Shown: positions 1 through 64,000 of the stretch, piece by piece | Layout: each line of letters begins with the position of its first letter | How positions within the stretch are numbered: position 1 is the stretch's first letter | From: Acinetobacter sp. YWS30-1 | Lineage (GTDB): Bacteria; Pseudomonadota; Gammaproteobacteria; Pseudomonadales; Moraxellaceae | Direction: 5' to 3' | Assembly: GCF_033558715.1 (NCBI RefSeq) | Contig: NZ_CP114606.1 | Coordinates: 1,612,001 to 1,676,000 of the forward strand | Length of the DNA stretch: 64,000 bases | Notes under the pieces: model-generated | Told to the model about the DNA's origin: nothing | Databases searched by the model: none | What the model saw: only the letters and a program-made list of their open reading frames with translations | Program-made: the position numbers and the translations under genes

Positions 1-759
1 TCGTCCTGCGGCGACTTCATTTTCAAAGAATTGAATTAAGTGGCTGGCAATCGCCAGTGTTTCTTCATCCGGCTCATCCATTGCGAAAGAAGTATCCGGA
101 ATCTCATTAATGACAATCGCAGCAATTTTTTCAGGTGCAACATGGATTCCGATTGTACCTATCTTGTCACTGGCTTGCGTCAAAGGAATCGGACCACGGT
201 TTGGACGGGTTTTAGGCAAATAAATATCATGTACGCCTTCTAGCACCGGATTAACTGTTGTATCAATTTCAACAATGACCCGATCTGCCATTTCGATGAA
301 ATTCGCCGAGTTTCCACAAGAACCGGTCGGAATAATCTGGCCATCTTCAGTAATGGCCGTTGCGGCAATTATAGCTACATTAATCGCCGGCAGGTTTTTA
401 TGACGGATATTGTCTGCCAGTTCAGAAAGATGCTGATCGATATACATCACTTCACCATTATTGATGGCCTGACGTAAAGAAGGATCAGCCTGATAAGGAT
501 AACGGCGGGTAATAACATTGGCCTCATTGAGTTTTCCATCAATCCGATTTCCTAAACTTGCACCTGTCGCCAGTGTGATATGGATCGGATACTGCTTTGC
601 ATATTCTGCCAGAGCTAAAGGTATAGTTTTCGCTTCACCTGCACCACCAAAACCGCTTAAACCAATCACGTCACCATCTTGAATCACTTCCAGCGCTTTT
701 TCTACAGGTACTACTTTATCTTGTAATGCGAGCAAACGAATACGCTCTAAACCGTTCAT
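1..759 (-). CDS. acetyl-CoA hydrolase/CoA-transferase family protein (3' part missing)
   Basis: The first 253 codons are present; the gene runs off the left edge. It belongs to the Ach1/succinyl-CoA:acetate (or propionyl-CoA:succinate) CoA-transferase family, which moves CoA between short-chain acids in the cytosol. Visible family features are the N-terminal Gly-rich stretch GLSGFGGAGEAK at about residues 34-45, the TLATGAS segment, and the GNSANF and HVAPEKIAAIV segments further on. The ATG at 759 is the only sensible start. The catalytic Glu region lies outside the window. It is followed at its 5' side by a thiolase and an acyl-CoA dehydrogenase on the same strand, consistent with acyl-CoA turnover. 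Substrate is not determined. Confidence 0.85.
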   Translation of the reverse strand, partial: MNGLERIRLLALQDKVVPVEKALEVIQDGDVIGLSGFGGAGEAKTIPLALAEYAKQYPIHITLATGASLGNRIDGKLNEANVITRRYPYQADPSLRQAINNGEVMYIDQHLSELADNIRHKNLPAINVAIIAATAITEDGQIIPTGSCGNSANFIEMADRVIVEIDTTVNPVLEGVHDIYLPKTRPNRGPIPLTQASDKIGTIGIHVAPEKIAAIVINEIPDTSFAMDEPDEETLAIASHLIQFFENEVAAGR

Positions 760-884
760 AAAAATTCTCAAAAATTAAAAATAAAGAGACGCCTGCTCCT
801 GGCGTACCAGAAGCATTGTGGTCTAATTCAAAAAATATTTAAGTTTGCTACTTTAAGCATATGATCATGCAATTATGAAAAGAC

Positions 885-2054
885 TTAAATCAGTTCTACA
901 GCAATCGCTGTTGCTTCCCCACCGCCAATACACAGTGCTGCAATGCCTTTCTTGCCACCAGTACGCTTTAAGGCATGAATCAAGCTCACAATAATTCGGG
1001 AACCGGAAGAACCTAGGGGATGACCAAGCGCACATGCCCCACCATTAACGTTCACTTTTGCTGGATCAAGTTTAAAAGCATCTATTGCTAACATGGTTAC
1101 CATGGCAAAAGCTTCATTAATTTCCCAAAGGTCTACGTCCTGAGCATCCCAACCCGTTTTTTGCAAGACTTTTTCAATCGCGCCCACTGGTGCAATGGTG
1201 AATTCTGATGGATGCTGCGAATGGCTGGCATAGGCCACAATATTAGCCAGCGGCTTTAAGTTGCGCTGCGCGGCAATTTCACTCGAGGTAATCACCAGTG
1301 CCGAAGCACCATCAGAAATGGAGCTGGCATTTGCCGCAGTAATTGTTCCATCCTTTTTGAAAGCTGGACGTAAGGTTGGAATTTTGTCAGCCTTGGCATT
1401 TAAAGGCTGTTCATCCTGTTCTACCACGACATCGCCTTTACGGCTACTGACAGTGACCGGTACGATTTCATCTTTAAAGAAACCTTGCTGCACCGCTGTC
1501 ACGGCTTTATTTAATGAGCCAATCGCATAGGCATCCTGCTGCTCACGGGTATAGCCCTTTTTATCTGCCATTTCCTGAGCAAGGATTCCCATCGACAGAC
1601 CTGTTTCCGCATCTTCCAGACCTTCCTGGAACATATGGTCAATGACTTTTCCATGCCCCATACGGAATCCGGCCCGTGCCTTGTCCATTAAATAGGGTGC
1701 GTTTGACATCGATTCCATACCACCTGCAACCACAATCTCTGCTGAACCGGCCTTGATTGCGTCTGCTGCTTGCATCACCGCCTTCATGCCTGAACCACAA
1801 ATTTTATTAATCGTGGTCGCCCCGGTGGAATCCGGTAGACCCGCCTGACGCATGGCCTGACGTGCCGGACCCTGTTTTAAACCGGCAGGAAGAACGCAGC
1901 CCATAATCACTTCATCAATATCATTGGCTGCCAGACCTGCACGCGCTACCGCTTCCTTGATCGCTACAGCACCCAAATCTGGTGCCGTACAGCTTGAAAG
2001 TGAGCCTTGAAAACCGCCCATTGCGGTACGTACAGCTTCTACAATTACAATCAT
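885..2054 (-). CDS. acetyl-CoA C-acyltransferase (thiolase)
   Basis: This 389-aa thiolase condenses or cleaves acetyl-/3-ketoacyl-CoA. The catalytic set is complete: nucleophile Cys86 in NKICGSGMKA, NEAFA, His345 in GHPLGSSG, and Cys375 in CIGGGEA, matching the spacing of the C89/H348/C378 triad of classical biosynthetic-type thiolases. I start at the ATG at 2054, which has AAAGGA upstream; a longer reading frame to 2090 adds 12 residues that thiolases do not have. It lies 84 bp downstream of the acyl-CoA dehydrogenase, so co-transcription is likely. It could be a degradative FadA-like or an AtoB/PhaA-like enzyme; sequence alone does not settle this. Confidence 0.92.
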   Translation of the reverse strand: MIVIVEAVRTAMGGFQGSLSSCTAPDLGAVAIKEAVARAGLAANDIDEVIMGCVLPAGLKQGPARQAMRQAGLPDSTGATTINKICGSGMKAVMQAADAIKAGSAEIVVAGGMESMSNAPYLMDKARAGFRMGHGKVIDHMFQEGLEDAETGLSMGILAQEMADKKGYTREQQDAYAIGSLNKAVTAVQQGFFKDEIVPVTVSSRKGDVVVEQDEQPLNAKADKIPTLRPAFKKDGTITAANASSISDGASALVITSSEIAAQRNLKPLANIVAYASHSQHPSEFTIAPVGAIEKVLQKTGWDAQDVDLWEINEAFAMVTMLAIDAFKLDPAKVNVNGGACALGHPLGSSGSRIIVSLIHALKRTGGKKGIAALCIGGGEATAIAVELI

Positions 2055-2138
2055 TCTAATCTCATCCTTTAACATCATTGTTATCAACACTGCAAAGTAA
2101 TAGCTCTACAGTGTTCGTCCTTCGCAATATTTGCGGGT

Positions 2139-3920
2139 TTAGGCCTGTGCAGTGAAATATTCTTCTGGCAATTGCATCACCAGCTCCGCACCTGCCTGAA
2201 TACGTTGAATTCTCGCACTCAAATCCGGGAGTACTTTAGCAATATAGTAATTAGCCAGTACCAGTTTATTCTGGAAATAGCTTTCTTCTTTGGTAGCCGC
2301 CGCTTTACTGATACGCGCATACATATAGACGAAGCTCAACAAACCTACGGCGTGCAGATAATCAACAGCAATGGAGTTGGCGAAATCAGGATTCTGCTGA
2401 GACTGCTCAACAATAAAATTGGTAATATCTTCCAGTTGCTGACAGGTATCTAAGGTTGCCTTTTTAATCGTTAAGGCATCATCTAGACTTTGGGCAAATT
2501 CACGGATTTCTGCAATATACTCTGCAATATATGCACCTTTACATTTCGTAGTTTTACGGCCAATCAGGTCAATTGCCTGCACCCCATTGGTCCCCTCATA
2601 GATCTGTGAAATGCGCAGGTCACGGATACATTGTTCCATGCCCCATTCACGGATATAGCCATGACCACCGAAGCACATTTGTGCTTCAAGTGCAGCATCC
2701 AGTGCTTTATCGGTGAGGTAAGCTTTGGCAATAGGCGTTAATAAAGCCACACGATCAGTTGCTTTACGTACCGCCTCAGGGTCGGTGGAGTATTTGGTAA
2801 TATCCAGCTGCTGGCCGACATAGACTGCGAAAGCACGAGAAGCTTCATTATTGGCACGCACATTCAGCAACATACGGCGTACATCGCCATGGACCAGAAT
2901 TGAATCGGCTGGTTTTTCTGGTGATTTAGCACCGGTTGATGCACGGCCCTGTAAACGGTCGGTCGCATATTGTGCGGCATTCTGATAAGCAAATTCTGCC
3001 GCGCCAATGCCTTGAATCCCCATCGACAAACGTTCGTAGTTCATCATCACGAACATGCCCGCCAGACCTTCATTTTCATTACCCACCATATAGCCTTTGG
3101 CACCATCAAAGTTCATGACACAGGTTGCCGAGCCTTTAATACCCATCTTATGTTCGATCGAACCGGCAGCGACCGCATTGCGCTCACCGAGTGAACCATC
3201 GGCATTAACCAGGAATTTAGGGACAATAAACAGAGAAATACCGCGTGAACCTGCTGGCGCGTTTGGGGTTTTGGCCAGTACCAGGTGAATGATATTTTCA
3301 CTCAGATCATGCTCACCGCTGGTAATGAAGATTTTGGTCCCGGTAATGTTGTATGAACCGTCTTGATTTGGTTCAGCCTTGGTTTTGATAATGCCCAGAT
3401 CTGTCCCTGAATGCGGCTCAGTTAAACACATCGTGCCTGACCATTCACCCGTATAGAATTTTGGCAGATAGGTTTCTTTCTGTTCCTGCGAAGCACGGTC
3501 ATTGATCGCCATGCCAGCTCCCACGGTTAACAGCGAGTAAAGCATGAAAGAGGGATTGGTACTCCAGATCATTTCGTCTGCAAGTACAGTCAGCATTTTT
3601 GGCATGCCCTGACCGCCCCATTCTTCAGGAGCACCCAAGCCTACCCAGCCACCTTCGGCAAACTGTCTGAACGCTTCTTTAAAGCCTGCAGGTGTTTTGA
3701 CTTCACCATTACTAAACTGAGCACCACCTTCTTCATCTGCAGGGCGGTTCAGATCAAGAATCACATTCTTGGAAAACTTGGCCATCTCTTCCAGAATTGC
3801 ATTTGCAGTTGCCATATCTAAATGTGCAAGATTTTCATTGTCTTGCCAAAATTGTTCGGCCTGAAACACATCATTTAAAATAAATTCCATGTCTTTTAGC
3901 GGCGCATTATAAATAGGCAT
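2139..3920 (-). CDS. acyl-CoA dehydrogenase, large FadE-like type
   Basis: A 593-aa flavoprotein that introduces the alpha-beta double bond in acyl-CoA. Visible are the FAD/substrate motif MCLTEPHSGTDLG at about residues 165-180, the ITGTKIFITSGEHD segment, and the C-terminal signature GGHGYIREWGMEQ...QIYEGTNG near residues 420-455, followed by a roughly 135-residue C-terminal extension typical of the 600-aa acyl-CoA dehydrogenases. A GTG at 3926 is possible, but the ATG at 3920 sits 7 nt after AAGGAA and gives the usual MPIYNAPL start. A close paralogue of the same length is at 47314-49101. A divergent TetR gene at 4484 is the likely regulator (inference). Confidence 0.93.
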   Translation of the reverse strand: MPIYNAPLKDMEFILNDVFQAEQFWQDNENLAHLDMATANAILEEMAKFSKNVILDLNRPADEEGGAQFSNGEVKTPAGFKEAFRQFAEGGWVGLGAPEEWGGQGMPKMLTVLADEMIWSTNPSFMLYSLLTVGAGMAINDRASQEQKETYLPKFYTGEWSGTMCLTEPHSGTDLGIIKTKAEPNQDGSYNITGTKIFITSGEHDLSENIIHLVLAKTPNAPAGSRGISLFIVPKFLVNADGSLGERNAVAAGSIEHKMGIKGSATCVMNFDGAKGYMVGNENEGLAGMFVMMNYERLSMGIQGIGAAEFAYQNAAQYATDRLQGRASTGAKSPEKPADSILVHGDVRRMLLNVRANNEASRAFAVYVGQQLDITKYSTDPEAVRKATDRVALLTPIAKAYLTDKALDAALEAQMCFGGHGYIREWGMEQCIRDLRISQIYEGTNGVQAIDLIGRKTTKCKGAYIAEYIAEIREFAQSLDDALTIKKATLDTCQQLEDITNFIVEQSQQNPDFANSIAVDYLHAVGLLSFVYMYARISKAAATKEESYFQNKLVLANYYIAKVLPDLSARIQRIQAGAELVMQLPEEYFTAQA

Positions 3921-3974
3921 TTTCACATTCCTTCACTGGTGATACTCAATCCTGTTACTGAGTATTTTTTCATT

Positions 3975-4017
3975 ATGGATTCGAGAAAATATTTTGAGGC
4001 TTTTTGCTCGAATCCAT
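3975..4017. repeat. 11-bp perfect inverted repeat upstream of the acyl-CoA dehydrogenase
   Basis: The arms ATGGATTCGAG (3975-3985) and CTCGAATCCAT (4007-4017) are perfect reverse complements separated by 21 bp. The repeat lies 55-97 bp upstream of the acyl-CoA dehydrogenase start and within the shared intergenic region with the tetR gene. It could be an operator with half-sites about three helical turns apart, or a hairpin in the 5' leader of the dehydrogenase transcript. Function is inferred from position only. Confidence 0.5.
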
Positions 4018-4483
4018 GCATGTCATTCAAAAATCATCATGTCGAATTAATCTGGTGATGAATTCATTGACATAAATTAGCGATATAAAATTTAAAATCA
4101 CAAACTTTATACCTTTGGTATTTACTGAATCCTTAAAACTTAAATCCATTAATGAATGAAAAATTTAAGCTGTTAAAATGACTCTGGCTTCACTTCGCTA
4201 AACCTTGTCTGGTCTGGGTTTAAAACGAAAATATGATTCAGCTTTATGCCCTAAAACCATAAATCAAATATATTGAAAATGGAATTTTATTTAGCAAAGT
4301 TGATCTCAAGGGTTCAATTTTCTTGACAATATTTTTAGCGCAGCTGTATATGACTTTTTTCTACAAGAAATGTTGAATAAATATACAAATTTAGATAAAT
4401 ATCACGACCTTAGTTTTATAGCTATACCTGTGAAAATAGCATATTCTTAGTAGGTTCCTTTTCGAAAATGATGAGTCAAGAAG
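4018..4483. other. AT-rich intergenic region between fadE-like gene and tetR
   Basis: About 470 bp without a convincing reading frame. A sigma70-like promoter for the rightward tetR gene can be proposed: TTGACA at 4323-4328, a 17-bp spacer, and GTATAT at 4346-4351. I see no tRNA, terminator or known riboswitch. The remaining sequence is low-complexity AT-rich and unassigned. Confidence 0.4.
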
Positions 4484-5092
4484 ATGACGACTGTAAGACA
4501 GCAGAACTTCCTTCTTCGTAAAGAGAAGATCCTGAGCATGGCGGAAAGTCTACTGCTTGATAATAATCAGGACATCACCTTGAGTGAACTTGCTGAAGAA
4601 CTAGACATCGCCAAAGGAACCATCTACAAGCATTTTAAAAGCAAGAACCAGTTATATTTAGAACTCATCATTCTGAATGAAAAAAGAATTCTGGCAATTT
4701 CCGATAAATATAATAACGATATTAAAAATTATGTTTCGCAATATATGCTTTATCACATGCTCAATTCAAACCGGACTATTTTGCTGCATGTTATTGAAGA
4801 GCGTTTAACCAATAATGAAAAAAACCTGAAAGAGTTATTTCAGGAACTCTATCGTATTCGTGAAGAACGGATTATCTGCATTAAAGATATGACCCATGAT
4901 TATCTGGTATCTTTAGACAGTGCCATGTCAATCCGGGATTATTTATCTTATATCTGGACAGTCACTTATGGCGCTTCATTATTATTAAATTCGACCAGTT
5001 ATCAAAAAGCGATTGGTTCACGTGAACGCCTGATTAAGCTATATATTAATCAGGCATTGATGACGCCAGATAAAATATCGGCAGTTTCATAA
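4484..5092 (+). CDS. TetR/AcrR family transcriptional regulator
   Basis: A 202-aa DNA-binding regulator. The N-terminal helix-turn-helix is clear: ITLSELAEELDIAKGTIYKHFKSKNQLY at about residues 28-56 contains the typical G-T-I-Y-K-H-F recognition helix. The C-terminal two thirds is a divergent ligand-binding/dimerisation domain without recognised motifs. The ATG at 4484 is used; two upstream ATGs at 4468 and 4471 are out of frame. It is divergent from the thiolase/acyl-CoA dehydrogenase cluster, so an acyl-CoA-responsive repressor role is plausible but inferred. A bidirectional terminator follows immediately. Confidence 0.9.
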   Translation: MTTVRQQNFLLRKEKILSMAESLLLDNNQDITLSELAEELDIAKGTIYKHFKSKNQLYLELIILNEKRILAISDKYNNDIKNYVSQYMLYHMLNSNRTILLHVIEERLTNNEKNLKELFQELYRIREERIICIKDMTHDYLVSLDSAMSIRDYLSYIWTVTYGASLLLNSTSYQKAIGSRERLIKLYINQALMTPDKISAVS

Positions 5093-5120
5093 AAAATGCC
5101 TAATCATGATTAGGCATTTT
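5093..5120. terminator. bidirectional terminator between tetR and copZ-like gene
   Basis: A nearly perfect palindrome: AAAATGCCTAATC and GATTAGGCATTTT around a 2-bp centre, with A and T runs at the two ends. It lies directly after the tetR stop and 25 bp beyond the stop of the leftward copper chaperone gene, so it can serve both. Confidence 0.8.
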
Positions 5121-5145
5121 AGAATTATTTTTTAAATGGCAAATA

Positions 5146-5343
5146 TCAAGCCATAGTTTCAGGCGGGAAGCCATCTTCAGTTAATGCCGCGATAATCTCA
5201 GATTCGCTTGCACTCGATTCAACTTCCACCATTTTGCTGACCACATCAACATCTACTTTAGCATTTTCATCCAGCTCCTGAATGGTTGCCGTCACACTAC
5301 GTGCACAACCACCACAAGTCATATTTTCAATACGGAATTTCAT
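5146..5343 (-). CDS. copZ: heavy-metal-associated (CopZ-like) copper chaperone
   Basis: A 65-aa single HMA domain protein. The metal site MTCGGC is at residues 8-13, followed by the usual beta-alpha-beta-beta-alpha-beta pattern and ending near GFPPETMA. Small HMA proteins of this kind hand Cu(I) to CopA-type ATPases in the cytosol. It is the last gene of the copA-cueR-copZ order, 54 bp after cueR, with AGGGAGA upstream of its ATG. The symbol follows the family and context; a mercury or other-metal role is less likely next to cueR and copA. Confidence 0.85.
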   Translation of the reverse strand: MKFRIENMTCGGCARSVTATIQELDENAKVDVDVVSKMVEVESSASESEIIAALTEDGFPPETMA

Positions 5344-5397
5344 CTTGATCTCCCTTTGATCAGTTTAAATTTGGGTTAAGCGAATTTTAATTCAAGG

Positions 5398-5832
5398 CTA
5401 TTGATCTGCTTTGATAGCCGTATGTGCAGTTTTCCCATGTGACACACCCTGCTCAATCTGTTTCAGAATCTGACAGTCAGATTGCTCATCTCCAGCACAC
5501 TGTGCAACCGATTGCTGCAAAATTTTCATCATATTTTGCATGTCCGCAATTTTCTGTTGCAGTAACTCGATATGCTTTTGCGCCAACTGTTTGACATCAC
5601 TGCTGTGTCTGGCATCGTTCAGCCACAGGCCGAGCAATTCTTTCATCTGTTCAGAAGAAAAACCCAGTTCACGCGCATGCTGAATAAAACTTAAAGTCTT
5701 GATGTCATCGTCACTATAGATACGATAACCCGAATCGCTACGTTTAGGATTGGGTAATAAACCGATATCTTCATAATAACGGATCATTTTGGCCGAGATC
5801 CCGGAGCGTTTCGCGGCCTGTCCAATATTCAT
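5398..5832 (-). CDS. cueR: Cu(I)-responsive MerR-family regulator CueR
   Basis: A 144-aa MerR-family activator. The N-terminal winged HTH reads NIGQAAKRSGISAKMIRYYEDIGLL, and a long dimerisation helix follows. The metal-binding loop carries a CueR-type pair of cysteines: Cys112 in VAQCAGDEQSDC and Cys120, seven residues on. CueR activates copper efflux genes by underwinding promoters with 19-bp spacers. Its start overlaps the copA stop (TAATG), so the two are translationally coupled. The copA promoter has exactly the expected operator, supporting the name. Confidence 0.93.
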   Translation of the reverse strand: MNIGQAAKRSGISAKMIRYYEDIGLLPNPKRSDSGYRIYSDDDIKTLSFIQHARELGFSSEQMKELLGLWLNDARHSSDVKQLAQKHIELLQQKIADMQNMMKILQQSVAQCAGDEQSDCQILKQIEQGVSHGKTAHTAIKADQ

Positions 5833-8522
5833 TACACTGCCTCCTTCAACTGGATCGGCTGATAAGTCTTTAAACGAAGCGCATTGCTGACCACAAAAAC
5901 TGAGGATAATGCCATCGCGCCTGCTGCAAACATCGGTGATAACAAAATACCGAAGAATGGATACAACAGACCGGCAGCAATCGGAATCAAGGCAATATTA
6001 TAGACAAAGGCCCAGAACAGGTTCTGTTTGATATTGCGCATGGTCGCCTGACTCAGGCCAATACCGGTTGCCACATGCTGTAAATTTCCAGACATCAGCA
6101 CCACGTCTGCTGCTTCGATTGCGACATCCGTACCAGTTCCTATTGCCATTCCAACATCGGCCTGAGCCAAAGCAGGTGCATCATTAATCCCGTCACCGAC
6201 AAAAGTGACGATGCCATGTTGCTGTTGGAGTTGGCGTACCGCATCGACTTTTTCATTAGGCAGAACTTCAGCAATGACATGATCAATCTTCAACTGTCTG
6301 GCAATGGCCTGTGCAGTATGCTGGTTATCACCGGTGATCATGGCAATCTTTAAGCCTTGATCATGTAAGGCCTGAATCGCACTATAGGTTGTGGCTTTAA
6401 TCGGATCAGCCACAGCAATAATGGCAGCCAACTGCTGATCTATCGCGACATATAAAGGCGTGCGTCCCTGTTCGCCCAACTGTTGTGCCTTCTCTTTAAA
6501 AATATCGACACTTAAACCCAATTGCTGCATCAGGCGTTCAGCGCCAATATGAATTTGCTGACCTGAAACTTGAGCTTTCACGCCTGCACCAGTGATTGAA
6601 TCAAAATCACTGACTTCAGGTAGTTGCAACTGTTGTGCTTTCGCAGCTTCCACAATCGCATGAGCAATGGGATGTTCGGATTTGGCTTCCACTGCTGCGA
6701 CCATTTGCAATACTATTTGCTGCTCAAAACCAGATGTCACTGCAAAATCGGTTAGGGCTGGTTTCCCTTCAGTTAAGGTTCCGGTTTTATCCACCGCCAC
6801 AACTCTGGTTTGCTGCAAGAGTTGCAATGCTTCGCCTTTACGGAACAAGATACCCAGCTCTGCTGCCCGGCCGGTGCCGACCATAATAGATGTTGGCGTA
6901 GCCAGGCCCATTGCACAAGGACAGGCAATAATCAGTACTGCAACAGCATTGACCAGTGCATAAGTCAGATTCGGTTCAGGACCCAACAGGAACCAGACAA
7001 TAAAAGTCAAAGTCGCGAGCAGCATCACAGCCGGTACAAACCATAAGGTCACTTTATCGACTGCCGCCTGAATGGGAAGTTTTGCGCCTTGTGCCTGTTC
7101 CACCATATGAATAATCTGAGCTAGAACTGAATCTTGTCCGACTGCTGTCGCCTTGATCTGCAAGGTGCCATTCTGATTTACCGTTCCGCCAATCACCCGA
7201 TCTCCAGCCTGTTTAGCCACGGCTAAAGGTTCACCGCTGATCATCGCTTCATCGATATAACTTTGACCAGAAACGACTTCACCATCAACTGCGACTTTCT
7301 CACCCGGACGAATCTCGATCAGCATGCCCTGCTGTACATCAGCAATTTTCAGATCAACCCAGGTTCCATTTTGCTGTACTCGAGCAGTTTTTGGCTGCAA
7401 GCCAACCAGATATTGAATCGCTTCAGAGGTTTTACCTTTGGCTCGAGCTTCCAGATAACGTCCCAGTAAGATCAAGGCAACAATCACAGCCGCCGCTTCG
7501 AAATACACATGTACAGTGCTTTGCGGCAATAATTGCGGAAAGAAAGTGGAAATACAGGAAAATCCATAAGCGGCTATTGTTCCCACGGCAACCAGAGAAT
7601 TCATATCGGGTGCCAGTCGCAACAATGCCGGAATCCCATGCTGATAAAACCGCCGTCCTGGAATCAGCAAAACCAGAGTCGTCAGTACAAACTGGATATA
7701 CCAGCTGTTTTGGGTACCTAGCGTATGTGCAATCCAGTGATGAAAAGCCGGAATCAGATGTGAACCCATTTCCAGAATAAACACCGGAACAGCCAGAATT
7801 AGTGCTAACCATAAGTCACGTTTTAGCTGTTCAGTTTCAGCGGTTTTCTTTTCCTGAAATGCCGTCTGGGCATCGGTAGCCTGTGTATCTAATTTTTCAT
7901 GGGCGTTATAGCCAGCTTTTTTGACAGCAGCAATTAAAGCTGGAAGCTGACTACGCGGCGCCTTGACCGAAGCTGTTTCAGTGGCGAGATTGACGTGTGC
8001 TTCACTTACCTGATCGACTTTTAATAAAGCCTTTTCTACACGTGCCACACAGGAGGCACAGGTCATTCCTTCAATAGCCAGTTCAATTCGGTCGGTTTGA
8101 ATATCAAAGCCGGCCTTTTGTACCGCCTTAACCAGTTGGGAAACAGCGAGAGGACGAATTGCAGTGACGTGAGCTTTTTCGGTTGCCAGATTAACCTGCG
8201 CATCCAGTACCTGATCGACTTTTTTCAAGGCTTTTTCAACACGAGCTACACAAGAGGCACAGGTCATGCCTTCAATATTTAAATCAAACTGCTGGATCAC
8301 GGCTTCAAAACCGATTTTATTGATAGCATTGACGAGTTGCGTTGCAGGAATAGGTTGTTCACTTTTTAAAAAAGCCTGTTCAGTGGAGAGATTGACGTTC
8401 GCTTCCACCACACCTTCAATTTTCTTTAAGGCTTTTTCCACACGTGCGACACAAGAGGCACAGGTCATTCCTGAAATCTGTACCTGCTGTTCGTACAACT
8501 GTGTGGTTGCTGGTTTATTCAT
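5832..8522 (-). CDS. copA: Cu(I)-exporting P1B-type ATPase CopA with three HMA domains
   Basis: An 896-aa copper efflux pump of the inner membrane. Three N-terminal HMA domains carry GMTCASC at residues 18-24, 85-91 and 152-158, exactly 67 residues apart. Then come the membrane helices, the phosphatase motif SGEP, the ion-binding IACPCAMG, the phosphorylation site DKTGT, and the hinge [24 protein letters not shown]. The upstream ATG at 8540 is in frame, but GGAG lies 8 nt before the ATG at 8522, which I prefer. Most CopA proteins have one or two HMA domains; three near-identical ones suggest internal duplication. It heads an operon with cueR and copZ. Confidence 0.96.
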
Positions 8523-8560
8523 TCTGCACTCTCCATTCACCCATTCACTGCCTATGCTAT

Positions 8561-8591
8561 AGCTTAAACATTACCATAATGGGAAGGTCAA
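8561..8591 (-). promoter_or_regulatory. CueR-controlled promoter of copA
   Basis: On the minus strand the -35 TTGACC (8586-8591) and -10 TAAGCT (8561-8566) are separated by exactly 19 bp, the long spacer diagnostic of MerR-family promoters. The spacer begins TTCCCATTATGG, close to the CueR operator of the Escherichia coli copA promoter as I remember it. It lies 39 bp upstream of the chosen copA start. Confidence 0.88.
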
Positions 8592-8643
8592 GCTTCTGGT
8601 TTAAATTCTTGATCTTTCATTATATGAAGGCATAAAGTCCAAT

Positions 8644-8674
8644 AAAAAAGCCCAAAGATGACTTCAGGCTTTTT
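8644..8674 (-). terminator. intrinsic terminator of cysK
   Basis: On the minus strand the arms AGCCTGAAG and CTTTGGGCT form a 9-bp stem with two G-U pairs around TCAT, followed by six or more U. It lies 32 bp after the cysK stop and insulates the copper operon. Confidence 0.8.
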
Positions 8675-8705
8675 CGAGATTTAGTGAAACTAATTTGTTA
8701 AATAT

Positions 8706-9704
8706 TTACTCAGCAGAAATATCTTCAAAAAGAATTGAAGATAAATAGCGCTCACCACCATCTGGCAGAATCACCACGATATTTTTGCCTGCATTTTCAG
8801 GACGTGCAGCCAGTTGCGCAGCTGCAGCCATTGCAGCACCACTTGAAATACCCACCAAGATGCCTTCTTGAGTCGCAGTTTTACGTGCCCATTCCACTGC
8901 ATCGCTACTAGTAATGGCAATCACTTCATCTACCAGATCCAGATCCAGGTTCTTTGGAATAAAGTTCGCGCCAATACCCTGAATTTTATGTGGTCCTGGA
9001 GTGAGTGTCTCACCACGTTTTGCCTGACCAATAATGGCAGATTCAGCAGGCTCTACAGCAACTGAATAAATCGGCTTGTTTTTCACTTTTTCAAAAAAGC
9101 GTGAAATACCGGTAATCGTACCGCCTGTACCTACACCCGCTACCAGAATATCGACATTACCTGCAGTCGCTTCCCAGATTTCAGGACCGGTCGTCTCTTC
9201 ATGGATTTTTGGGTTAGCTGGATTTTCAAACTGTTGTGGCAGGTAATACAGTTCAGGATTTTCATTCACCAGACGTTGTGCTTCTTCCACCGCGCCTTTC
9301 ATGCCTTTGGCTGGATCTGTCAGTACTAAATTAGCACCTAATGCTTTCACCACTTTACGGCGTTCAATACTCATGCTGGATGGCATGGTTAAGGTAATAT
9401 CATAGCCTTTAGCCGCTGCTACAAATGCCAGCGCAATACCGGTATTACCACTGGTTGGCTCAACAATGTGCATGCCCGGCTTCAATTTACCTGACTTTTC
9501 TGCATCAGCAATCAAGGCTGCGCCAATACGGCATTTCACCGAAAATGCCGGGTTACGGCTTTCAATTTTCGCAAGTACAGTCGCTCCGCCTGAAATGGCA
9601 CGATTGATACGAACCAGAGGGGTATTACCAATTGCCTCTGCATTATTGCTATAAACCGCGATACCTAAATTGGCAGGTGTTGGAAAAGCTGAATCTGTAG
9701 TCAT
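8706..9704 (-). CDS. cysK: cysteine synthase A (O-acetylserine sulfhydrylase)
   Basis: A 332-aa PLP enzyme that makes cysteine from O-acetylserine and sulfide. The PLP lysine lies in [11 protein letters not shown], the substrate loop is [11 protein letters not shown], and the phosphate loop is [10 protein letters not shown], all in the usual order. The ATG at 9704 follows AAGGA by 7 nt; the frame stays open 30 codons further upstream, but that part has no family similarity. A sulfide/persulfide-type regulator and a SulP permease lie divergently upstream, giving a sulfur context. CysK and CysM are hard to separate by eye; the length and SVKCR motif favour CysK. Confidence 0.92.
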
Positions 9705-9914
9705 TAGAATATCCTTGATGTTATTCGCCAAGATGTATTTACATGATACAAGCATTTTCCGGCTTTGTAGATGCCTGAAACAAGATGGAATCACGATAGC
9801 AGTTTGAAATGAAACATCTTCTTCCTAAAAAACCGGAACACGATAAAATTATCTTATATTTTAATTAGTAAATTATAACTATTCTTGATAACACAATTCA
9901 TTAAAAACCATAGT

Positions 9915-9966
9915 AATTCACGCTTTCTATCCATCAATTCACGCTGTTCGAGTCGTATAATTCGCG
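9915..9966. promoter_or_regulatory. direct repeats in the cysK-arsR intergenic region
   Basis: AATTCACGCT occurs at 9915-9924 and again at 9936-9945, 21 bp apart, and a degenerate third copy AATTCGCG starts at 9959. A 21-bp period places all copies on about the same face of the helix. They lie 30-80 bp upstream of the ArsR-family gene, so they are candidate operator sites for it (inference). Confidence 0.4.
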
Positions 9967-9995
9967 GGCTGTAATTGTATAAATGGACATAGTAA

Positions 9996-10316
9996 ATGAA
10001 AACCGATCTTGAAATTGCCGCGATGCGGGATTCAGCTCAACAGGTTGTCGGTATTTTAAAGTTAATGGCCAATACGGACCGACTGCTCATTTTATGTCAT
10101 CTCTCCCAAAATGAACTGAATGTCTCTCAAATTGAAGAGATTACCGACATCAGACAGCCAACCCTGTCTCAGCAGCTCATGATTTTGCGTAAAAGCGATG
10201 CGGTAAATACCCGTCGAGACGGTAAACAGATCTATTATTCGATCAAAGACCAGAACCTGGTAGAAATGTTAAAAAAGCTTTATCAAATCTACTGTGTAAA
10301 TCAAGCAGTCGCTTAA
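9996..10316 (+). CDS. ArsR-family regulator, BigR/SqrR-like persulfide sensor type
   Basis: A 106-aa winged-helix repressor. The recognition helix region is ITDIRQPTLSQQLMILRKSDAV (about residues 49-70), followed by the wing TRRDGKQIYYSI. It has only two cysteines, Cys34 and Cys100, 66 residues apart. That is the same spacing as the redox pair of BigR (C42/C108) and SqrR (C41/C107), which form a tetrasulfide bridge when sensing reactive sulfur. No metal-site Cys pair of ArsR/SmtB type is present. Position between cysK and a SulP permease agrees. Sulfur sensing is inferred; regulated genes are not proven. Confidence 0.85.
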   Translation: MKTDLEIAAMRDSAQQVVGILKLMANTDRLLILCHLSQNELNVSQIEEITDIRQPTLSQQLMILRKSDAVNTRRDGKQIYYSIKDQNLVEMLKKLYQIYCVNQAVA

Positions 10317-10522
10317 AGCTGCAATTTACCTCATTCGTCCTGTTTTATTTTAAAGCGATCTGCCTGATTTAAATTTTCTTTACTGAGAGTTTTAAGTCTT
10401 TTGCCTTGATCCTTTGTCCCCTCATTCATTTTTTAAAATGTGAATGATCACCTATTTATATCCTAAGACTTCTTAGCAGAATTTGTGCATAATATATCTA
10501 TATTTGTGATTTAGACCTGTAT

Positions 10523-12271
10523 ATGCCAAATTTTAAGTCTAGACTGCTCAATAGACTCCCTGCCTGGTCATGGTTAAGTCAGTACAGCCCAGTGAAATTA
10601 AAATCAGATGTACTGGCTGCCCTGATTGTCGTCGCGATGCTGGTACCCCAAGGGATGGCCTATGCCATGCTGGCAGGTTTGCCACCGATTATGGGACTCT
10701 ATGCCAGTATTCTACCAATGATCATTTATGCCTTATTGGGCGGCAGTACGACCTTATCGATTGGACCAGTAGCCATCATTTCCATGATGACCTTTGCCAC
10801 ACTGAATCCATTATTTGAAGTGGGTTCTCCGGTCTATATTGAAGCGGCAACTTTATTGGCATTGATGGTCGGCATTATTTCCCTGCTTTTAGGTGTATTC
10901 CGTTTCGGCTTTTTAATTCAGCTGATCAGCCATCCGGTCATTCAAAGTTTTATTATTGCTTCGGCTCTATTGATTGCTTTTGGTCAGTTCAAGTTTCTGG
11001 TGGATTTACCTTTAAAAGCCAATAATATTCCCGAGCTGGTGAAAAGCCTGATTGAATATTTACCACTTTTGCATCTCCCGAGTCTGATCTTTGGCCTGCT
11101 TTCTATCTGTTTACTGGTTTATCTGCCGAAACTATTAAAATCTCAAGCAGTACAAAGCCGGATCGGTTCGACTGATTTTCTGGTTCGAGCAGTTCCACTG
11201 ATTCTGGTTTTTCTCGGTATTGCAGCCGTTCTGTTTTTAGACTTAAAAGTTCAGGGCATTAAAACGGTCGGTGAAATTCCTTCTGGCTTTCCGCCCTTGT
11301 CTTTCCCACACTGGAACTGGGAGCTGGTGATGACCTTATTACCGGGTGCCAGCATGATTGCCATGATCAGTTTTGTGGAATCTCTCTCTATTGCTCAGGC
11401 AACAGCGCTACAGCAGCGTAGCAATTTAAATAGCAACCAAGAACTGATTGCGCTCGGTGTAGCCAATATCAGTGCCGGAATCAGTTCCGCCTTTCCTGTA
11501 ACCGGTAGTCTGTCACGTACTGTGGTGAATGCTGACGCTGGCGCCAAAACACCTTTGGCTGGCGTATTGTCTTCTTTATTGATTGTCGTGGTTAGTCTGT
11601 TTTTTACCAGCTTCTTTGAGGATCTGCCGCTGACCATTCTGGCTGCAACCATTATTGTGTCTATCTGGAAACTGGTCAATTTCCAGCCTTTCGTCGATGC
11701 CTGGCGTTATTCCAAAGCTGATGGCATTGCCATGTGGATTACTTTTTTTGGTGTGGTATTACTGGATATTACTACCGGTCTAATCGTCGGGATTATTTCG
11801 ACCTTTATTCTTATGCTATGGCGCATCAGCCGCCCTCATATTGCAGTCGTGGGTCTGGTGGAAGGCACCCAGCATTTCCGGAATATCCAGCGTCATCAGG
11901 TGATGACTTCTGATCGGGTTCTATCTCTGCGTATTGATGAAAACCTAAGTTTTTTAAATGCGCATACTCTTAAAGGTTATCTGATTAATCAGTTAAGTTT
12001 AAATGACAAGTTAGAGCATGTGATTTTGAACTGCTCTAGTATTAGTGCGATTGACTTGAGTGCTTTGGAAACGCTGGAAGAGCTCAATGCTGAATTATCC
12101 AAACTAAATATTCGCCTGCACTTTGCAGAAGTGAAAGGCCCGGTATTCGACCGCTTGCAAGCCTCCAAACTCATGACACATTTGAGTGGACGGATTTATC
12201 TAACCCATTTTCAGGCAATTCAGGATCTGGCTCCGGAAATCTTCGAGAAGCCTCAACATTATATGATTTAA
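10523..12271 (+). CDS. SulP family anion permease with STAS domain
   Basis: A 582-aa inner-membrane SLC26/SulP transporter. About 11-12 hydrophobic segments fill residues 30-430. Family signatures include VPQGMAYAMLAGLPPIMGLYAS at about residues 42-63 and the GSLSRTVVNADAGAKTPLAG segment at about 325-345. A cytosolic STAS domain covers roughly residues 455-570, with LNCSSISAIDLSALETL as its conserved loop. Members carry sulfate, bicarbonate or dicarboxylates. The neighbouring cysK and BigR-like gene make sulfate or related sulfur anions a reasonable guess, but substrate cannot be read from the sequence. Confidence 0.9.
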   Translation: MPNFKSRLLNRLPAWSWLSQYSPVKLKSDVLAALIVVAMLVPQGMAYAMLAGLPPIMGLYASILPMIIYALLGGSTTLSIGPVAIISMMTFATLNPLFEVGSPVYIEAATLLALMVGIISLLLGVFRFGFLIQLISHPVIQSFIIASALLIAFGQFKFLVDLPLKANNIPELVKSLIEYLPLLHLPSLIFGLLSICLLVYLPKLLKSQAVQSRIGSTDFLVRAVPLILVFLGIAAVLFLDLKVQGIKTVGEIPSGFPPLSFPHWNWELVMTLLPGASMIAMISFVESLSIAQATALQQRSNLNSNQELIALGVANISAGISSAFPVTGSLSRTVVNADAGAKTPLAGVLSSLLIVVVSLFFTSFFEDLPLTILAATIIVSIWKLVNFQPFVDAWRYSKADGIAMWITFFGVVLLDITTGLIVGIISTFILMLWRISRPHIAVVGLVEGTQHFRNIQRHQVMTSDRVLSLRIDENLSFLNAHTLKGYLINQLSLNDKLEHVILNCSSISAIDLSALETLEELNAELSKLNIRLHFAEVKGPVFDRLQASKLMTHLSGRIYLTHFQAIQDLAPEIFEKPQHYMI

Positions 12272-12280
12272 GATTTTTTA

Positions 12281-12316
12281 ATTCCTTGCATGATAGACAT
12301 GCTGTCATGCAAAGAA
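12281..12316. repeat. long imperfect inverted repeat after sulP
   Basis: The 16-nt arms ATTCCTTGCATGATAG and CTGTCATGCAAAGAAT pair except for one mismatch and one G-U pair, around a 4-nt loop. No U-run follows on either strand, so it is not a standard intrinsic terminator, although its place 10 bp after the sulP stop suggests transcript end protection or a mobile repeat remnant. Confidence 0.5.
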
Positions 12317-12584
12317 TTGAACTGAAACATAACTGGAAATGATTGATTTAAATTCTATATTCATTTAAAAAATAAAGATTAAAAACCAATCAGTAAATCT
12401 GGCTATTTCTAAGAATTTTGTATGGAAATAATACGATCAAGATAAAAAATCATCTTAATTATTTATTAATTTTCAGTCACTTAAATATTATCTAAAAATA
12501 TATTTTAAGCGATCCTTAATTTAAGTATAAAATAACGCAAATTTTTTTCGCATTTAGCCCTCGTAATTTTCACAAGGCAACCTT
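12317..12584 (+). other. AT-rich region upstream of sstT
   Basis: No reading frame or recognised RNA motif. The sequence is strongly AT-rich, with AAGGCAACCTT just before the sstT start as the likely ribosome-binding site. The sstT promoter must lie here, but no single hexamer pair stands out. Confidence 0.35.
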
Positions 12585-13781
12585 ATGTTTTCTGCCCTAT
12601 CGCGTCTGAGTTTAGTCTCCCGAATCATCATCGCCATTATTCTAGGCGTTGGTGTGGCTCTGTTATTTCCTGAAGCTGCACCTTCCTTAAGCCTGTTGGG
12701 TGATCTGTTTATTAAGGCACTAAAATCCGTCGCGCCAGTTCTGGTTTTCATTCTGGTTCTTGCATCAATTGCAAATTTCCAGGTTGGCCAGACCAATTCA
12801 ACGATAAGACCTATTATGCTGATGTATGCTGTCGGCATGTTCCTGGCAGCATTAAGCGCTGTGATCGCCAGTATTTTATTTCCAAGCACATTGTTCCTGG
12901 ATATTGCAGCGCAAGGTGATTTACAGCCGCCAGGCAGCCTAGGTGAAATTCTCAAAAATCTGGTGCTGAGCTTTGTAGCGAACCCGGTGGTTGCCATTGC
13001 TGAAGCGAATTTTATTGGAATTCTGGCATGGTCAATTGCGTTAGGAATTGCCTTCCGTCATGCATCACACACAACTAAAACCTGTTTAAATGACGCTGCC
13101 AATGCCATCAATTATGTAATTCGTCTGGTGATCAGCTTTGCGCCAGTGGGTATTTTTGGTCTGGTTGCCGTGACTTTTGCTGAAGCGGGCCTAGATACCT
13201 TGACCAGCTATGCGCATTTATTAGCTGTTCTGCTGGGTACCATGGTATTTGTAGCCTTGGTGATTAACCCGTTAATGGTCGGTTTCATTACCCGTCGTAA
13301 TCCGTATCCACTGGTCTTTACCTGCTTACGTGAAAGTGGCATTACTGCGTTCTTTACCCGCAGTTCTGCTGCCAATATTCCAGTAAACCTGGACTTGGCA
13401 AAACGCTTAGGTGTGAAAGAGACTACTTCAAGCGTAGCGATTCCTTTAGGTGCAGCAATTAACATGGCCGGCGCATCAGTGACGATTACCGTGTTGTCTT
13501 TAGCTGCAGTAAATACTTTAGGTGTTAATGTTGACTTCACTACTATGCTAATTCTTTCTATCGTAGCGACTGTGTCTGCGTGTGGTGCTTCAGGTGTGGC
13601 TGGTGGTTCACTATTGCTAATTCCCGTGGCTTGTGGCCTGTTCGGGATTTCTTCAGATATCGCAATGCAAGTGGTGGCAATTGGTATGGTGATCAGTGTA
13701 TTGCAGGACTCTACCGAGACTGCACTCAACTCATCTACCGATGTTTTATTTACAACAGCAGTAGACCGCGCTACAGATTGA
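12585..13781 (+). CDS. sstT: serine/threonine:Na+ symporter SstT
   Basis: A 398-aa DAACS-family (glutamate transporter fold) symporter importing serine and threonine with sodium. Close agreement with remembered E. coli SstT is seen throughout: [21 protein letters not shown] near residue 45, [19 protein letters not shown] (substrate hairpin HP1, about 260-280), [17 protein letters not shown], and the HP2 segment [20 protein letters not shown] near 330-350, ending [16 protein letters not shown]. Length equals the family's. It is followed at 43 bp by a YoaK-type gene in the same direction. Confidence 0.94.
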
Positions 13782-13823
13782 TTTTATATTGAAGAATCAA
13801 GATGTTTTTCTAATGATATTGCC

Positions 13824-14498
13824 ATGCCATTACAGCGTTTACCATCGTGGGTTCAATTGGGTGCATTCTTCCTTGCGGTAAATGCCGGAATGATTAATGT
13901 ATTAGGACTGGTGACCGTGTTGCATCAGTCCGTTTCACATATGACCGGTAACGTCAGTATGCTGGCGATGGCGCTGCTGGACTGGCAACCACGCCAGATT
14001 TTGTATCTGATTCTGGTTACGCTCTGTTATGTGATTGGCTCGATGTATAGCGGGCTGATTTTAGGAAATAGTCACTTTCGCTTGGGACGCCTGTATGGTT
14101 ATCCTTTAAGCCTGGTGGCTTTTTTTATATTCATTTGCTGGCTGTTATTGCCCTATTTCCCGCGTTATGCCTTGTTATGGGCCTGTGTCGCGATGGGTGT
14201 ACAAAATGCCATGGTCAGCCACTATAAAGGTGCGATTATCCGGACCACCCATTTGTCTGGTGTACTGACCGATTTAGGTCTGGCTATGGGCTATCGCCTG
14301 CGTGGTCTGGTAGTAGAATCTCGTAAAGTGATCCTGCATATGCTGATTCTGGCCGGCTTTTTGGTGGGTGGCATACTTGCCAGCTGGATTTATCCTTATT
14401 TAAAATTAAATGCATTCCTGGTCCCTACAGTGTTAAGCCTGCTGCTTAGCCTGACCTATTGGGTGATCTATTTACGTTATCGACATCAACACGACTAA
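13824..14498 (+). CDS. YoaK family (DUF1275) membrane protein
   Basis: A 224-aa integral membrane protein with six predicted hydrophobic segments. DUF1275 traits are the N-terminal NAGMINVLGLVTVLHQSVSHMTGNVSMLA, and the mid-protein AMGVQNAMVSHYKGAIIRTTHLSGVLTDLG. The function of the family is unknown. It lies between sstT and a DUF2058 gene, all rightward with gaps of 43 and 15 bp, so one transcript is likely. Nothing unusual was noticed. Confidence 0.88.
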   Translation: MPLQRLPSWVQLGAFFLAVNAGMINVLGLVTVLHQSVSHMTGNVSMLAMALLDWQPRQILYLILVTLCYVIGSMYSGLILGNSHFRLGRLYGYPLSLVAFFIFICWLLLPYFPRYALLWACVAMGVQNAMVSHYKGAIIRTTHLSGVLTDLGLAMGYRLRGLVVESRKVILHMLILAGFLVGGILASWIYPYLKLNAFLVPTVLSLLLSLTYWVIYLRYRHQHD

Positions 14499-14513
14499 TT
14501 TCTGGAAACTCTC

Positions 14514-15050
14514 ATGGTTAAAAATGCATTACAGGCACAATTGTTAAAGGCAGGCCTGGTCGATAATAAAAAAGCCAAAAAACTGTCTAAACAGGCTGTA
14601 CATGAAAAGCGCACAGGCGACAGTAAAGAAGCCGAAATCAAGGCCAAGATTGAACAGGACAAACAGGAAAAGCTGGCTAAAGACCAAGCCATTGAACAAG
14701 CGAAAAAAGCCCAGTTGCAGGAAAAAGAACTCAAAGCTGCCATCATGCAGATGATTAATCAGCATAAAATCCGCGATACGGATGGCGAAATTAGTTATCA
14801 GTTTATTGATGACAGCAAGATCAAGAAAGTTTATATCAACCAGCAGATTTATAATGCACTGGTCGCTGGCAGTCTGGTGATTGCACGTGAAAATGAGAGT
14901 TATGCCTTCCTGCCTAAAGCTCTGGCGGATCGCATCAATTCGAAAATGGAAGGCTTTATCATTGTGAATAATTCAGAGAAAAATGAAGAAACCACTGATG
15001 AAGAAGACCCATATGCAGCTTATGTGATTCCTGATGATTTAATGTGGTAA
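14514..15050 (+). CDS. DUF2058 family protein (YaiL-like)
   Basis: A 178-aa soluble protein. The first 80 residues are a highly charged Lys/Gln/Glu-rich helix, probably coiled coil, beginning KNALQAQLLKAGLVDNKKAKK. The C-terminal part has NQHKIRDTDGEISYQFIDDSKIKKVYIN and the AFLPKALADRI segment typical of DUF2058. E. coli YaiL is listed as a nucleoprotein/polynucleotide-associated protein; real function is unknown. It ends the sstT-yoaK-DUF2058 run and is followed by a strong terminator. Confidence 0.88.
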   Translation: MVKNALQAQLLKAGLVDNKKAKKLSKQAVHEKRTGDSKEAEIKAKIEQDKQEKLAKDQAIEQAKKAQLQEKELKAAIMQMINQHKIRDTDGEISYQFIDDSKIKKVYINQQIYNALVAGSLVIARENESYAFLPKALADRINSKMEGFIIVNNSEKNEETTDEEDPYAAYVIPDDLMW

Positions 15051-15080
15051 ACACATTTTCCTTAAAAGGAAAGCATAAAT

Positions 15081-15108
15081 AAAAAACCGGCATATTTGCC
15101 GGTTTTTT
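15081..15108 (+). terminator. intrinsic terminator after the DUF2058 gene
   Basis: Arms AAAAAACCGGC and GCCGGTTTTTT around ATATTT form an 11-bp stem with a U-run, 30 bp after the stop codon. Confidence 0.88.
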
Positions 15109-15245
15109 TAATCTGTTTCATTAAGTCTATGTCAGCTTGCCTTTTACATACTCTTGTTTTAATAGATAGCAAATTTCACTCAATTTAAATCTTATTTGGA
15201 AACTTCAGATTTCATATAAAGAGCCTTAAATGAAAGCGCTAATAA

Positions 15246-15575
15246 CTAAAATTTAGTCTGTAAATATGCAATAAATCCCTCAATTTTCTTAATCACGTAT
15301 AAGCAGATATGCAAAGGACTCACGTTATTTTGTTGAGCTTTTTCTACTCTATACTTTGCTCTTTCTAAGAGTGCTATTACATAATGTATAGAGCTTTTAA
15401 GAATTTTTTTCGGATCTTTTTTTGAATACAAGTAACAATCAATTTTTTCAAAAGATTCATCATTAACCACTATCTCCAATATAGTGTTATTGATCTCATG
15501 ACTTATTGATTGCTCAATATGTTCCAGTTCATAGGAATGTAGAGCTGGTGCTATAACTATTTGAAGATTTTTCAT
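15246..15575 (-). CDS. hypothetical protein, 109 aa
   Basis: Not recognised. A soluble, Ile/Lys/Glu-rich protein with no signal peptide or transmembrane segment. It has a possible alpha-helical C-terminal half (SIHYVIALLERAKYRVEKAQ) and two cysteines in the second half. The coding sequence is richer in A and T than its neighbours, and no operon partner lies on its strand, which may indicate later acquisition. The length, a single clean start at 15575 and a lack of any competing frame support a real gene, but this is weaker than for conserved neighbours. Confidence 0.5.
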   Translation of the reverse strand: MKNLQIVIAPALHSYELEHIEQSISHEINNTILEIVVNDESFEKIDCYLYSKKDPKKILKSSIHYVIALLERAKYRVEKAQQNNVSPLHICLYVIKKIEGFIAYLQTKF

Positions 15576-15960
15576 TTTTAATGATTAAGATTATATGATT
15601 TTAATCCTAGCACTATCGTAAGTATATAAAATGTAAAATAAACATTAAGTTATGTCGAATTAACATAATTAAACGCTATATTAAATTCTTTAATTCACTT
15701 TGACATTTTTAATTTTTTAAAGTTAGAAAAAATACAAGCTAGGCTGTTCTATCAATTTTTCACGTTTCCTAGCCATTAACCAATCAATTTCCATTGATCT
15801 ATTTAATCTGAATTAACCTGAAGGAAAAAATAAATGCCTGAATAGTGATTAAGTTCGCATCCTCTAAGAAAGATATGTTTTAAAAGGTTATCCAAGATTA
15901 AAAAATTGCGTTTAAACCTATAAACTCTAACAAATTTTTTGAGTTAAAGAGAAAGATCAG
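15576..15960. other. AT-rich intergenic region upstream of the MscS-type gene
   Basis: 385 bp, very AT-rich, without a supported gene. It must hold the promoters of the leftward hypothetical gene and the rightward channel gene, but I cannot single them out. No terminator, tRNA or riboswitch is seen. Confidence 0.4.
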
Positions 15961-17220
15961 TTGGAACAGTTTAATTTTATTCAGAATATTCGAGATTGGG
16001 CCGATCAGTACCCTTGGCTGGAAATGTTATCTTCACTGAGTATTGTGATTTTACTGGCCATCCTTGCCAATGTGTTTGCCAAACAGATTGTCGTACGTGG
16101 CATCCGTCAACTGATTTCCAAAATGCCCTTTGCCAATAATCAGATTTTTGCTGAACATAGCGTGATACGCCGGATTTCCAATATTGTTCCAGCAGTCGTG
16201 ATCATGAACGGGATTACCACAGTTCCACATTTATCCGACAAGGTACAAACTTTTGTACAAATGGGTGCTCAGGCATTTATTTTCCTGACCATTGCTCTGG
16301 CGCTCGGTGAATTACTGAATATCTTTAACCTGATTTATCAGCGCAATCCCAAGTCACGCAACAAGCCGATTAAAGGTTATTTACAGCTGGTTAAGCTGAT
16401 CATCTTCATTGTTTGTGGCTTGATGATTTTAGGCACTTTCCTGAAAAAAGATGTATTCACCTTGCTCGCTGGCTTTGGTGCGATGGCCGCTGTCCTGATG
16501 CTGGTCTTTCAAAATACGATTCTGTCACTGGTCGCTTCGGTTCAGATTTCATCTTATGACATGGTACGTATTGGTGACTGGATTGAAATGCCGACCCTGA
16601 ATGCCGATGGTGATGTCATTGATATGTCATTACATACCGTGACTGTGCAGAACTTTGACAAAACTGTGACCACGATTCCGACCAATAAACTGGTGACTGA
16701 TACCTTCAAAAACTGGCGCGGCATGCAGGAGGCGGGTGCACGCCGGATCAAACGTTCAATTCATATTGATCAAACCAGCGTGCATTTTATGACGGCTGAA
16801 GAACAGAACAAACTGAAAAATTTCATCCTGCTGGATCAATATCTGAATACCAAATCAGAAGAACTAGAGAAGTTTAACCAGCAGCTCCAGCATCATTCAC
16901 AATACAACCAGCGCCGTCTGACCAATTTAGGGACATTCCGTGCTTATCTGGAATTTTATCTACAACAGCATCCTGGCATTGCCAAAGATTTCTCATTGAT
17001 GGTGCGTCAGTTACAACCGACCAGCGAAGGTTTGCCACTGGAAATTTATGCTTTCACCAATACGACGGTTTGGGCAGAGTATGAAAATATCCAGTCAGAT
17101 ATCATGGACCATATTCTGGCGATTATTCCAGAATTTGGATTGAAGGTGTATCAGGCGCCTTCTGGGAGTGATTTTAAGGAATCTTTTAACGCGAGTTCTT
17201 CATCTCCGATTATTACTTAA
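15961..17220 (+). CDS. mechanosensitive ion channel, YbdG (MscM) type
   Basis: A 419-aa MscS-superfamily channel of the inner membrane that opens under hypo-osmotic tension. It follows E. coli YbdG closely along its length: several N-terminal helices, the pore helix and beta domain GFGAMAAVLMLVFQNTILSL, the DWIEMPTLNADGDVIDMSLHTVTVQN block, FKNWRGM, RRIKRSI, NLGTFRAYL and MVRQLQPTSEGLPLEIYAFTNT. The start is TTG at 15961, after a GAGAAAG ribosome-binding site; no ATG is available near the N-terminus before residue 20. Monocistronic, with its own terminator. Confidence 0.9.
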   Translation: MEQFNFIQNIRDWADQYPWLEMLSSLSIVILLAILANVFAKQIVVRGIRQLISKMPFANNQIFAEHSVIRRISNIVPAVVIMNGITTVPHLSDKVQTFVQMGAQAFIFLTIALALGELLNIFNLIYQRNPKSRNKPIKGYLQLVKLIIFIVCGLMILGTFLKKDVFTLLAGFGAMAAVLMLVFQNTILSLVASVQISSYDMVRIGDWIEMPTLNADGDVIDMSLHTVTVQNFDKTVTTIPTNKLVTDTFKNWRGMQEAGARRIKRSIHIDQTSVHFMTAEEQNKLKNFILLDQYLNTKSEELEKFNQQLQHHSQYNQRRLTNLGTFRAYLEFYLQQHPGIAKDFSLMVRQLQPTSEGLPLEIYAFTNTTVWAEYENIQSDIMDHILAIIPEFGLKVYQAPSGSDFKESFNASSSSPIIT

Positions 17221-17236
17221 ACTAACCTCTCAACTT

Positions 17237-17270
17237 AAGCCTGAAATAATCTCTTATTTCGGGCTTTTTT
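17237..17270 (+). terminator. intrinsic terminator of the ybdG-like gene
   Basis: Arms AAGCCTGAAATAA and TTATTTCGGGCTT (one G-U pair) around TCTC, followed by a U-run; 16 bp after the stop. Confidence 0.85.
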
Positions 17271-17466
17271 ATTCAGTATTTAAAGCGAATTCAGGCTCTT
17301 ATTTTTAGTCTTTACTTTAGCTGGCATAAATCTGGCATGAGTTTCTGCTATGCAACCTAAAGTTTGATTTAGTTAAACATTTGTGGCAATTTCACTCAAA
17401 TTCAGGCTTCAAAAAGCAGAATCCTTTATAATCTTCGCAAAGAAAATACATGATAAGAGTACGTGA

Positions 17467-19323
17467 ATGTTTCGATGGCTTGAACGGCTGGTAGATCCCT
17501 ATCCCACCAAAAACCTGAATCAACCTTTACCCACCAGGTTTTTCCCCTTTGTCTGGCAGGCAGCCTATGGGGTACGCCGTTATTTGCTGATTCTAGTATT
17601 GTGTACCGCAGGTGCAGCCAGTTTTGAGGCCTTACTGTATTCGAAAATTGGCGATCTGGTGAACTGGTTGAGTCAAAGTCAGCCAGAGACTTTTTTAGAT
17701 CAACATGCCAGCAATCTGACCTTATTGAGTATTATCTTGCTTGCCAATATCCTGTTTGCCAGTGCCCAGTCCCTGATCAAGCATCAGATTTTATACAGTA
17801 ATTTCCCAATGCGTCTGCGTTGGCGTTTCCATAACTTATTGCTCAAACAAAGCCTAGACTTCTTCCATAATGACTTCGCCGGACGCTTATCGGCCAAAGT
17901 CATGCAAACGGCGCTGGCGATCCGGGAATTCTGGGTCATTTTAGGAGATATGCTGGCCTATGTGCTGATTTATTTCGTCACGATTAATATTGTTTTGGGT
18001 GCCATTTCCCCCTTACTCATCCTGCCGCTTATGGTCTGGCTATTACTGTTTATCTGTGCTGCCTGCTATTTCATTCCAAGATTAAGCAAGATTTCGTCCT
18101 TACAAGCGGATGCACGTGCAGTCATGACCGGACGTGTGACTGATGCCTATACCAATATTCAGACCGTAAAACTGTTTGCGCATGCAGGTCGTGAAAGCCA
18201 GTATGCCAAATCCTCCATGCAGGAATTTATGGTTACGGTATATAAACAGATGCGGCTGGGCGCTCAATACGAAATCAGCATTCTGATGCTGAGCGTTGTG
18301 CTGTATGCAGGTGTGCTGGGAACTGCGATCTGGCTCTGGATGCAAGGTCAGGCGCAGCTCGGGATTATTGCAGCCACTACAGCAATGGTATTAAAGCTGA
18401 ATAGTATTGCTGAGTTTATGATGTGGCAGACCTCTGCCCTGTTTGAAAATGTCGGTACCATTCAAGATGGGATGAAAACTCTGGGCCGTCGGATCAATAT
18501 TCAAGACAAAGAAGATGCGAAAGAACTGGAGCTAAAACACGGTGAGATTAAATTCGATAATGTCACTTTTGCCTATAATGAAAAACCGGTCATTGACCAG
18601 TTTAATCTGACCATTCGCCCAGGTGAAAAAATCGGGATCGTGGGGCGTTCTGGAGCTGGTAAATCGACCCTGATTCAATTGCTATTGCATTTCTATCATC
18701 TGAATCAGGGCCGTATTCTGATTGATGGCCAGGATATTGCCGATGTCACTCAGGACAGCCTGCGTAAAAATATTGCGCTGGTCACTCAGGATACGTCTTT
18801 ACTGCATCGTACTGTAGCTGAAAATATCAAATACGGTCGTCCGGATGCAACTGATGAAGAGATGTTTGAAGCTGTACGCAAGGCTAAAGCAGAAGAATTT
18901 ATTCCGAATTTGACTGATTTGCGTGGCCGTAGAGGCTATGACGCCTATGTAGGTGAACGTGGCGTGAAGCTTTCTGGTGGACAGCGCCAACGTATTGCCA
19001 TTTCCCGGGTATTCCTGAAAGATGCACCGATTCTAATTCTGGATGAAGCCACAAGTGCTCTGGATTCTGAAGTTGAAGCGGCTATTCAGAATAGTCTGGA
19101 TGATTTGATGCAAGGTAAAACGGTTATTGCCATTGCGCATCGTCTTTCTACCATTGCGCAAATGGACCGTCTGATTGTGATGGATCAAGGGAAAATCGCT
19201 GAGCAAGGTACGCATGATGAACTGGTTGCCTTAAACGGGATTTATGCGCAGTTATGGCAACGTCAAACAGGCGGTTTCTTGGTACAGCAACATACTAAAA
19301 CTGACAACTTGCATGAAGCATAA
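17467..19323 (+). CDS. ABC transporter, fused permease and ATPase (half-transporter)
   Basis: A 618-aa exporter-type half-transporter that should work as a homodimer in the inner membrane. An N-terminal six-helix domain covers about residues 35-330. The nucleotide-binding domain (about 360-600) has Walker A GRSGAGKST, the Q-loop VTQDTSLL, signature LSGGQRQR, Walker B ILILDEATSALD and H-loop AHRLSTIA. The type resembles MsbA/Atm1-like and multidrug exporters; substrate is unknown. No partner genes lie next to it, and a long hairpin terminator follows. Confidence 0.9.
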   Translation: MFRWLERLVDPYPTKNLNQPLPTRFFPFVWQAAYGVRRYLLILVLCTAGAASFEALLYSKIGDLVNWLSQSQPETFLDQHASNLTLLSIILLANILFASAQSLIKHQILYSNFPMRLRWRFHNLLLKQSLDFFHNDFAGRLSAKVMQTALAIREFWVILGDMLAYVLIYFVTINIVLGAISPLLILPLMVWLLLFICAACYFIPRLSKISSLQADARAVMTGRVTDAYTNIQTVKLFAHAGRESQYAKSSMQEFMVTVYKQMRLGAQYEISILMLSVVLYAGVLGTAIWLWMQGQAQLGIIAATTAMVLKLNSIAEFMMWQTSALFENVGTIQDGMKTLGRRINIQDKEDAKELELKHGEIKFDNVTFAYNEKPVIDQFNLTIRPGEKIGIVGRSGAGKSTLIQLLLHFYHLNQGRILIDGQDIADVTQDSLRKNIALVTQDTSLLHRTVAENIKYGRPDATDEEMFEAVRKAKAEEFIPNLTDLRGRRGYDAYVGERGVKLSGGQRQRIAISRVFLKDAPILILDEATSALDSEVEAAIQNSLDDLMQGKTVIAIAHRLSTIAQMDRLIVMDQGKIAEQGTHDELVALNGIYAQLWQRQTGGFLVQQHTKTDNLHEA

Positions 19324-19359
19324 TTGCTCTCTATCCAGTAGTAGCTGACATCTACAACA

Positions 19360-19416
19360 GAAACCGAAGCATTCTATTTGAGTCACTTGAATAGTAATGC
19401 TTTGGTTTCCTTTTAT
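19360..19416 (+). terminator. long hairpin terminator after the ABC transporter
   Basis: The arms GAAACCGAAGCAT and ATGCTTTGGTTTC pair with one mismatch, and an inner CTATT/AATAG pair extends the stem, followed by a T-rich stretch. It starts 37 bp after the stop. Confidence 0.7.
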
Positions 19417-19699
19417 GGGAATATCATCTACTCCAAGAGTATTTTTTTATTCTAGATTTTTCGAAAAACAGCTCTATTCTGAACTAGAAGAAATCTGTAG
19501 CCTTAAAATTAAATCCCTAAAACATCTCTGGTTTACATTGATTTCCAACTTTAAATTAGGCTACTCTGCTTGAAGTTGATTGAAATCTTATTGTGGAAAT
19601 TGCCGCAGCTTTGTCCAACAATTTTTATCAAGAAAATGGCTTTTTCATGCCAATATGAAGTGAAAATAAAAAAATTTGAATGAGTGCAACGGATCGCGC

Positions 19700-20728
19700 A
19701 TGAAAACAATAGCTCCACGCCAAGACCAAGGTATTCCAGGTGTATACGGTCTCTTGCTTCTCGATGTCATTTCCCGCTGGGGGTATAATAATGAGTCGCT
19801 TTTTAAGCCTTTTGGCCTGACCAGTGAACAGTTGGCAGATCCTGATTATCGTATTCCGACATCAGTGGCCAATGAACTGGTCAAGCATGCCCTGAAGCTC
19901 ACTGGTGAACCGACACTGGGTTATCACTTAGGTACCCAGATGCGGATTTCGATTCATGGCTTTATCGGTTATGCCATCATGACGGCGAATAATATTACCG
20001 AAGCTCTGGTGCTGGCGAACCGATTCATTCAGTTACGTTTACCCTTCCTGCAGCTATTTTTCTCGACCTTTGGCGCTAAGGCAACCGTACAGCTGCAAAC
20101 TGATATTCAGCTGGAACCGCTTCGCACCGAAATTTCAATTGCCCTGATGATTGGCCTGATCAGTATGGCCAAAGCCATTACCGGGGTTAACGATGCAACC
20201 GGTGAAATCGACTTTGATTTCAAAAAACCGGAAGGTTTTGAGCGCTTCATGGCGAAATTTCCTACGCATCAGTTCCGTTTTGAACAGCCGCATTTAATTT
20301 TAAGTTTTGATAAAAGCTACCTGATGAACAAGCTGGTACATGCTGATCCAATTGCCAGCCAGATTGCGATTAACCAATGTGAAGCCGAATTATCTGCTTT
20401 AGGTGAACGGCATCGGATTGCCATGCGGGTGCGGGATATTCTGACTCATTCCGAACAGCATTATCTGAGTATTGAAAGCGTAGCTGAACGGCTGCATATG
20501 TCAGATCGAACCTTAAAGCGTCAGTTGGCCGCTGAAGGTACTTCTTTTTCGACGCTGGTGGATGAAGTGCGCTACCGGCATGCCACTTCCTTATTATCCC
20601 GTACAGACTTTACTCTGGAGCAGATCGCTGATGAACTTGGCTATAGTGATGTGGCGAATTTTAGTCGGGCGTTTAAGCGCTGGAGTGGTCGTAGCCCGAG
20701 CAACTGGCGTAAAGATCCTTATTTATAA
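19700..20728 (+). CDS. AraC-family regulator (OruR/ArgR-like, Arabinose_bd domain)
   Basis: A 342-aa regulator. The N-terminal two thirds match the Arabinose_bd type of AraC proteins (GYHLGTQMRISIHGFIGYAIMTA near residues 75-97). The C-terminal double HTH is clear: SIESVAERLHMSDRTLKRQLAAEG and FTLEQIADELGYSDVANFSRAFKRWSGRSPSNWR. The frame extends to a TTG at 19676, but the ATG at 19700 gives the usual N-terminus. It precedes gcvH by 82 bp; whether it controls gcvH or another locus is unknown. Relatives regulate ornithine use, lipases or alkane hydroxylases. Confidence 0.9.
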   Translation: MKTIAPRQDQGIPGVYGLLLLDVISRWGYNNESLFKPFGLTSEQLADPDYRIPTSVANELVKHALKLTGEPTLGYHLGTQMRISIHGFIGYAIMTANNITEALVLANRFIQLRLPFLQLFFSTFGAKATVQLQTDIQLEPLRTEISIALMIGLISMAKAITGVNDATGEIDFDFKKPEGFERFMAKFPTHQFRFEQPHLILSFDKSYLMNKLVHADPIASQIAINQCEAELSALGERHRIAMRVRDILTHSEQHYLSIESVAERLHMSDRTLKRQLAAEGTSFSTLVDEVRYRHATSLLSRTDFTLEQIADELGYSDVANFSRAFKRWSGRSPSNWRKDPYL

Positions 20729-20810
20729 GCACGGATAAACCTTTTGTTTTGACCAAAAAGAATGTATAAAACATATCAAAAATGATCTTAAGATTTTTAG
20801 GGAGTTATCA

Positions 20811-21185
20811 ATGAATCATCCTTCAGAATTAAAGTACGCAAGTACACATGAATGGGTACGCATTGAGGGTGATCTTGTTGTGACCGGTATTTCCGACCAT
20901 GCACAGGATGCATTAGGTGATCTGGTTTATGTAGAAGCACCAGATCTTGACTCACATATTACTGCGGGCGAACAGGCTGGCGTGGTTGAATCAGTAAAAA
21001 CCGCTTCTGATATTCATGCACCTGTCTCTGGTACAGTGGTTGAAATCAATGCTGCGCTTGAAGATGATCCTGACTTCATTAATGATGACCCGTATGGCAA
21101 AGGCTGGATCTATAAAATCAAACCGGACAATATGGCAGATGTAGAAAAGCTATTGTCTAATACAGAATATGAAGCTGGCCTATAA
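20811..21185 (+). CDS. gcvH: glycine cleavage system H protein
   Basis: A 124-aa lipoyl carrier that shuttles the aminomethyl group between the P, T and L proteins of glycine decarboxylation. The lipoylated lysine is Lys63 in [11 protein letters not shown], and the domain carries the usual [10 protein letters not shown] start and [13 protein letters not shown] end. A GGGAG ribosome-binding site precedes the ATG. The genes for GcvT and GcvP are not in the window, so gcvH stands alone here, between an AraC regulator and an MFS gene. It has its own terminator. Confidence 0.96.
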
Positions 21186-21214
21186 GCTACTTTGATTTAG
21201 TATGGAAAAATAAG

Positions 21215-21239
21215 AATCAGCCTGCGGGCTGATTTTTTT
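21215..21239 (+). terminator. intrinsic terminator of gcvH
   Basis: AATCAGCC and GGCTGATT around TGCG, followed by a U-run, 30 bp after the gcvH stop. Confidence 0.88.
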
Positions 21240-21437
21240 ATGCATTGAAAACTTCGTATTTAAAGCTCACCATCAAATACAATGTATTTATATCGGAATT
21301 TTATTGTATTTTTCACACATTTTTCTTAAAGTCTTTGCTGTACCTGCTATCACTCGCATCAGATAGCTCAGGCTGCTTTATAAAAATAATATTCATGCTC
21401 ATCGCAGCATTTCCCTATAGATCAATTTAGGAAAATT

Positions 21438-22613
21438 ATGAAATCCAATCTATTGCCTTTATGGACCAAGCCTTTTGTGCTGTGTCTGGCCAATAACCTG
21501 TTTTTATTTATTTTCTATTTTGCACAAACCACGATTTTACCGATTTATATCCTGAAAGAATTAGGTGGAAACTTAGCCCAAGCTGGTCTGGCCATGACCT
21601 TGTTCATGATTTCAGCCATTGCGGTACGTCCATTTAGTGGCCTGATTATTGAAAAATTGGGTATCCGTAAAACCCTGATTGTTTCTGGAACCTTTTTCAG
21701 TCTATTTTCCCTAGCCTACTTGCTTGCCGATCAGCTGACGACCTTATTTATCATCCGTTTTTTGCATGGGATCTGGTTTAGTATTTTGACTACCGTCTGT
21801 GTTCCTGTGGTGAATCAGTTTATTCCAGAGCAGCGTAAAGGCGAAGGCATGGGCTATTACGTTATGTCAGTCAATCTGGGTATTGTTCTAGGACCATTGA
21901 TTGGCTTAAGTCTGATTGAATACTGGTCTTATTTTCAGATCACAACATTGCTTATTGCATTAGTTTTTATCGGATTTGCTTTCTGCTTAATGATTCCGGT
22001 CAAAAGGCCTGAGAACATCATTCAAACTATTCCTGATAAAAAAGGACTGGCGTTGTCTGATTTTATGGAAAAGAAAGCGCTGCCTGTTGCTGTTCTGGCT
22101 GCTCTGATTTCCTTCTCTTACGCCAGCATCATGTCTTTTATTGCGCCTTTTGCTGCCAGTAAAAATCTGATGGCTTATGCCAGTTTATTCTTTGTTGTAT
22201 TTGCCATTTCCATGATGAGTTTGCGTCCAATTACCGGAAAAATTTATGATCGTAAAGGCCCACAATATGTAATTTATCCTGCGCTCTTAGTATTTAGTTT
22301 AGGACTTTTTTTACTCAGTCAGATTCAGACTTTGTGGGGATTCTTACTGGCTGCGGTATTGATTGGTGTCGGTTTTGGCAGCGCACAACCTTGCATCCAG
22401 ACACTGGCCATTCAACGTGCACCGAAACACCGGATTGGGTATGCGACTTCGACCTTTTATACCTTCTATGATGTAGGAATTGCGGTCGGCTCGCTACTGA
22501 TTGGGGCGCTTATTGCGACTTACAGTTATCAGTTCGCCTTTATTCTGTGTAGTTTACTCACCTTATACAGTATTGTTTACTTTAAATTGGTCGTTCAAGT
22601 TAAGACTGCCTAA
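21438..22613 (+). CDS. MFS transporter
   Basis: A 391-aa, 12-helix major facilitator protein of the inner membrane. The motif-A region between helices 2 and 3 reads RPFSGLIIEKLGIRKT, the pseudo-repeat in the second half is RPITGKIYDRKGPQYV, and GRSAQP-like glycines occur in helix 10. AGGAAAATT precedes the ATG at 21438. It resembles drug/sugar efflux-type MFS proteins and the second MFS gene of this window (44292-45491), which has the same layout and is probably a paralogue. Substrate is unknown; no regulator is adjacent on its strand. Confidence 0.88.
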   Translation: MKSNLLPLWTKPFVLCLANNLFLFIFYFAQTTILPIYILKELGGNLAQAGLAMTLFMISAIAVRPFSGLIIEKLGIRKTLIVSGTFFSLFSLAYLLADQLTTLFIIRFLHGIWFSILTTVCVPVVNQFIPEQRKGEGMGYYVMSVNLGIVLGPLIGLSLIEYWSYFQITTLLIALVFIGFAFCLMIPVKRPENIIQTIPDKKGLALSDFMEKKALPVAVLAALISFSYASIMSFIAPFAASKNLMAYASLFFVVFAISMMSLRPITGKIYDRKGPQYVIYPALLVFSLGLFLLSQIQTLWGFLLAAVLIGVGFGSAQPCIQTLAIQRAPKHRIGYATSTFYTFYDVGIAVGSLLIGALIATYSYQFAFILCSLLTLYSIVYFKLVVQVKTA

Positions 22614-22686
22614 TACAATTTAATGTCTAAATATAATAAAAAAAAGCAGATAAACTGCCTGTTTTAATTCTGACACGAAGAAGTAT

Positions 22687-23883
22687 TTATTCAGATGCTG
22701 AAGTATTTTCTTGTTCTTTTTCTTCAGCTTTCGGTTCTTGCATCATCGTGAATTGTGTTGCTTCTCCAGCAGCAGGATTATCCTGGCGGTTGCTTTTCAG
22801 CTTGATCTGTAAACGTAATTCATTAGTCGAATCAGCATTACGTAATGCTTCCTCATAAGAAATCGCACCCTCGTTATACAGGTCAAATAAGGCCTGATCG
22901 AAAGTCTGCATGCCCAGTTCACGAGATTTGCCCATAATGGCCTTCAGCTCATGAAACTCACCTTTTAGAATCAGATCAGAAATCAAAGGTGTATTTAACA
23001 TGATTTCAATTGCAGCCCGACGCCCTTTTCCATCCTGAGTACGAATCAGACGCTGGGAAATAATCGCCTTCATATTCGAAGATAAATCCATTAATAACTG
23101 ATTACGGCGTTCTTCCGGGAAGAAGTTAATAATCCGGTCCAAAGTCTGGTTAGCATTATTGGAATGCAGTGTACCCAGACATAAATGTCCGGTTTCAGCA
23201 AAGGCAATTGCGTGTTCCATGGTTTCGGTATCCCGAATCTCACCGATCAGAATTACATCGGGGGCCTGACGCAAGGTATTTTTCAGCGCATTGTGCCAGG
23301 AATGGCAATCGACTCCAACTTCACGGTGAGTAATCATGGATTTCTTGTGTTTATGTACATATTCCACCGGATCTTCCACGGTAATGATATGCCCCGCCGA
23401 ATTTTCATTGCGGTAGTCAATCATCGCTGCCAGAGAGGTCGATTTACCTGAACCCGTTCCTCCTACAACCAGTACCAGACCGCGTTTTTCCATAATCACG
23501 TGTTTCAATGATTCTGGTAATTTCAGTTTCTGGAAATTTGGAATTTCTGCGGTAATGGTCCGGATTACCATCCCGACCTGAAGCTGTTGTACGAAAACAT
23601 TTACCCGGAAGCGCGATACGCCCGGCACGGTAATCGCGAAGTTACATTCCAGTTCAGCTTCAAACTCTTGACGCTGTTTGTCATTCATCAAGCTATAAGC
23701 AAACAGTTTGGTTTTTTCAGCAGTTAAGGTCTGTTGTCCAAAGGGCTTCATTAAGCCCTGATGTTTAATACTCGGTGGAAAATCTGCGGTAATAAATAAG
23801 TCTGAGCCCCCATATTCCACTACTTTGGTCAGCATGTGATGCATGAATTTTTTTGCTTCGTCCAACAGTTCTGCCGTGAACAT
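22687..23883 (-). CDS. pilU: PilU-type twitching motility ATPase, copy 1
   Basis: A 398-aa hexameric ATPase of the PilT/PilU family that assists pilus retraction at the base of type IV pili. Walker A is GGTGSGKST, the Asp box RFRVNVFVQ lies before it, Walker B is DVILIGEIRDTETMEHAIAFAETGH, and the PilU-specific tail SRELGMQTFDQALFDLYNEGAISYEEALRNADS follows. AGGGGA lies 5 nt before the ATG at 23883; the frame opens from a GTG at 23904. A close paralogue lies directly upstream (24287-25465). Both are PilU-like rather than a pilT-pilU pair, which is unusual. The C-terminal 30 residues are Glu/Gln-rich. Confidence 0.88.
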   Translation of the reverse strand: MFTAELLDEAKKFMHHMLTKVVEYGGSDLFITADFPPSIKHQGLMKPFGQQTLTAEKTKLFAYSLMNDKQRQEFEAELECNFAITVPGVSRFRVNVFVQQLQVGMVIRTITAEIPNFQKLKLPESLKHVIMEKRGLVLVVGGTGSGKSTSLAAMIDYRNENSAGHIITVEDPVEYVHKHKKSMITHREVGVDCHSWHNALKNTLRQAPDVILIGEIRDTETMEHAIAFAETGHLCLGTLHSNNANQTLDRIINFFPEERRNQLLMDLSSNMKAIISQRLIRTQDGKGRRAAIEIMLNTPLISDLILKGEFHELKAIMGKSRELGMQTFDQALFDLYNEGAISYEEALRNADSTNELRLQIKLKSNRQDNPAAGEATQFTMMQEPKAEEKEQENTSASE

Positions 23884-24286
23884 TCTCTTCCCCTGGAAAT
23901 ACACAATTACATGAATTTAAATGCTTGATTCATGCCAATATCATTTGATTTTTATTGTGCAGCGTTTTTTTTAAAGCCTCAAATAGATTTGATTTATAAA
24001 GAAAATATTTTTGGAATATTATGTGATGAAGTTCAACAAAATATTAATTAAGTAGATATAAATTGCCTTTTAAAAACTATTGCATTTTAAAAGAATATTA
24101 CGATGAAAAAGATCATATTCAGGATATAAATGCAGACAGGGTTAAATTAAATTCGTCAGGCAAGTAAGGATAGAATTGAATATCTAGATAGGTGGCTGAA
24201 AGCTGCCTTGCTTAAAAGCCACCATTAAAGAAGATTTATGACTCAGTTCTATTGAGCTGAATAGTAATCTGTTTATTAAAAAAAGA
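23884..24286. other. intergenic region between the two pilU-like genes
   Basis: 403 bp, AT-rich, no gene. It contains an inverted repeat GGTGGCT (24191-24197) / AGCCACC (24217-24223), 64-96 bp beyond the stop of copy 2, without a U-run, so it is only a weak terminator candidate. The length suggests copy 1 has its own promoter. Confidence 0.4.
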
Positions 24287-25465
24287 TTAATCAGGAGAAA
24301 GTACACGCGATCCGGACTGTTCCAGAAGTGAAATCTGTGCATTTTCTGCCTGTAAAACAGGATTAATACGACTGCTCTTCAGCTTGATTTGCAAACGTAA
24401 TTCATTGCTGGAGTCTGCATTATGCAAGGCTTCTTCATAAGAAATAATGCCTTGGTTATATAAATCAAATAATGCCTGATCAAAGGTTTGCATGCCCAGT
24501 TCCCGCGAACGAGCCATAATCGTTTTAAGTTCATGGAATTCACCTTTACGAATCAGGTCAGAAACTAAAGGGGTATTTTGCAGAATTTCTACCGCAGCCC
24601 GACGACCTTTACCATCTTCAGTGCGAATTAGCCGCTGAGAAATCACGGCTTTGATATTAGCTGATAAATCTAGCAGTAACTGATTACGGCGTTCTTCTGG
24701 AAAGAAGTTAATAATCCGGTCCAGTGCCTGATCGGCATTATTAGAATGGAGTGTTGCAAGACATAAATGGCCAGATTCAGCAAAGGCAATTGCATGCTCC
24801 ATACTGTCTGTATCGCGGATTTCACCAATCACGATGACGTCAGGTGCCTGCCGCATGGTATTAATCAGTGCATTGTGCCAGGAAACACAATCCACACCAA
24901 TTTCCCGCTGGGTAATCATCGACTTTTTATGCTGATAGACATATTCCACCGGATCTTCGATCGTAATAATATGCCCCTCAGTATGCGTATTACGGTAATC
25001 AATCATGGCTGCCAACGTAGTTGATTTTCCGACACCCGTTGCACCAACTACCAGCACCAGACCACGTTTCTGCATAATGACCTGTTGCAATGAAGCTGGT
25101 AAGCCTAGTTGCTCAAAGCTGGGAATATCTGTCGTAATGATTCGAATCACCATGCCTACATTGTGCTGTTGCTGAAAGACATTAACCCGGAAGCGCGACA
25201 CGCCCGGGATGCTAATACTAAAATTGCATTCCATCACCGATTCAAATTCCTGAATCTGTCGCTCATTCATCAAGGCATAAGCAAACAAACGGGTCTTATC
25301 GGCTGTAAGTTTCTGCTGGCCGAACGGTTTCATTAACCCCTGCTGTTTGATACTAGGCGGGAAATCAGCTGTGATAAAAAGATCGGAACCACCATATTCC
25401 ACGACTTTGGTCAGCATATGGTGCATAAATTTACGTGCTTCATCGAGTAATTCAGTTGTATACAT
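24287..25465 (-). CDS. PilU-type twitching motility ATPase, copy 2
   Basis: A 392-aa paralogue of the preceding gene, colinear with it over almost the whole length: ELLDEARKFMHHMLTKVVEYGG near the start, Walker A GATGVGKST, Walker B DVIVIGEIRDTDSMEHAIAFAESGH, and SRELGMQTFDQALFDLYNQGIISYEEALHNADS. The C-termini diverge. The ATG at 25465 has GGGAAG 6 nt upstream; an ATG at 25492 has no such site. No insertion or stop breaks it, so both copies look functional. The canonical pilT is not adjacent. It may be a specialised retraction accessory or a recent duplication that has begun to diverge. Confidence 0.87.
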   Translation of the reverse strand: MYTTELLDEARKFMHHMLTKVVEYGGSDLFITADFPPSIKQQGLMKPFGQQKLTADKTRLFAYALMNERQIQEFESVMECNFSISIPGVSRFRVNVFQQQHNVGMVIRIITTDIPSFEQLGLPASLQQVIMQKRGLVLVVGATGVGKSTTLAAMIDYRNTHTEGHIITIEDPVEYVYQHKKSMITQREIGVDCVSWHNALINTMRQAPDVIVIGEIRDTDSMEHAIAFAESGHLCLATLHSNNADQALDRIINFFPEERRNQLLLDLSANIKAVISQRLIRTEDGKGRRAAVEILQNTPLVSDLIRKGEFHELKTIMARSRELGMQTFDQALFDLYNQGIISYEEALHNADSSNELRLQIKLKSSRINPVLQAENAQISLLEQSGSRVLSPD

Positions 25466-25703
25466 AGCAAGCTTCCCGGGATCATTACTCATCCGCTGTT
25501 TAAAAACAGTATCAGGCTGACCTCTAATAAATTATTGTTATTGTTTATTTTTTATGAATTTTTTAAAATCGTTTTAATACTCATTGTTTTAATTTTCAAA
25601 ATATCGAATTGTTGCTTTCAGCATTTAGAAAAATACTTCTGAACAACCATATCCGATCATAATATCTTTCCTCAACGAATTGAGGAAAGATAAGATCGTG
25701 AGT

Positions 25704-26753
25704 TTAAGCGCTACGCTTTAAACTTTCGCATCGCAGTGAATCAGCCATATTTAACAATAATTGCTCGGTTTTTGTCCAGCCCAGACATCCATCAGTCACT
25801 GACTGGCCGTAAACCATATCTTCAGAGATTTTCTGATTGCCATCGACCAGATGACTTTCGAGCATTACACCCCGCACATTGCTGTGCAAACGTTCAGCGA
25901 CGATTTGCTCCAGCACTTCAGGTTGTAGCATTGGGTTTTTTGAACTATTACCATGACTGCAATCAATAACCAGGGCCGGCAAATCGGTTGAGTGTTTCGC
26001 TTTAATTTTTTCAATTTCAGACAACTGGTAGTTCGGACCACTATTTGAACCACGCAGGATCAAATGTGCTTTTGGATTCCCTTTTGAGCTCAGGATACAC
26101 GGCAGACCCGATTGGCTCATGCCCATGAACTGATGTGGATTGGAAGCTGACTGAATAGCATCAAGAGCAATTTGAATCGAACCATCTGTCCCATTTTTGA
26201 AACCGATGCTGTACGGCATATGGCTGGAAATTTCACGGTGAATTTGTGATTCACTGGTACGCGCGCCAATCGCACCCCAGGCCAATAGATCATCGAAATA
26301 CGCCGTTGCCATTGGACTTAAGATCTCTGAGGCAATCGGCAGGCTCATGCCAATCAGTTTTAGGTACAGTGCACGAGATTTTTCCAGACCCAATTGCATA
26401 TTGGATGAGCCATCGAGTTCTGGGTCATACAGGAAGCCTTTCCAGCCTACAGTAGTACGTGGTTTTTCAATATAGGCCCGCATAACCAGGAAAATTTGAT
26501 CAGAAACCTGTTCCTGAAGCTGTTTTAATTTTTCTGCATATTCCAGTGCGGAAGCTTCATCATGAATGGAACATGGTCCGGTAATCACCATTAAACGGTG
26601 ATCTTTACCCTCTAAAATATTTTGAATAATTTGACGCTGTTCAGCGACTTGTACAGCCAATTGCGGAGACAGTGGCAATTGCTGCTTAAGCTGCTGTGGT
26701 AAAGCTAAAATGGTTTCTGTTTGATGTTGTTGTGATGTATGTGCAATATTCAT
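25704..26753 (-). CDS. 3-deoxy-7-phosphoheptulonate synthase (DAHP synthase), leader-controlled copy
   Basis: A 349-aa class I DAHP synthase that joins erythrose-4-phosphate and phosphoenolpyruvate as the first step of the shikimate pathway. Motifs: GPCSIHD, EKPRTTVGWKG, GARTSESQIHRE, GFKNGTDG and DCSHGNSSKNP, all typical of the AroF/AroG/AroH family. The ATG at 26753 is preceded by AGGA at 9 nt; eight more codons upstream are not family-like. Its 300-nt 5' leader contains an aromatic leader peptide and attenuator (see separate entries), so expression should follow Tyr/Phe/Trp supply. A second, leaderless DAHP synthase is at 54078-55190. Which aromatic acid inhibits the enzyme is not evident. 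Confidence 0.94.
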   Translation of the reverse strand: MNIAHTSQQHQTETILALPQQLKQQLPLSPQLAVQVAEQRQIIQNILEGKDHRLMVITGPCSIHDEASALEYAEKLKQLQEQVSDQIFLVMRAYIEKPRTTVGWKGFLYDPELDGSSNMQLGLEKSRALYLKLIGMSLPIASEILSPMATAYFDDLLAWGAIGARTSESQIHREISSHMPYSIGFKNGTDGSIQIALDAIQSASNPHQFMGMSQSGLPCILSSKGNPKAHLILRGSNSGPNYQLSEIEKIKAKHSTDLPALVIDCSHGNSSKNPMLQPEVLEQIVAERLHSNVRGVMLESHLVDGNQKISEDMVYGQSVTDGCLGWTKTEQLLLNMADSLRCESLKRSA

Positions 26754-26929
26754 GACTTTAAATCCTGGGACTGGCAATCAGTCCAAACTTTTATTTGAGC
26801 GTTATGGGTCTAATCGAAGATGTCGAAAGCGTCATTAGCTGGCTAAAGTAAGACCAATAAAAGTTGCTAAAGTATGAATAGTTAAAGTTTGTCATGGCTG
26901 TCTCCAAAAAATTGTTAAATCACATGCAT

Positions 26930-26960
26930 AAAAAAACCTGATCAGGGTTGCCGATCAGGT
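26930..26960 (-). terminator. attenuator terminator upstream of the DAHP synthase
   Basis: On the minus strand, ACCTGATC and GATCAGGT form a perfect 8-bp stem around the loop GGCAACCCT, followed by seven U. It sits 177 nt before the DAHP synthase start and just after a Tyr/Phe/Trp-rich leader peptide, so it is a premature terminator of that transcript rather than the end of another gene. Confidence 0.88.
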
Positions 26961-27020
26961 ATTAACTGGTGGGCAACCTTTTCATTGCCCAAACGCATTC
27001 AGGCAATTATCTAAACTGCC
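26946..27020 (-). promoter_or_regulatory. alternating GGCAA/TTGCC segments of a transcription attenuator
   Basis: Five short segments on the RNA can pair in two exclusive registers. A = GGCAG (27016-27020, inside the leader's Trp-Gln codons), B = TTGCC (27002-27006), C = GGGCAA (26985-26990), D = GGTTGCC (26972-26978), E = GGCAACC (26946-26952, the terminator loop). A:B with C:D leaves the terminator free. B:C with D:E (6 and 7 bp) traps the 5' arm of the terminator and should allow read-through. A ribosome stalled on the aromatic codons would cover A and favour the second register. Sequences are read directly; the mechanism is inferred by analogy with trp/phe attenuators. Confidence 0.75.
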
Positions 27021-27063
27021 AAAAATAAAAATAAGCGTTTGAAATGATAGGTTGCTTTAACAT
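27007..27063 (-). CDS. aromatic leader peptide for the DAHP synthase gene
   Basis: A short frame reading MLKQPIISNAYFYFWQFR and then TAA. Six of its last eight residues before the final Arg-stop region are Tyr, Phe or Trp (Y-F-Y-F-W-Q-F), far above chance. An in-frame ATG at 27078 would add five residues; GAAAG upstream of the ATG at 27063 supports the shorter form. The stop is followed within 50 nt by the attenuator hairpins, and within 260 nt by the DAHP synthase. This is the arrangement of ribosome-mediated attenuation. Its role is to sense charged tRNA for Tyr, Phe and Trp, not to make a functional protein. Confidence 0.82.
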   Translation of the reverse strand: MLKQPIISNAYFYFWQFR

Positions 27064-27098
27064 GTTTATGTCTTTCATAAAAATGTGAATCTGAAATT

Positions 27099-27127
27099 AA
27101 AATACGCGCTCTATCCAGTTTTGACAA
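27099..27127 (-). promoter_or_regulatory. predicted promoter of the aromatic leader
   Basis: On the minus strand TTGTCA (27122-27127), a 17-bp spacer and TATTTT (27099-27104) give a sigma70-like promoter about 20 bp upstream of the first leader ATG (27078), so the leader transcript would start close to the peptide. Confidence 0.5.
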
Positions 27128-27305
27128 GTAGTAAATATAAAAAAATATTTATCAGTATTTGTACTTTTACTTATCGCCCTAGAATTCTAGCCTTTTAGTG
27201 ATCAATTTTCAGATATTAATAATGAACAAAGTCGTGGAAGTCAGCGGACTTTGCCCATTTCCTTAAAACCAAGAGCATATTAGATCTTGATTTTGGCATT
27301 TGCAA

Positions 27306-27836
27306 TTAACGGGTTACGCGATTCCATGCATCACGTACTGCAAATTTTGCCTGTTCCCAGTTCAGACGTGACTGGCCTTTTACTTGCTCCCATTTTACTT
27401 TCAGATCGCTTTCTACGTCTTCAAAACGGGTATTAGCATCATATGCCCCACGGTTTTCATAACCGACACGATAGGCCGCATTATAGTCACGATCGTAATC
27501 TAAATCGCTATACGTGGTACGGGCATCTGAATAATAAGGGGTTTCAACAGCATTATCTCGCCAGAAAGCTGCTTCTTCAGTCGGGTTCACAGCTTCGCCT
27601 ACGCCTTTACCTGCCAGACCACCGACCACTGCCCCAACAACACCGCCTACTGCTGCACCGACCGGACCGCCTGCTGCACCGACCGCTGCACCTGCCGCTG
27701 CGCCACCTGCAGCACCAACACCTGTACCCACAGGATGAGCACCAGGTTCACCAGTAATTGGATCAGCATTTAAATCATCGCGGACATCTTTAGGCGCATT
27801 CTTAATTACATCACGATCAAAATTATCATTCGACAT
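27306..27836 (-). CDS. glycine-zipper hydrophilic protein, 176 aa
   Basis: Not a named family that I can assign with certainty. Residues 35-85 are a Gly/Ala-rich repeat (GAAGGAAAGAAVGAAGGPVG and so on) of the glycine-zipper type that can insert in or lie on membranes. The flanks are very hydrophilic and acidic; Tyr/Asp-rich residues 100-135 and a C-terminal WEQVKGQSRLNWEQAKFAVRDAW repeat resembling CsbD-like stress proteins. No signal peptide. Composition recalls the hydrophilin-like stress and desiccation proteins reported in Acinetobacter, but that is inference. Monocistronic, with AAGGATAAG upstream of the ATG. Confidence 0.72.
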   Translation of the reverse strand: MSNDNFDRDVIKNAPKDVRDDLNADPITGEPGAHPVGTGVGAAGGAAAGAAVGAAGGPVGAAVGGVVGAVVGGLAGKGVGEAVNPTEEAAFWRDNAVETPYYSDARTTYSDLDYDRDYNAAYRVGYENRGAYDANTRFEDVESDLKVKWEQVKGQSRLNWEQAKFAVRDAWNRVTR

Positions 27837-28000
27837 AGAGCTTATCCTTATTCTTTAAAATGGTTTTATCACGTATTTTCATACGTCCTATTTAATATAA
27901 GCATCTGGCATGTAATGACATTAGCAGGCGTGTGTTGTTTCAGTGACTCTCTGTGAGGCTTTCATGCACTAATGTATCTTGAATCAAGTGAAAGCCGCAT

Positions 28001-28031
28001 AAAAAAGACCGGATTGGTACCGGTCTTTTTT
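28001..28031. terminator. terminator of frmA
   Basis: AAAAAAGACCGG and CCGGTCTTTTTT form a 12-bp perfect stem around ATTGGTA. It lies 14 bp past the frmA stop and can act on both strands. Confidence 0.88.
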
Positions 28032-28044
28032 AGATTAAAACAGC

Positions 28045-29274
<1,230 letters not shown>

Positions 29275-29277
29275 TCA

Positions 29278-30831
29278 ATGACTAAGCCCTCGTCAATTAC
29301 ATGTTTAAGTATTTTTGTTTTTAGTCTGACTATTTCTGGCTGTGAATTAGCTCCCAATACAGCAAAAGACGAAGCCATTACTCCGGTACAATCGGCCCAC
29401 TGGATTAGAGAGGAACAACTGCCACAGATTCAGGAAGGGAAAACGGCTTATCTGCCTTTATATGACGGTTTTATGAGTATGGCGGCAAGGTTATATCTGA
29501 TTAATCAAGCCAAATACCATCTCGACCTGCAATATTACATCTGGAAAGATGACTATATTGGCAACATGATCCTCTCCCAATTATTAAAAGCCGCAGACCG
29601 TGGCGTGAAGGTTCGGGTTCAGATTGATGACCAGAACGGGACTCAACTGGATGATAAGTTGCTGGCCTTAGCCCAGCATCCTAATTTCGAAGTCCGACTA
29701 TTTAATCCTTATAAATTCCGTCAATTGCGTGCCCTGGATTACGGATTCCGTATGAAATATATTAATCCGCGTATGCATAACAAACTGATTATTGCGGATG
29801 GTACGGCAGCGGTCACAGGTGGTCGGAATATCAGTAGTGAATATTTTGATGCCAGTAAGGATTTTCAGTTTAGCGATGTTGATATTTTCTTTGCCGGAAA
29901 GCCAGCACACGATGCGAATCAAACCTTTATCAAATTCTGGAACGATGATCTAAGCTATGATATCCGACAAGTTCTAAATGATTCGGGTAATCCACAACTT
30001 TTAAAACGACTAAGAACTGAATTTAAAGAAGATGAAGTCGATAAAAATGAATTGAAACGCCGAGTCGGTATTGCGGAGCAGCAGATTGATGAACAACTGA
30101 GAAAGCGCCCGATCAAATGGGGAAATGCCTATTTTGTTGCCGATGCCCCTTCCAAGGTTCGTCTTAGCGCCCAGAATGGCGATTATATTTATACCCATAT
30201 GCTGGAACTCATGGGTGAGCCCAAAGATCATCTGGAACTGGTTTCTTCTTATTTCATTCCTACTCAGGAAGGTGCGGATTATTTAAGTAAACGTGCCCAA
30301 CAGGGTGTCAAAATCAGAATTTTAACCAATTCTTTCCAGGCAAATGATGTTGCTTTGGTTCATGCCTATTATCAGCAATACCGTAAACAGCTCCTCAAAA
30401 ATGGAATTGAACTCTGGGAATTTAAACCCTATATTGAACGACCAAAACGGACCTGGTATGAAATTATGACCGGTAATATTATTCCGGCCAAAAATAAGAA
30501 CAGTTCCAGTCTACATGCCAAATTCTTTGATCTGGATGGCATGGTATTTATTGGTTCCTTTAACTTCGATCCACGTTCTGCATATTTAAACACTGAAGTC
30601 GGTCTGGTGATTGAATCTGATCAGCTCCAAGATGAAATTACCAAGTCCTTAAACCAGTATTTACCCAGAATAGCTTATCAACTTAAGTTAAATAAACAGG
30701 GCGAGATCATTTGGCTGGAACATCAAAAAAATGGTTCAGTCATTCAGCATAATCATGACCCTGAAACGACACAGTTCCAGCGTTATATGATGAATCTGGC
30801 AACAAAATTCCCGGGAGAATGGTTAATGTAA
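29278..30831 (+). CDS. phospholipase D-like lipoprotein (cardiolipin synthase-like)
   Basis: A 517-aa secreted protein of the PLD superfamily. The N-terminus is a lipoprotein signal with lipobox TISGC, so it is probably anchored in a membrane facing the periplasm. Both HKD motifs are intact: MHNKLIIADGTAAVTGGRN near residue 165-185 and LHAKFFDLDGMVFIGSFNFDPRS near 415-440. The family includes cardiolipin synthase ClsC-like enzymes that transfer phosphatidyl groups. The frame begins at a TTG at 29242, but the ATG at 29278 gives a proper signal peptide. No partner genes are adjacent. Confidence 0.88.
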   Translation: MTKPSSITCLSIFVFSLTISGCELAPNTAKDEAITPVQSAHWIREEQLPQIQEGKTAYLPLYDGFMSMAARLYLINQAKYHLDLQYYIWKDDYIGNMILSQLLKAADRGVKVRVQIDDQNGTQLDDKLLALAQHPNFEVRLFNPYKFRQLRALDYGFRMKYINPRMHNKLIIADGTAAVTGGRNISSEYFDASKDFQFSDVDIFFAGKPAHDANQTFIKFWNDDLSYDIRQVLNDSGNPQLLKRLRTEFKEDEVDKNELKRRVGIAEQQIDEQLRKRPIKWGNAYFVADAPSKVRLSAQNGDYIYTHMLELMGEPKDHLELVSSYFIPTQEGADYLSKRAQQGVKIRILTNSFQANDVALVHAYYQQYRKQLLKNGIELWEFKPYIERPKRTWYEIMTGNIIPAKNKNSSSLHAKFFDLDGMVFIGSFNFDPRSAYLNTEVGLVIESDQLQDEITKSLNQYLPRIAYQLKLNKQGEIIWLEHQKNGSVIQHNHDPETTQFQRYMMNLATKFPGEWLM

Positions 30832-31094
30832 TGACAGATACATTGCAATCAAATTACATTTAATGTGATTTTTCCTTAATTGATAGTTGGCTTTGGATAT
30901 TTTAAATCTTTATTGGTGATAAGCTGAACAATATAAAATTGACTAAATCTCTAAATCGGGTTCTTATACTTATATTTTTTAGCTTATTTCTTATACATTA
31001 ATCAGATCAATACCTACAAAGGTTTTACCTATTCCGTTGATTGCTCTAAAATTACACTTTTCCAGTATTTTGCGAATTTTCGCTTTCCACTCCC

Positions 31095-31532
31095 ATGCAA
31101 TTTTTTGATTTAAGTCGTCAGTTCAAACTCAGTGATATTCTCACCCCTGTTAAGACCTTGCAGGATCTGTCTCAACAAGAATGGTTTTTAGCCAAAATAC
31201 GGGTTGAACATGACTGCCTGTCTGATTCGGACTTGGTCGAAGGTCAGGTCGTACTTAAATCTAATCAGAATATCCAGGTCGAACTGGAATGGCTGATTCA
31301 GGATACCGGTTATGAATTACAGGTGCTATTCAAAGGTGTTGAAACCGAAGCTTCTGAAGAAACACTGGTGATGGTTAAAGGCGCGCAACTGGTCGATGAA
31401 CAACAGCAACTGATTTCTGCACAAGCTTTAAGTTTATGGATTGACGGGACATTACTCCCGATGTTGCCGAATATCCGCAAAGAAATTAAAGCGCGCTTAA
31501 ACCTGTGGGATTATGTGGAATATGATGGTTAA
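31095..31532 (+). CDS. hypothetical protein, 145 aa
   Basis: Not recognised. A soluble acidic protein without signal peptide or membrane segment. It starts MQFFDLSRQFKLSDIL, has a beta-rich middle (VEGQVVLKSNQNIQVELEWLIQDTG) and ends with a helical PNIRKEIKARLNLWDYVEYDG. The 260 bp before it hold no gene. A terminator follows at 25 bp. It has normal codon use for the window, so it is probably a conserved genus-level protein; no function is proposed. Confidence 0.72.
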   Translation: MQFFDLSRQFKLSDILTPVKTLQDLSQQEWFLAKIRVEHDCLSDSDLVEGQVVLKSNQNIQVELEWLIQDTGYELQVLFKGVETEASEETLVMVKGAQLVDEQQQLISAQALSLWIDGTLLPMLPNIRKEIKARLNLWDYVEYDG

Positions 31533-31557
31533 TTCATTTTTCCATTTCTAAAATTTG

Positions 31558-31580
31558 AAAGAGCCATATCGGCTCTTTTT
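31558..31580 (+). terminator. intrinsic terminator after the 145-aa protein gene
   Basis: AAAGAGCC and GGCTCTTT around ATATC, with a U-run, 25 bp after the stop. Confidence 0.82.
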
Positions 31581-31704
31581 CGTTTACAGGGAATTTACCT
31601 AATATATTTAATTGGTTAAATTGCCCTTGCCTGAATATTTTTATGGCAATGCCTATTTTAGACATACAGATTAAGCTTGATTAAAATAATAAAGAGAAAA
31701 CATC

Positions 31705-32196
31705 ATGATTTCCCCTTCTGAATGGCAAAATATCCGTCAAGTTGTTGCAGATGCGCAGCGTGCAGCAATGCATTGTTCGATCGCAACCGTCAATCCCCAA
31801 GGCTTTCCTAGTATTACTCCGATCGGAACTGTCTTTCTGGATCAGCAGTCTAGTACAGGTTTCTTTTTTGATACTTACTCCACCACCTTCTCTGAAAATT
31901 TACAGCATCAGCCACTTGCCTGCATTCAGGCTGTGAATAGCAGCAAACTGTTCTGGTTAAGTTCCATGTTCAAGGGAAAATTTAAGCATTATCCCGGTGT
32001 ACGTTTATATGCAGAGATTGGCTCTTTACGTCCTGCAACAGCGGAAGAGATTGAGAAAGTTGAATCTCGTATCTCTACATTAAAATGGAGTAAAGGTAGC
32101 AAACTGATCTGGTCCAGCTTTCATCATGTTCGGGATATTAAAGTTAAGGATTATCGCTGGGTCGAATATCCCAATATGCAGGTAGAAAATATTTAA
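31705..32196 (+). CDS. pyridoxamine 5'-phosphate oxidase-related FMN-binding protein
   Basis: A 163-aa protein with the split-barrel fold used for FMN or related cofactors. The segment AAMHCSIATVNPQGFPSITPIGTVFLD at about residues 13-40 is the characteristic first strands, and FFDTYSTTFSENLQHQPLACIQAVN follows. It lacks the full PdxH substrate residues, so it is a general FMN/heme/F420-binding relative rather than true PdxH. AAAGAGAAAAC lies before the ATG. Substrate is not determined. It stands alone. Confidence 0.78.
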   Translation: MISPSEWQNIRQVVADAQRAAMHCSIATVNPQGFPSITPIGTVFLDQQSSTGFFFDTYSTTFSENLQHQPLACIQAVNSSKLFWLSSMFKGKFKHYPGVRLYAEIGSLRPATAEEIEKVESRISTLKWSKGSKLIWSSFHHVRDIKVKDYRWVEYPNMQVENI

Positions 32197-32256
32197 ATAC
32201 TTTCTAAAAGTAAGCTTATTTCATAAATATACTTAATATTTATATTTTTTCATAAC

Positions 32257-32841
32257 TCAAATTAGACCGACATGCTCGAACATCATCCGGTAACTATCTG
32301 CTTTCTTATCCAGAGCCAAAGGATAAGCCCGGGATGAAGATGGCATCCGGTATAGATACAGGTCACGGCCAAGAAAATGTGCCTGTGTTGGCTCACCTAT
32401 ACCGGGTTTCAACGTACCTTCAGGCATAGAGAGCATCAAAGTATCTGTGGCCTTGTCGCCTGTAGTCATGATGTGGTTGCAGTCCGGCATTTTCCCTAAT
32501 AGATTTTGCAAATTCGTTGGCACTACAATTTCCAGAAATTTATCGGAAGCATTTCCCTTCAGGCGTCGGATCTGATAAGCACTGTCAAAAATCGCAATCC
32601 CCGTTTCAGTTAGAAACTCACGGATTAGATGTTCCTGAAATTTTTTATTAGGTAAGTCCAAAAAGTAATCTTTATTTTTAAAGAAAATTAACCCAAATAT
32701 CCGCCACATATCATTTTGGTAATTCGGATAATAAAAATTCATTTTCCAGCGCGTTGCGGGTGGCGGAAAACTGCCCAACATCAATAATTTGGCATTGGGC
32801 GGTAAAAATGGCGGTAATGGATGGGTTTCAATATCCGACAT
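32257..32841 (-). CDS. uracil-DNA glycosylase superfamily protein
   Basis: A 194-aa protein of the UDG superfamily. The N-terminal motif LMLGSFPPPATRWKMNFYYPNYQNDMWRIFG resembles motif 1 and the following helix of family 6 (HDG) and related glycosylases, and the C-terminal RMPSSSRAYPL resembles motif 2. Such enzymes remove deaminated bases from DNA; which base is unknown. The start at 32841 and the spacing of 32 bp from the SGNH hydrolase gene upstream suggest co-transcription. The call is by motif shape, so family number is uncertain. Confidence 0.7.
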   Translation of the reverse strand: MSDIETHPLPPFLPPNAKLLMLGSFPPPATRWKMNFYYPNYQNDMWRIFGLIFFKNKDYFLDLPNKKFQEHLIREFLTETGIAIFDSAYQIRRLKGNASDKFLEIVVPTNLQNLLGKMPDCNHIMTTGDKATDTLMLSMPEGTLKPGIGEPTQAHFLGRDLYLYRMPSSSRAYPLALDKKADSYRMMFEHVGLI

Positions 32842-32873
32842 AAACTGTTCCAGATTCAGGTATTTCAGTTATT

Positions 32874-33584
32874 TTAGAATGCCTGACGGATCTTGCTAGC
32901 GACTTCTTGTCCCCAAAGTGTATAAACTTCCTTACTTGGATGAAAACCATCTTTGGCCATTTGTAAATTCATGGCACGATATTTTTCAATATCGTATTCA
33001 ATCCATTGCATGTTGATCTGCTTGTTCACAAATTTTTCCAGTTGTTGGTTCATGTGTTTGGCATATTGACCAAATAACCAGGCCAAAGGATTCGGTAAAG
33101 CTGGGAACATGTTCATTGGAGGGACACCGGCTGCAATGACCAGTTTTGGATTAAACTTTTGCTGGATTTTGCCATAAAACTGTTCCTGCTTCTTGATCCA
33201 GACATCGGCAGGCATGAGCTTAGTCACATCATTCACGCCGACTGAAGTCACGACCACACCATAGGATTTAGCTTCAATCTGGTCTAAAGTACGAATGACC
33301 TTTGAGGTGGTATCGCCCGTTTTTGCCTGTAACTTCCATTCAATTTCAAAGTCATTTTTTAGCTCATTCAGAATCGCGCCAAGTAAGGCATCATTCTGAT
33401 GATCTACCCCGACCCCTGCTGCTGCTGAATCACCCACAATCAGTAATGAAAGTTTTTTACCTGTTCCTGTTTGGCCTTCACGTGCACCCTCTGGTTCTGG
33501 AAGTTTGATCGTATTTTTTTTGACACGGTTACCCTGAATTACGAGCGCGGGAATTAAGGCGATAGTGGCAACTTTGAGCAACAT
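32874..33584 (-). CDS. SGNH/GDSL hydrolase, exported
   Basis: A 236-aa serine hydrolase. Block I GDSAAAGVGVDHQND (about residues 53-67) carries the catalytic serine, block III is SVGVNDVTKL, and block V DGFHPSKEVY holds the Asp-His pair. The N-terminus MLLKVATIALIPALVIQG is a hydrophobic signal or anchor, so the enzyme probably faces the periplasm. Substrate (acyl ester, lipid or peptidoglycan acetyl) is not determined. It precedes the glycosylase-like gene by 32 bp on the same strand. Confidence 0.84.
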   Translation of the reverse strand: MLLKVATIALIPALVIQGNRVKKNTIKLPEPEGAREGQTGTGKKLSLLIVGDSAAAGVGVDHQNDALLGAILNELKNDFEIEWKLQAKTGDTTSKVIRTLDQIEAKSYGVVVTSVGVNDVTKLMPADVWIKKQEQFYGKIQQKFNPKLVIAAGVPPMNMFPALPNPLAWLFGQYAKHMNQQLEKFVNKQINMQWIEYDIEKYRAMNLQMAKDGFHPSKEVYTLWGQEVASKIRQAF

Positions 33585-33747
33585 AATGGACTAATTTATA
33601 TAAAGATATGATTAATTTTACTGCAATTTATGGATTACGAGTAATACCTCAGTAGTCATTTTTAATGAATATTCACATAACTCAGAATTTTGTCCGTACA
33701 CTGCTTTCTAATATTTGTATATAAAATTCTTACTTAACGAGTGGATT

Positions 33748-33777
33748 AAAAAATCCCGCCATTTAGCGGGATTTTTT
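33748..33777. terminator. terminator of the desaturase gene
   Basis: AAAAAATCCCGC and GCGGGATTTTTT around CATTTA form a 12-bp stem, 16 bp past the stop of the leftward desaturase gene. Confidence 0.88.
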
Positions 33778-33792
33778 AATTTAGCTGATATA

Positions 33793-34851
33793 TCAAACTT
33801 TATGATCATTCCAGCGGTTCATGCGCTTGAAAGTTCCGATATCATTAAAGCGTACCCCCACTTCCTTCATGACTTTATGCGCCGTTTTTGAGGTCAACTG
33901 GCGTATATAAAAGGGTTCTTTGACGACAAAATGATGGATCGCATGAGTTGAACCGAAATTACAGCAAAATAACTGGAATGGCACCATCCACCATGGATTC
34001 AGTACCTGAGTCTGCTTGATGACATCGCGTGGATCAATATCACCATAATAATGCATATTGGAGCTAATGAATTGCAGGCTAAAAGAACGGATAAAATTCG
34101 GAATGATCCAAATTACTGCCAAGAAATTCACGAGCAGCATGGCTTTGATGATACTTTGCGACCAAAGCATTTCATAACCAAAGAGTGGTGCAACGGCATT
34201 GCCTACATGAAAGACTACAAATAAATAGCACAGACCATAATAAATCAAGCTTAATGGGAAGAAGCCTAAGAGCTGAGAAATCATTGCAACTTTACGTTCT
34301 TTTTCAGGCTGTTTTTCCATAAAAAGATGAATCATTTTAAACATCTGAAAAGGACGTAAATAGACCGACATAAGTTGGTCACTAATCACTAGAATGCGGC
34401 GAATCCCCCATGGCATACCATTACTGATGCCACGTTCTTCAAGATCATATTCAGTGCCTGAATATTTATGATGATGCAAATGCATGCGTCGGCGAGCCCA
34501 TGGGCTAATTGTATTTGGACGAGCCAGCCACACTAAAGCCAACATTAAATGATGTGCCCAAGGTGTTTTTTTGAAATACATATAATGAATCAGGTCATGT
34601 TCTAATTCATGTGTCAGTGAAGCAAAAATTGCAATTAGGGGAATGGTGAACCACGCAGAAAGATAACCATATCCATATGCCAATGCACATGCAATCATCC
34701 CCGTCCAGGCAAAACCTAAAATACTCGCACCAATGAAATTCTGATGTTTGAGTATAGGATAACGGGTACGTATTTCTTCCCCGGCCTGTGTAACGATATT
34801 TCTGACCTTAGAGATTCGCTGTTGGTCAGTCATATCCGAAGATGTAGACAT
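33793..34851 (-). CDS. membrane fatty acid desaturase
   Basis: A 352-aa integral membrane di-iron desaturase/hydroxylase. The three histidine clusters are HELEHDLIH near residue 85, HLHHHKYSGTE near 123-133, and HAIHHF near 310, with hydrophobic segments between them. Such enzymes place double bonds in acyl chains with O2 and an electron donor. It is distinct from the alkane hydroxylase at 49158-50372, whose boxes differ. No redox partner gene is adjacent. The start ATG at 34851 is accepted. Regiospecificity is unknown. Confidence 0.85.
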   Translation of the reverse strand: MSTSSDMTDQQRISKVRNIVTQAGEEIRTRYPILKHQNFIGASILGFAWTGMIACALAYGYGYLSAWFTIPLIAIFASLTHELEHDLIHYMYFKKTPWAHHLMLALVWLARPNTISPWARRRMHLHHHKYSGTEYDLEERGISNGMPWGIRRILVISDQLMSVYLRPFQMFKMIHLFMEKQPEKERKVAMISQLLGFFPLSLIYYGLCYLFVVFHVGNAVAPLFGYEMLWSQSIIKAMLLVNFLAVIWIIPNFIRSFSLQFISSNMHYYGDIDPRDVIKQTQVLNPWWMVPFQLFCCNFGSTHAIHHFVVKEPFYIRQLTSKTAHKVMKEVGVRFNDIGTFKRMNRWNDHKV

Positions 34852-35251
34852 ATGGACAACCTTTAATTTCTGAACAGTTGTACATTAAAGGAATTTATAA
34901 AAAAGAGAAGTTATCTTTCCACTTTCGTAGCGAGTATGTCCAAGTTTTGGGCAGTTTTAGTAATTTTTTTAAGATCAAGAATAAAGCAGAAAAATAAGGA
35001 GATATTTTCTATAAAATTTATCGTCTAAAAATTATCTTCTTAAAAATTTAATTATTTCTATTCTGATAGAATTTTAATTTTATATAGAAATAAAATTTAT
35101 TCATCATCAAAGTTTTAGCTATTTAGAGAATTTCAACTAACCTTATTCATCATATCTTTTACCTTTAAAGCCATTAGTAAACTTATCTCATCTAATTTTT
35201 TTAATTCTAGAAAGTAAAAAAGCCCCGAATGGAGCTTTTTAAATTGAGGTT
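34852..35251. other. AT-rich region between desaturase and SDR genes
   Basis: 400 bp without a gene. It holds the desaturase promoter on the right side of its start and the SDR operon terminator at 35216-35240. No RNA gene or repeat is recognised. Confidence 0.4.
35216..35240 (-). terminator. terminator of the SDR-ACAD operon
   Basis: AAAAAGC and GCTTTTT with further CC/GG pairing and one mismatch around CGAAT; it lies 12 bp after the stop of the last gene of the operon. Confidence 0.75.
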
Positions 35252-35995
35252 TTAACCTAATTTATTGACTAATTTTAGCGGTAATACTTTCATTGCCAAA
35301 CCGAGGGGCAACCAAGGCCATTTCGGCACATAAGCTTTGACTGGTGCTTTCTCAATTTCTTCTGCCAATAAACGTGAACCCGTTTTCTCATCCACTTCAA
35401 ACGGTAATTTTTTCGCGCCTTCATTGATTTCAGTACGAATATAGCCTGGGAAAATGGTCGTGACTTTAATTGGTGTATCAATTAGCTCAGCACGAATGCC
35501 TTCAGCCAGATGTGCAACCCCAGCCTTACTTGCGCCATAAGCAGTCAAGTGTTTTGGCATACCACGCATTGCGCTCATCGATGAAATCATTACCAGATGA
35601 CCGGAGTTTTGTGCGCGGAAAATTTCCACTGCAGCTTCACATTGTGCCAATGCAGAAATAAAGTTGGTTTCGACAGTGGCTTTATTGATTGCAAAATTAC
35701 CTTTACCAATCCGGCGGCCTTCACCTACACCGGCATTGACAATAATTCGGTCAATGGTGCCAAAGTCTTCTTTAAAGGCACGGAAAACCTCAAAAACCTG
35801 ATCATAATTGGTCACATCCAGTGTTTTGGCAATGACTTTAATATCATATTGGCTCTCGAGTTCCTGCTTCAAAGTTTCCAGACGTTCCAGACGACGTGCA
35901 CAAATCGCCAGGTTATACCCTTTTTTTGCAAATTCACGTGCCATACCGGCACCAATCCCTGAACTTGCACCAGTAATTAAAATCGTTTTAGCCAT
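35252..35995 (-). CDS. short-chain dehydrogenase/reductase
   Basis: A 247-aa classical SDR. The cofactor motif is TGASSGIGAGMAREF at residues 7-21, NAG occurs in IIVNAGVGEG, and the active site is SSMSAM with YGASKAG (Tyr-x-x-x-Lys). Cofactor is probably NADP(H), given ARR after the second strand. It is the last gene of a four-gene run with the acyl-CoA dehydrogenase, APH-type kinase and histidine phosphatase (gaps of 50 bp, -4 bp and 54 bp), so it likely acts on the same hydroxy/keto-acyl intermediate (inference). Confidence 0.88.
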   Translation of the reverse strand: MAKTILITGASSGIGAGMAREFAKKGYNLAICARRLERLETLKQELESQYDIKVIAKTLDVTNYDQVFEVFRAFKEDFGTIDRIIVNAGVGEGRRIGKGNFAINKATVETNFISALAQCEAAVEIFRAQNSGHLVMISSMSAMRGMPKHLTAYGASKAGVAHLAEGIRAELIDTPIKVTTIFPGYIRTEINEGAKKLPFEVDEKTGSRLLAEEIEKAPVKAYVPKWPWLPLGLAMKVLPLKLVNKLG

Positions 35996-36045
35996 ATTTT
36001 TACCGTATCCCTTTATTTTATAAGGTGTTTTATCTTCAATAATTT

Positions 36046-36744
36046 TTAAATCCAGGTTAGCAGGTCTGGACGCTGTGCTTTAATAAAATGATGTTCATTC
36101 AAACTGAGTAGCTGGGGTTCATTTCCGACCAGACGCAATGTAGTAATGCTGGTATTGGTAATTGCCCAGTTTAAAGCGAAAGTTTTCTCCGGACTCAGAC
36201 CCAGGATTTTGCCTACCGCCACAGAGATGACGCCACCTGAGGTATACACGATTGCATAGCGCGGTTTAGTTTGCACAAGCTGATCACATAAGTTCTGCAA
36301 ACCGGTTTCTACGCGGCTTTTAAAATTTGGCCAGGATTCATCATATTCATGGTGATAATCATCACAGGTCCAGCGAGCAATCGCTCCACTAAAGATCTTG
36401 CTCAGATAATCCCGTGGATTGGCATGTTCTGAGACATCCTGCTTAAGCAGTTCAGGCTGATTAAAACGCGGTTCATAACGGGCAAAAACCTGCTGATGAT
36501 TAAACTCATTCCAGGCACTATCGGTCAAAATCTCGCTTTCAGGAAAACATTCATCTAAAGATAACTGTGCCGTCTGTTGATGACGTTGCATAGAACCAGC
36601 CACTACATACGGTGCTTCTTTCAGAATTTCATCAAAATAACGACCGAGCAATTTTGCCTGTAGTTCCCCATTTGGCGAAAGCTGATCATAACTGGCTGCC
36701 CCGAAAGATGCCTGTCCATGCCGGATCAAGTAAATGGTGGTCAT
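36046..36744 (-). CDS. histidine phosphatase superfamily protein
   Basis: A 232-aa enzyme of the phosphoglycerate mutase-like clan. The catalytic LIRHGQASFG is at residues 6-15, the second His lies in VVAGSMQRHQQTAQL, and the late His/Gly region is IVYTSGGVISVAVG; the usual late catalytic HGG is replaced by TSGG, as in some members. Its ATG overlaps the stop of the kinase gene by 4 nt (ATGA), which couples the two translationally. With a kinase next to it, a role in removing phosphate from a phosphorylated intermediate or by-product is plausible but unproven. Confidence 0.83.
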   Translation of the reverse strand: MTTIYLIRHGQASFGAASYDQLSPNGELQAKLLGRYFDEILKEAPYVVAGSMQRHQQTAQLSLDECFPESEILTDSAWNEFNHQQVFARYEPRFNQPELLKQDVSEHANPRDYLSKIFSGAIARWTCDDYHHEYDESWPNFKSRVETGLQNLCDQLVQTKPRYAIVYTSGGVISVAVGKILGLSPEKTFALNWAITNTSITTLRLVGNEPQLLSLNEHHFIKAQRPDLLTWI

Positions 36745-37862
36745 TTTGGCATTAACTCTTTAAATTTCAGGATATATTTTTGTGCAATGTCATTGGCTTC
36801 AAGCTTTTGTAGACCAATCAGTTTTAAGGCACGAATATGCAAGGCATGAATGACTACCCAAAAATCCTTAAAGGCCGGATTGTTGGTTTGTTTGTGGTAA
36901 TAACGATAATAGATCTGCTGAGCAATCACCGAGAGACGGAAGATTCCAAACACTTCATAGAATGTCCAGTTTTCCGGTTGCAGACCGGTTCTCTCCAGAT
37001 AGTAATCCACCACTTCTTTACGGGTAAACATACCTTTTAAATTGGTGGGCTGACGACGTGTTGCTTTAAAAATGGCATTGTCCGTATCTTCTACCCAATA
37101 AGCCAAGGCAGAACCCAAGTCCATCAGCGGATCACCCAGGGTGGCCATTTCCCAGTCCAGCACCCCAATAACTTCAGTTGGATTTTCTGGATCCAAAATG
37201 ACATTATCAAAACGCCAGTCATTGTGAATGACACAGGTTTTAGAATCAGATGGAATATTATCTTTCAGCCAGTTACGCACGTATTTAAAAGATGGAACAT
37301 TTAATGTTTTGGCTTTTTCGTAACGTGCATCCCAGCCTTCTACCTGACGACGGCAATAGCCTTCACCTTTGCCTAACTTTTCCAGTTCTGTACCAGTGTA
37401 AGGAACTTGGTGTAGTTCGATCAGCTTATCAATCACATTAATACATAGAGTCTGGATATCTGGTTCAGTCAGTTGTAATTCAGGCGGCAGCTTGGCACGC
37501 GGAATAATACCTTCAATGCGTTTCATCACATAAAAATCACAGCCAATGACTGATTCATCCTGACAAAGTGCCACCATTTCAGGTACGACTGGATAGTGTT
37601 CAGCCAAAGCTTTTTGTACATGATATTCACGTGCCATGTCATGCGCAGATTTGGCTTTAGTCCCTTGAGGCGGACGACGTAAAATTAAATCGGCATTGGC
37701 ATATTGCAAACGATAAGTCCAGTTTGAAGCTCCACCGGAATATTGAGTAAGCTCTAAAGGACCTTCTACATTTACTCCTTGTTGATTTAACCAATCTGTG
37801 ATGGCCTGTACATCCAGTTCCTCACCTTCACGAACTGATCCACCTACATCAATGACCGCCAT
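36741..37862 (-). CDS. APH-type phosphotransferase (acyl-CoA kinase-like, LvaA/ACAD10-11 kinase type)
   Basis: A 373-aa protein-kinase-like small molecule kinase. The N-lobe has LTQYSGGASNWTYRLQYANADLILRR; the catalytic loop is VIHNDWRFDNVILD (near residue 215-228) and the metal motif is GVLDWEMATLGDPLMDLG. This subgroup is fused to acyl-CoA dehydrogenase in ACAD10/ACAD11 and acts as LvaA in Pseudomonas levulinate catabolism, phosphorylating 4-hydroxyacyl-CoA. Here it lies 54 bp after an ACAD11-like dehydrogenase gene. Aminoglycoside resistance is not suggested. Confidence 0.87.
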   Translation of the reverse strand: MAVIDVGGSVREGEELDVQAITDWLNQQGVNVEGPLELTQYSGGASNWTYRLQYANADLILRRPPQGTKAKSAHDMAREYHVQKALAEHYPVVPEMVALCQDESVIGCDFYVMKRIEGIIPRAKLPPELQLTEPDIQTLCINVIDKLIELHQVPYTGTELEKLGKGEGYCRRQVEGWDARYEKAKTLNVPSFKYVRNWLKDNIPSDSKTCVIHNDWRFDNVILDPENPTEVIGVLDWEMATLGDPLMDLGSALAYWVEDTDNAIFKATRRQPTNLKGMFTRKEVVDYYLERTGLQPENWTFYEVFGIFRLSVIAQQIYYRYYHKQTNNPAFKDFWVVIHALHIRALKLIGLQKLEANDIAQKYILKFKELMPK

Positions 37863-37916
37863 AATTTTTCCTTAAAATCTTCTAATACGTTTCAATGTTC
37901 TGTATATAAAGCCAGC

Positions 37917-39158
37917 TTATTTTTTACGACGTGTGCTATAACCACGTTTTGCCAGTTCCAGCTTGGCAATCATACCTTTATGCACTTCATCCGGACCATC
38001 AGCCAGACGTAAGGCACGGGCTTGGGCAAAGAATCCGGTCAGCGGTGTATCACGAGAAACACCCGCACCACCGTGGATCTGAATCGCCATATCCACAACT
38101 TTTTCCAGTACACTTGGCGCAACGACTTTAATTGCAGAAATTTCAGTCAATGCTGCCATATTCCCTAAAGTATCCATTTTATAGGCAGCATACAAGGTTA
38201 ATAGTCGAGCCTGATCAATGGCAACGCGAGCTTCTGCGACACGTTCCAGGTTACCACCCAGTTTTAAAATCTCTTTACCAAATGCGGTACGGCTCATACC
38301 CCGATCAATCATGAGTTCTAATGATTTTTCAGCAGCACCGATGCAACGCATACAATGGTGAATACGGCCTGGCCCTAAACGACCTTGGGCAATTTCAAAG
38401 CCTTGACCTGCACCCCCAATAAAATTCGAAACTGGAACACGAACATTATCGAAGCTGACTTCGCCGTGGCCATGTGGTGCATCATAATCACCAAAGACTG
38501 GAAGCATCCGTTCGATTTTTACGCCTGCAGTATCGACTGGAACTAAAACCATGGAATGCTGATGATGACGGTCTTTGGATTCATCCGGTGTATGTGCCAT
38601 AAAGATGATGATTTTGGCATTTGGATCACCCAAACCTGAAGACCACCATTTACGACCATTCAAAACAATTTCATCACCTTCAACTACCGCCGTCGCCTGC
38701 ATATTGGTAGCATCACTAGAAGCCACTGCAGGTTCAGTCATACAGAACACTGAACGGATTTTCCCTTCCAGAAGTGGCATTAACCATTGCTGTTTTTGTT
38801 CTTCAGAACCATAGCGCCACAATACTTCCATATTGCCGCTATCTGGCGCATTACAGTTAAAAACGGTAGGTGCAATTAGACTTCGCCCAGAAAGTTCAGC
38901 GATATGCGCATATTCCTGAACGGATAATCCCTGACCTAATTCTGGACAAGGCAAAAACATATTCCAGAGACCTGCCGCTTTGGCTTTATCTTTCAATGTT
39001 TCAAGTTCTGCCGGCCATTGCCATTTGGTCCAGTCACCGCCTTGATTCAGTTCATGCACCTGATGCCAGAAATCAGCCTCGACAGGTTCAATTTCATCAG
39101 TAATAAACTTTTTTGTTCTATTTAAATAATCCTGTGCACGTGCTGACAGCTCAAACAT
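37917..39158 (-). CDS. acyl-CoA dehydrogenase, ACAD10/11-like
   Basis: A 413-aa flavoprotein. FAD and substrate motifs include CMTEPAVASSDATNMQATAV near residues 140-160, WSSGLGDP, the RTAFGKEILKLGGNLE block, and the C-terminal QIHGGAGVSRDTPL. The length equals the ACAD domain of ACAD10/11 and LvaC-type proteins. It leads a leftward four-gene operon with a kinase of the matching type. In such systems the dehydrogenase-fold protein takes part in removing the phosphate from a phosphorylated hydroxyacyl-CoA. A LysR gene is divergent at 95-120 bp. Confidence 0.9.
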   Translation of the reverse strand: MFELSARAQDYLNRTKKFITDEIEPVEADFWHQVHELNQGGDWTKWQWPAELETLKDKAKAAGLWNMFLPCPELGQGLSVQEYAHIAELSGRSLIAPTVFNCNAPDSGNMEVLWRYGSEEQKQQWLMPLLEGKIRSVFCMTEPAVASSDATNMQATAVVEGDEIVLNGRKWWSSGLGDPNAKIIIFMAHTPDESKDRHHQHSMVLVPVDTAGVKIERMLPVFGDYDAPHGHGEVSFDNVRVPVSNFIGGAGQGFEIAQGRLGPGRIHHCMRCIGAAEKSLELMIDRGMSRTAFGKEILKLGGNLERVAEARVAIDQARLLTLYAAYKMDTLGNMAALTEISAIKVVAPSVLEKVVDMAIQIHGGAGVSRDTPLTGFFAQARALRLADGPDEVHKGMIAKLELAKRGYSTRRKK

Positions 39159-39279
39159 TGCTTTATCCCTCTGAATATTCTAATTCATACGCTTTACAAC
39201 ACCTTAACCCAAAACTTATTATGAATAAAATGATTTAATTCCATATAGTAGTATGCATAGTATTCATTCAAAAACCGTG

Positions 39280-40170
39280 ATGGATCTACGAAATTTTCAT
39301 CGTATTGATATTAATCTTTATCCACTTTTTATTGCCATTTACGAACAAAACAGTATTTCTAAAGCTGCGCAAATTCTATCGATAAGCCAGTCAGCGGCCA
39401 GTCATGCTTTACAACGTTTAAGACAGCATTTACAAGATGATTTATTTGTGCGAACTGGTAGCAAGATGCAACCTACGCCGTTTGCGGATCAGATCTATCC
39501 TGAAATTAAAAATGCACTTTTTACGATTCAGAATATTTCGATGCAGCATCAGCAATTCAGACCGGAATCGATTCATAGCTTAAAAATTGCTGTACATGAC
39601 GAAATTGAACCCATGATCTTTCCTAAACTGGTTCAACATTTCCAAAAAATTAACCTGGATCTTCAACTGAGTAGCATGAAACTCGACCGTAAAAATATTG
39701 CTGCAGATCTCGCCTCTCAACAGGTCGATTTTGTTATTGATCTGGAGCAAAGTATTAGTGAAAAAATTCAGTTTGAACGACTGGTACAGGATGAATTCGT
39801 GGTCTGTACACAACGAACAGAAATGAATGAACAGATTTATCTGGCCTCACCTCATATTGGCGTTTCCTCACGCCGTACGGGAGTTTTAGTTGAAGATATA
39901 TATTTAAGTCGAAAACATTATTCCCGACAGATTTTTTTACGTTGTCAGCACTATTCCACAGCCCTGCAAATTCTGGAACAGCAAAAGACTGCCATGCTGA
40001 CAATTCCTAAAAATGTTTTGACTCATCTACAGTTAGCAAACTGTCTGAATATTTTTGACGTTCCTGTACAACTGCCGAAAATTAATATGGGGATGTATTG
40101 GCATAAAGATTTGCAGGAGAATAAAAGACATCAATTTTTGAGAAATGAAATTTATAAAATCTTTGCTTAG
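39280..40170 (+). CDS. LysR-family transcriptional regulator
   Basis: A 296-aa regulator. The N-terminal HTH is NSISKAAQILSISQSAASHALQRLRQHLQDDLFVRTGSKM. A substrate-binding domain follows from about residue 90. The frame extends nine codons upstream to an ATG at 39253; I prefer 39280 because it gives the usual MDLRNFHRIDINLYPLF start, but neither has a good ribosome-binding site. It is divergent from the acyl-CoA dehydrogenase operon, whose activator it may be (inference). The stop codon lies within the first of three TTGCTTAGGCTATTT repeats. Confidence 0.88.
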   Translation: MDLRNFHRIDINLYPLFIAIYEQNSISKAAQILSISQSAASHALQRLRQHLQDDLFVRTGSKMQPTPFADQIYPEIKNALFTIQNISMQHQQFRPESIHSLKIAVHDEIEPMIFPKLVQHFQKINLDLQLSSMKLDRKNIAADLASQQVDFVIDLEQSISEKIQFERLVQDEFVVCTQRTEMNEQIYLASPHIGVSSRRTGVLVEDIYLSRKHYSRQIFLRCQHYSTALQILEQQKTAMLTIPKNVLTHLQLANCLNIFDVPVQLPKINMGMYWHKDLQENKRHQFLRNEIYKIFA

Positions 40171-40265
40171 GCTATTTATGAGATAATTTAAACTTGCTTA
40201 GGCTATTTTTATTATCAGGTTTTAGGATTGAGATTGGCCTAATTTGATAGTGCTTAGGCTATTTT
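40163..40265. repeat. three copies of a 14-15 bp element TTGCTTAGGCTATTT
   Basis: TTGCTTAGGCTATTT occurs at 40163-40177 (overlapping the LysR stop) and 40194-40208, and TGCTTAGGCTATTT at 40251-40264. All are in the same orientation, at intervals of 31 and about 57 bp. A fourth exact copy is at 58901-58915, and a related sequence lies near 43657-43680. They lie between the LysR gene and an SNase-like gene. Not a CRISPR array, since spacing is irregular. Function unknown. Confidence 0.6.
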
Positions 40266-40331
40266 ATCGGTACAAAACTAAACACTGATTGATGGCTTTT
40301 TAAGCCCTATGCGGAGTGGCTTTGATCTAAA

Positions 40332-40949
40332 ATGGCTCAACTTTTAGCTGTGTTTATGCGGCTGTTTTTGCTGATTTGGATCTTGCCCTTGTTACATCTC
40401 TCCACCACCTGGCAAATTGTGCTGGGCTTCGCACTTCTGTGTTTTTCTTATTATTTGCTGCATAAAATTACGGTGTATTTAAAGGACCTATTTCGCCCCT
40501 TTAAGAAAGGTAAGAAATATTGGTGCCGGGTAAGTGCGGTCAGTGATGGTGACACCCTCACCTGCTACCGTTTTAATATCCGTCGCTCTGAGACCAAATT
40601 ACGTTTTGCCTATGTCGATGCACCTGAATCTTCACAGGCCTATGGTAAGGAATCACTACGCCTGGTTCAAAGTATGGTTAAAAATAAAATGATTCGGGTA
40701 CAAATTACGGATATTGACCGTTATGGTCGCTGTGTCGGTGTGGTCTATCGTTATCGCAAGAATATCAATGAAGAGATTGTGAAACGTGGTGCGGCATGGG
40801 TTTATGAGGAATATATCCGGGATAAAAACCATTTACGCTATATGATGGAACTACAGAATAAAGCCAAAAAGCAGAAAAAAGGGTTATGGAAAAACAGCCG
40901 CCCTGTCCGTCCAAGTGTTTATCGTAAACAGATCAAAGCCTCATCTTGA
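40332..40949 (+). CDS. thermonuclease (SNase-like) family protein, membrane-anchored
   Basis: A 205-aa protein with two N-terminal hydrophobic segments (residues 5-50) and an SNase-like domain from about residue 65. The domain shows VSDGDTLTC, LRFAYVDAPESSQAYGKES (with the catalytic Asp/Arg/Glu region altered towards Pro-Glu), DIDRYGRCVGVVY and the ending RGAAWVYEEYI. Staphylococcal nuclease homologues cleave DNA or RNA with Ca2+. Orientation of the domain relative to the membrane is unclear. AATGGC-type context gives no strong ribosome-binding site. A bidirectional terminator separates it from the cyd genes. Confidence 0.83.
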   Translation: MAQLLAVFMRLFLLIWILPLLHLSTTWQIVLGFALLCFSYYLLHKITVYLKDLFRPFKKGKKYWCRVSAVSDGDTLTCYRFNIRRSETKLRFAYVDAPESSQAYGKESLRLVQSMVKNKMIRVQITDIDRYGRCVGVVYRYRKNINEEIVKRGAAWVYEEYIRDKNHLRYMMELQNKAKKQKKGLWKNSRPVRPSVYRKQIKASS

Positions 40950-40978
40950 TATTTTAAAAATCAAAAATTTAGCCTATA

Positions 40979-41008
40979 AAAAGGGATTTGTACTAACAAA
41001 TCCCTTTT
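40979..41008. terminator. bidirectional terminator between nuclease and cyd genes
   Basis: AAAAGGGATTTGT and ACAAATCCCTTTT form a perfect 13-bp stem around ACTA. It lies 30 bp after the nuclease stop and 20 bp after the leftward DUF2474 gene stop. Confidence 0.88.
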
Positions 41009-41027
41009 CTTTGTTCATTTAATATAC

Positions 41028-41135
41028 CTAATAGGCCAAATGCACCAGAAAGCGGAATGCCCCTGCAATAAGTGCTAGTGTCAAAAAACCTGCAAGCCAT
41101 AAGCCGACAAACCATACTATCTGTTTGCGTGTCAT
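41028..41135 (-). CDS. DUF2474 family small membrane protein of the cyd operon
   Basis: A 35-aa gene too short for most callers. It starts MTRKQIVWFVGLWLAGFL and continues as a single hydrophobic helix ending FRFLVHLAY. AGGAG lies 5 nt before the ATG, and the gene begins 9 bp after the cydB stop. DUF2474 proteins sit at this position behind CioAB-type oxidases, as CydX does behind E. coli CydAB, and probably help assemble or stabilise the complex. The position, ribosome-binding site and helix make a real gene likely. Confidence 0.85.
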   Translation of the reverse strand: MTRKQIVWFVGLWLAGFLTLALIAGAFRFLVHLAY

Positions 41136-41144
41136 AACTGCTCC

Positions 41145-42149
41145 TTAATGATAACCATCATCACCAACACGCACCTTGTGCCGGAATACCCAATAGGACA
41201 TGCAGGTATAAATCACGATAATCGGAATCAGGATCAATGCTCCAATCAAGGCAAATAACTGACTATTTTCATGTGCCGCTGCCTGCCAGATCGTGACTGA
41301 TGGCGGAATAATATATGGCCACAGACTAATCAGAAAACCGGTATATGCCAGGAATACCAGCACCAGCATATAGGAAAATGGACCTAGTTCACTGCGTCTT
41401 TTACAGGCGCGTAAGGCCAGCCAGGTAAACAATATGACCAAGATCGGTACGGGCATAAAGTAGGTAAATTGTGGCTGGCTGAACCAACGCTCCGCAATTT
41501 GCGGATGGGTCAACGGCGTATAAACACTAACAGCGCCTAAAATAATCAGTAAGGCTATAATCAGCTTCGGCATCAGTTTAAACATACGATCCTGTAAATC
41601 ATCACCGGTTTTATAAATGAGCCATCCACAGCCTAATGCTGCATATAGCACCACGACACTGACTCCGGTAAAGATACTGAAGGGGCTAAGCCAGTCCAGA
41701 CCACCGCCCACATAGACACCATTTCGTGTTTCAATTCCCTGAATATATGCACCCAGGATCATCCCTTGCAAGAAACTGGTAACGATCGATCCCCCAATAA
41801 AGGCTTTATCCCACCAGTGTTTGCTTTTATTCGCCTTAAAACGGAACTCAAAAGCGACACCACGAAAAATCAAGGCGATCACCATCAGGATAATGGGCAT
41901 ATATAGCGCTGAGAGTACCGTCGAATAAGCCAATGGAAAGGCAGCAAATAATCCGGCGCCCCCTAGAACCATCCAGGTTTCATTACCATCCCAGACTGGA
42001 GCGACCGTATTCATCATGACATCTCGTTCATCCTGATGCGGGAAGAATGGAAATAGAATACCAATTCCCAGATCGAAACCATCCAGAATGGTATAGACCA
42101 GTACACCCAGGCCAATAATCGCAATCCAAATTAATGATAAATCAATCAT
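41145..42149 (-). CDS. cydB: cytochrome bd-type ubiquinol oxidase subunit II
   Basis: A 334-aa, eight- to nine-helix inner membrane subunit. Signatures include YTILDGFDLGIGILFPF at about residues 19-35, APVWDGNETWMVLGGAGLFAAFPLAYS near 50-76, and the FRGVAFEFRFK segment. It partners CydA to reduce O2 with quinol without proton pumping. The ATG overlaps the cydA stop (4 nt), so the two are coupled. The 35-aa DUF2474 gene follows. The CioB subtype is likely from the accompanying CydA and DUF2474. Confidence 0.93.
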   Translation of the reverse strand: MIDLSLIWIAIIGLGVLVYTILDGFDLGIGILFPFFPHQDERDVMMNTVAPVWDGNETWMVLGGAGLFAAFPLAYSTVLSALYMPIILMVIALIFRGVAFEFRFKANKSKHWWDKAFIGGSIVTSFLQGMILGAYIQGIETRNGVYVGGGLDWLSPFSIFTGVSVVVLYAALGCGWLIYKTGDDLQDRMFKLMPKLIIALLIILGAVSVYTPLTHPQIAERWFSQPQFTYFMPVPILVILFTWLALRACKRRSELGPFSYMLVLVFLAYTGFLISLWPYIIPPSVTIWQAAAHENSQLFALIGALILIPIIVIYTCMSYWVFRHKVRVGDDGYH

Positions 42150-43600
42150 TTTTTATCCTCCTGATCCGGATGTTCAGGAACTTCTTCAATACGTTCGCGA
42201 ATACTGCTCAATGGTCGACGAGAAGCCTGAACCACATCGCTATCCGATTCATGGTGTGGTCTGGAATGAATAAATTCTGGACCTCTATGCATAAGGCGCA
42301 ACATGTAGAAAATTCCCACACCAAAAACGACGCAGTAAACCACCACAAAGATAATCAGAGTTAGACCGACCTGTTCAGCAGACACTGGTGATAATGCATC
42401 TTTGGTCCGCATAATGCCGTAGACTACCCAAGGCTGACGGCCGACTTCTGTGGTAAACCATCCTGCCAGCATGGCAAGAAATCCGGATGGGCCCATGATG
42501 AGTGCAAAACGATGCAGACCACGTGACTCATAAAAACGTCCTCGGGTACGTGACCATAGCCCCCATAGTGCAAGCAAGAGCATCAACATACCCAGCCCGA
42601 CCATAATCCTGAAACTCCAGAACACGACCAGTGAATTGGGCCGATCTTCAGGCGCAAAATCTTTAAGCCCCGTGACTTTTCCGTCCATAGAGTGCGTCAG
42701 AATCAGGCTACCCAATTTAGGAATACCAATGGCATATTTGGTTTCTTCAGCTTGCATGTCTGGAATCCCAAACAGGTATAAAGGCATTCCTTCATCATGA
42801 TTGGTTTCCCAATGGCCTTCCATCGCGGCCAGTTTGGCTGGCTGATGTTCAAGCGTATTCAGACCATGCATATCCCCTACAAAAATCTGTAAAGGTGCAA
42901 GTGCCAGAATCAGCCACATGGCCATGGAAAATGAAGTTTTGACTAAAGGATCTCGACGGCCCTTGATCAGATGCCATGCCGCTGTTGAGGCTACAAGTAA
43001 GGCGGAGACCAGAAAGGCGGCCATTGCCATATGGGCCAGACGATAAGGAAAAGACGGGTTAAATACGATCGCTACCCAGTCTTGCGGGACGATCAGGCCA
43101 TTTTCAATCGCAAAACCTTGAGGGGTCTGCATCCAGCTATTGGAAGATAAAATCCAGAACATGGAAATACAGGTGCCGATTGCGACCATTAAAGTGGAGA
43201 AAAAGTGCGCTCGTGGGCCAACCCGATCCCAGCCAAAGAGCATGATGCCCAGGAATCCGGCTTCTAAAAAGAACGCAGTTAAAACTTCATAAGCCAGCAA
43301 GGGTCCGGTCACACTTCCAGCGACCCGGGAAAACTCACTCCAGTTGGTTCCGAACTGATAGCTCATTACCACACCGGATACGACGCCCATACCAAATGCG
43401 ACGGCGAAAATTTTGACCCAAAACTTGAACAGATCCTGAAAAATCGGATTTTTAGTCTTTAACCAGCGCCATTCCAGAATAGCCAAAAAACTTGCTAATC
43501 CGATTGAAATTGCAGGAAAGATAATATGAAAAGATACAGTAAAGGCGAACTGTATTCGTGCTAACTCTAATGCAGTTAAACCCAGAGTCATAAACTTCAC
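42146..43600 (-). CDS. cydA: cytochrome bd-type ubiquinol oxidase subunit I (CioA-like)
   Basis: A 484-aa subunit that carries hemes b558, b595 and d. Visible are the N-terminal LARIQFAFTVSFHIIFPAISIGL with the heme ligand His25, the GVVSGVVMSYQFGTNW region, NQPAK-type quinol segment near ALAPLQIFVGDMHGLNTLEHQPAKLAAMEGHWET, and GWFTTEVGRQPWVVYG. The shorter length than E. coli CydA (522 aa) and the short Q loop match the cyanide-insensitive CioA group. The C-terminus is a charged tail. It is the first gene of cydAB-DUF2474. No ArcA or Fnr site was identified upstream. Confidence 0.93.
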   Translation of the reverse strand: MKFMTLGLTALELARIQFAFTVSFHIIFPAISIGLASFLAILEWRWLKTKNPIFQDLFKFWVKIFAVAFGMGVVSGVVMSYQFGTNWSEFSRVAGSVTGPLLAYEVLTAFFLEAGFLGIMLFGWDRVGPRAHFFSTLMVAIGTCISMFWILSSNSWMQTPQGFAIENGLIVPQDWVAIVFNPSFPYRLAHMAMAAFLVSALLVASTAAWHLIKGRRDPLVKTSFSMAMWLILALAPLQIFVGDMHGLNTLEHQPAKLAAMEGHWETNHDEGMPLYLFGIPDMQAEETKYAIGIPKLGSLILTHSMDGKVTGLKDFAPEDRPNSLVVFWSFRIMVGLGMLMLLLALWGLWSRTRGRFYESRGLHRFALIMGPSGFLAMLAGWFTTEVGRQPWVVYGIMRTKDALSPVSAEQVGLTLIIFVVVYCVVFGVGIFYMLRLMHRGPEFIHSRPHHESDSDVVQASRRPLSSIRERIEEVPEHPDQEDKK

Positions 43601-43851
43601 CTATGCAGTGTTATTTGGCATATCTGCCCTTCAGTTATTAAGTGATGGATTTTTCTAGTGCTTAGGTAGCTTAGGCTGAATCATTCTTAAAAGTATGTAG
43701 TCTTTTGTTGATTGTTTTTTAATCAGGTTAAAGACTTGTAATAACTTAGTCAAAAAGACGTTAACCATGCAAAAATTTTCAAAATTTCCCTCTTGTCTAA
43801 TTGAATAAAGAGGCGTAAATTAGGCACAATTTAGTTAGCCAGGTTAACTAT

Positions 43852-44295
43852 ATGTTTCAACCCTCTTCCAGATTTCGTTCACTGTTGCTGCGTTGCGCAC
43901 GACTCATGAGTGATGAAATCAATACTATTTTGTTATCCTCCCAACTTAATTATTCCTTATGGCAAGTGCTCTATACCATTCAATCCCAACAGCAATGCAC
44001 ACTGGTTGATATTTCAAGCTATTTAAATGTTTCAAAACCAAGCATAACCAAACGTATCCAGCATTTAAGTGAACTCGACTTAATCTGCCAGATCGAAACC
44101 GAAGATAAACGTCAGAAATTATTCAAACTCAGCGAGCAAGGGATTAAAACCTTTAACCTGTGTTCTAAACAGATTGATGCTTTTGAAGATCAGTTACTGC
44201 AACAGATTGATGCAGATGATCTGCAAAGCAGTAAAAACACTTTGGTACAGCTGATTCAGCAATTACACCCTTCATCTCAGGAAAGACCACAATGA
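43852..44295 (+). CDS. MarR-family transcriptional regulator
   Basis: A 147-aa winged HTH regulator. The recognition part is CTLVDISSYLNVSKPSITKRIQHLSELDLICQIETEDKRQKLFKLSEQG at about residues 58-106, with the wing DKRQK. It overlaps the following MFS gene by 4 nt (ATGA), a common layout for efflux pump regulators that respond to the transported compound. Promoter hexamers were not identified with confidence in the 250 bp upstream. Confidence 0.9.
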   Translation: MFQPSSRFRSLLLRCARLMSDEINTILLSSQLNYSLWQVLYTIQSQQQCTLVDISSYLNVSKPSITKRIQHLSELDLICQIETEDKRQKLFKLSEQGIKTFNLCSKQIDAFEDQLLQQIDADDLQSSKNTLVQLIQQLHPSSQERPQ

Positions 44296-45491
44296 GCCAA
44301 GATCAAGCCCGCTTATGGACCTCTAATTTCGTCCTGGTCAGTCTGGTTAATTTCCAGCTCGTTCTGGTGTTTTACCTGCTGGTGATTGTGATTGTCGGTT
44401 TCTCGGTCGCTGAACTGGGAGCATCGACTGCACAAGCCGGTCTGGTATCCGGTCTGTTTATTGTCGGAACGCTAATTGGACGCTTATTTATTGGGAAATT
44501 GCTGAATCGTCTAGGACTGAAAAATACCCTGGTGATTGGCCTGACTGGCTTTTTGCTATTTTCCGGACTTTATATGATTCCGGCCAAACTAGAAGTGTTA
44601 TTGGGTATTCGTCTGATACACGGCTTTATGATGGGTATGGCATCTACCGTACTCGGCACAGTAATTGCGCAAACCATTCCAGCAACACGACGTGGTGAAG
44701 GTATTGGTTATTTCAGTATGAGCAGTACGCTTGGTACAGCGATTGGTCCTTTTGTCGGGATTTGGCTGATGACGAATTTTAATTATCAGGTGATTTTTAT
44801 CTTCACCACTATCGTTGCGTTCAGCTGCCTGATCTGCGGTCTGTTTATCCAGCCGCCGCGCCTTAAAGCGAGTGGTACATTGACTTCCTCTGTTCCACAA
44901 TCTGCCAGTAAGCTCGCTCAGTATGTAGAGCCGAATGCCTTGCCGATTGCTGTCATTGTCCTGCTGGTGGCTACCTGTTATTCAGGCGTATTGTCCTTTA
45001 TCCACTTCTATGCCAAAGACATCAATCTGGTCGAAGCAGCCTCTTTCTTCTTCCTGATGTATGCTTTTGCCATTCTGCTGTCGCGTCCTTTTACTGGCCC
45101 ATTAATGGACCGTAAAGGTGAAAACATTATTATCTATCCTGCAATCGTGATTATGGCAGTAGGTATTCTGATGCTGAGTCAGGCACAAAACTCTGTGATG
45201 TTACTGGCGAGTGCCGCGTTATTAGGTTTTGGTTTCGGTAATATTCAGTCAGTGTGTCAAACTATTGCCGTGAAAAGTACCACCTTGCAACGGATGGGTC
45301 TGGCGACCTCGACTTTCTTTATTGCACTAGATGCCGGTCTTGGTTTCGGACCTTATTTCCTCGGTATGCTGCTGGATCAGGTGGGTTATCGTCAGCTTTA
45401 TTTGTTTTCCGCAGTGCTTACCTTTAGTTGTCTGATCTGGTATTACCTGCTGCATGGCCGCAAGGTTAAATCGACCTCAGTCAAAGCTTAA
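44292..45491 (+). CDS. MFS transporter (MarR-linked)
   Basis: A 399-aa, 12-helix MFS protein. Motif A is GRLFIGKLLNRLGLKNT, and the second-half copy is RPFTGPLMDRKGENII. Similar helix content and motifs to the MFS gene at 21438-22613 indicate a paralogue. Coupling to the MarR gene by a 4-nt overlap suggests drug or metabolite efflux; substrate is unknown. A good intrinsic terminator follows 23 bp after the stop. Confidence 0.9.
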   Translation: MSQDQARLWTSNFVLVSLVNFQLVLVFYLLVIVIVGFSVAELGASTAQAGLVSGLFIVGTLIGRLFIGKLLNRLGLKNTLVIGLTGFLLFSGLYMIPAKLEVLLGIRLIHGFMMGMASTVLGTVIAQTIPATRRGEGIGYFSMSSTLGTAIGPFVGIWLMTNFNYQVIFIFTTIVAFSCLICGLFIQPPRLKASGTLTSSVPQSASKLAQYVEPNALPIAVIVLLVATCYSGVLSFIHFYAKDINLVEAASFFFLMYAFAILLSRPFTGPLMDRKGENIIIYPAIVIMAVGILMLSQAQNSVMLLASAALLGFGFGNIQSVCQTIAVKSTTLQRMGLATSTFFIALDAGLGFGPYFLGMLLDQVGYRQLYLFSAVLTFSCLIWYYLLHGRKVKSTSVKA

Positions 45492-45513
45492 ACCAGCTGA
45501 TTCAAAAATTTTT

Positions 45514-45537
45514 AAACGGGCATTTAGCCCGTTTTTT
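45514..45537 (+). terminator. terminator of the marR-MFS operon
   Basis: AAACGGGC and GCCCGTTT around ATTTA, plus a U-run; 23 bp after the MFS stop. Confidence 0.87.
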
Positions 45538-45640
45538 ATATCTCAATCTTTTAAATAACACTTATTTTTATCATTATGAAATATATATTTTACATAATGT
45601 TAAATATATATTATATTTTGAATGATGTTGGAGTAAAGAC

Positions 45641-45847
45641 ATGTTAAAGAATGACATCATCGTGTTCCGTGCTAAAAAACGTTGGACACAACAACAGCTT
45701 GCTGATGCAGTGGCAGTCAGCCGCCAAACGATTGCCGCATTAGAAAAAGAGAAGTACAACCCTTCCTTGATTCTGGCATTCAAGTTAGCAAATGCACTTG
45801 AAACGACGATTGAGGAACTGTTTAGTTATGCCGAGGAAGTAACATGA
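45641..45847 (+). CDS. small XRE-family (YozG/YgzD-like) helix-turn-helix regulator
   Basis: A 68-aa Cro/CI-type DNA-binding protein with the HTH QQLADAVAVSRQTIAALEKEKYNPSLILAFKLANALE, i.e. almost only the HTH. GTTGGAG precedes the ATG. It overlaps the next gene, a small membrane protein, by 4 nt, a common pairing in which the membrane protein is of unknown role. The 70 bp upstream are extremely AT-rich with two AAATATATATT repeats (45579, 45602), candidate autoregulatory sites. Confidence 0.88.
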   Translation: MLKNDIIVFRAKKRWTQQQLADAVAVSRQTIAALEKEKYNPSLILAFKLANALETTIEELFSYAEEVT

Positions 45848-46173
45848 CACTATATTGGGTATTGATGGCTAGTATCTTAAGTATTGTGGTGGCTGTGATT
45901 TGCTGTGAAATATATAAAATACGCTTTGAATGCTCACAAGAAGCCAAAGACGAAAGAGGAACAATGATTTTATTAAAGCAGAAGTCATTGTCCTATAACA
46001 TTTTATTTTTGGGGATTAGTTCAGCCTTTTTGATCATCATCGGATTTGAAGGTTTCGGACTAAAATGGTTAGAATGTGAAATTTTCATTTACTGGATTAT
46101 GTTCACCGGCTTCCTGCAAAGCACAGCATCAACCATTTATACGCATTATTTACGTAAAGACGTCTTTAGCTAA
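45844..46173 (+). CDS. small membrane protein, partner of XRE regulator
   Basis: A 109-aa protein with three predicted hydrophobic segments: residues 2-22 (YWVLMASILSIVVAVICCEI), about 52-72 and 80-100. Not assigned to a named family with certainty; it resembles the DUF2178-like membrane proteins often cotranscribed with small XRE regulators. The ATG overlaps the regulator stop. No enzymatic motif is visible. The pair might form a simple sensing or stress module, but nothing in the sequence proves it. Confidence 0.78.
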   Translation: MTLYWVLMASILSIVVAVICCEIYKIRFECSQEAKDERGTMILLKQKSLSYNILFLGISSAFLIIIGFEGFGLKWLECEIFIYWIMFTGFLQSTASTIYTHYLRKDVFS

Positions 46174-46218
46174 TATGTATGCCAAGAGAGATTTTCGAAT
46201 CTTTCTTTTTATCAAAAT

Positions 46219-47199
46219 TTAGAAACGTCGGCTAAAACGACGGCGATATTCTAAAGGTGTTAACCCTGTTTTTTTATAAAATAAACGCCGAAATGAACTT
46301 GGATCCTGATAGCCGACATTTTGCATAATCAGATCTATGGCCTGATCGGTTTCCTCAAGCCGTTTGCGTGCCGCTTCAATACGAATGGCTTGCAGATACT
46401 GATTCGGTGCAATATTTAGCGCCTGCTTAAAATGCCGGATTAAAGTACGAGTGGTGACATTAAAACGTTCTGCCAGCGCATTTAAAGTAAATTCTTCATG
46501 AAAATGCTGCTCTAACCAGTCCTGAACCTTTTGCACCAGTTCATCATGATGTGGTTGACCAATCTTCATTAAGGAATAAGACAATTGGCTATCGCGTCGA
46601 TAATCAATCACAAAGGATTTGGCAGATTGCATGGCAACTTCAAAACCATAGAAACGTTCGATCAGATGCAAGCCTAGGTCAAACCAGGCCAAGCCTCCAC
46701 CTGCACAGTAAATATTCTGATCCCGGCTAATCATCAGATCGGCATTGAGTTTGACCTGAGAATAACGTGCACGAAACATGTCCTGAAAGCCCCAATGCGT
46801 TGTCGCCACACGACCATCTAAAATACCAGCTTCTGCCAGAAAGAAATTCCCGGTGCAGTTTCCAGCGATTAAGGTGGATTGTGCATGAGCAGAAGTTAAA
46901 AACTGAATCAGGTCTGGATTTTCATCCAGTACCTCTTGTATAGGTGCGGCGATGGTCGGCACTACCAGAATATTTGCTGTTTGAATTTCTTGATATGAAC
47001 AATGAGCTGGTAATTCCAGGCCGTTAATACAACGAATTGGTTGTCCATCTGGACTGGCGATCCTGACTTTAAACAGGCGTTGCACATCCTGCTGCTGAAT
47101 CCGGTTCCAGCTGACGCCCGCCATAGCAAATAAATCGACGACACCCGTAATTGCTGAAGCTAAAGCACCATCAAAACCTAAAATCACTACCTGTTGCAT
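46219..47199 (-). CDS. GlxA-family AraC-type regulator with DJ-1/PfpI domain
   Basis: A 326-aa regulator. The N-terminal half is a DJ-1/PfpI (class I glutamine amidotransferase-like) domain with AGNCTGNFFLAEAGILDGRVATTHW near residues 110-135 in the nucleophile elbow region. The C-terminal AraC HTH is FTLNALAERFNVTTRTLIRHFKQALN and QDPSSFRRLFYKKTGLTPLEYRRRF. Relatives control carnitine, choline and other amine catabolism. It is divergent from an acyl-CoA dehydrogenase gene, 114 bp apart, so that gene is a candidate target. Confidence 0.9.
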   Translation of the reverse strand: MQQVVILGFDGALASAITGVVDLFAMAGVSWNRIQQQDVQRLFKVRIASPDGQPIRCINGLELPAHCSYQEIQTANILVVPTIAAPIQEVLDENPDLIQFLTSAHAQSTLIAGNCTGNFFLAEAGILDGRVATTHWGFQDMFRARYSQVKLNADLMISRDQNIYCAGGGLAWFDLGLHLIERFYGFEVAMQSAKSFVIDYRRDSQLSYSLMKIGQPHHDELVQKVQDWLEQHFHEEFTLNALAERFNVTTRTLIRHFKQALNIAPNQYLQAIRIEAARKRLEETDQAIDLIMQNVGYQDPSSFRRLFYKKTGLTPLEYRRRFSRRF

Positions 47200-47313
47200 A
47201 TTGTTCTATTTGTCGTTTTTCACCCGTTTCATGTCATTATTGACAATCCTCCTTGATAAATGCAACTGCTAGTCTTGATGCTATCTCAAGGATTACATAT
47301 TCAGGACCGTACC

Positions 47314-49101
47314 GTGACTCAGCTGATTAATGATAAAAACCTCAATTTTCTGCTTTATGATGTCTTCAAACTTGAAGCTTTAACTGAACTGGAACGCTAT
47401 CAGGACCATGACAAAAATACTTTTGATAGCATCCTAGAAACGGCAAAAGGCATCGCGACCGATTATTTTGCGCCGCATAATGCCAAGGCTGATCACCAAG
47501 AACCAAGCTTTGATGGCAAACAGGTGAAGACCATTGATGAAGTGAAAATAGCATGGCAACAATTTGCTGATGCTGGTCTACTCTGCGCCCAGCATGATTA
47601 CGCAGACGGCGGCATGCAATTGCCGACTTTGGTGAATATGGCCTGTAATGCCTATTTCATGTCGGCAAATCCTTCGACTGTTGCCTACTCTTTTCTGACA
47701 GCCGCTGCAGCAAATCTGATTCAAGCCTTTGCCTCTCCAGAACAAAAACAAATGTTCTTGCCGCATATGCTAAGTGGCCGCTTTGCTGGAACTATGGCGA
47801 TGACCGAGCCGAATGTGGGTTCCTCTTTGGGAGATCTGACCACTAAAGCGATTCCTCAGTCAGATGGAAGCTACAAAATTAAAGGTCAGAAAATGTTTAT
47901 TTCTGGCGGTGATCAGGACATTACTGAAAATATTGTGCATCTGGTTCTGGCTCGTATCCAAGACGCTCCGCAAGGGGTAAAAGGTATTTCCCTATTCATC
48001 GTGCCGAAATTCAAAACCAATACAGATGGCACTGTAGGTGAATCCAATGATGTCCATCTGGCTGGCCTGCTACACAAAATGGGCTATCGCGGCACAACTT
48101 CAACAGTTCTAAGCTTTGGGGAAAACGATCGTTGCTTAGGTTATTTAATTGGTGAAGTGGGGCAAGGTTTAAAATATATGTTCAAGATGATGAATGAAGC
48201 GCGCGTCGGTGTCGGTCTAGGGGCAGCCATGATTGGTTATCGCGGCTATCTGGAATCTATGGACTATGCTAAAAACCGTCCTCAAGGCCGTCCGGTTCAT
48301 GAAAAAACACCTGACGCTAAACCTGTGAATATCATTGAGCATACGGATGTCAAACGTATGCTACTGGCACAAAAATCTTATGTTGAAGGTGCTTTGGCGC
48401 TGTGCTTATTTGCAGCTCGCTTAATTGATGAACATCAGGCTGCACAAGATGAAGAGAGTGCCATTTTACTCGATCTCATTATACCAGTGGTCAAGTCCTT
48501 CCCTTCTGCCTATGGTCCTAAAGCCAATGATCTAGCGATTCAGGTCTTGGGTGGTGCGGGCTATACGCGTGAATATCCGGTTGAGCAATGCTATCGGGAT
48601 AACCGTCTTAATCCGATTCATGAAGGCACTTATGGGATTCAGTCTCTGGATCTATTAGGCCGTAAACTCTGGCAGCACAATGGCAAAGGCCTGACCCTGC
48701 TCATGCAACGCATCCAGAAAACCTTGTCTGAGATTCAGGATAGCAAGTTAACAGAACTGGCAGATGTCTATAAACAGCATCTTGTCACTGTGCAAAAAAC
48801 CACACAGGTTTTAGGTCAGGCTCTGCATCAAGGCAAAGTCAGTGAAGCTTTAGCCAATTCTGGCCTATATCTGGATATGATGGGCAAAACTATTATTGCG
48901 TGGTTGTGGTTGGAAATGGCCAATCAGGCTCAACTTAAATTTGGCACATCTTCTCAACAGGAAGATCAAGCCTTTCTGGCCGGTAAAATTCAGGCAGCTC
49001 AATATTTCATTCATTGGGAACTGCCTGAAATTGAACATCAGGCCAAATTACTGATGAACTTCGATGACACCTGTTTGAAGATGCGGAGTGAGTGGTTCTA
49101 A
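47314..49101 (+). CDS. acyl-CoA dehydrogenase, large FadE-like type, second copy
   Basis: A 595-aa paralogue of the dehydrogenase at 2139-3920, nearly the same length. Motifs include TMAMTEPNVGSSLGDLTTKA, ISGGDQDITENIVHLVLAR and the late GGAGYTREYPVEQCYRDNRLNPIHEGTYGIQSLDLLGRK. The open frame runs upstream to 47260, but the GTG at 47314 lies 7 nt after AGGA and gives MTQLINDKNLNFLLYDVFK-like N-terminus, matching the paralogue. It adjoins the alkane hydroxylase gene (convergent), fitting hydrocarbon degradation. A bidirectional terminator follows. Confidence 0.92.
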   Translation: MTQLINDKNLNFLLYDVFKLEALTELERYQDHDKNTFDSILETAKGIATDYFAPHNAKADHQEPSFDGKQVKTIDEVKIAWQQFADAGLLCAQHDYADGGMQLPTLVNMACNAYFMSANPSTVAYSFLTAAAANLIQAFASPEQKQMFLPHMLSGRFAGTMAMTEPNVGSSLGDLTTKAIPQSDGSYKIKGQKMFISGGDQDITENIVHLVLARIQDAPQGVKGISLFIVPKFKTNTDGTVGESNDVHLAGLLHKMGYRGTTSTVLSFGENDRCLGYLIGEVGQGLKYMFKMMNEARVGVGLGAAMIGYRGYLESMDYAKNRPQGRPVHEKTPDAKPVNIIEHTDVKRMLLAQKSYVEGALALCLFAARLIDEHQAAQDEESAILLDLIIPVVKSFPSAYGPKANDLAIQVLGGAGYTREYPVEQCYRDNRLNPIHEGTYGIQSLDLLGRKLWQHNGKGLTLLMQRIQKTLSEIQDSKLTELADVYKQHLVTVQKTTQVLGQALHQGKVSEALANSGLYLDMMGKTIIAWLWLEMANQAQLKFGTSSQQEDQAFLAGKIQAAQYFIHWELPEIEHQAKLLMNFDDTCLKMRSEWF

Positions 49102-49113
49102 ATAAAACTCAAT

Positions 49114-49143
49114 AAAAAATGCGCCATTCGAGGCGCATTTTTT
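49114..49143. terminator. bidirectional terminator between acyl-CoA dehydrogenase and alkM
   Basis: AAAAAATGCGCC and GGCGCATTTTTT around ATTCGA, a 12-bp perfect stem between two convergent genes. Confidence 0.9.
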
Positions 49144-49157
49144 ATTGGTTTACATTA

Positions 49158-50372
49158 TCAAGCCGGAGCGTCTTTTAGACCAAATTTCTTAAGCAGCTTG
49201 GCACGTTTCGAAGGCAGAATATTCGCTTTAGTCAGATTGCCTTGATAATGCTGATACACACGTTGATCCATCATCTTGTACCACAATGGTGGAATCAGTG
49301 CCGGAATCAGCATGGTGGCATAACCACTTGGTAATTCTGGTGCTTCATCAAAATGTCGCAATGCCTGAAATGGTCGGCTTGGATAGGCATGATGATCCGA
49401 ATGGCGTTGTAACTGGTACAGGAAAAGGTTGGTCACGATGTTGTTATTGTTCCAGCTATGTTCGGGCAAGGTTCGCTCATAGGTACCATCTGCTTTTTGC
49501 CCGCGTTTTAATCCATAGTGTTCGATATAATTCACGATTTCAAACAGGCTGATGCCATAGAGGGCCTGGGTCAGCGTATAAGGAATAATTTTCTTGCCAT
49601 ACATTTTCAGCATCAAGGCATGATAGCCCGCACTCATCGCCCAGCCATGAAACAGCTCATTTTCCTGACTAAAGAATTTTAAGCCTTTACGTTCCAAACG
49701 TCTTTTTTCTATCTCAATTGCTGATTTCAAGCCACCCAATACAGTACGTGGCCAGAAACGGTAGAAGGATTCACCCATTTTCGAAGATGCCGGGTCTTCT
49801 GGCGTCGCTACCCGTTTATGATGTCCATAAGGATGCTCAATCCGGAAATGGTTATAGGCCAGCGGCATCAGGCTGGCATGTGACCAGTAGTGATCTTTTT
49901 TCTGAGGGCGATGGCTCAGCTCATGTGCAGTATTCACACCGATTCCATTGATCGCCCCCATAGAAACGCCAAGTAGAACCTGATCGACCAGAGAAACATT
50001 TGGACGGGATACGACATAGCCTGCAAAAGCATTGGCAGCCATTTGCAATGGGATAAACATCTTCACGATCCGGTCATAATAAGGATCTTTGACCAATGCC
50101 TGAATCTGCTCATCATTTGGATTATTGGCATCATCACCAATTAAAGCATCTAATGTTGGGATAATCACATGCAATAATAAAGGCCCACCCATCGCAAAGA
50201 CTTTTTTAGTGGCTTTGGGACCAAAATGATAGCCAGCCAGAATTCCCATACCGATCACAGGCAAACCGGGACTGAGCAGCCAGCCAAAACGTTTTTTATC
50301 CAGTTGTAAACCTTTCAGCGCTGACGCATCCTGCGTGAACTGAGCTTTGCTAATTTGTGCAGGGGCATTCAT
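49158..50372 (-). CDS. alkM: alkane 1-monooxygenase AlkM/AlkB
   Basis: A 404-aa integral membrane di-iron hydroxylase that converts n-alkanes to 1-alkanols with rubredoxin as electron donor. The eight-histidine boxes are clear: HELSH in NTAHELSHRPQKKDHYWSH, HFRIEHPYGHHKRVATPEDPASS, NYIEHYGLKR, and LQRHSDHHAYPSRPFQALRH. N-terminal hydrophobic segments precede them. The divergent AraC gene is the expected regulator, as in Acinetobacter baylyi alkR-alkM. Rubredoxin and reductase genes are not adjacent, as is usual for the genus. GGAGGG lies upstream of the ATG. Confidence 0.95.
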   Translation of the reverse strand: MNAPAQISKAQFTQDASALKGLQLDKKRFGWLLSPGLPVIGMGILAGYHFGPKATKKVFAMGGPLLLHVIIPTLDALIGDDANNPNDEQIQALVKDPYYDRIVKMFIPLQMAANAFAGYVVSRPNVSLVDQVLLGVSMGAINGIGVNTAHELSHRPQKKDHYWSHASLMPLAYNHFRIEHPYGHHKRVATPEDPASSKMGESFYRFWPRTVLGGLKSAIEIEKRRLERKGLKFFSQENELFHGWAMSAGYHALMLKMYGKKIIPYTLTQALYGISLFEIVNYIEHYGLKRGQKADGTYERTLPEHSWNNNNIVTNLFLYQLQRHSDHHAYPSRPFQALRHFDEAPELPSGYATMLIPALIPPLWYKMMDQRVYQHYQGNLTKANILPSKRAKLLKKFGLKDAPA

Positions 50373-50478
50373 TGCGACCCTCCTTTTTTATGTTACTCTG
50401 CACATATAGTTGAATATTTCAGCATTAGCGAACAGTATTGAACGTCCAGAAAAACTATGTCAGCGTCTTTGGCGCATT

Positions 50479-50495
50479 AGGCCAAATCTTGGCCT
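50479..50495. promoter_or_regulatory. palindrome in the alkM-alkR intergenic region
   Basis: AGGCCAA and TTGGCCT are perfect inverted arms around ATC. The site lies 106 bp upstream of the alkM start and 66 bp upstream of alkR, a typical place for an operator of the divergent pair. AraC-type regulators more often bind direct repeats, so binding by AlkR is not established. Confidence 0.4.
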
Positions 50496-50560
50496 TAAAT
50501 CACAAGACTGGGCTATTTAAATTTAATTAAATGAATTAAAACAAAAGAATAGAGTCAGGC

Positions 50561-51511
50561 ATGGATGCTTTAAGTAAAATTTTTGATGATATTCATCTGG
50601 AAAAATCCGAATATCTCTACCTCAATGTGTTTCATCCAGGCGGGTTTGATTATCAGTATGAACCGTCCATGCTGGCTTATGTATTATTACAGGGTCAAGC
50701 GCAATTAATATTCAAAGATGGCGATCTGCTTGAGCTGCAACAAGGCGATCTGGTGTTATTGCCTGCTGGTTCTGCCCATCGGATTTCTAGTCCCGGTAAT
50801 GCGGATTTTTCTGAACATCATTCGATCAACTCTTATTTTCAGACTCATGCACAGCAATGTGTGGATCTCAATATCACCCATTCAGCAGAACGCAGTTTTA
50901 TCCTGGCGATTCGTTCCAATCTGGATATCCAGATGGCGAAACCGCTACTGAGTGCTTTACCTAAATTTCTGCACATTCAGCATATTCTGGGAGATACAGC
51001 ACCAGAGTGGTTACAGGTTGGTTTGCAATTTCTGGCGCTGGAAACCCAGCAACTTCGTCCGGGACGGGACAAGATTCTGGATCATCTGGTCAGTATTTTA
51101 CTGATTGAATGCGTGCGAGATTATATTTTGAATCTGGAAAATGCTTCGAGCTGGCTGAATGCCCTTTCGCATCCTGAACTATCTAATGCCTTGGCAGCAA
51201 TTCATGGCAAACCAGAACAGCCTTGGACCGTAGAAAGCCTGGCTGAACAATGCCATATGTCGCGTTCCAAATTTGCCCAGCTGTTTACCCAGATTGTTGG
51301 TGAGCCACCATTGGCTTATCTGCAACAGCATCGACTTCGCCTGGCAGCACAATATCTCAGAAATAGCGGATTTAGCATTCAGCAGATCGCCTATCTGGTG
51401 GGCTATTCTTCGGAAACGGCGTTTAGTCAAAGCTTTAAAAAACAGTTTGAACAAACCCCGACCCGATACCGTATTGCCTGTCAAAAAAGCAAGACGCCTT
51501 TATTGGACTAA
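50561..51511 (+). CDS. alkR: AraC-family regulator AlkR (alkane-responsive activator)
   Basis: A 316-aa AraC/XylS protein. A cupin-like N-terminal domain (AraC_binding type, LAYVLLQGQAQLIFKDGDLLELQQGDLVLLPAGSAHRISS) covers about residues 25-80. The C-terminal HTH is WTVESLAEQCHMSRSKFAQLFTQIVG and FSIQQIAYLVGYSSETAFSQSFKKQFEQTPTRYR. Divergent placement to alkM is the arrangement of alkR-alkM in Acinetobacter, where AlkR switches alkM on with alkanes. The C-terminus overlaps the convergent lpxB 3' end by 12 bp. The function is from context and family; no ligand site is visible. Confidence 0.85.
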   Translation: MDALSKIFDDIHLEKSEYLYLNVFHPGGFDYQYEPSMLAYVLLQGQAQLIFKDGDLLELQQGDLVLLPAGSAHRISSPGNADFSEHHSINSYFQTHAQQCVDLNITHSAERSFILAIRSNLDIQMAKPLLSALPKFLHIQHILGDTAPEWLQVGLQFLALETQQLRPGRDKILDHLVSILLIECVRDYILNLENASSWLNALSHPELSNALAAIHGKPEQPWTVESLAEQCHMSRSKFAQLFTQIVGEPPLAYLQQHRLRLAAQYLRNSGFSIQQIAYLVGYSSETAFSQSFKKQFEQTPTRYRIACQKSKTPLLD

Positions 51512-52672
51512 GGCTAGTACCGCTTTGACAGGATCTTCACTGTTGCCGGAAAGCAGCTGCTTGTGCATGGTGAGATGCTGCATCACCTGAATTTGAGCTG
51601 CTTCAATATCCATCAATTTTTCAATTTCAGCAGCCAGGTTTTCAGGCGTTGCTTCTGACTGGATTAATTCTTGAATGACTTTTTTACCAGCAATGATATT
51701 TGGCAACGAGAAATAAGGAATTTTGACCAGCAATTTGGCAATCTGATAAGTCAGCCAGTGCAATTTATAAAAGGTCACCATCGGACGATGCAATAACATG
51801 GCTTCCAGTGTCGCAGTGCCTGAAGCTAACGCAATTATATTAGATGCATTCATCACCTGACGGCCAATTTTTGACTCACTACTGGTATTTTCCATCAGGC
51901 GGATATGTGCTTTTAAACTGTCCGGATATTGTGCCAGCAAGTTTTCAATCTGCTGTTTACGCATCTCATTAATGGCGGGAATCAGAAACGTATAATCCGG
52001 ATATTTCTGATGCAGAATTTTGGCTGCATCCAGTACCAATGGTCCTAAGCGTTCAATTTCACCACGGCGGCTACCTGGCAGCAGTGCAATATATTTTTGT
52101 GCAGGATCTAAGCCCAGTTCTGCCTGCGCTTCAGCCAGATTATTGTTGAGGGGTAACTGACTTGCCAATGGATGACCGACAAAAGCTGCCGGAACATCCC
52201 ATTTTTTGAAAAATGCTTTTTCAAATGGAAACAGGCACAGTACCAGATTAATGCTGGCCTTGATGCCATGCACACGTCCCTGACGCCATGCCCAGACCGA
52301 AGGGCTGACATATTGCACGGTCTTAATCGGTAACTGTTTTTGCTTCAGGGTCTTGGAAAGTCGCAAATTAAAATCAGGCGCATCAATTCCAATGAAAACA
52401 TCGACGGGATCTTTCGTCCAGGTCTCGACCAGACCATCACGAACCGCGAACAGTTTTTTAATATCTTTCAGGACTTCAACAATGCCCATGACCGAGAGAA
52501 TATCCATTGGATAGTAGCTCTTGAAGCCTTCAGCCAGCATTTGCGGCCCACCAATCCCTTCAAATTCTGCATCAATACCCTGCTCTCGAAAACTACGGAT
52601 GAGCTTCGCACCAAGCGTATCTCCCGATACCTCTCCCACCACGATTCCGATTTTAAGTTTCCGATTCTGCAA
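51500..52672 (-). CDS. lpxB: lipid-A-disaccharide synthase LpxB
   Basis: A 390-aa GT19 glycosyltransferase that joins UDP-2,3-diacylglucosamine and lipid X on the inner face of the inner membrane. Family motifs: VVGEVSGDTLGAKLIRSF near residue 10-27, FIGIDAPDFNLRLS near 90-103, YVSPSVWAWRQGRV near 120, FVGHPLASQLPL near 160 and LLPGSRRGEIERLGP near 195. AAGGGATTTAC-like context precedes the ATG at 52672. No other lpx or fab genes are adjacent, unlike the usual lpxD-fabZ-lpxA-lpxB order. Its stop lies inside the last 12 bp of alkR. Confidence 0.94.
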   Translation of the reverse strand: MQNRKLKIGIVVGEVSGDTLGAKLIRSFREQGIDAEFEGIGGPQMLAEGFKSYYPMDILSVMGIVEVLKDIKKLFAVRDGLVETWTKDPVDVFIGIDAPDFNLRLSKTLKQKQLPIKTVQYVSPSVWAWRQGRVHGIKASINLVLCLFPFEKAFFKKWDVPAAFVGHPLASQLPLNNNLAEAQAELGLDPAQKYIALLPGSRRGEIERLGPLVLDAAKILHQKYPDYTFLIPAINEMRKQQIENLLAQYPDSLKAHIRLMENTSSESKIGRQVMNASNIIALASGTATLEAMLLHRPMVTFYKLHWLTYQIAKLLVKIPYFSLPNIIAGKKVIQELIQSEATPENLAAEIEKLMDIEAAQIQVMQHLTMHKQLLSGNSEDPVKAVLALVQ

Positions 52673-53080
52673 GTGTATTCCCTCAAATGAGACAAATTAA
52701 TTCCGTTCAGATTCTATCATAAAGCATGATTTGAGCATGCCTAAGTGTTGAACTCACAAATCTTGGCTACCTCAAATAATTAAACTACTGGAATCTGGAC
52801 AATGCGCGCGCCTTAGCCCAGCTTAAAAATTAAAATAAATTTAAAGCGGCTGATCTTTAAACAAATAAATAAAAAGGCATTTTGCAGAAGCTTTATCAAT
52901 TTTCATACTTAGCAATAGAAAGGTATGCTAGATGATTCAAATTAAAATATAAATCAGGATGAATTACTTTAAATTTTATAGTCTTTATCTCTTTTTAGAA
53001 TAAGCAAATCAATAATCAAGACAACGACTTATATTTAAAAGTCATAAGATATGCTCGTTTTTTGATTTTGGCATATATGC
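52673..53080. other. intergenic region between lpxB and tauE/safE-like gene
   Basis: 408 bp without a gene. AT-rich with a short GC island GCGCGCGCC near 52805. It must hold promoters for both divergent genes. I see no terminator, RNA motif or clear repeat. Confidence 0.4.
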
Positions 53081-53971
53081 ATGTTTGGTCCGATTGAATT
53101 TATTTTAGCAGGTGTATTGGTTGGTTTCTGTGTTGGGATTACCGGTGTCGGTGGCGGTTCGTTGATGACCCCAATCCTGATTACACTGCTTCGGGTTGAA
53201 CCGCATATCGCGATTGGTACAGACCTTCTTTATGCCGCAATTTCTAAATTCTGTGGTTCACTGGTTCATGCTAAGAAAATGAATATTGTCTGGCCCATTG
53301 TGATCTGGCTGGCGATCGGCAGTATCCCTGCCTCATTTGTGACCCACTGGGTACTAGAGAATTATCTCAGTCAATCGACACATTATAAAGCAACGCTGAC
53401 CATGGTATTGGGCTTTATGCTGACCCTTACTGGTGCATCTATTGTATTCCGCAATTCTATTGAAAAGTTCTTTAATAAATACCGCAAACAAGAACTGCCT
53501 GATATGACTCAGGATCTAGACAAAGTTGACTTTAAATCTGGCAATAAACGTGTCTTGATCGTGATCATGGGTATTGTACTGGGCGTGTTTGTGACCCTGT
53601 CATCTGTCGGTGCCGGTGCTTTCGGTATTATGGCCTTGATCCTGATGTTCCCGAATCTACCCATGATCCGTATTATCGGTTCGGATGTAGTACATGCTGT
53701 ACTTTTAACTTTAGTCGCAGGTCTGGGCCATATGAGTGCAGGTAATGTAGACTTTACTTTATTAGGCTGGTTACTTTGCGGTTCTATTCCAGCGATTGTG
53801 ATTGGAACACTGATCAGTTCACGTATGCCAGAGAAAATTATCCGTAAAATTCTTGGGATTACCCTGTTCTGTCTTGGCGTGAATTTCATTGTGAATCCAG
53901 TCAAGTCAAAACCGGTGCAACCCGCCCAACCTGAATTGGTAACAGCAGTAGAAAAAACAGTTGCTGTTTAA
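53081..53971 (+). CDS. TauE/SafE family sulfite/anion exporter
   Basis: A 296-aa inner membrane protein with about eight hydrophobic segments. The family signature is VGFCVGITGVGGGSLMTPILI at residues 15-35, repeated in weaker form as GVFVTLSSVGAGAFGIMALILMFP in the second half. Such proteins move sulfite, sulfoacetate or other organic sulfonates. The substrate is not shown; no taurine or sulfonate genes are adjacent. ATG at 53081 is accepted without a strong ribosome-binding site. Confidence 0.86.
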   Translation: MFGPIEFILAGVLVGFCVGITGVGGGSLMTPILITLLRVEPHIAIGTDLLYAAISKFCGSLVHAKKMNIVWPIVIWLAIGSIPASFVTHWVLENYLSQSTHYKATLTMVLGFMLTLTGASIVFRNSIEKFFNKYRKQELPDMTQDLDKVDFKSGNKRVLIVIMGIVLGVFVTLSSVGAGAFGIMALILMFPNLPMIRIIGSDVVHAVLLTLVAGLGHMSAGNVDFTLLGWLLCGSIPAIVIGTLISSRMPEKIIRKILGITLFCLGVNFIVNPVKSKPVQPAQPELVTAVEKTVAV

Positions 53972-54077
53972 ACTAAATCATGGATTCATCACTTTTTTTT
54001 CAAAGAAGTATTCATCTTTTTTATAACAAAGTGACGCATCATTCATGTTATATTCAGGCTATTAAACAACCTTTTGT

Positions 54078-55190
54078 ATGATCAAACCAGTGACGGCAAT
54101 GAATACACTACAGTCAAAACCTATTTCAGCATCAGATATTGATGACGTGAATATCCAAAGCATGATTCCTTTGGTAACACCTGCTCAGTTGAAAGCAGAG
54201 TTACCTTTGACTGAAACTGCTTATCAAACCGTACTGCATGGTCGTGAAACGATTCGTAATATCCTGGATGGCAAGGATAAGCGTATTTTTGTAGTGATTG
54301 GTCCATGTTCAATTCATGATCCAGCGGCTGCGCATGAATATGCTGAACGTTTAAAAGCTTTAAGCGAAAAAGTAAAAGATAGCCTGTATATCGTAATGCG
54401 TGTTTATTTTGAAAAACCGCGTACAACTGTAGGCTGGAAAGGTCTGATCAATGACCCTGATATGAATGACTCTTTCAATATTGAGAAAGGTCTGCGTATC
54501 GGTCGTAAACTGTTACTGGAGCTGAATGAACTTGGCCTGCCATGTGCGACAGAAGCACTGGATCCAAACTCTCCACAGTACTATCAAGATCTAATTTCAT
54601 GGTCAGCGATCGGTGCACGTACTACCGAGAGCCAAACTCACCGTGAAATGTCTTCTGGCCTGTCTTCACCAGTCGGCTTCAAAAATGGTACAGACGGCGG
54701 CTTAACTGTTGCGACCAATGCAATGCAATCTGTTAAACATGGTCACAGCTTCTTGGGCCTTAACGATCAAGGTCAGGTTGCAGTGATTCGTACTTCAGGT
54801 AACCCATATGCACACGTGGTTCTACGTGGTGGTAATGGCAAACCTAACTACGATGCAGGTTCAGTTGCAGATGCTGAGGCAGCTCTTGCGAAAGCAAAAG
54901 TCAGTGGCAAGATCATGATTGATGCCAGCCACGCAAACTCAAATAAAGACCCGTACTTACAACCGCTTGTCTTAAAAAATATTACTGAACAAATTCTTGA
55001 TGGAAACAAGTCAATTGTTGGTATTATGGTAGAAAGTCACCTGAAAGGTGGCCGTCAGGATATTCCTGCCAATCTTTGTGATCTGGAATATGGAAAATCA
55101 GTGACTGATGGCTGTATCGATTGGGAGACCACAGAAAAAGTGTTGCTTGACATGCATGAGGCATTGAAGGACGTTTTACCTAATCGTTAA
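54078..55190 (+). CDS. 3-deoxy-7-phosphoheptulonate synthase, second copy
   Basis: A 370-aa class I DAHP synthase with GPCSIHD, YFEKPRTTVGWKG, GARTTESQTHREMSS, GFKNGTDG and IDASHANSNKDP. It is homologous to the leftward copy at 25704-26753 but clearly different in sequence, so the window holds two isoenzymes. An in-frame ATG at 54099 is an alternative start. The 106 bp upstream contain no aromatic-rich leader or attenuator hairpin, so its regulation differs from that of the first copy. A terminator follows. Feedback specificity is not assigned. Confidence 0.93.
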   Translation: MIKPVTAMNTLQSKPISASDIDDVNIQSMIPLVTPAQLKAELPLTETAYQTVLHGRETIRNILDGKDKRIFVVIGPCSIHDPAAAHEYAERLKALSEKVKDSLYIVMRVYFEKPRTTVGWKGLINDPDMNDSFNIEKGLRIGRKLLLELNELGLPCATEALDPNSPQYYQDLISWSAIGARTTESQTHREMSSGLSSPVGFKNGTDGGLTVATNAMQSVKHGHSFLGLNDQGQVAVIRTSGNPYAHVVLRGGNGKPNYDAGSVADAEAALAKAKVSGKIMIDASHANSNKDPYLQPLVLKNITEQILDGNKSIVGIMVESHLKGGRQDIPANLCDLEYGKSVTDGCIDWETTEKVLLDMHEALKDVLPNR

Positions 55191-55200
55191 ACGAACTGAC

Positions 55201-55226
55201 AAACGCCATCGACAAGATGGCGTTTT
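55201..55226 (+). terminator. terminator after the second DAHP synthase
   Basis: AAACGCCATC and GATGGCGTTT around GACAA, followed by TTTC; 10 bp after the stop. It is also 29 bp before the next gene, so read-through is possible. Confidence 0.82.
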
Positions 55227-55254
55227 CATTTCTGAACAAGGAAAATTTTATCTG

Positions 55255-55779
55255 ATGAATGAAATTGAAACTGCATTAAGTCAAATTGAAAATTTTCAGT
55301 TCATCCATGACCATCTGTTCAGCTCTGGTCAGCCGACAACTGAACAACTAAGGTTGATTAAAGAATACGGCGTATCCACCGTAATCAATGTGGCATTAAC
55401 AGATAGCGATCATCATCTGTTACATGAAGATAAAATTTGTCTTGATCTTGGCTTGAACTATATCCAATTGCCCATCTCTTGGGAAACTCCCTCAGATAGT
55501 CAGTGCCTACTGGTACTGGATCTGATTGATCATCTGGTCAAAGAACAAATGGTCTGGGTACATTGTACGCAGAATTATCATGTCAGCTGCCTGATGTATT
55601 TATATCGACAATACTATATGGATATGGACATGCCGACTGCACAGGAATATCTGCATCAGCTATGGGAACCGAATGAAACCTGGACCGGTTTAATTCATGC
55701 GGTTGCCCTACAGCTGCAAGGCCGTAAAGCAACACAGGAACTGGAGTTATCCCTGATTCATCCCAATAACTTCGGTTGA
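55255..55779 (+). CDS. protein tyrosine phosphatase-like protein with altered active site
   Basis: A 174-aa protein similar to the DUF442/dual-specificity phosphatase-like group: FSSGQPTTEQLRLIKEYGVSTVINVALTDSD at about residues 22-52 and WVHCTQNYHVSCLMYLYRQYY near 100-120. In relatives I know, the loop after VHC reads xxNxRVS; here the Arg is His (HCTQNYHVS). Without that Arg, phosphate binding should be weakened, so it may be a non-catalytic or altered enzyme. It lies convergent with ispF, only 2 bp between stops. Confidence 0.78.
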   Translation: MNEIETALSQIENFQFIHDHLFSSGQPTTEQLRLIKEYGVSTVINVALTDSDHHLLHEDKICLDLGLNYIQLPISWETPSDSQCLLVLDLIDHLVKEQMVWVHCTQNYHVSCLMYLYRQYYMDMDMPTAQEYLHQLWEPNETWTGLIHAVALQLQGRKATQELELSLIHPNNFG

Positions 55780-55781
55780 TG

Positions 55782-56270
55782 TTATTTATAGTGGCTGATC
55801 AGAACAGTTGCCATAGACAGAATACCTTCCTGACGGCCAGTAAATCCTAATTTTTCAGTGGTTGTGGCTTTAATACTAATTTGAGTCACATCCACATCCA
55901 GCACATTGGCAATGCTCTGACGCATTTCCAGATTATGTTTAGCCAGCTTTGGACGTTCACAAGCTACAGTGATGTCAGCATTATTTAGGCGATAACCACG
56001 ATCCAAAATTAGCTGATAGACATGCTTTAATAAAACCTTGCTGTCTGCACCTTTAAACTGCGGATCGGTATCTGGAAAATGCTGGCCAATATCGCCTAGC
56101 GCCAAGGCACCTAGCAAAGCATCACAAAGTGCATGTAAAACCACATCACCATCAGAGTGTGCTTTCAAGCCATGCGTATGTGGAATCTGAATACCTGCCA
56201 GAGTGACAAAATCACCTTCTTCAAATGCATGTACATCCAGTCCCTGACCAATACGAATTTGTGCAATCAC
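55782..56270 (-). CDS. ispF: 2-C-methyl-D-erythritol 2,4-cyclodiphosphate synthase
   Basis: A 162-aa enzyme of the MEP isoprenoid pathway that cyclises CDP-methylerythritol phosphate. Metal ligands are Asp12 and His14 in GLDVHAF and His46 in [29 protein letters not shown], with the same spacing as E. coli IspF (D8, H10, H42). The end [17 protein letters not shown] is conserved. No ispD is adjacent. The start at 56270 is the only ATG near the family N-terminus. Confidence 0.96.
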
Positions 56271-56369
56271 TTTTATATCCTTTAGAAATAACTGATTGAA
56301 ATCTTGTACACGACGTTTCTATTTCGCTATAGTTAGACCTAGCGTAACACAGTGAAAGTATAAGCGATC

Positions 56370-57023
56370 ATGCTACTGAAAACTGATATAAATATGATGA
56401 AAATAATGGGACTTTTACTCGGGACAGGCCTTTTTGCTAGCAGCATTCATGCTGAATCGCTGGACTGTAACAGTCATCATAACAATAACGCAGCCATGAA
56501 AAAGATCTGCTCAGCCTCTCTTGATGAACCGCGTGAAAAACTGACAGATCAATATTTTACCGCTTTTCTGATTACAGATGCGCCTGTTCGCTTATTACAA
56601 GATACTCAGCAGCTATGGAGTACACGCTTACAGCAATGTAAGACGCTGGACTGCTTTAAACAGCAATTTGACCAGCGTCTGGATGACCTCAATATTTATA
56701 TTTCCCTAAATCAGAGCCTGACTCAGCACTATCTGAAGTTTGAACAGGGACAAATGGCCAAGCAGCCGATTCATCTTAAGATTCATCAGCTGACGAAAGA
56801 TCGCATCAAGATTGAAGGGGTCGCCTACCGTAATCCGAACAATCGTGCAGAAACCCAGACCATTCCTTTTCTGGCTTATACCACGACGGAAACTAAAAGC
56901 CAGATTACGGATAATGAGCATGACTGCAAATATAACTTTAACTATAGCAAGGCAATTTTGGCGGTCAGTACCGAACAAAAAGGCTGTGAGCGCTTTAGTG
57001 GTATTTATCGTTTATATGATTAA
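56370..57023 (+). CDS. secreted protein of unknown function, 217 aa
   Basis: Not assigned. An N-terminal signal peptide ends near SSIHAES (about residue 30). Paired cysteines occur in LDCNSHHNNN, KKICSAS, QQCKTLDCFKQQF, DCKYNF and GCERF, suggesting disulfides in the periplasm. The middle QFDQRLDDLNIYISL resembles the C-terminal turn of LprI-type lysozyme inhibitor proteins, so a distant LprI relation is possible. The ATG at 56370 is used; in-frame ATGs at 56394 and 56397 also precede the signal. A terminator follows at 67 bp. Confidence 0.68.
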   Translation: MLLKTDINMMKIMGLLLGTGLFASSIHAESLDCNSHHNNNAAMKKICSASLDEPREKLTDQYFTAFLITDAPVRLLQDTQQLWSTRLQQCKTLDCFKQQFDQRLDDLNIYISLNQSLTQHYLKFEQGQMAKQPIHLKIHQLTKDRIKIEGVAYRNPNNRAETQTIPFLAYTTTETKSQITDNEHDCKYNFNYSKAILAVSTEQKGCERFSGIYRLYD

Positions 57024-57089
57024 ACAGCCGACTTTTATTTTTATCTATCAATGTCCTAATTAATATTTAAAAATTTAAACTAGAAATTT

Positions 57090-57113
57090 CCTCTCCTTAT
57101 AGGAGAGGTTTTT
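57090..57113 (+). terminator. terminator after the secreted protein gene
   Basis: CCTCTCCT and AGGAGAGG around TAT, then TTTTT; 66 bp after the stop. Confidence 0.83.
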
Positions 57114-57184
57114 ATAAAGATTCCCTTGACCCTAATTTTTTGCTCAGGTAGAAGGAGCTTAATGAATAATTATTTTTTGATCTT

Positions 57185-57209
57185 TAAAATAACCCGAAAG
57201 CGGGCTATT
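57185..57209 (-). terminator. terminator of dadA
   Basis: On the minus strand AATAGCCCG and CGGGTTATT pair (one G-U) around CTTT, followed by a short U-rich run. It starts 4 bp after the dadA stop. Confidence 0.78.
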
Positions 57210-57212
57210 TAC

Positions 57213-58457
57213 TTAGGCTGGATAGTGCTGAGCTATTTCCTGACTGATCATCGCTGCGGTTGCCGCTGATAATGTCCAGCCCAAGTGTCCATGACCGGTG
57301 TTGTAAAAGACACGTTCCTGTCTACCACGGCGCACCACTGGCATCATGTTCGGCATCATGGGACGCAGACCTGCCCATGGAACCACATGTTCAGTACACA
57401 GATCGAAATTGCGTTGTGTCCAGTCAATTAAAGGCTGAATTCGGTCAACACGAATATCCCGATTATAACCATTAAATTCCGCGGTTCCTGCAACACGTAA
57501 GCGGTCTTTACCTAAACGTGACAAGACTATCTTGGCGCTCTCATCTAGCAGACTGACCCAAGGAGCATTTTGCTGACTTTGCTCATCATTCAGCTGTACG
57601 GTAATTGAATAGCCTTTTACCGGATAGACATTCACTCGCTCACCCAACAGATCTGCCAACTGATAACTGCTTACGCCTGCACATACCACAATGGCATCCG
57701 CCTGAATCTCGAGCACATCTTCAGCATTGGCACGCACATTTTCAGGGCTTGGTCTGCATTTAACCGTAATATGCTGTGCTTGGTGATCGACCGCAAATAC
57801 ATCCTGACCAAATTCGAAGTTCACCCCTTTTTTCATACAGGCATTTGCCAGTCCAGTACTGAATTTATGAATATCTCCAGTCGCATCACTCTGGCAATAA
57901 AACCCGGCATAATAATCTCCAGTTAATGCAGGTTCAATCTGCTTGATTTCTTCATTGCTGATGGCATTACGTTCCAGACCACCACTACACAACAGATCAT
58001 TGACCTTAATTGCGACATCATAATCAGCTTTATTATGGTAGAAATGTAGAATTCCGCGCTTTTCCAGATCAAAATCAATCTGCTCAATTTCGGCAATTTC
58101 AAACAAACGTTTTCTGGCCAGTAACGCGAGTCTTACCGTTTCCCGGGTATTGGTTTCATAGTTTTTAATATGACCTAGAAATTCCATCAGCCAGCTATAT
58201 TTATGCAGACTAAAAGAAGGATTAAGCAATAGCGGTGCGGTTTTTTGTGACATCCATTTGATGCCTTTCAACACAGTGGCTTTTTGATTCCAGACTTCTG
58301 CATTACAGGCAGAAAGTTGCCCGCCATTAGCAAAGGATGTTTCCATCGCGGGATAAAGATGACGGTCAACCACCGTGACCTGATAACCGAGTAAGGCGAG
58401 CTCATAAGCTGTTGTTACACCGGTAATGCCTGCCCCCACCACAATAACATGACGCAT
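57213..58457 (-). CDS. dadA: D-amino acid dehydrogenase (small subunit), glycine-riboswitch-controlled
   Basis: A 414-aa FAD enzyme that deaminates D-amino acids to keto acids. The N-terminal dinucleotide motif is VVGAGITGVTTAYELALLGYQVTVVD, then SFANGGQLSACNAEVWN near residues 42-58, and the C-terminal NTGHGHLGWTLS binds FAD. This is the DadA/GlyOx-like family. The ATG at 58457 has GGAG at 8 nt; GTG at 58463 is possible. A tandem glycine riboswitch lies 35 nt upstream, so it may act in glycine removal besides, or instead of, D-alanine use. No dadX racemase gene is adjacent. Confidence 0.9.
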   Translation of the reverse strand: MRHVIVVGAGITGVTTAYELALLGYQVTVVDRHLYPAMETSFANGGQLSACNAEVWNQKATVLKGIKWMSQKTAPLLLNPSFSLHKYSWLMEFLGHIKNYETNTRETVRLALLARKRLFEIAEIEQIDFDLEKRGILHFYHNKADYDVAIKVNDLLCSGGLERNAISNEEIKQIEPALTGDYYAGFYCQSDATGDIHKFSTGLANACMKKGVNFEFGQDVFAVDHQAQHITVKCRPSPENVRANAEDVLEIQADAIVVCAGVSSYQLADLLGERVNVYPVKGYSITVQLNDEQSQQNAPWVSLLDESAKIVLSRLGKDRLRVAGTAEFNGYNRDIRVDRIQPLIDWTQRNFDLCTEHVVPWAGLRPMMPNMMPVVRRGRQERVFYNTGHGHLGWTLSAATAAMISQEIAQHYPA

Positions 58458-58492
58458 AGACACCTCTCCTCAATATGTGATGTCTTTCCCAT

Positions 58493-58673
58493 CTGTCATG
58501 TGTACCTGAGAGCTTCGGTGACTGCATCATAGCTGTATGCAGCAACCTTCCCCCTTCGGTGAGTGATTCAACACTTCTCTCCAGAGTTTAATATATTATT
58601 GCAGTCCTTTTGCCTGAGAGTTTCCTGGGACCTTGCTCCTTCGGCGAATGCAGTAGCATTTCTCTCCTGCAAT
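58493..58673 (-). promoter_or_regulatory. tandem glycine riboswitch upstream of dadA
   Basis: Two similar aptamers lie on the minus strand. The first (58598-58673) has GCAGGAGAG, GCCGAAGGAGCAAG and CTCAGGCAAAAGGACTGC, the hallmark glycine-aptamer blocks. The second (about 58493-58584) repeats CTGGAGAGAAG, CACCGAAGGGG and CTCTCAGG. The tandem order and the linker of about 14 nt match the classic gcvT-type riboswitch. P1 pairs are visible (ATTGCAG with CTGCAAT). Downstream, the dadA ribosome-binding site GAGGAGAGG lies within 35 nt, but I could not decide between an on- or off-switch. Confidence 0.92.
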
Positions 58674-58900
58674 AATATTTTTATTATCCTGAGCAATTTA
58701 TATACCATCTTATCGGAGACTACAGTTTTTTATTTATGTTAATTCACGTGATTTAAGTGGTAACGATACTTTCAATAAATTTAGAAGAAATAACACTATC
58801 TATTTCAAACGAATTTTAAGATTTTAATTTGGTTTTTTGCCTCATTTTCCTACGTCATGCTGCAATGCAAGGCATTTAAGAAAAGCAATAATGTTAATAA

Positions 58901-58915
58901 TTGCTTAGGCTATTT
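58901..58915. repeat. fourth copy of TTGCTTAGGCTATTT
   Basis: An exact match to the 15-bp element found near 40163 and 40194, in the intergenic region between the dadA riboswitch and the AEC transporter stop. Orientation is as in the other copies. Confidence 0.6.
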
Positions 58916-58970
58916 ATAGGATTGATTTAATATTAGACTTTAATATATGACCGACTTTCAGATCCTAAAA

Positions 58971-59891
58971 TTAAATTAACCAGGAAAGAATCAACATGAG
59001 AGATCCAGCCGCGACTACCGTTTGCATACTGATAATACTGGCCATGAACTGGCTATCTCCGCCATAGACACGCGTCAGTACATAGGAAGCTGAAGCAGTA
59101 GGTAAAGCAAAGAACAACACCAGTACCTGTGTGGTTAAAGGATCAATATCAAATAATTGGCAGACAAAGAAAGCAGCAAGCGGCATTCCTAATAAACGCC
59201 CAAAAGTTGCGAGACCTAATGGGAAGATATCTCGCTGGAAGCCTTGGAACTGTAAGGCAGCCCCCACACACATCAAGCCCAGCGGCAAACTGCATAAGGC
59301 AATCTGTTTTAAGAATAATTCAAACCCAGCCCAGAGTGATAAGCCTGAAAGATTAAATAGGCCTCCAACAAGAGAACCTAGAATTAAAGGGTTCTTTAAC
59401 AGATCAATCAGGATTTTGAAGATCTGCATATCTGAACTACGGGTAAATGCCAGTACAGATAAGATATTGACCAGTGGAATACATAACACCATCACTACGG
59501 CGAAAATGGTCATGCCCTGCTGATGAAATAAAGCATTCACTGCTGCAAGTCCGATATAGGTATTAAAACGCAGGAGTGCCTGCACATAGACCCCAAAACG
59601 TGCATAGCCAATCTGATAAATCTTGCGCAGCACATATAGAGCAATACTGACCGCCGCCATAAGGCTAAAGACCACCAGAACCACATCTTTAATGACTGCC
59701 ATTTCAATCTTGGCTACGGCCAGATTTAAAAATAGCATGACTGGAAACAGGACAAAATAATTAAGTTTTTCTGCCCCACGCCAGAAACTATCTTCCAGCC
59801 ATTTCCTTTGTTTTAATACATAGCCCAAAGTAATCAGGCCAATAAGCGGAAACAGTACAGTGAAGATAGTCTGAAACATTGAACAACTCAT
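58971..59891 (-). CDS. AEC family transporter
   Basis: A 306-aa auxin-efflux-carrier type permease with about ten hydrophobic helices in two halves of five. Family hallmarks: LFPLIGLITLGYVLKQRKWL at about residues 12-32, and the second half beginning NPLILGSLVGGLFNLSGLSLW near 160. AEC proteins carry small organic acids such as malate or malonate. Two start codons are possible (59891 and 59879); neither has a clear ribosome-binding site. The gene is in the same direction as dadA but separated by the riboswitch and about 300 bp. Confidence 0.85.
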   Translation of the reverse strand: MSCSMFQTIFTVLFPLIGLITLGYVLKQRKWLEDSFWRGAEKLNYFVLFPVMLFLNLAVAKIEMAVIKDVVLVVFSLMAAVSIALYVLRKIYQIGYARFGVYVQALLRFNTYIGLAAVNALFHQQGMTIFAVVMVLCIPLVNILSVLAFTRSSDMQIFKILIDLLKNPLILGSLVGGLFNLSGLSLWAGFELFLKQIALCSLPLGLMCVGAALQFQGFQRDIFPLGLATFGRLLGMPLAAFFVCQLFDIDPLTTQVLVLFFALPTASASYVLTRVYGGDSQFMASIISMQTVVAAGSLMLILSWLI

Positions 59892-60039
59892 GATATGGGT
59901 TTTGCGGCAATCGCATCCAATTCAATTGCCTGTCAATGAGCAAGGATACAACAAGCGACTCGTTTCAGGATAAAAATAGTGGAAAATTCAATGAATAATA
60001 AATAAAAAACACTCTCGCTGGCTTTAATTAAAATACGCT

Positions 60040-60474
60040 TTAAATCCAACTTTCATCTTTTGCAACATTTAGTGCATCATTTTTTAGTCTTTCAAGCTCC
60101 TCATAAACCTTTGCATCAAGCTTCGGACGGAATTTTTCAAACTTAACTTTTAACAAATCTAGGCTTCTTAAGAGCATCCTAAAAATGAGTCTCTCACGGC
60201 CTAAATCATCTGTTGCCTTAAAAGTTGTTGGATCAATCCTTAAACGGAAATCCATATTTCTACGTTTAAATGAATAAAAAATACGTTCATCAAAACTATC
60301 ATTTCCCATTATAATTTCAATGCACTTCCATTTATCTATAGGAATATCATACGACTTATTTTGTAGTTGAGCATTTAAGGCATTTTCTACTGCGTTACGT
60401 GCTTTATTTTCGAGATCAAGATGATCTTCTGTTAACACTTCCCTACTTAATTCAGCACTTAACCATACTTCCAT
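60040..60474 (-). CDS. Imm44-like immunity protein (orphan)
   Basis: A 144-aa soluble protein. The N-terminus MEVWLSAELSREVL and later RIFYSFKRRNMDFRLRIDPTTFKATD, then RMLLRSLDLLKVKFEKF, match my memory of the Imm44 immunity family, whose members protect from polymorphic toxins. No toxin gene is adjacent. AGGA lies 7 nt before the ATG. It follows the GNAT gene by 61 bp, next to an insertion sequence, fitting the usual scattered inheritance of immunity genes. Assignment is moderately sure; it needs a profile search. Confidence 0.62.
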   Translation of the reverse strand: MEVWLSAELSREVLTEDHLDLENKARNAVENALNAQLQNKSYDIPIDKWKCIEIIMGNDSFDERIFYSFKRRNMDFRLRIDPTTFKATDDLGRERLIFRMLLRSLDLLKVKFEKFRPKLDAKVYEELERLKNDALNVAKDESWI

Positions 60475-60535
60475 TCATATATCCTGTCATTATTCTTATT
60501 AAACACACTTAGAATCAAAAATAGATTCAAATAAC

Positions 60536-61057
60536 TTAATAAATCTTTTCGAGACTCTTTTCTAAAATCACCAGATTTAAATCTACTAAAGGCTGTCCAA
60601 CATCTGCATCCAGTGGATAACTCTCTGTTTTGCCGGTTTGGTGATAACCACGACGCTCATAATACGCGATTAATTCAATGCGAACATTAAGAACAGACAT
60701 TCTAAGTTTTTTGAAAGGTATTTTTTCTCTAGAGTATTGCTCAGCGAAATCTAACAATATTCGGCCATAACCTGAATTTTGCCGGACTGGGTCAATAGCA
60801 AAACTGCCGATTTCAAAACAATCTGGCAAGTGTGTCAGACCAATGCAACCCACCAGTTGATCATTATTTTCCAAGACATAAAGTTCGAAATCAGGCCGTG
60901 CTAAAAGTTCACTTAACTGAGCCTCATTAATTCGATCACCTAAAAAAATGTCATGTTCATGCGTCCAGCCCAAATTAGATCGATAAGCTGTATTGATCAA
61001 CTTAACAATGCTTTGAATGTCCGTAGCTTGGGCTAAACGAATATTGTTATTTTTCAT
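60536..61057 (-). CDS. GNAT family N-acetyltransferase
   Basis: A 173-aa GNAT enzyme transferring acetyl from acetyl-CoA to an amine. The acetyl-CoA site is IDPVRQNSGYGRILLDFAEQYS (Q-x-x-G-x-G/A type) and the C-terminal AYYERRGYHQTGKTESYPL is the usual final strand region. Substrate is not shown. The start codon at 61057 is only 8 bp from the left end of the IS1595-type element, so the native promoter and ribosome-binding site have been displaced or replaced. The upstream bases CTTTATAAA show no good ribosome-binding site, so expression may be lowered. Confidence 0.86.
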   Translation of the reverse strand: MKNNNIRLAQATDIQSIVKLINTAYRSNLGWTHEHDIFLGDRINEAQLSELLARPDFELYVLENNDQLVGCIGLTHLPDCFEIGSFAIDPVRQNSGYGRILLDFAEQYSREKIPFKKLRMSVLNVRIELIAYYERRGYHQTGKTESYPLDADVGQPLVDLNLVILEKSLEKIY

Positions 61058-61065
61058 TTTATAAA

Positions 61066-61080
61066 GGCTCTAGACTAGCA
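61066..61080. repeat. left terminal inverted repeat of the IS1595-type element
   Basis: Fifteen bases, exact reverse complement of 61783-61797; the match extends to 17 bases if AA/TT of the flanks is counted. Confidence 0.9.
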
Positions 61081-61104
61081 AAATGATTATGTTAGTCTAG
61101 AATC

Positions 61105-61767
61105 ATGATAGAAAACAGTAAATTAAGTCACTACAAGATTAAAAAAATTATTCAATGCTTTTGTGTTGATATTCCTGCTTCCTAAACAGCCTTATTACTC
61201 AATTTAAATCGTAATACGATTAACTATTGGTACATGCTTTTTAGAGAAACTATCTATGATCATCAAACAGATTTAAGAGCTAAGTTTGTTGGTTCAATAG
61301 AAGTAGATGAAAGCTATTTTGGAGCGAAAAGGCAACGTGGGTTTCATGGAAAGTTAAAGCGTGGTCGTGGGACTCTAAAACAGCCAGTATTTGGAATATT
61401 CGAACGTAATGGGCGCGTCTATACTGAAATCGTACCTGACTGTAAAATGAAGACTTTACAAGAGGTTATCATTGGTAAAGTTTCACTTGAGAGTGTGATT
61501 TATAGTGATGGATGGCGTGGCTATAATGGTCTTGTTGATGTGGGTTATTCAAAGCATTTTAGGGTAAATCACGGAGCAAATGAGTTTGCTAGAGGAGAAT
61601 GTCATATAAATGGAATAGAATCATTTTGGAGCTTTTGTAAAAGAAGGCTAGCAAAGTTTAACGGCATATCAAAAGAGTACTTTGATTATCATCTTAAAGA
61701 AACTGAATGGCGTTGGATGAGGGAACCTAATGAGTTAGCAACTGAGCTGTGGAACCTCATTAGGTAA
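61105..61767 (+). pseudogene. IS1595-family (ISXO2-like DDE) transposase, nonsense mutation
   Basis: Read from ATG at 61105 the frame gives 26 residues, then a TAA at 61183-61185 and then continues in the same frame to 61767, 220 codons in all, the usual length of the family. The codon is probably a former AAA (Lys). After the stop the DDE domain is intact: VGSIEVDESYFGAKRQRG, VIYSDGWRGYNGL and HINGIESFWSFCKRRL. An ATG at 61234 could start a 177-aa product lacking the N-terminal DNA-binding part. Autonomous transposition is unlikely. Confidence 0.85.
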
Positions 61768-61782
61768 AATTAAGTGTAAATC

Positions 61783-61797
61783 TGCTAGTCTAGAGCC
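61783..61797. repeat. right terminal inverted repeat of the IS1595-type element
   Basis: TGCTAGTCTAGAGCC, exact reverse complement of the left end; followed by the TTATAAA direct repeat. Confidence 0.9.
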
Positions 61798-61807
61798 TTA
61801 TAAATAT

Positions 61808-61833
61808 AAAAAAGCCAGACCGAAGCCTGACTT
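61808..61833 (-). terminator. terminator of aroC
   Basis: On the minus strand AAGTCAGGC and GTCTGGCTT form a 9-bp stem with two G-U pairs around a TTCG tetraloop and are followed by a U-run. It lies 27 bp after the aroC stop, just outside the IS right end. Confidence 0.82.
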
Positions 61834-61860
61834 TAATTTCATTTGCTTCTATAAAGCAAA

Positions 61861-62955
61861 TTATTTAGGTTCAATTGGCTCAAACGGCGCAACGACATCG
61901 GCATTTTGTGCACGATGGCGCATGAAGTGATCCATCAAAACAATTGCTAGCATCGCTTCAGCAATTGGGGTTGCACGTACACCCACGCAAGGATCATGAC
62001 GGCCTTTGGTCAGGACATCCGTATCTTCACGATTAATGGTAATGGTTTTACCCGGAGTTGTGATGGAAGCCGTTGGTTTCAACGCAATCGAAACACGAAT
62101 ATCCTGACCGCTAGAAATACCACCCAAGATACCGCCAGCATGGTTCGCCAGGAAGCCATCTGTTGTGAGTTCATCACGGGTTTCATGACCGAACTGCTCA
62201 GCGACACTAAACCCATCACCAATTTCCACGCCTTTCACGGCATTGATTGACATCATGGCATGGGCAATATCAGCATCTAAACGATCAAATACTGGTTCAC
62301 CCCAACCCACTGGCACTTTAGAAGCAATGATCTCAAGGCGTGCGCCACAGCTTGTGCCTTGCTCACGTAATGAAGTTACCAATGCTTCAAAGCGCGGCAC
62401 CGCATCAACATCACCACAGAAGAACGGGTTATTTGGCACTTCATTCCAGTCCAGTTTTTCTGCTTTTTCAGTACCGATTTGGGTCACATGACCACGGATT
62501 TCAATACCAAATTTCTCAAACAGGAATTTCTTGGCAATCGCACCTGCTGCTACACGCATCGCAGTTTCACGCGCACTCGAACGGCCACCACCGCGATAGT
62601 CACGAAAACCATACTTCTGGGTATAGGTATAGTCTGCATGACCCGGGCGGAAAGTTTGCGCGATATTGCCATAATCTTTCGATTTCTGGTCCGTATTGCG
62701 GATTAAAAGACCAATTGAAGTACCGGTAGTTTGACCCTCAAACACACCGGAAATAATTTCAACTTCATCTGGCTCTTTACGCTGTGTTGCAAATTTTGAA
62801 GTACCCGGCTTACGACGGTCCAGATCCTTTTGCAAATCCGCTTCAGACAGTTCAATCCCTGGTGGAACCCCATCAATAATGGCCATTAAGCCAACACCAT
62901 GAGATTCACCACAAGTCGTTACACGGAAGAGTTGCCCTATACTATTACCTGCCAT
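61861..62955 (-). CDS. aroC: chorismate synthase
   Basis: A 364-aa FMN-dependent enzyme, last step of the shikimate pathway: EPSP to chorismate. Family motifs: [31 protein letters not shown] at the start, [36 protein letters not shown] near residue 122-143, and GGISSGQDI and [17 protein letters not shown] towards the end. It is 12 bp downstream of prmB on the same strand, so they are cotranscribed. The window thus has two first-step enzymes and the last-step enzyme of the pathway, though scattered. Confidence 0.96.
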
Positions 62956-62967
62956 GTCAACGACTCC

Positions 62968-63978
62968 TTATGAATTAACAGATTGAATGAATAAATCACG
63001 ATATTGACGGCATTGGGCTGCAGTCAGTGCAAAGATACCTGAACCACCACGTTGGAACTGCAACCAGTGGAAATCAACGGTATTGAAGTTTTGCTTCATC
63101 GCCCATTCAGAATTACCCACTTCAATCACGATCAAACCATCTTCAGTCAGATAATCAGCTGCTTGAGCCAGCATCTTGCGAACTAGATCCAGACCGTCTT
63201 GACCAGCAGCCAATGCCAGCTCTGGCTCATGATGGAATTCATCAGGAAGATCAGCCATATCCTCTGCATCGACATATGGAGGATTAGATACGATTAGATC
63301 ATATTGGTTTTCAGCTGGAATTTTGGCAAATAGATCAGATTCAAGTAATGCTACTTGGTACTGCTTACTGTGATGTTCACAGTTAATCTGCGCCACTTCC
63401 AAAGCTTCTTTAGAAATATCAGTTGCATCCACTTCTGAATCCGGGAAAGCATAGGCCAATGCAATCGCGATACAGCCAGAACCGGTACACATATCCAGAA
63501 TACGTTGTGGAGTTTTTGGATTCGGATTTTCTGGCAGGTTATTTACTGCTGCACCCATTTCACCATTTTCAGTCAGGCAATAAGGAGCAAAGCGGTTTTC
63601 AATCAGCTCAACGATTGGCGAACGTGGAATCAGAACACGCTCATCCACATAGAATGGCTTGCCGAAGAAATAGGCTAGATTCAATAAATAAGAGGTTGGA
63701 ACACGTTCATTAATGCGGCGTTCTAGCAAGCTCAAGAACTCAGCCACTTCGCTTGGCAATAATTTAGAGTCCAGAATTTCAGGATCTGCATTCCAGTCCA
63801 GTGACAAGGTTTGTAGAACGAGCGCTGAACTTTCAGCAAAATAATCTTCTGTACCTTGACCTAAGTGCGCATCGTATTGACGTAATGCTGTAACCCCAAA
63901 ACGAATAAAATCACGAATGGTAGTTAAATTTTCAGCGGCTTCCTGCAAATGTTCAGGGCTAATAGTCGGTCGATCCAC
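62968..63978 (-). CDS. prmB: 50S ribosomal protein L3 N5-glutamine methyltransferase PrmB
   Basis: A 336-aa SAM-dependent methyltransferase acting on Gln150 of ribosomal protein L3. The SAM motif is ILDMCTGSGCIAIALAYAFPDSEVDATDIS near residue 158-187, and the catalytic NPPY is in IVSNPPYVDAEDMADLP near 228. The N-terminal helical domain with PTSYLLNLAYFFGKPFYVDERVLIPRSPIVELIE is PrmB-like; PrmC is shorter. It is the first gene of prmB-aroC, an order common in gammaproteobacteria. Only 22 bp of upstream sequence are in the window. Confidence 0.95.
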   Translation of the reverse strand: MDRPTISPEHLQEAAENLTTIRDFIRFGVTALRQYDAHLGQGTEDYFAESSALVLQTLSLDWNADPEILDSKLLPSEVAEFLSLLERRINERVPTSYLLNLAYFFGKPFYVDERVLIPRSPIVELIENRFAPYCLTENGEMGAAVNNLPENPNPKTPQRILDMCTGSGCIAIALAYAFPDSEVDATDISKEALEVAQINCEHHSKQYQVALLESDLFAKIPAENQYDLIVSNPPYVDAEDMADLPDEFHHEPELALAAGQDGLDLVRKMLAQAADYLTEDGLIVIEVGNSEWAMKQNFNTVDFHWLQFQRGGSGIFALTAAQCRQYRDLFIQSVNS

Positions 63979-64000
63979 TTAAGGCGTCTCCAAGGTCATT

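Follow-up and report, generated by a model that had tools for sequence, protein, structure and literature searches.

The trp, phe, and his operons of enterobacteria are governed by ribosome-mediated attenuators, and more than four pairing segments are used in the his attenuator. In all three, a short leader peptide carries codons for the product of the pathway, the RNA can adopt mutually exclusive pairings, and a terminator precedes the first gene; the leader analyzed here is alike on each count. It differs from them in that (i) the gene guarded is that of DAHP synthase, (ii) Tyr, Phe, and Trp codons are mixed in the peptide, (iii) one pairing segment, E, lies in the top of the terminator hairpin, and (iv) a second leader peptide lies past the terminator. 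A leader frame is put to another use in Bacillus subtilis, where the Trp leader peptide rtpLP, in work attributed to Chen and Yanofsky in 2003 and 2004, is said to end just before the Shine-Dalgarno sequence of anti-TRAP; its complete translation reportedly hinders anti-TRAP synthesis, and stalling relieves the hindrance. Passages of two other papers state that transcription and translation of anti-TRAP (AT) both respond to uncharged tRNA-Trp (PMC4027176) and that the transcriptional step of the rtpLP/anti-TRAP operon is a T-box (PMC11255114). Read as we propose below, the Acinetobacter locus would share with rtpLP the tandem sensing of uncharged tRNA, transcriptional and translational, and, if the hairpin described below folds, a leader that ends just before the Shine-Dalgarno sequence of the regulated gene; unlike the B. 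subtilis system, in which the transcriptional step is a T-box and Trp is sensed, both steps here would be leader peptides, and a hairpin would shorten the distance.

Attenuation before a DAHP synthase gene is itself already known: passages of two papers on Corynebacterium glutamicum aroR-aroF report an aromatic leader peptide (Phe-Tyr-Phe) ahead of that gene and attenuation by it (PMC11802643, PMC4046766). The shared feature is the aromatic leader peptide in front of a DAHP synthase gene. In those passages, a single leader peptide is described for the actinobacterial operon, whereas two are found here, and the likeness is one of description. The literature searched held no account of the present leader in Acinetobacter or Pseudomonas, an earlier prediction in older papers being possible, nor, in searches not aimed specifically at tandem leaders, a serial pair of aromatic leader peptides.

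We analyzed a 64 kb stretch of Acinetobacter DNA, hereafter the window. From its sequence and that of related loci, we consider it somewhat more probable than the reverse that two aromatic leader peptides, named L1 and L2, act one after the other to control the DAHP synthase gene. The elements concerned are listed below in the order of transcription.

27099 to 27127, minus strand: promoter-like pair (TTGTCA, 17 nt, TATTTT), found by motif scan and weak by consensus score alone.
27007 to 27063, minus strand: L1 leader peptide, MLKQPIISNAYFYFWQFR and stop (ATG at 27063, stop at 27007), from conservation.
27016 to 27020, minus strand: segment A (GGCAG), overlapping the Trp-Gln codons of L1 and pairing with B.
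26998 to 27006, minus strand: segment B (TTGCCTGAA, core TTGCC at 27002-27006), partner of A or C.
26985 to 26993, minus strand: segment C (TTTGGGCAA, core GGGCAA at 26985-26990), partner of B or D.
26971 to 26978, minus strand: segment D (GGTTGCCC), partner of C or E.
26946 to 26952, minus strand: segment E (GGCAACC), top of the terminator hairpin and partner of D.
26930 to 26960, minus strand: intrinsic terminator, ACCTGATC...GATCAGGT followed by T7, the expected 3' end of a short leader RNA.
26902 to 26905, minus strand: Shine-Dalgarno sequence of L2 (GGAG), from the sequence and from duplex strength across loci.
26791 to 26895, minus strand: L2, second aromatic leader peptide, MTNFNYSYFSNFYWSYFSQLMTLSTSSIRPITLK and stop, 34 codons, from conservation.
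26768 to 26784, minus strand: hairpin GGACTG-ATTGC-CAGTCC between the L2 stop and the Shine-Dalgarno sequence of DAHP synthase, from spacing and shuffles.
25704 to 26753, minus strand: DAHP synthase (3-deoxy-7-phosphoheptulonate synthase), class I aroFGH type, from profile matches.

The enzyme gene matches TIGR00034 with 404 bits and the PRK12755 subfamily with 477 bits, both above the cut-off. L2, which has a good Shine-Dalgarno sequence, starts 34 bases past the T-run of the terminator, and its stop is followed by six bases, the hairpin, the Shine-Dalgarno sequence, and the ATG of DAHP synthase. A second DAHP synthase gene of the window (~54150-55172, plus strand) is 48% identical to the first, and a scripted search ahead of this gene detected neither an aromatic leader nor a terminator, whether in the window or at its counterpart in three relatives (L100-L103). 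A model trained on the Acinetobacter leaders matches one place only in the genome at E<=0.001, i.e., no second copy of the leader was found. At Rfam curated thresholds, the whole window gave no match besides a glycine riboswitch aptamer elsewhere (RF00504, 58592-58679, minus strand, 70.6 bits). Two adjacent, similar ATPase genes occupy 22687-25492 on the minus strand and resemble pilus retraction genes of the PilT/PilU type.

By itself, the aromatic density of L1 is unremarkable; short ATG frames with at least six aromatic residues in ten codons occur at seven sites in the 64 kb window, L1 and L2 included. A Shine-Dalgarno sequence combined with at least five aromatics in ten codons is found in two of the 1057 short ATG frames of the window, and L2 is the richer of the two. 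Promoter-like sites in the region number five, against 2.9 expected from shuffling, and the pair at 27099-27127 is weak when taken alone, while terminator-like sites number two, against 0.3 expected. On the plus strand, the hairpin at 26768-26784 also attains a terminator-like score, perhaps by chance. Conservation rather than density decides the matter: L1, its segments, and the terminator are taken as real because they recur in 97 of 97 loci.

The DAHP synthase gene was found at E<=1e-110 in 169 of 175 genomes of the genus Acinetobacter, and among these 169 we examined the upstream regions of 97 loci, including that of the window (L001), and then of nine more (L134-L142); six others (L094, L095, and L100-L103) were left out of the 97 as belonging to another family or to the second DAHP synthase. 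The core of L1, the segments, and the terminator are present in all 97 loci, the terminator by one pattern in 96 and with a variant 3' arm in L088. Anchored on TGGCA, L1 has a Tyr codon two before Trp in 97/97 loci, and its third codon positions are the most variable (entropy 0.87, versus 0.39 and 0.52 for the first and second). In a 30-locus alignment of the promoter, TTGT is invariant and a GCGTA block near -10 is mostly conserved. One locus, L136, has Trp-Tyr over segment A in place of the usual Trp-Gln or Trp-His, so A:B pairing may be weakened there. The nine later loci all carry L1 and L2, with the terminator recognized by pattern in eight. Among named records, which overlap with the same genomes, both leaders are present in 66 of 75 loci (65 by script, L191 by eye), and the nine without both are all from distant taxa. 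In nine genomes from four other genera of the same family, the best matches to the enzyme were just 46-48% identical, much like the second DAHP synthase of the window.

Pairing statistics were drawn from an alignment of 70 out of 97 distinct sequences. In the terminator-side fold (A:B, C:D, and the terminator), 98.3% of cells are paired, and in the antiterminator-side fold (B:C and D:E), 94.9%, versus 18-55% in slid controls. Individually, A:B is paired in 97.7% of cells, B:C in 95.3%, C:D in 96.9%, the two helix parts of D:E in 92.4 and 99.3%, and the terminator stem in 99.8%. Changes on both sides of a pair are found at 2/18 pairs of the terminator-side fold and 3/15 of the antiterminator-side fold, with two such pairs each in B:C and the terminator stem, and these counts do not exceed those of shuffles. 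Shuffles are exceeded by the number of cells with both-side changes (8 and 12) and by the covariation scores, an outcome that relatedness without structure can also yield. Since most pairs hardly vary, the pairing is supported by conservation more than by covariation.

Much of the initial annotation of this DNA agrees with these data. L1 at 27007-27063, segments A-E, and the terminator at 26930-26960 lie where it had placed them, and the 8-bp outer stem and U-run of the terminator are as it described, with ten pairs counted in our scan. Two exclusive registers before the DAHP synthase gene, which it had also proposed, are both kept in the genus. The promoter pair is likewise present (27127-27099), weak by itself as noted above. 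An alignment of leaders from other Acinetobacter genomes had been suggested as a check, with preserved aromatic codons and compensatory changes as the expected outcome; the aromatic codons and segments are indeed conserved, but pairs changed on both sides are no more numerous than in shuffles. The initial annotation had overlooked L2 and the hairpin that follows it, as well as the relation to Rfam P15 described below.

The initial annotation had further supposed that stalling at the aromatic codons masks segment A, lets B pair with C and D with E, and thereby blocks the terminator. Energies were computed for different ribosome positions on RNA ended at segment E, in 104 of 106 loci (L136 and L141 left out). 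D:E is preferred over C:D by a median of 5.1 kcal/mol when the ribosome stands at Trp, by 3.0 kcal/mol without a ribosome, and by 2.3 kcal/mol with one at the stop. Moving the ribosome from the stop to Trp shifts the balance toward D:E by a median of 3.6 kcal/mol, in the expected direction in 88/104 loci; relative to no ribosome, the shift at Trp is 2.5 kcal/mol, in the expected direction in 68/104. A stall at the first aromatic codon changes little (0.7 versus the stop, in 59/104 loci; 0.0 versus no ribosome), and D:E beats C:D even with the ribosome at the stop in 85/104 loci. For the complete leader RNA of the window, the terminator wins at equilibrium at every ribosome position tried, and equilibrium folding consequently fails as proof of the switch. 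The energies thus move in the direction of the supposed stall logic at the late Trp codon, and not at the first aromatic codon or in the equilibrium fold. Because both the terminator and D:E win at equilibrium, the L1 switch would have to be kinetic, and the energy shifts indicate an anatomy that fits attenuation through the sequence in which the helices form, the late aromatic codons being the effective ones; the calculation is no proof of it. L1 likely behaves like a classical attenuator, its ribosome-driven switch not being evident from equilibrium folding. Sensing of 'total' aromatic supply, which the initial annotation had raised as a possibility, goes beyond these data, and five segments are less unusual than it claimed, given the segment number of the his attenuator.

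L2 is intact in 96 of the 97 Acinetobacter loci; in the exception, L083, the frame is broken while L1, the terminator, and the hairpin are retained. For the frame statistics and the Shine-Dalgarno comparison, L2 starts were trimmed by rule. The 92 distinct L2 frames overlap an open +1 frame in 11 cases and never an open +2 frame. They carry a median of nine aromatic codons (range 5-11) in about 34, with Phe and Tyr in 92/92 and Trp in 90/92, whereas the aromatic share of DAHP synthase itself is 4.6%. L2 is 27-40 aa long in Acinetobacter and up to 59 aa elsewhere, and its C-terminus, RPITLK or alike, is conserved in the genus. Third codon positions in L2 vary little more than first and second ones (entropy 0.76, versus 0.61 and 0.69). 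The last codons of L2 (26791-26811, minus strand; most commonly ACG CTC AAA TAA) are conserved in Acinetobacter at the nucleotide level, third positions included.

Between L2 and the enzyme, most Acinetobacter loci have a gap of 25-45 nt that contains the hairpin. Counted from the first base of the L2 stop, the distance to its stem is 9 nt in 85 of 95 loci, and 13-14 nt separate the stem from the ATG in 73/95; its loop ranges from 3 to 11 nt, and several loci with a different stem sequence still pair. In 82/95 loci, the hairpin is reached by at most 5% of spacer shuffles, and it is the sole pairing above 0.3 that RNAalifold kept in the region in one alignment of 95 sequences. In the same alignment, no conserved pairing was found that holds the Shine-Dalgarno sequence or reaches into L2. 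A translational attenuator of the erm/cat type, in which L2 would refold the RNA, was rejected for lack of conserved pairing between L2 and the enzyme start in that alignment.

The loci that deviate from this layout show where L2 ends in relation to the enzyme. L091 and L092 have stems of four pairs only, and L030 has no hairpin and a gap of just 17 nt. In six divergent Acinetobacter genomes (L093, L138-L142), L2 overlaps the DAHP synthase start by ~25 nt, as established from DNA for four and inferred from translations for L141 and L142. Outside the genus, four of the five loci of family f36 have gaps of -4, 3, 5, and 17 nt without a hairpin; the gap of the fifth (L245) was scored as 44, and an alternative in-frame start there may overlap. 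In L030, the f36 loci, and the six overlapping genomes, the leader thus ends directly before or over the Shine-Dalgarno sequence of the enzyme, whereas in the window and most loci a folded hairpin would be needed to bring the end of L2 near it. On the whole, L2 ends near the enzyme start, with a long gap usually shortened by a hairpin, a geometry to be expected if a leader frame controls translation.

Both leaders extend beyond Acinetobacter. One family is called Pseudomonas-type here because one of its loci has the sRNA PrrF; both leaders also occur in a record assigned to Pseudomonas massiliensis. The order L1-terminator-L2 is present in all of the best 30 matches from 59 Pseudomonas-type genomes, those without this enzyme type not being judged, and in nine of 12 loci from two further families. 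In the Pseudomonas-type loci, L1 mostly reads ...GYWFS..., many L2 frames have RTxx endings, and a candidate hairpin is found in 30/30 with a gap of 36-48 nt. In the GC-rich spacers of this family, the hairpin is often no better than chance, with just 13/30 loci in which at most 5% of shuffles reach it, and by itself it is weak evidence. A frame of the L2 kind, taken without an aromatic threshold, is present outside the genus in 39 of 42 loci, versus 7.9% of randomized upstream regions; with at least four aromatics in the first 30 codons, the figures are 37/42 versus 1.7%, and with at least five, 36/42 versus 0.5%. Two of these frames (L243, L249) have only three aromatics. In family f43, three of seven loci (L238, L242, L244) have L1 and the terminator without L2, which makes them natural cases for comparison, and L239-L241 have a gap of 29 nt in which no hairpin was detected.

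The Rfam family P15 (RF00627) bears on the first half of the leader. It is filed as an sRNA gene, and a passage of one paper counts it among confirmed loci and suggests, from synteny, a possible riboswitch (PMC2527527). P15 is alike in being the Pseudomonas-type counterpart of the L1 attenuator, occupying the same position ahead of a gene of the same kind, and it differs in its filing and in that the Acinetobacter loci lie far below its cut-off. That cut-off, 70 bits, was exceeded by 20/20 Pseudomonas-type loci tested out of the 30, in which the aromatic end of L1 falls within the P15 span and the terminator closes it. Of 244 genomes of the order, 20 have a P15 match (11 above the cut-off; families f21, f43, and f36), compared with 0/14 control genomes, and DAHP synthase lies downstream, with an L1-like frame in front, in 20/20 loci. 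With P15, the window has a match of 20.2 bits at the expected position, well short of the gathering cut-off of 70, and among other loci of the genus, 4/20 score 26-33 bits and 16 have no match at E<=1. In the reverse direction, a model trained on Acinetobacter has matches at E<=1 in 31 of 42 loci from the three families, with 12 of these at E<=0.01, and the matches coincide with P15 in the 21 of 31 loci where its coordinates are known. Such reciprocal matches at the same place make homology of the Acinetobacter leader and P15 very likely. The Acinetobacter L1 leader is, then, a likely homolog of P15, with the same place, gene, and layout, though not a member of the Rfam family by its cut-off, and P15 itself is best interpreted as the leader RNA of a DAHP synthase gene, ended at the terminator.

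From the parts, their conservation, pairings, and geometry, all seen in the sequences, we infer stalling, antitermination, and translation of L2 with its sign, in a mechanism that would run in two steps. (i) Transcription: if the ribosome runs to the L1 stop, it would cover A and B, C would pair with D, and the terminator would form; if it is held late in the aromatic run, chiefly at Trp, B would pair with C and D with E, so that the terminator would be blocked and transcription would read through. (ii) Translation: the read-through RNA would carry L2, whose frame closes at the start of DAHP synthase or close to it, the hairpin shortening a long gap, and ribosomes completing L2 would interfere with, or feed, initiation at the enzyme start. 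If L2 stalls for lack of charged aromatic tRNAs, the interference would be relieved, as in B. subtilis rtpLP; relief seems to us likelier than a lowering of enzyme translation. With an rtpLP-like sign, L2 would be a second starvation-induced step and its aromatic codons would be accounted for. L2 is most likely a second, translational control. We count against the two-leader reading the f43 loci that lack L2, the broken L083, the low-aromatic L243 and L249, and the gap without a hairpin in L239-L241, together with the equilibrium terminator, the missing shift at the first codon, the third positions of L2, and the weak Pseudomonas-type hairpin.

Several features of L2 would also suit a mere coupling frame, from which ribosomes re-initiate at the DAHP synthase start and whose aromatic codons are no sensor. 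Coupled genes usually have a stop and a start that overlap or nearly touch, as L2 and the enzyme do in four of five f36 loci, and the duplex of L2 with the anti-Shine-Dalgarno sequence is stronger than that of DAHP synthase in 82/95 loci and weaker in five. Moreover, two of the three f43 loci without L2 have a strong Shine-Dalgarno sequence of the enzyme's own (-8.2; -5.9 in the third), the medians in L2-bearing loci of other families, those of f43 not included, being -5.6 and -5.4. Simple coupling would, however, mean less DAHP synthase under starvation, and it leaves unexplained both the aromatic richness of L2 relative to the enzyme and the ~25 nt overlap in six genomes. We regard it as unlikely, although deserving of serious attention. 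Were L1 alone to matter, as an ordinary single attenuator with L2 a by-product or in some other role, the loci with L1 and a terminator but no L2 (3/42 outside Acinetobacter) would be natural; that L2 is intact in 96/97 loci, with a conserved start signal, an aromatic core, and a fixed distance to the hairpin, and occurs in other families far above random expectation, renders this improbable.

The conserved C-terminus of L2 in Acinetobacter and the many RTxx endings in Pseudomonas-type loci are what a small working protein acting on DAHP synthase might show, but outside the aromatic core and the last residues its sequence varies widely, as does its length, and we give such a protein very little credence. 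Less credence still goes to the short RNA being a trans-acting sRNA, as the Rfam label of P15 implies, or a riboswitch, as the synteny-based suggestion has it, seeing that P15 includes the aromatic end of L1, stops at the terminator, and is followed by the DAHP synthase gene throughout the order. Serial control by L1 and L2 remains the reading that we prefer for the window. Its extension to the Pseudomonadales, i.e., aromatic leaders in series acting on transcription termination and then on translation initiation, with a distance-shortening hairpin and P15 as the terminated first half, is one on which our judgment is evenly divided.

If true, the locus would be a natural two-stage sensor built from leader peptides only. 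It would sit at the step where aromatic synthesis begins, in a group to which both Acinetobacter and Pseudomonas belong, and supply would be sensed once at transcription and again at translation. P15, so far an Rfam sRNA gene, would gain a concrete and testable reading, and the leader system would offer a simple setting for the question of how stalling in a leader frame controls initiation at the next gene.
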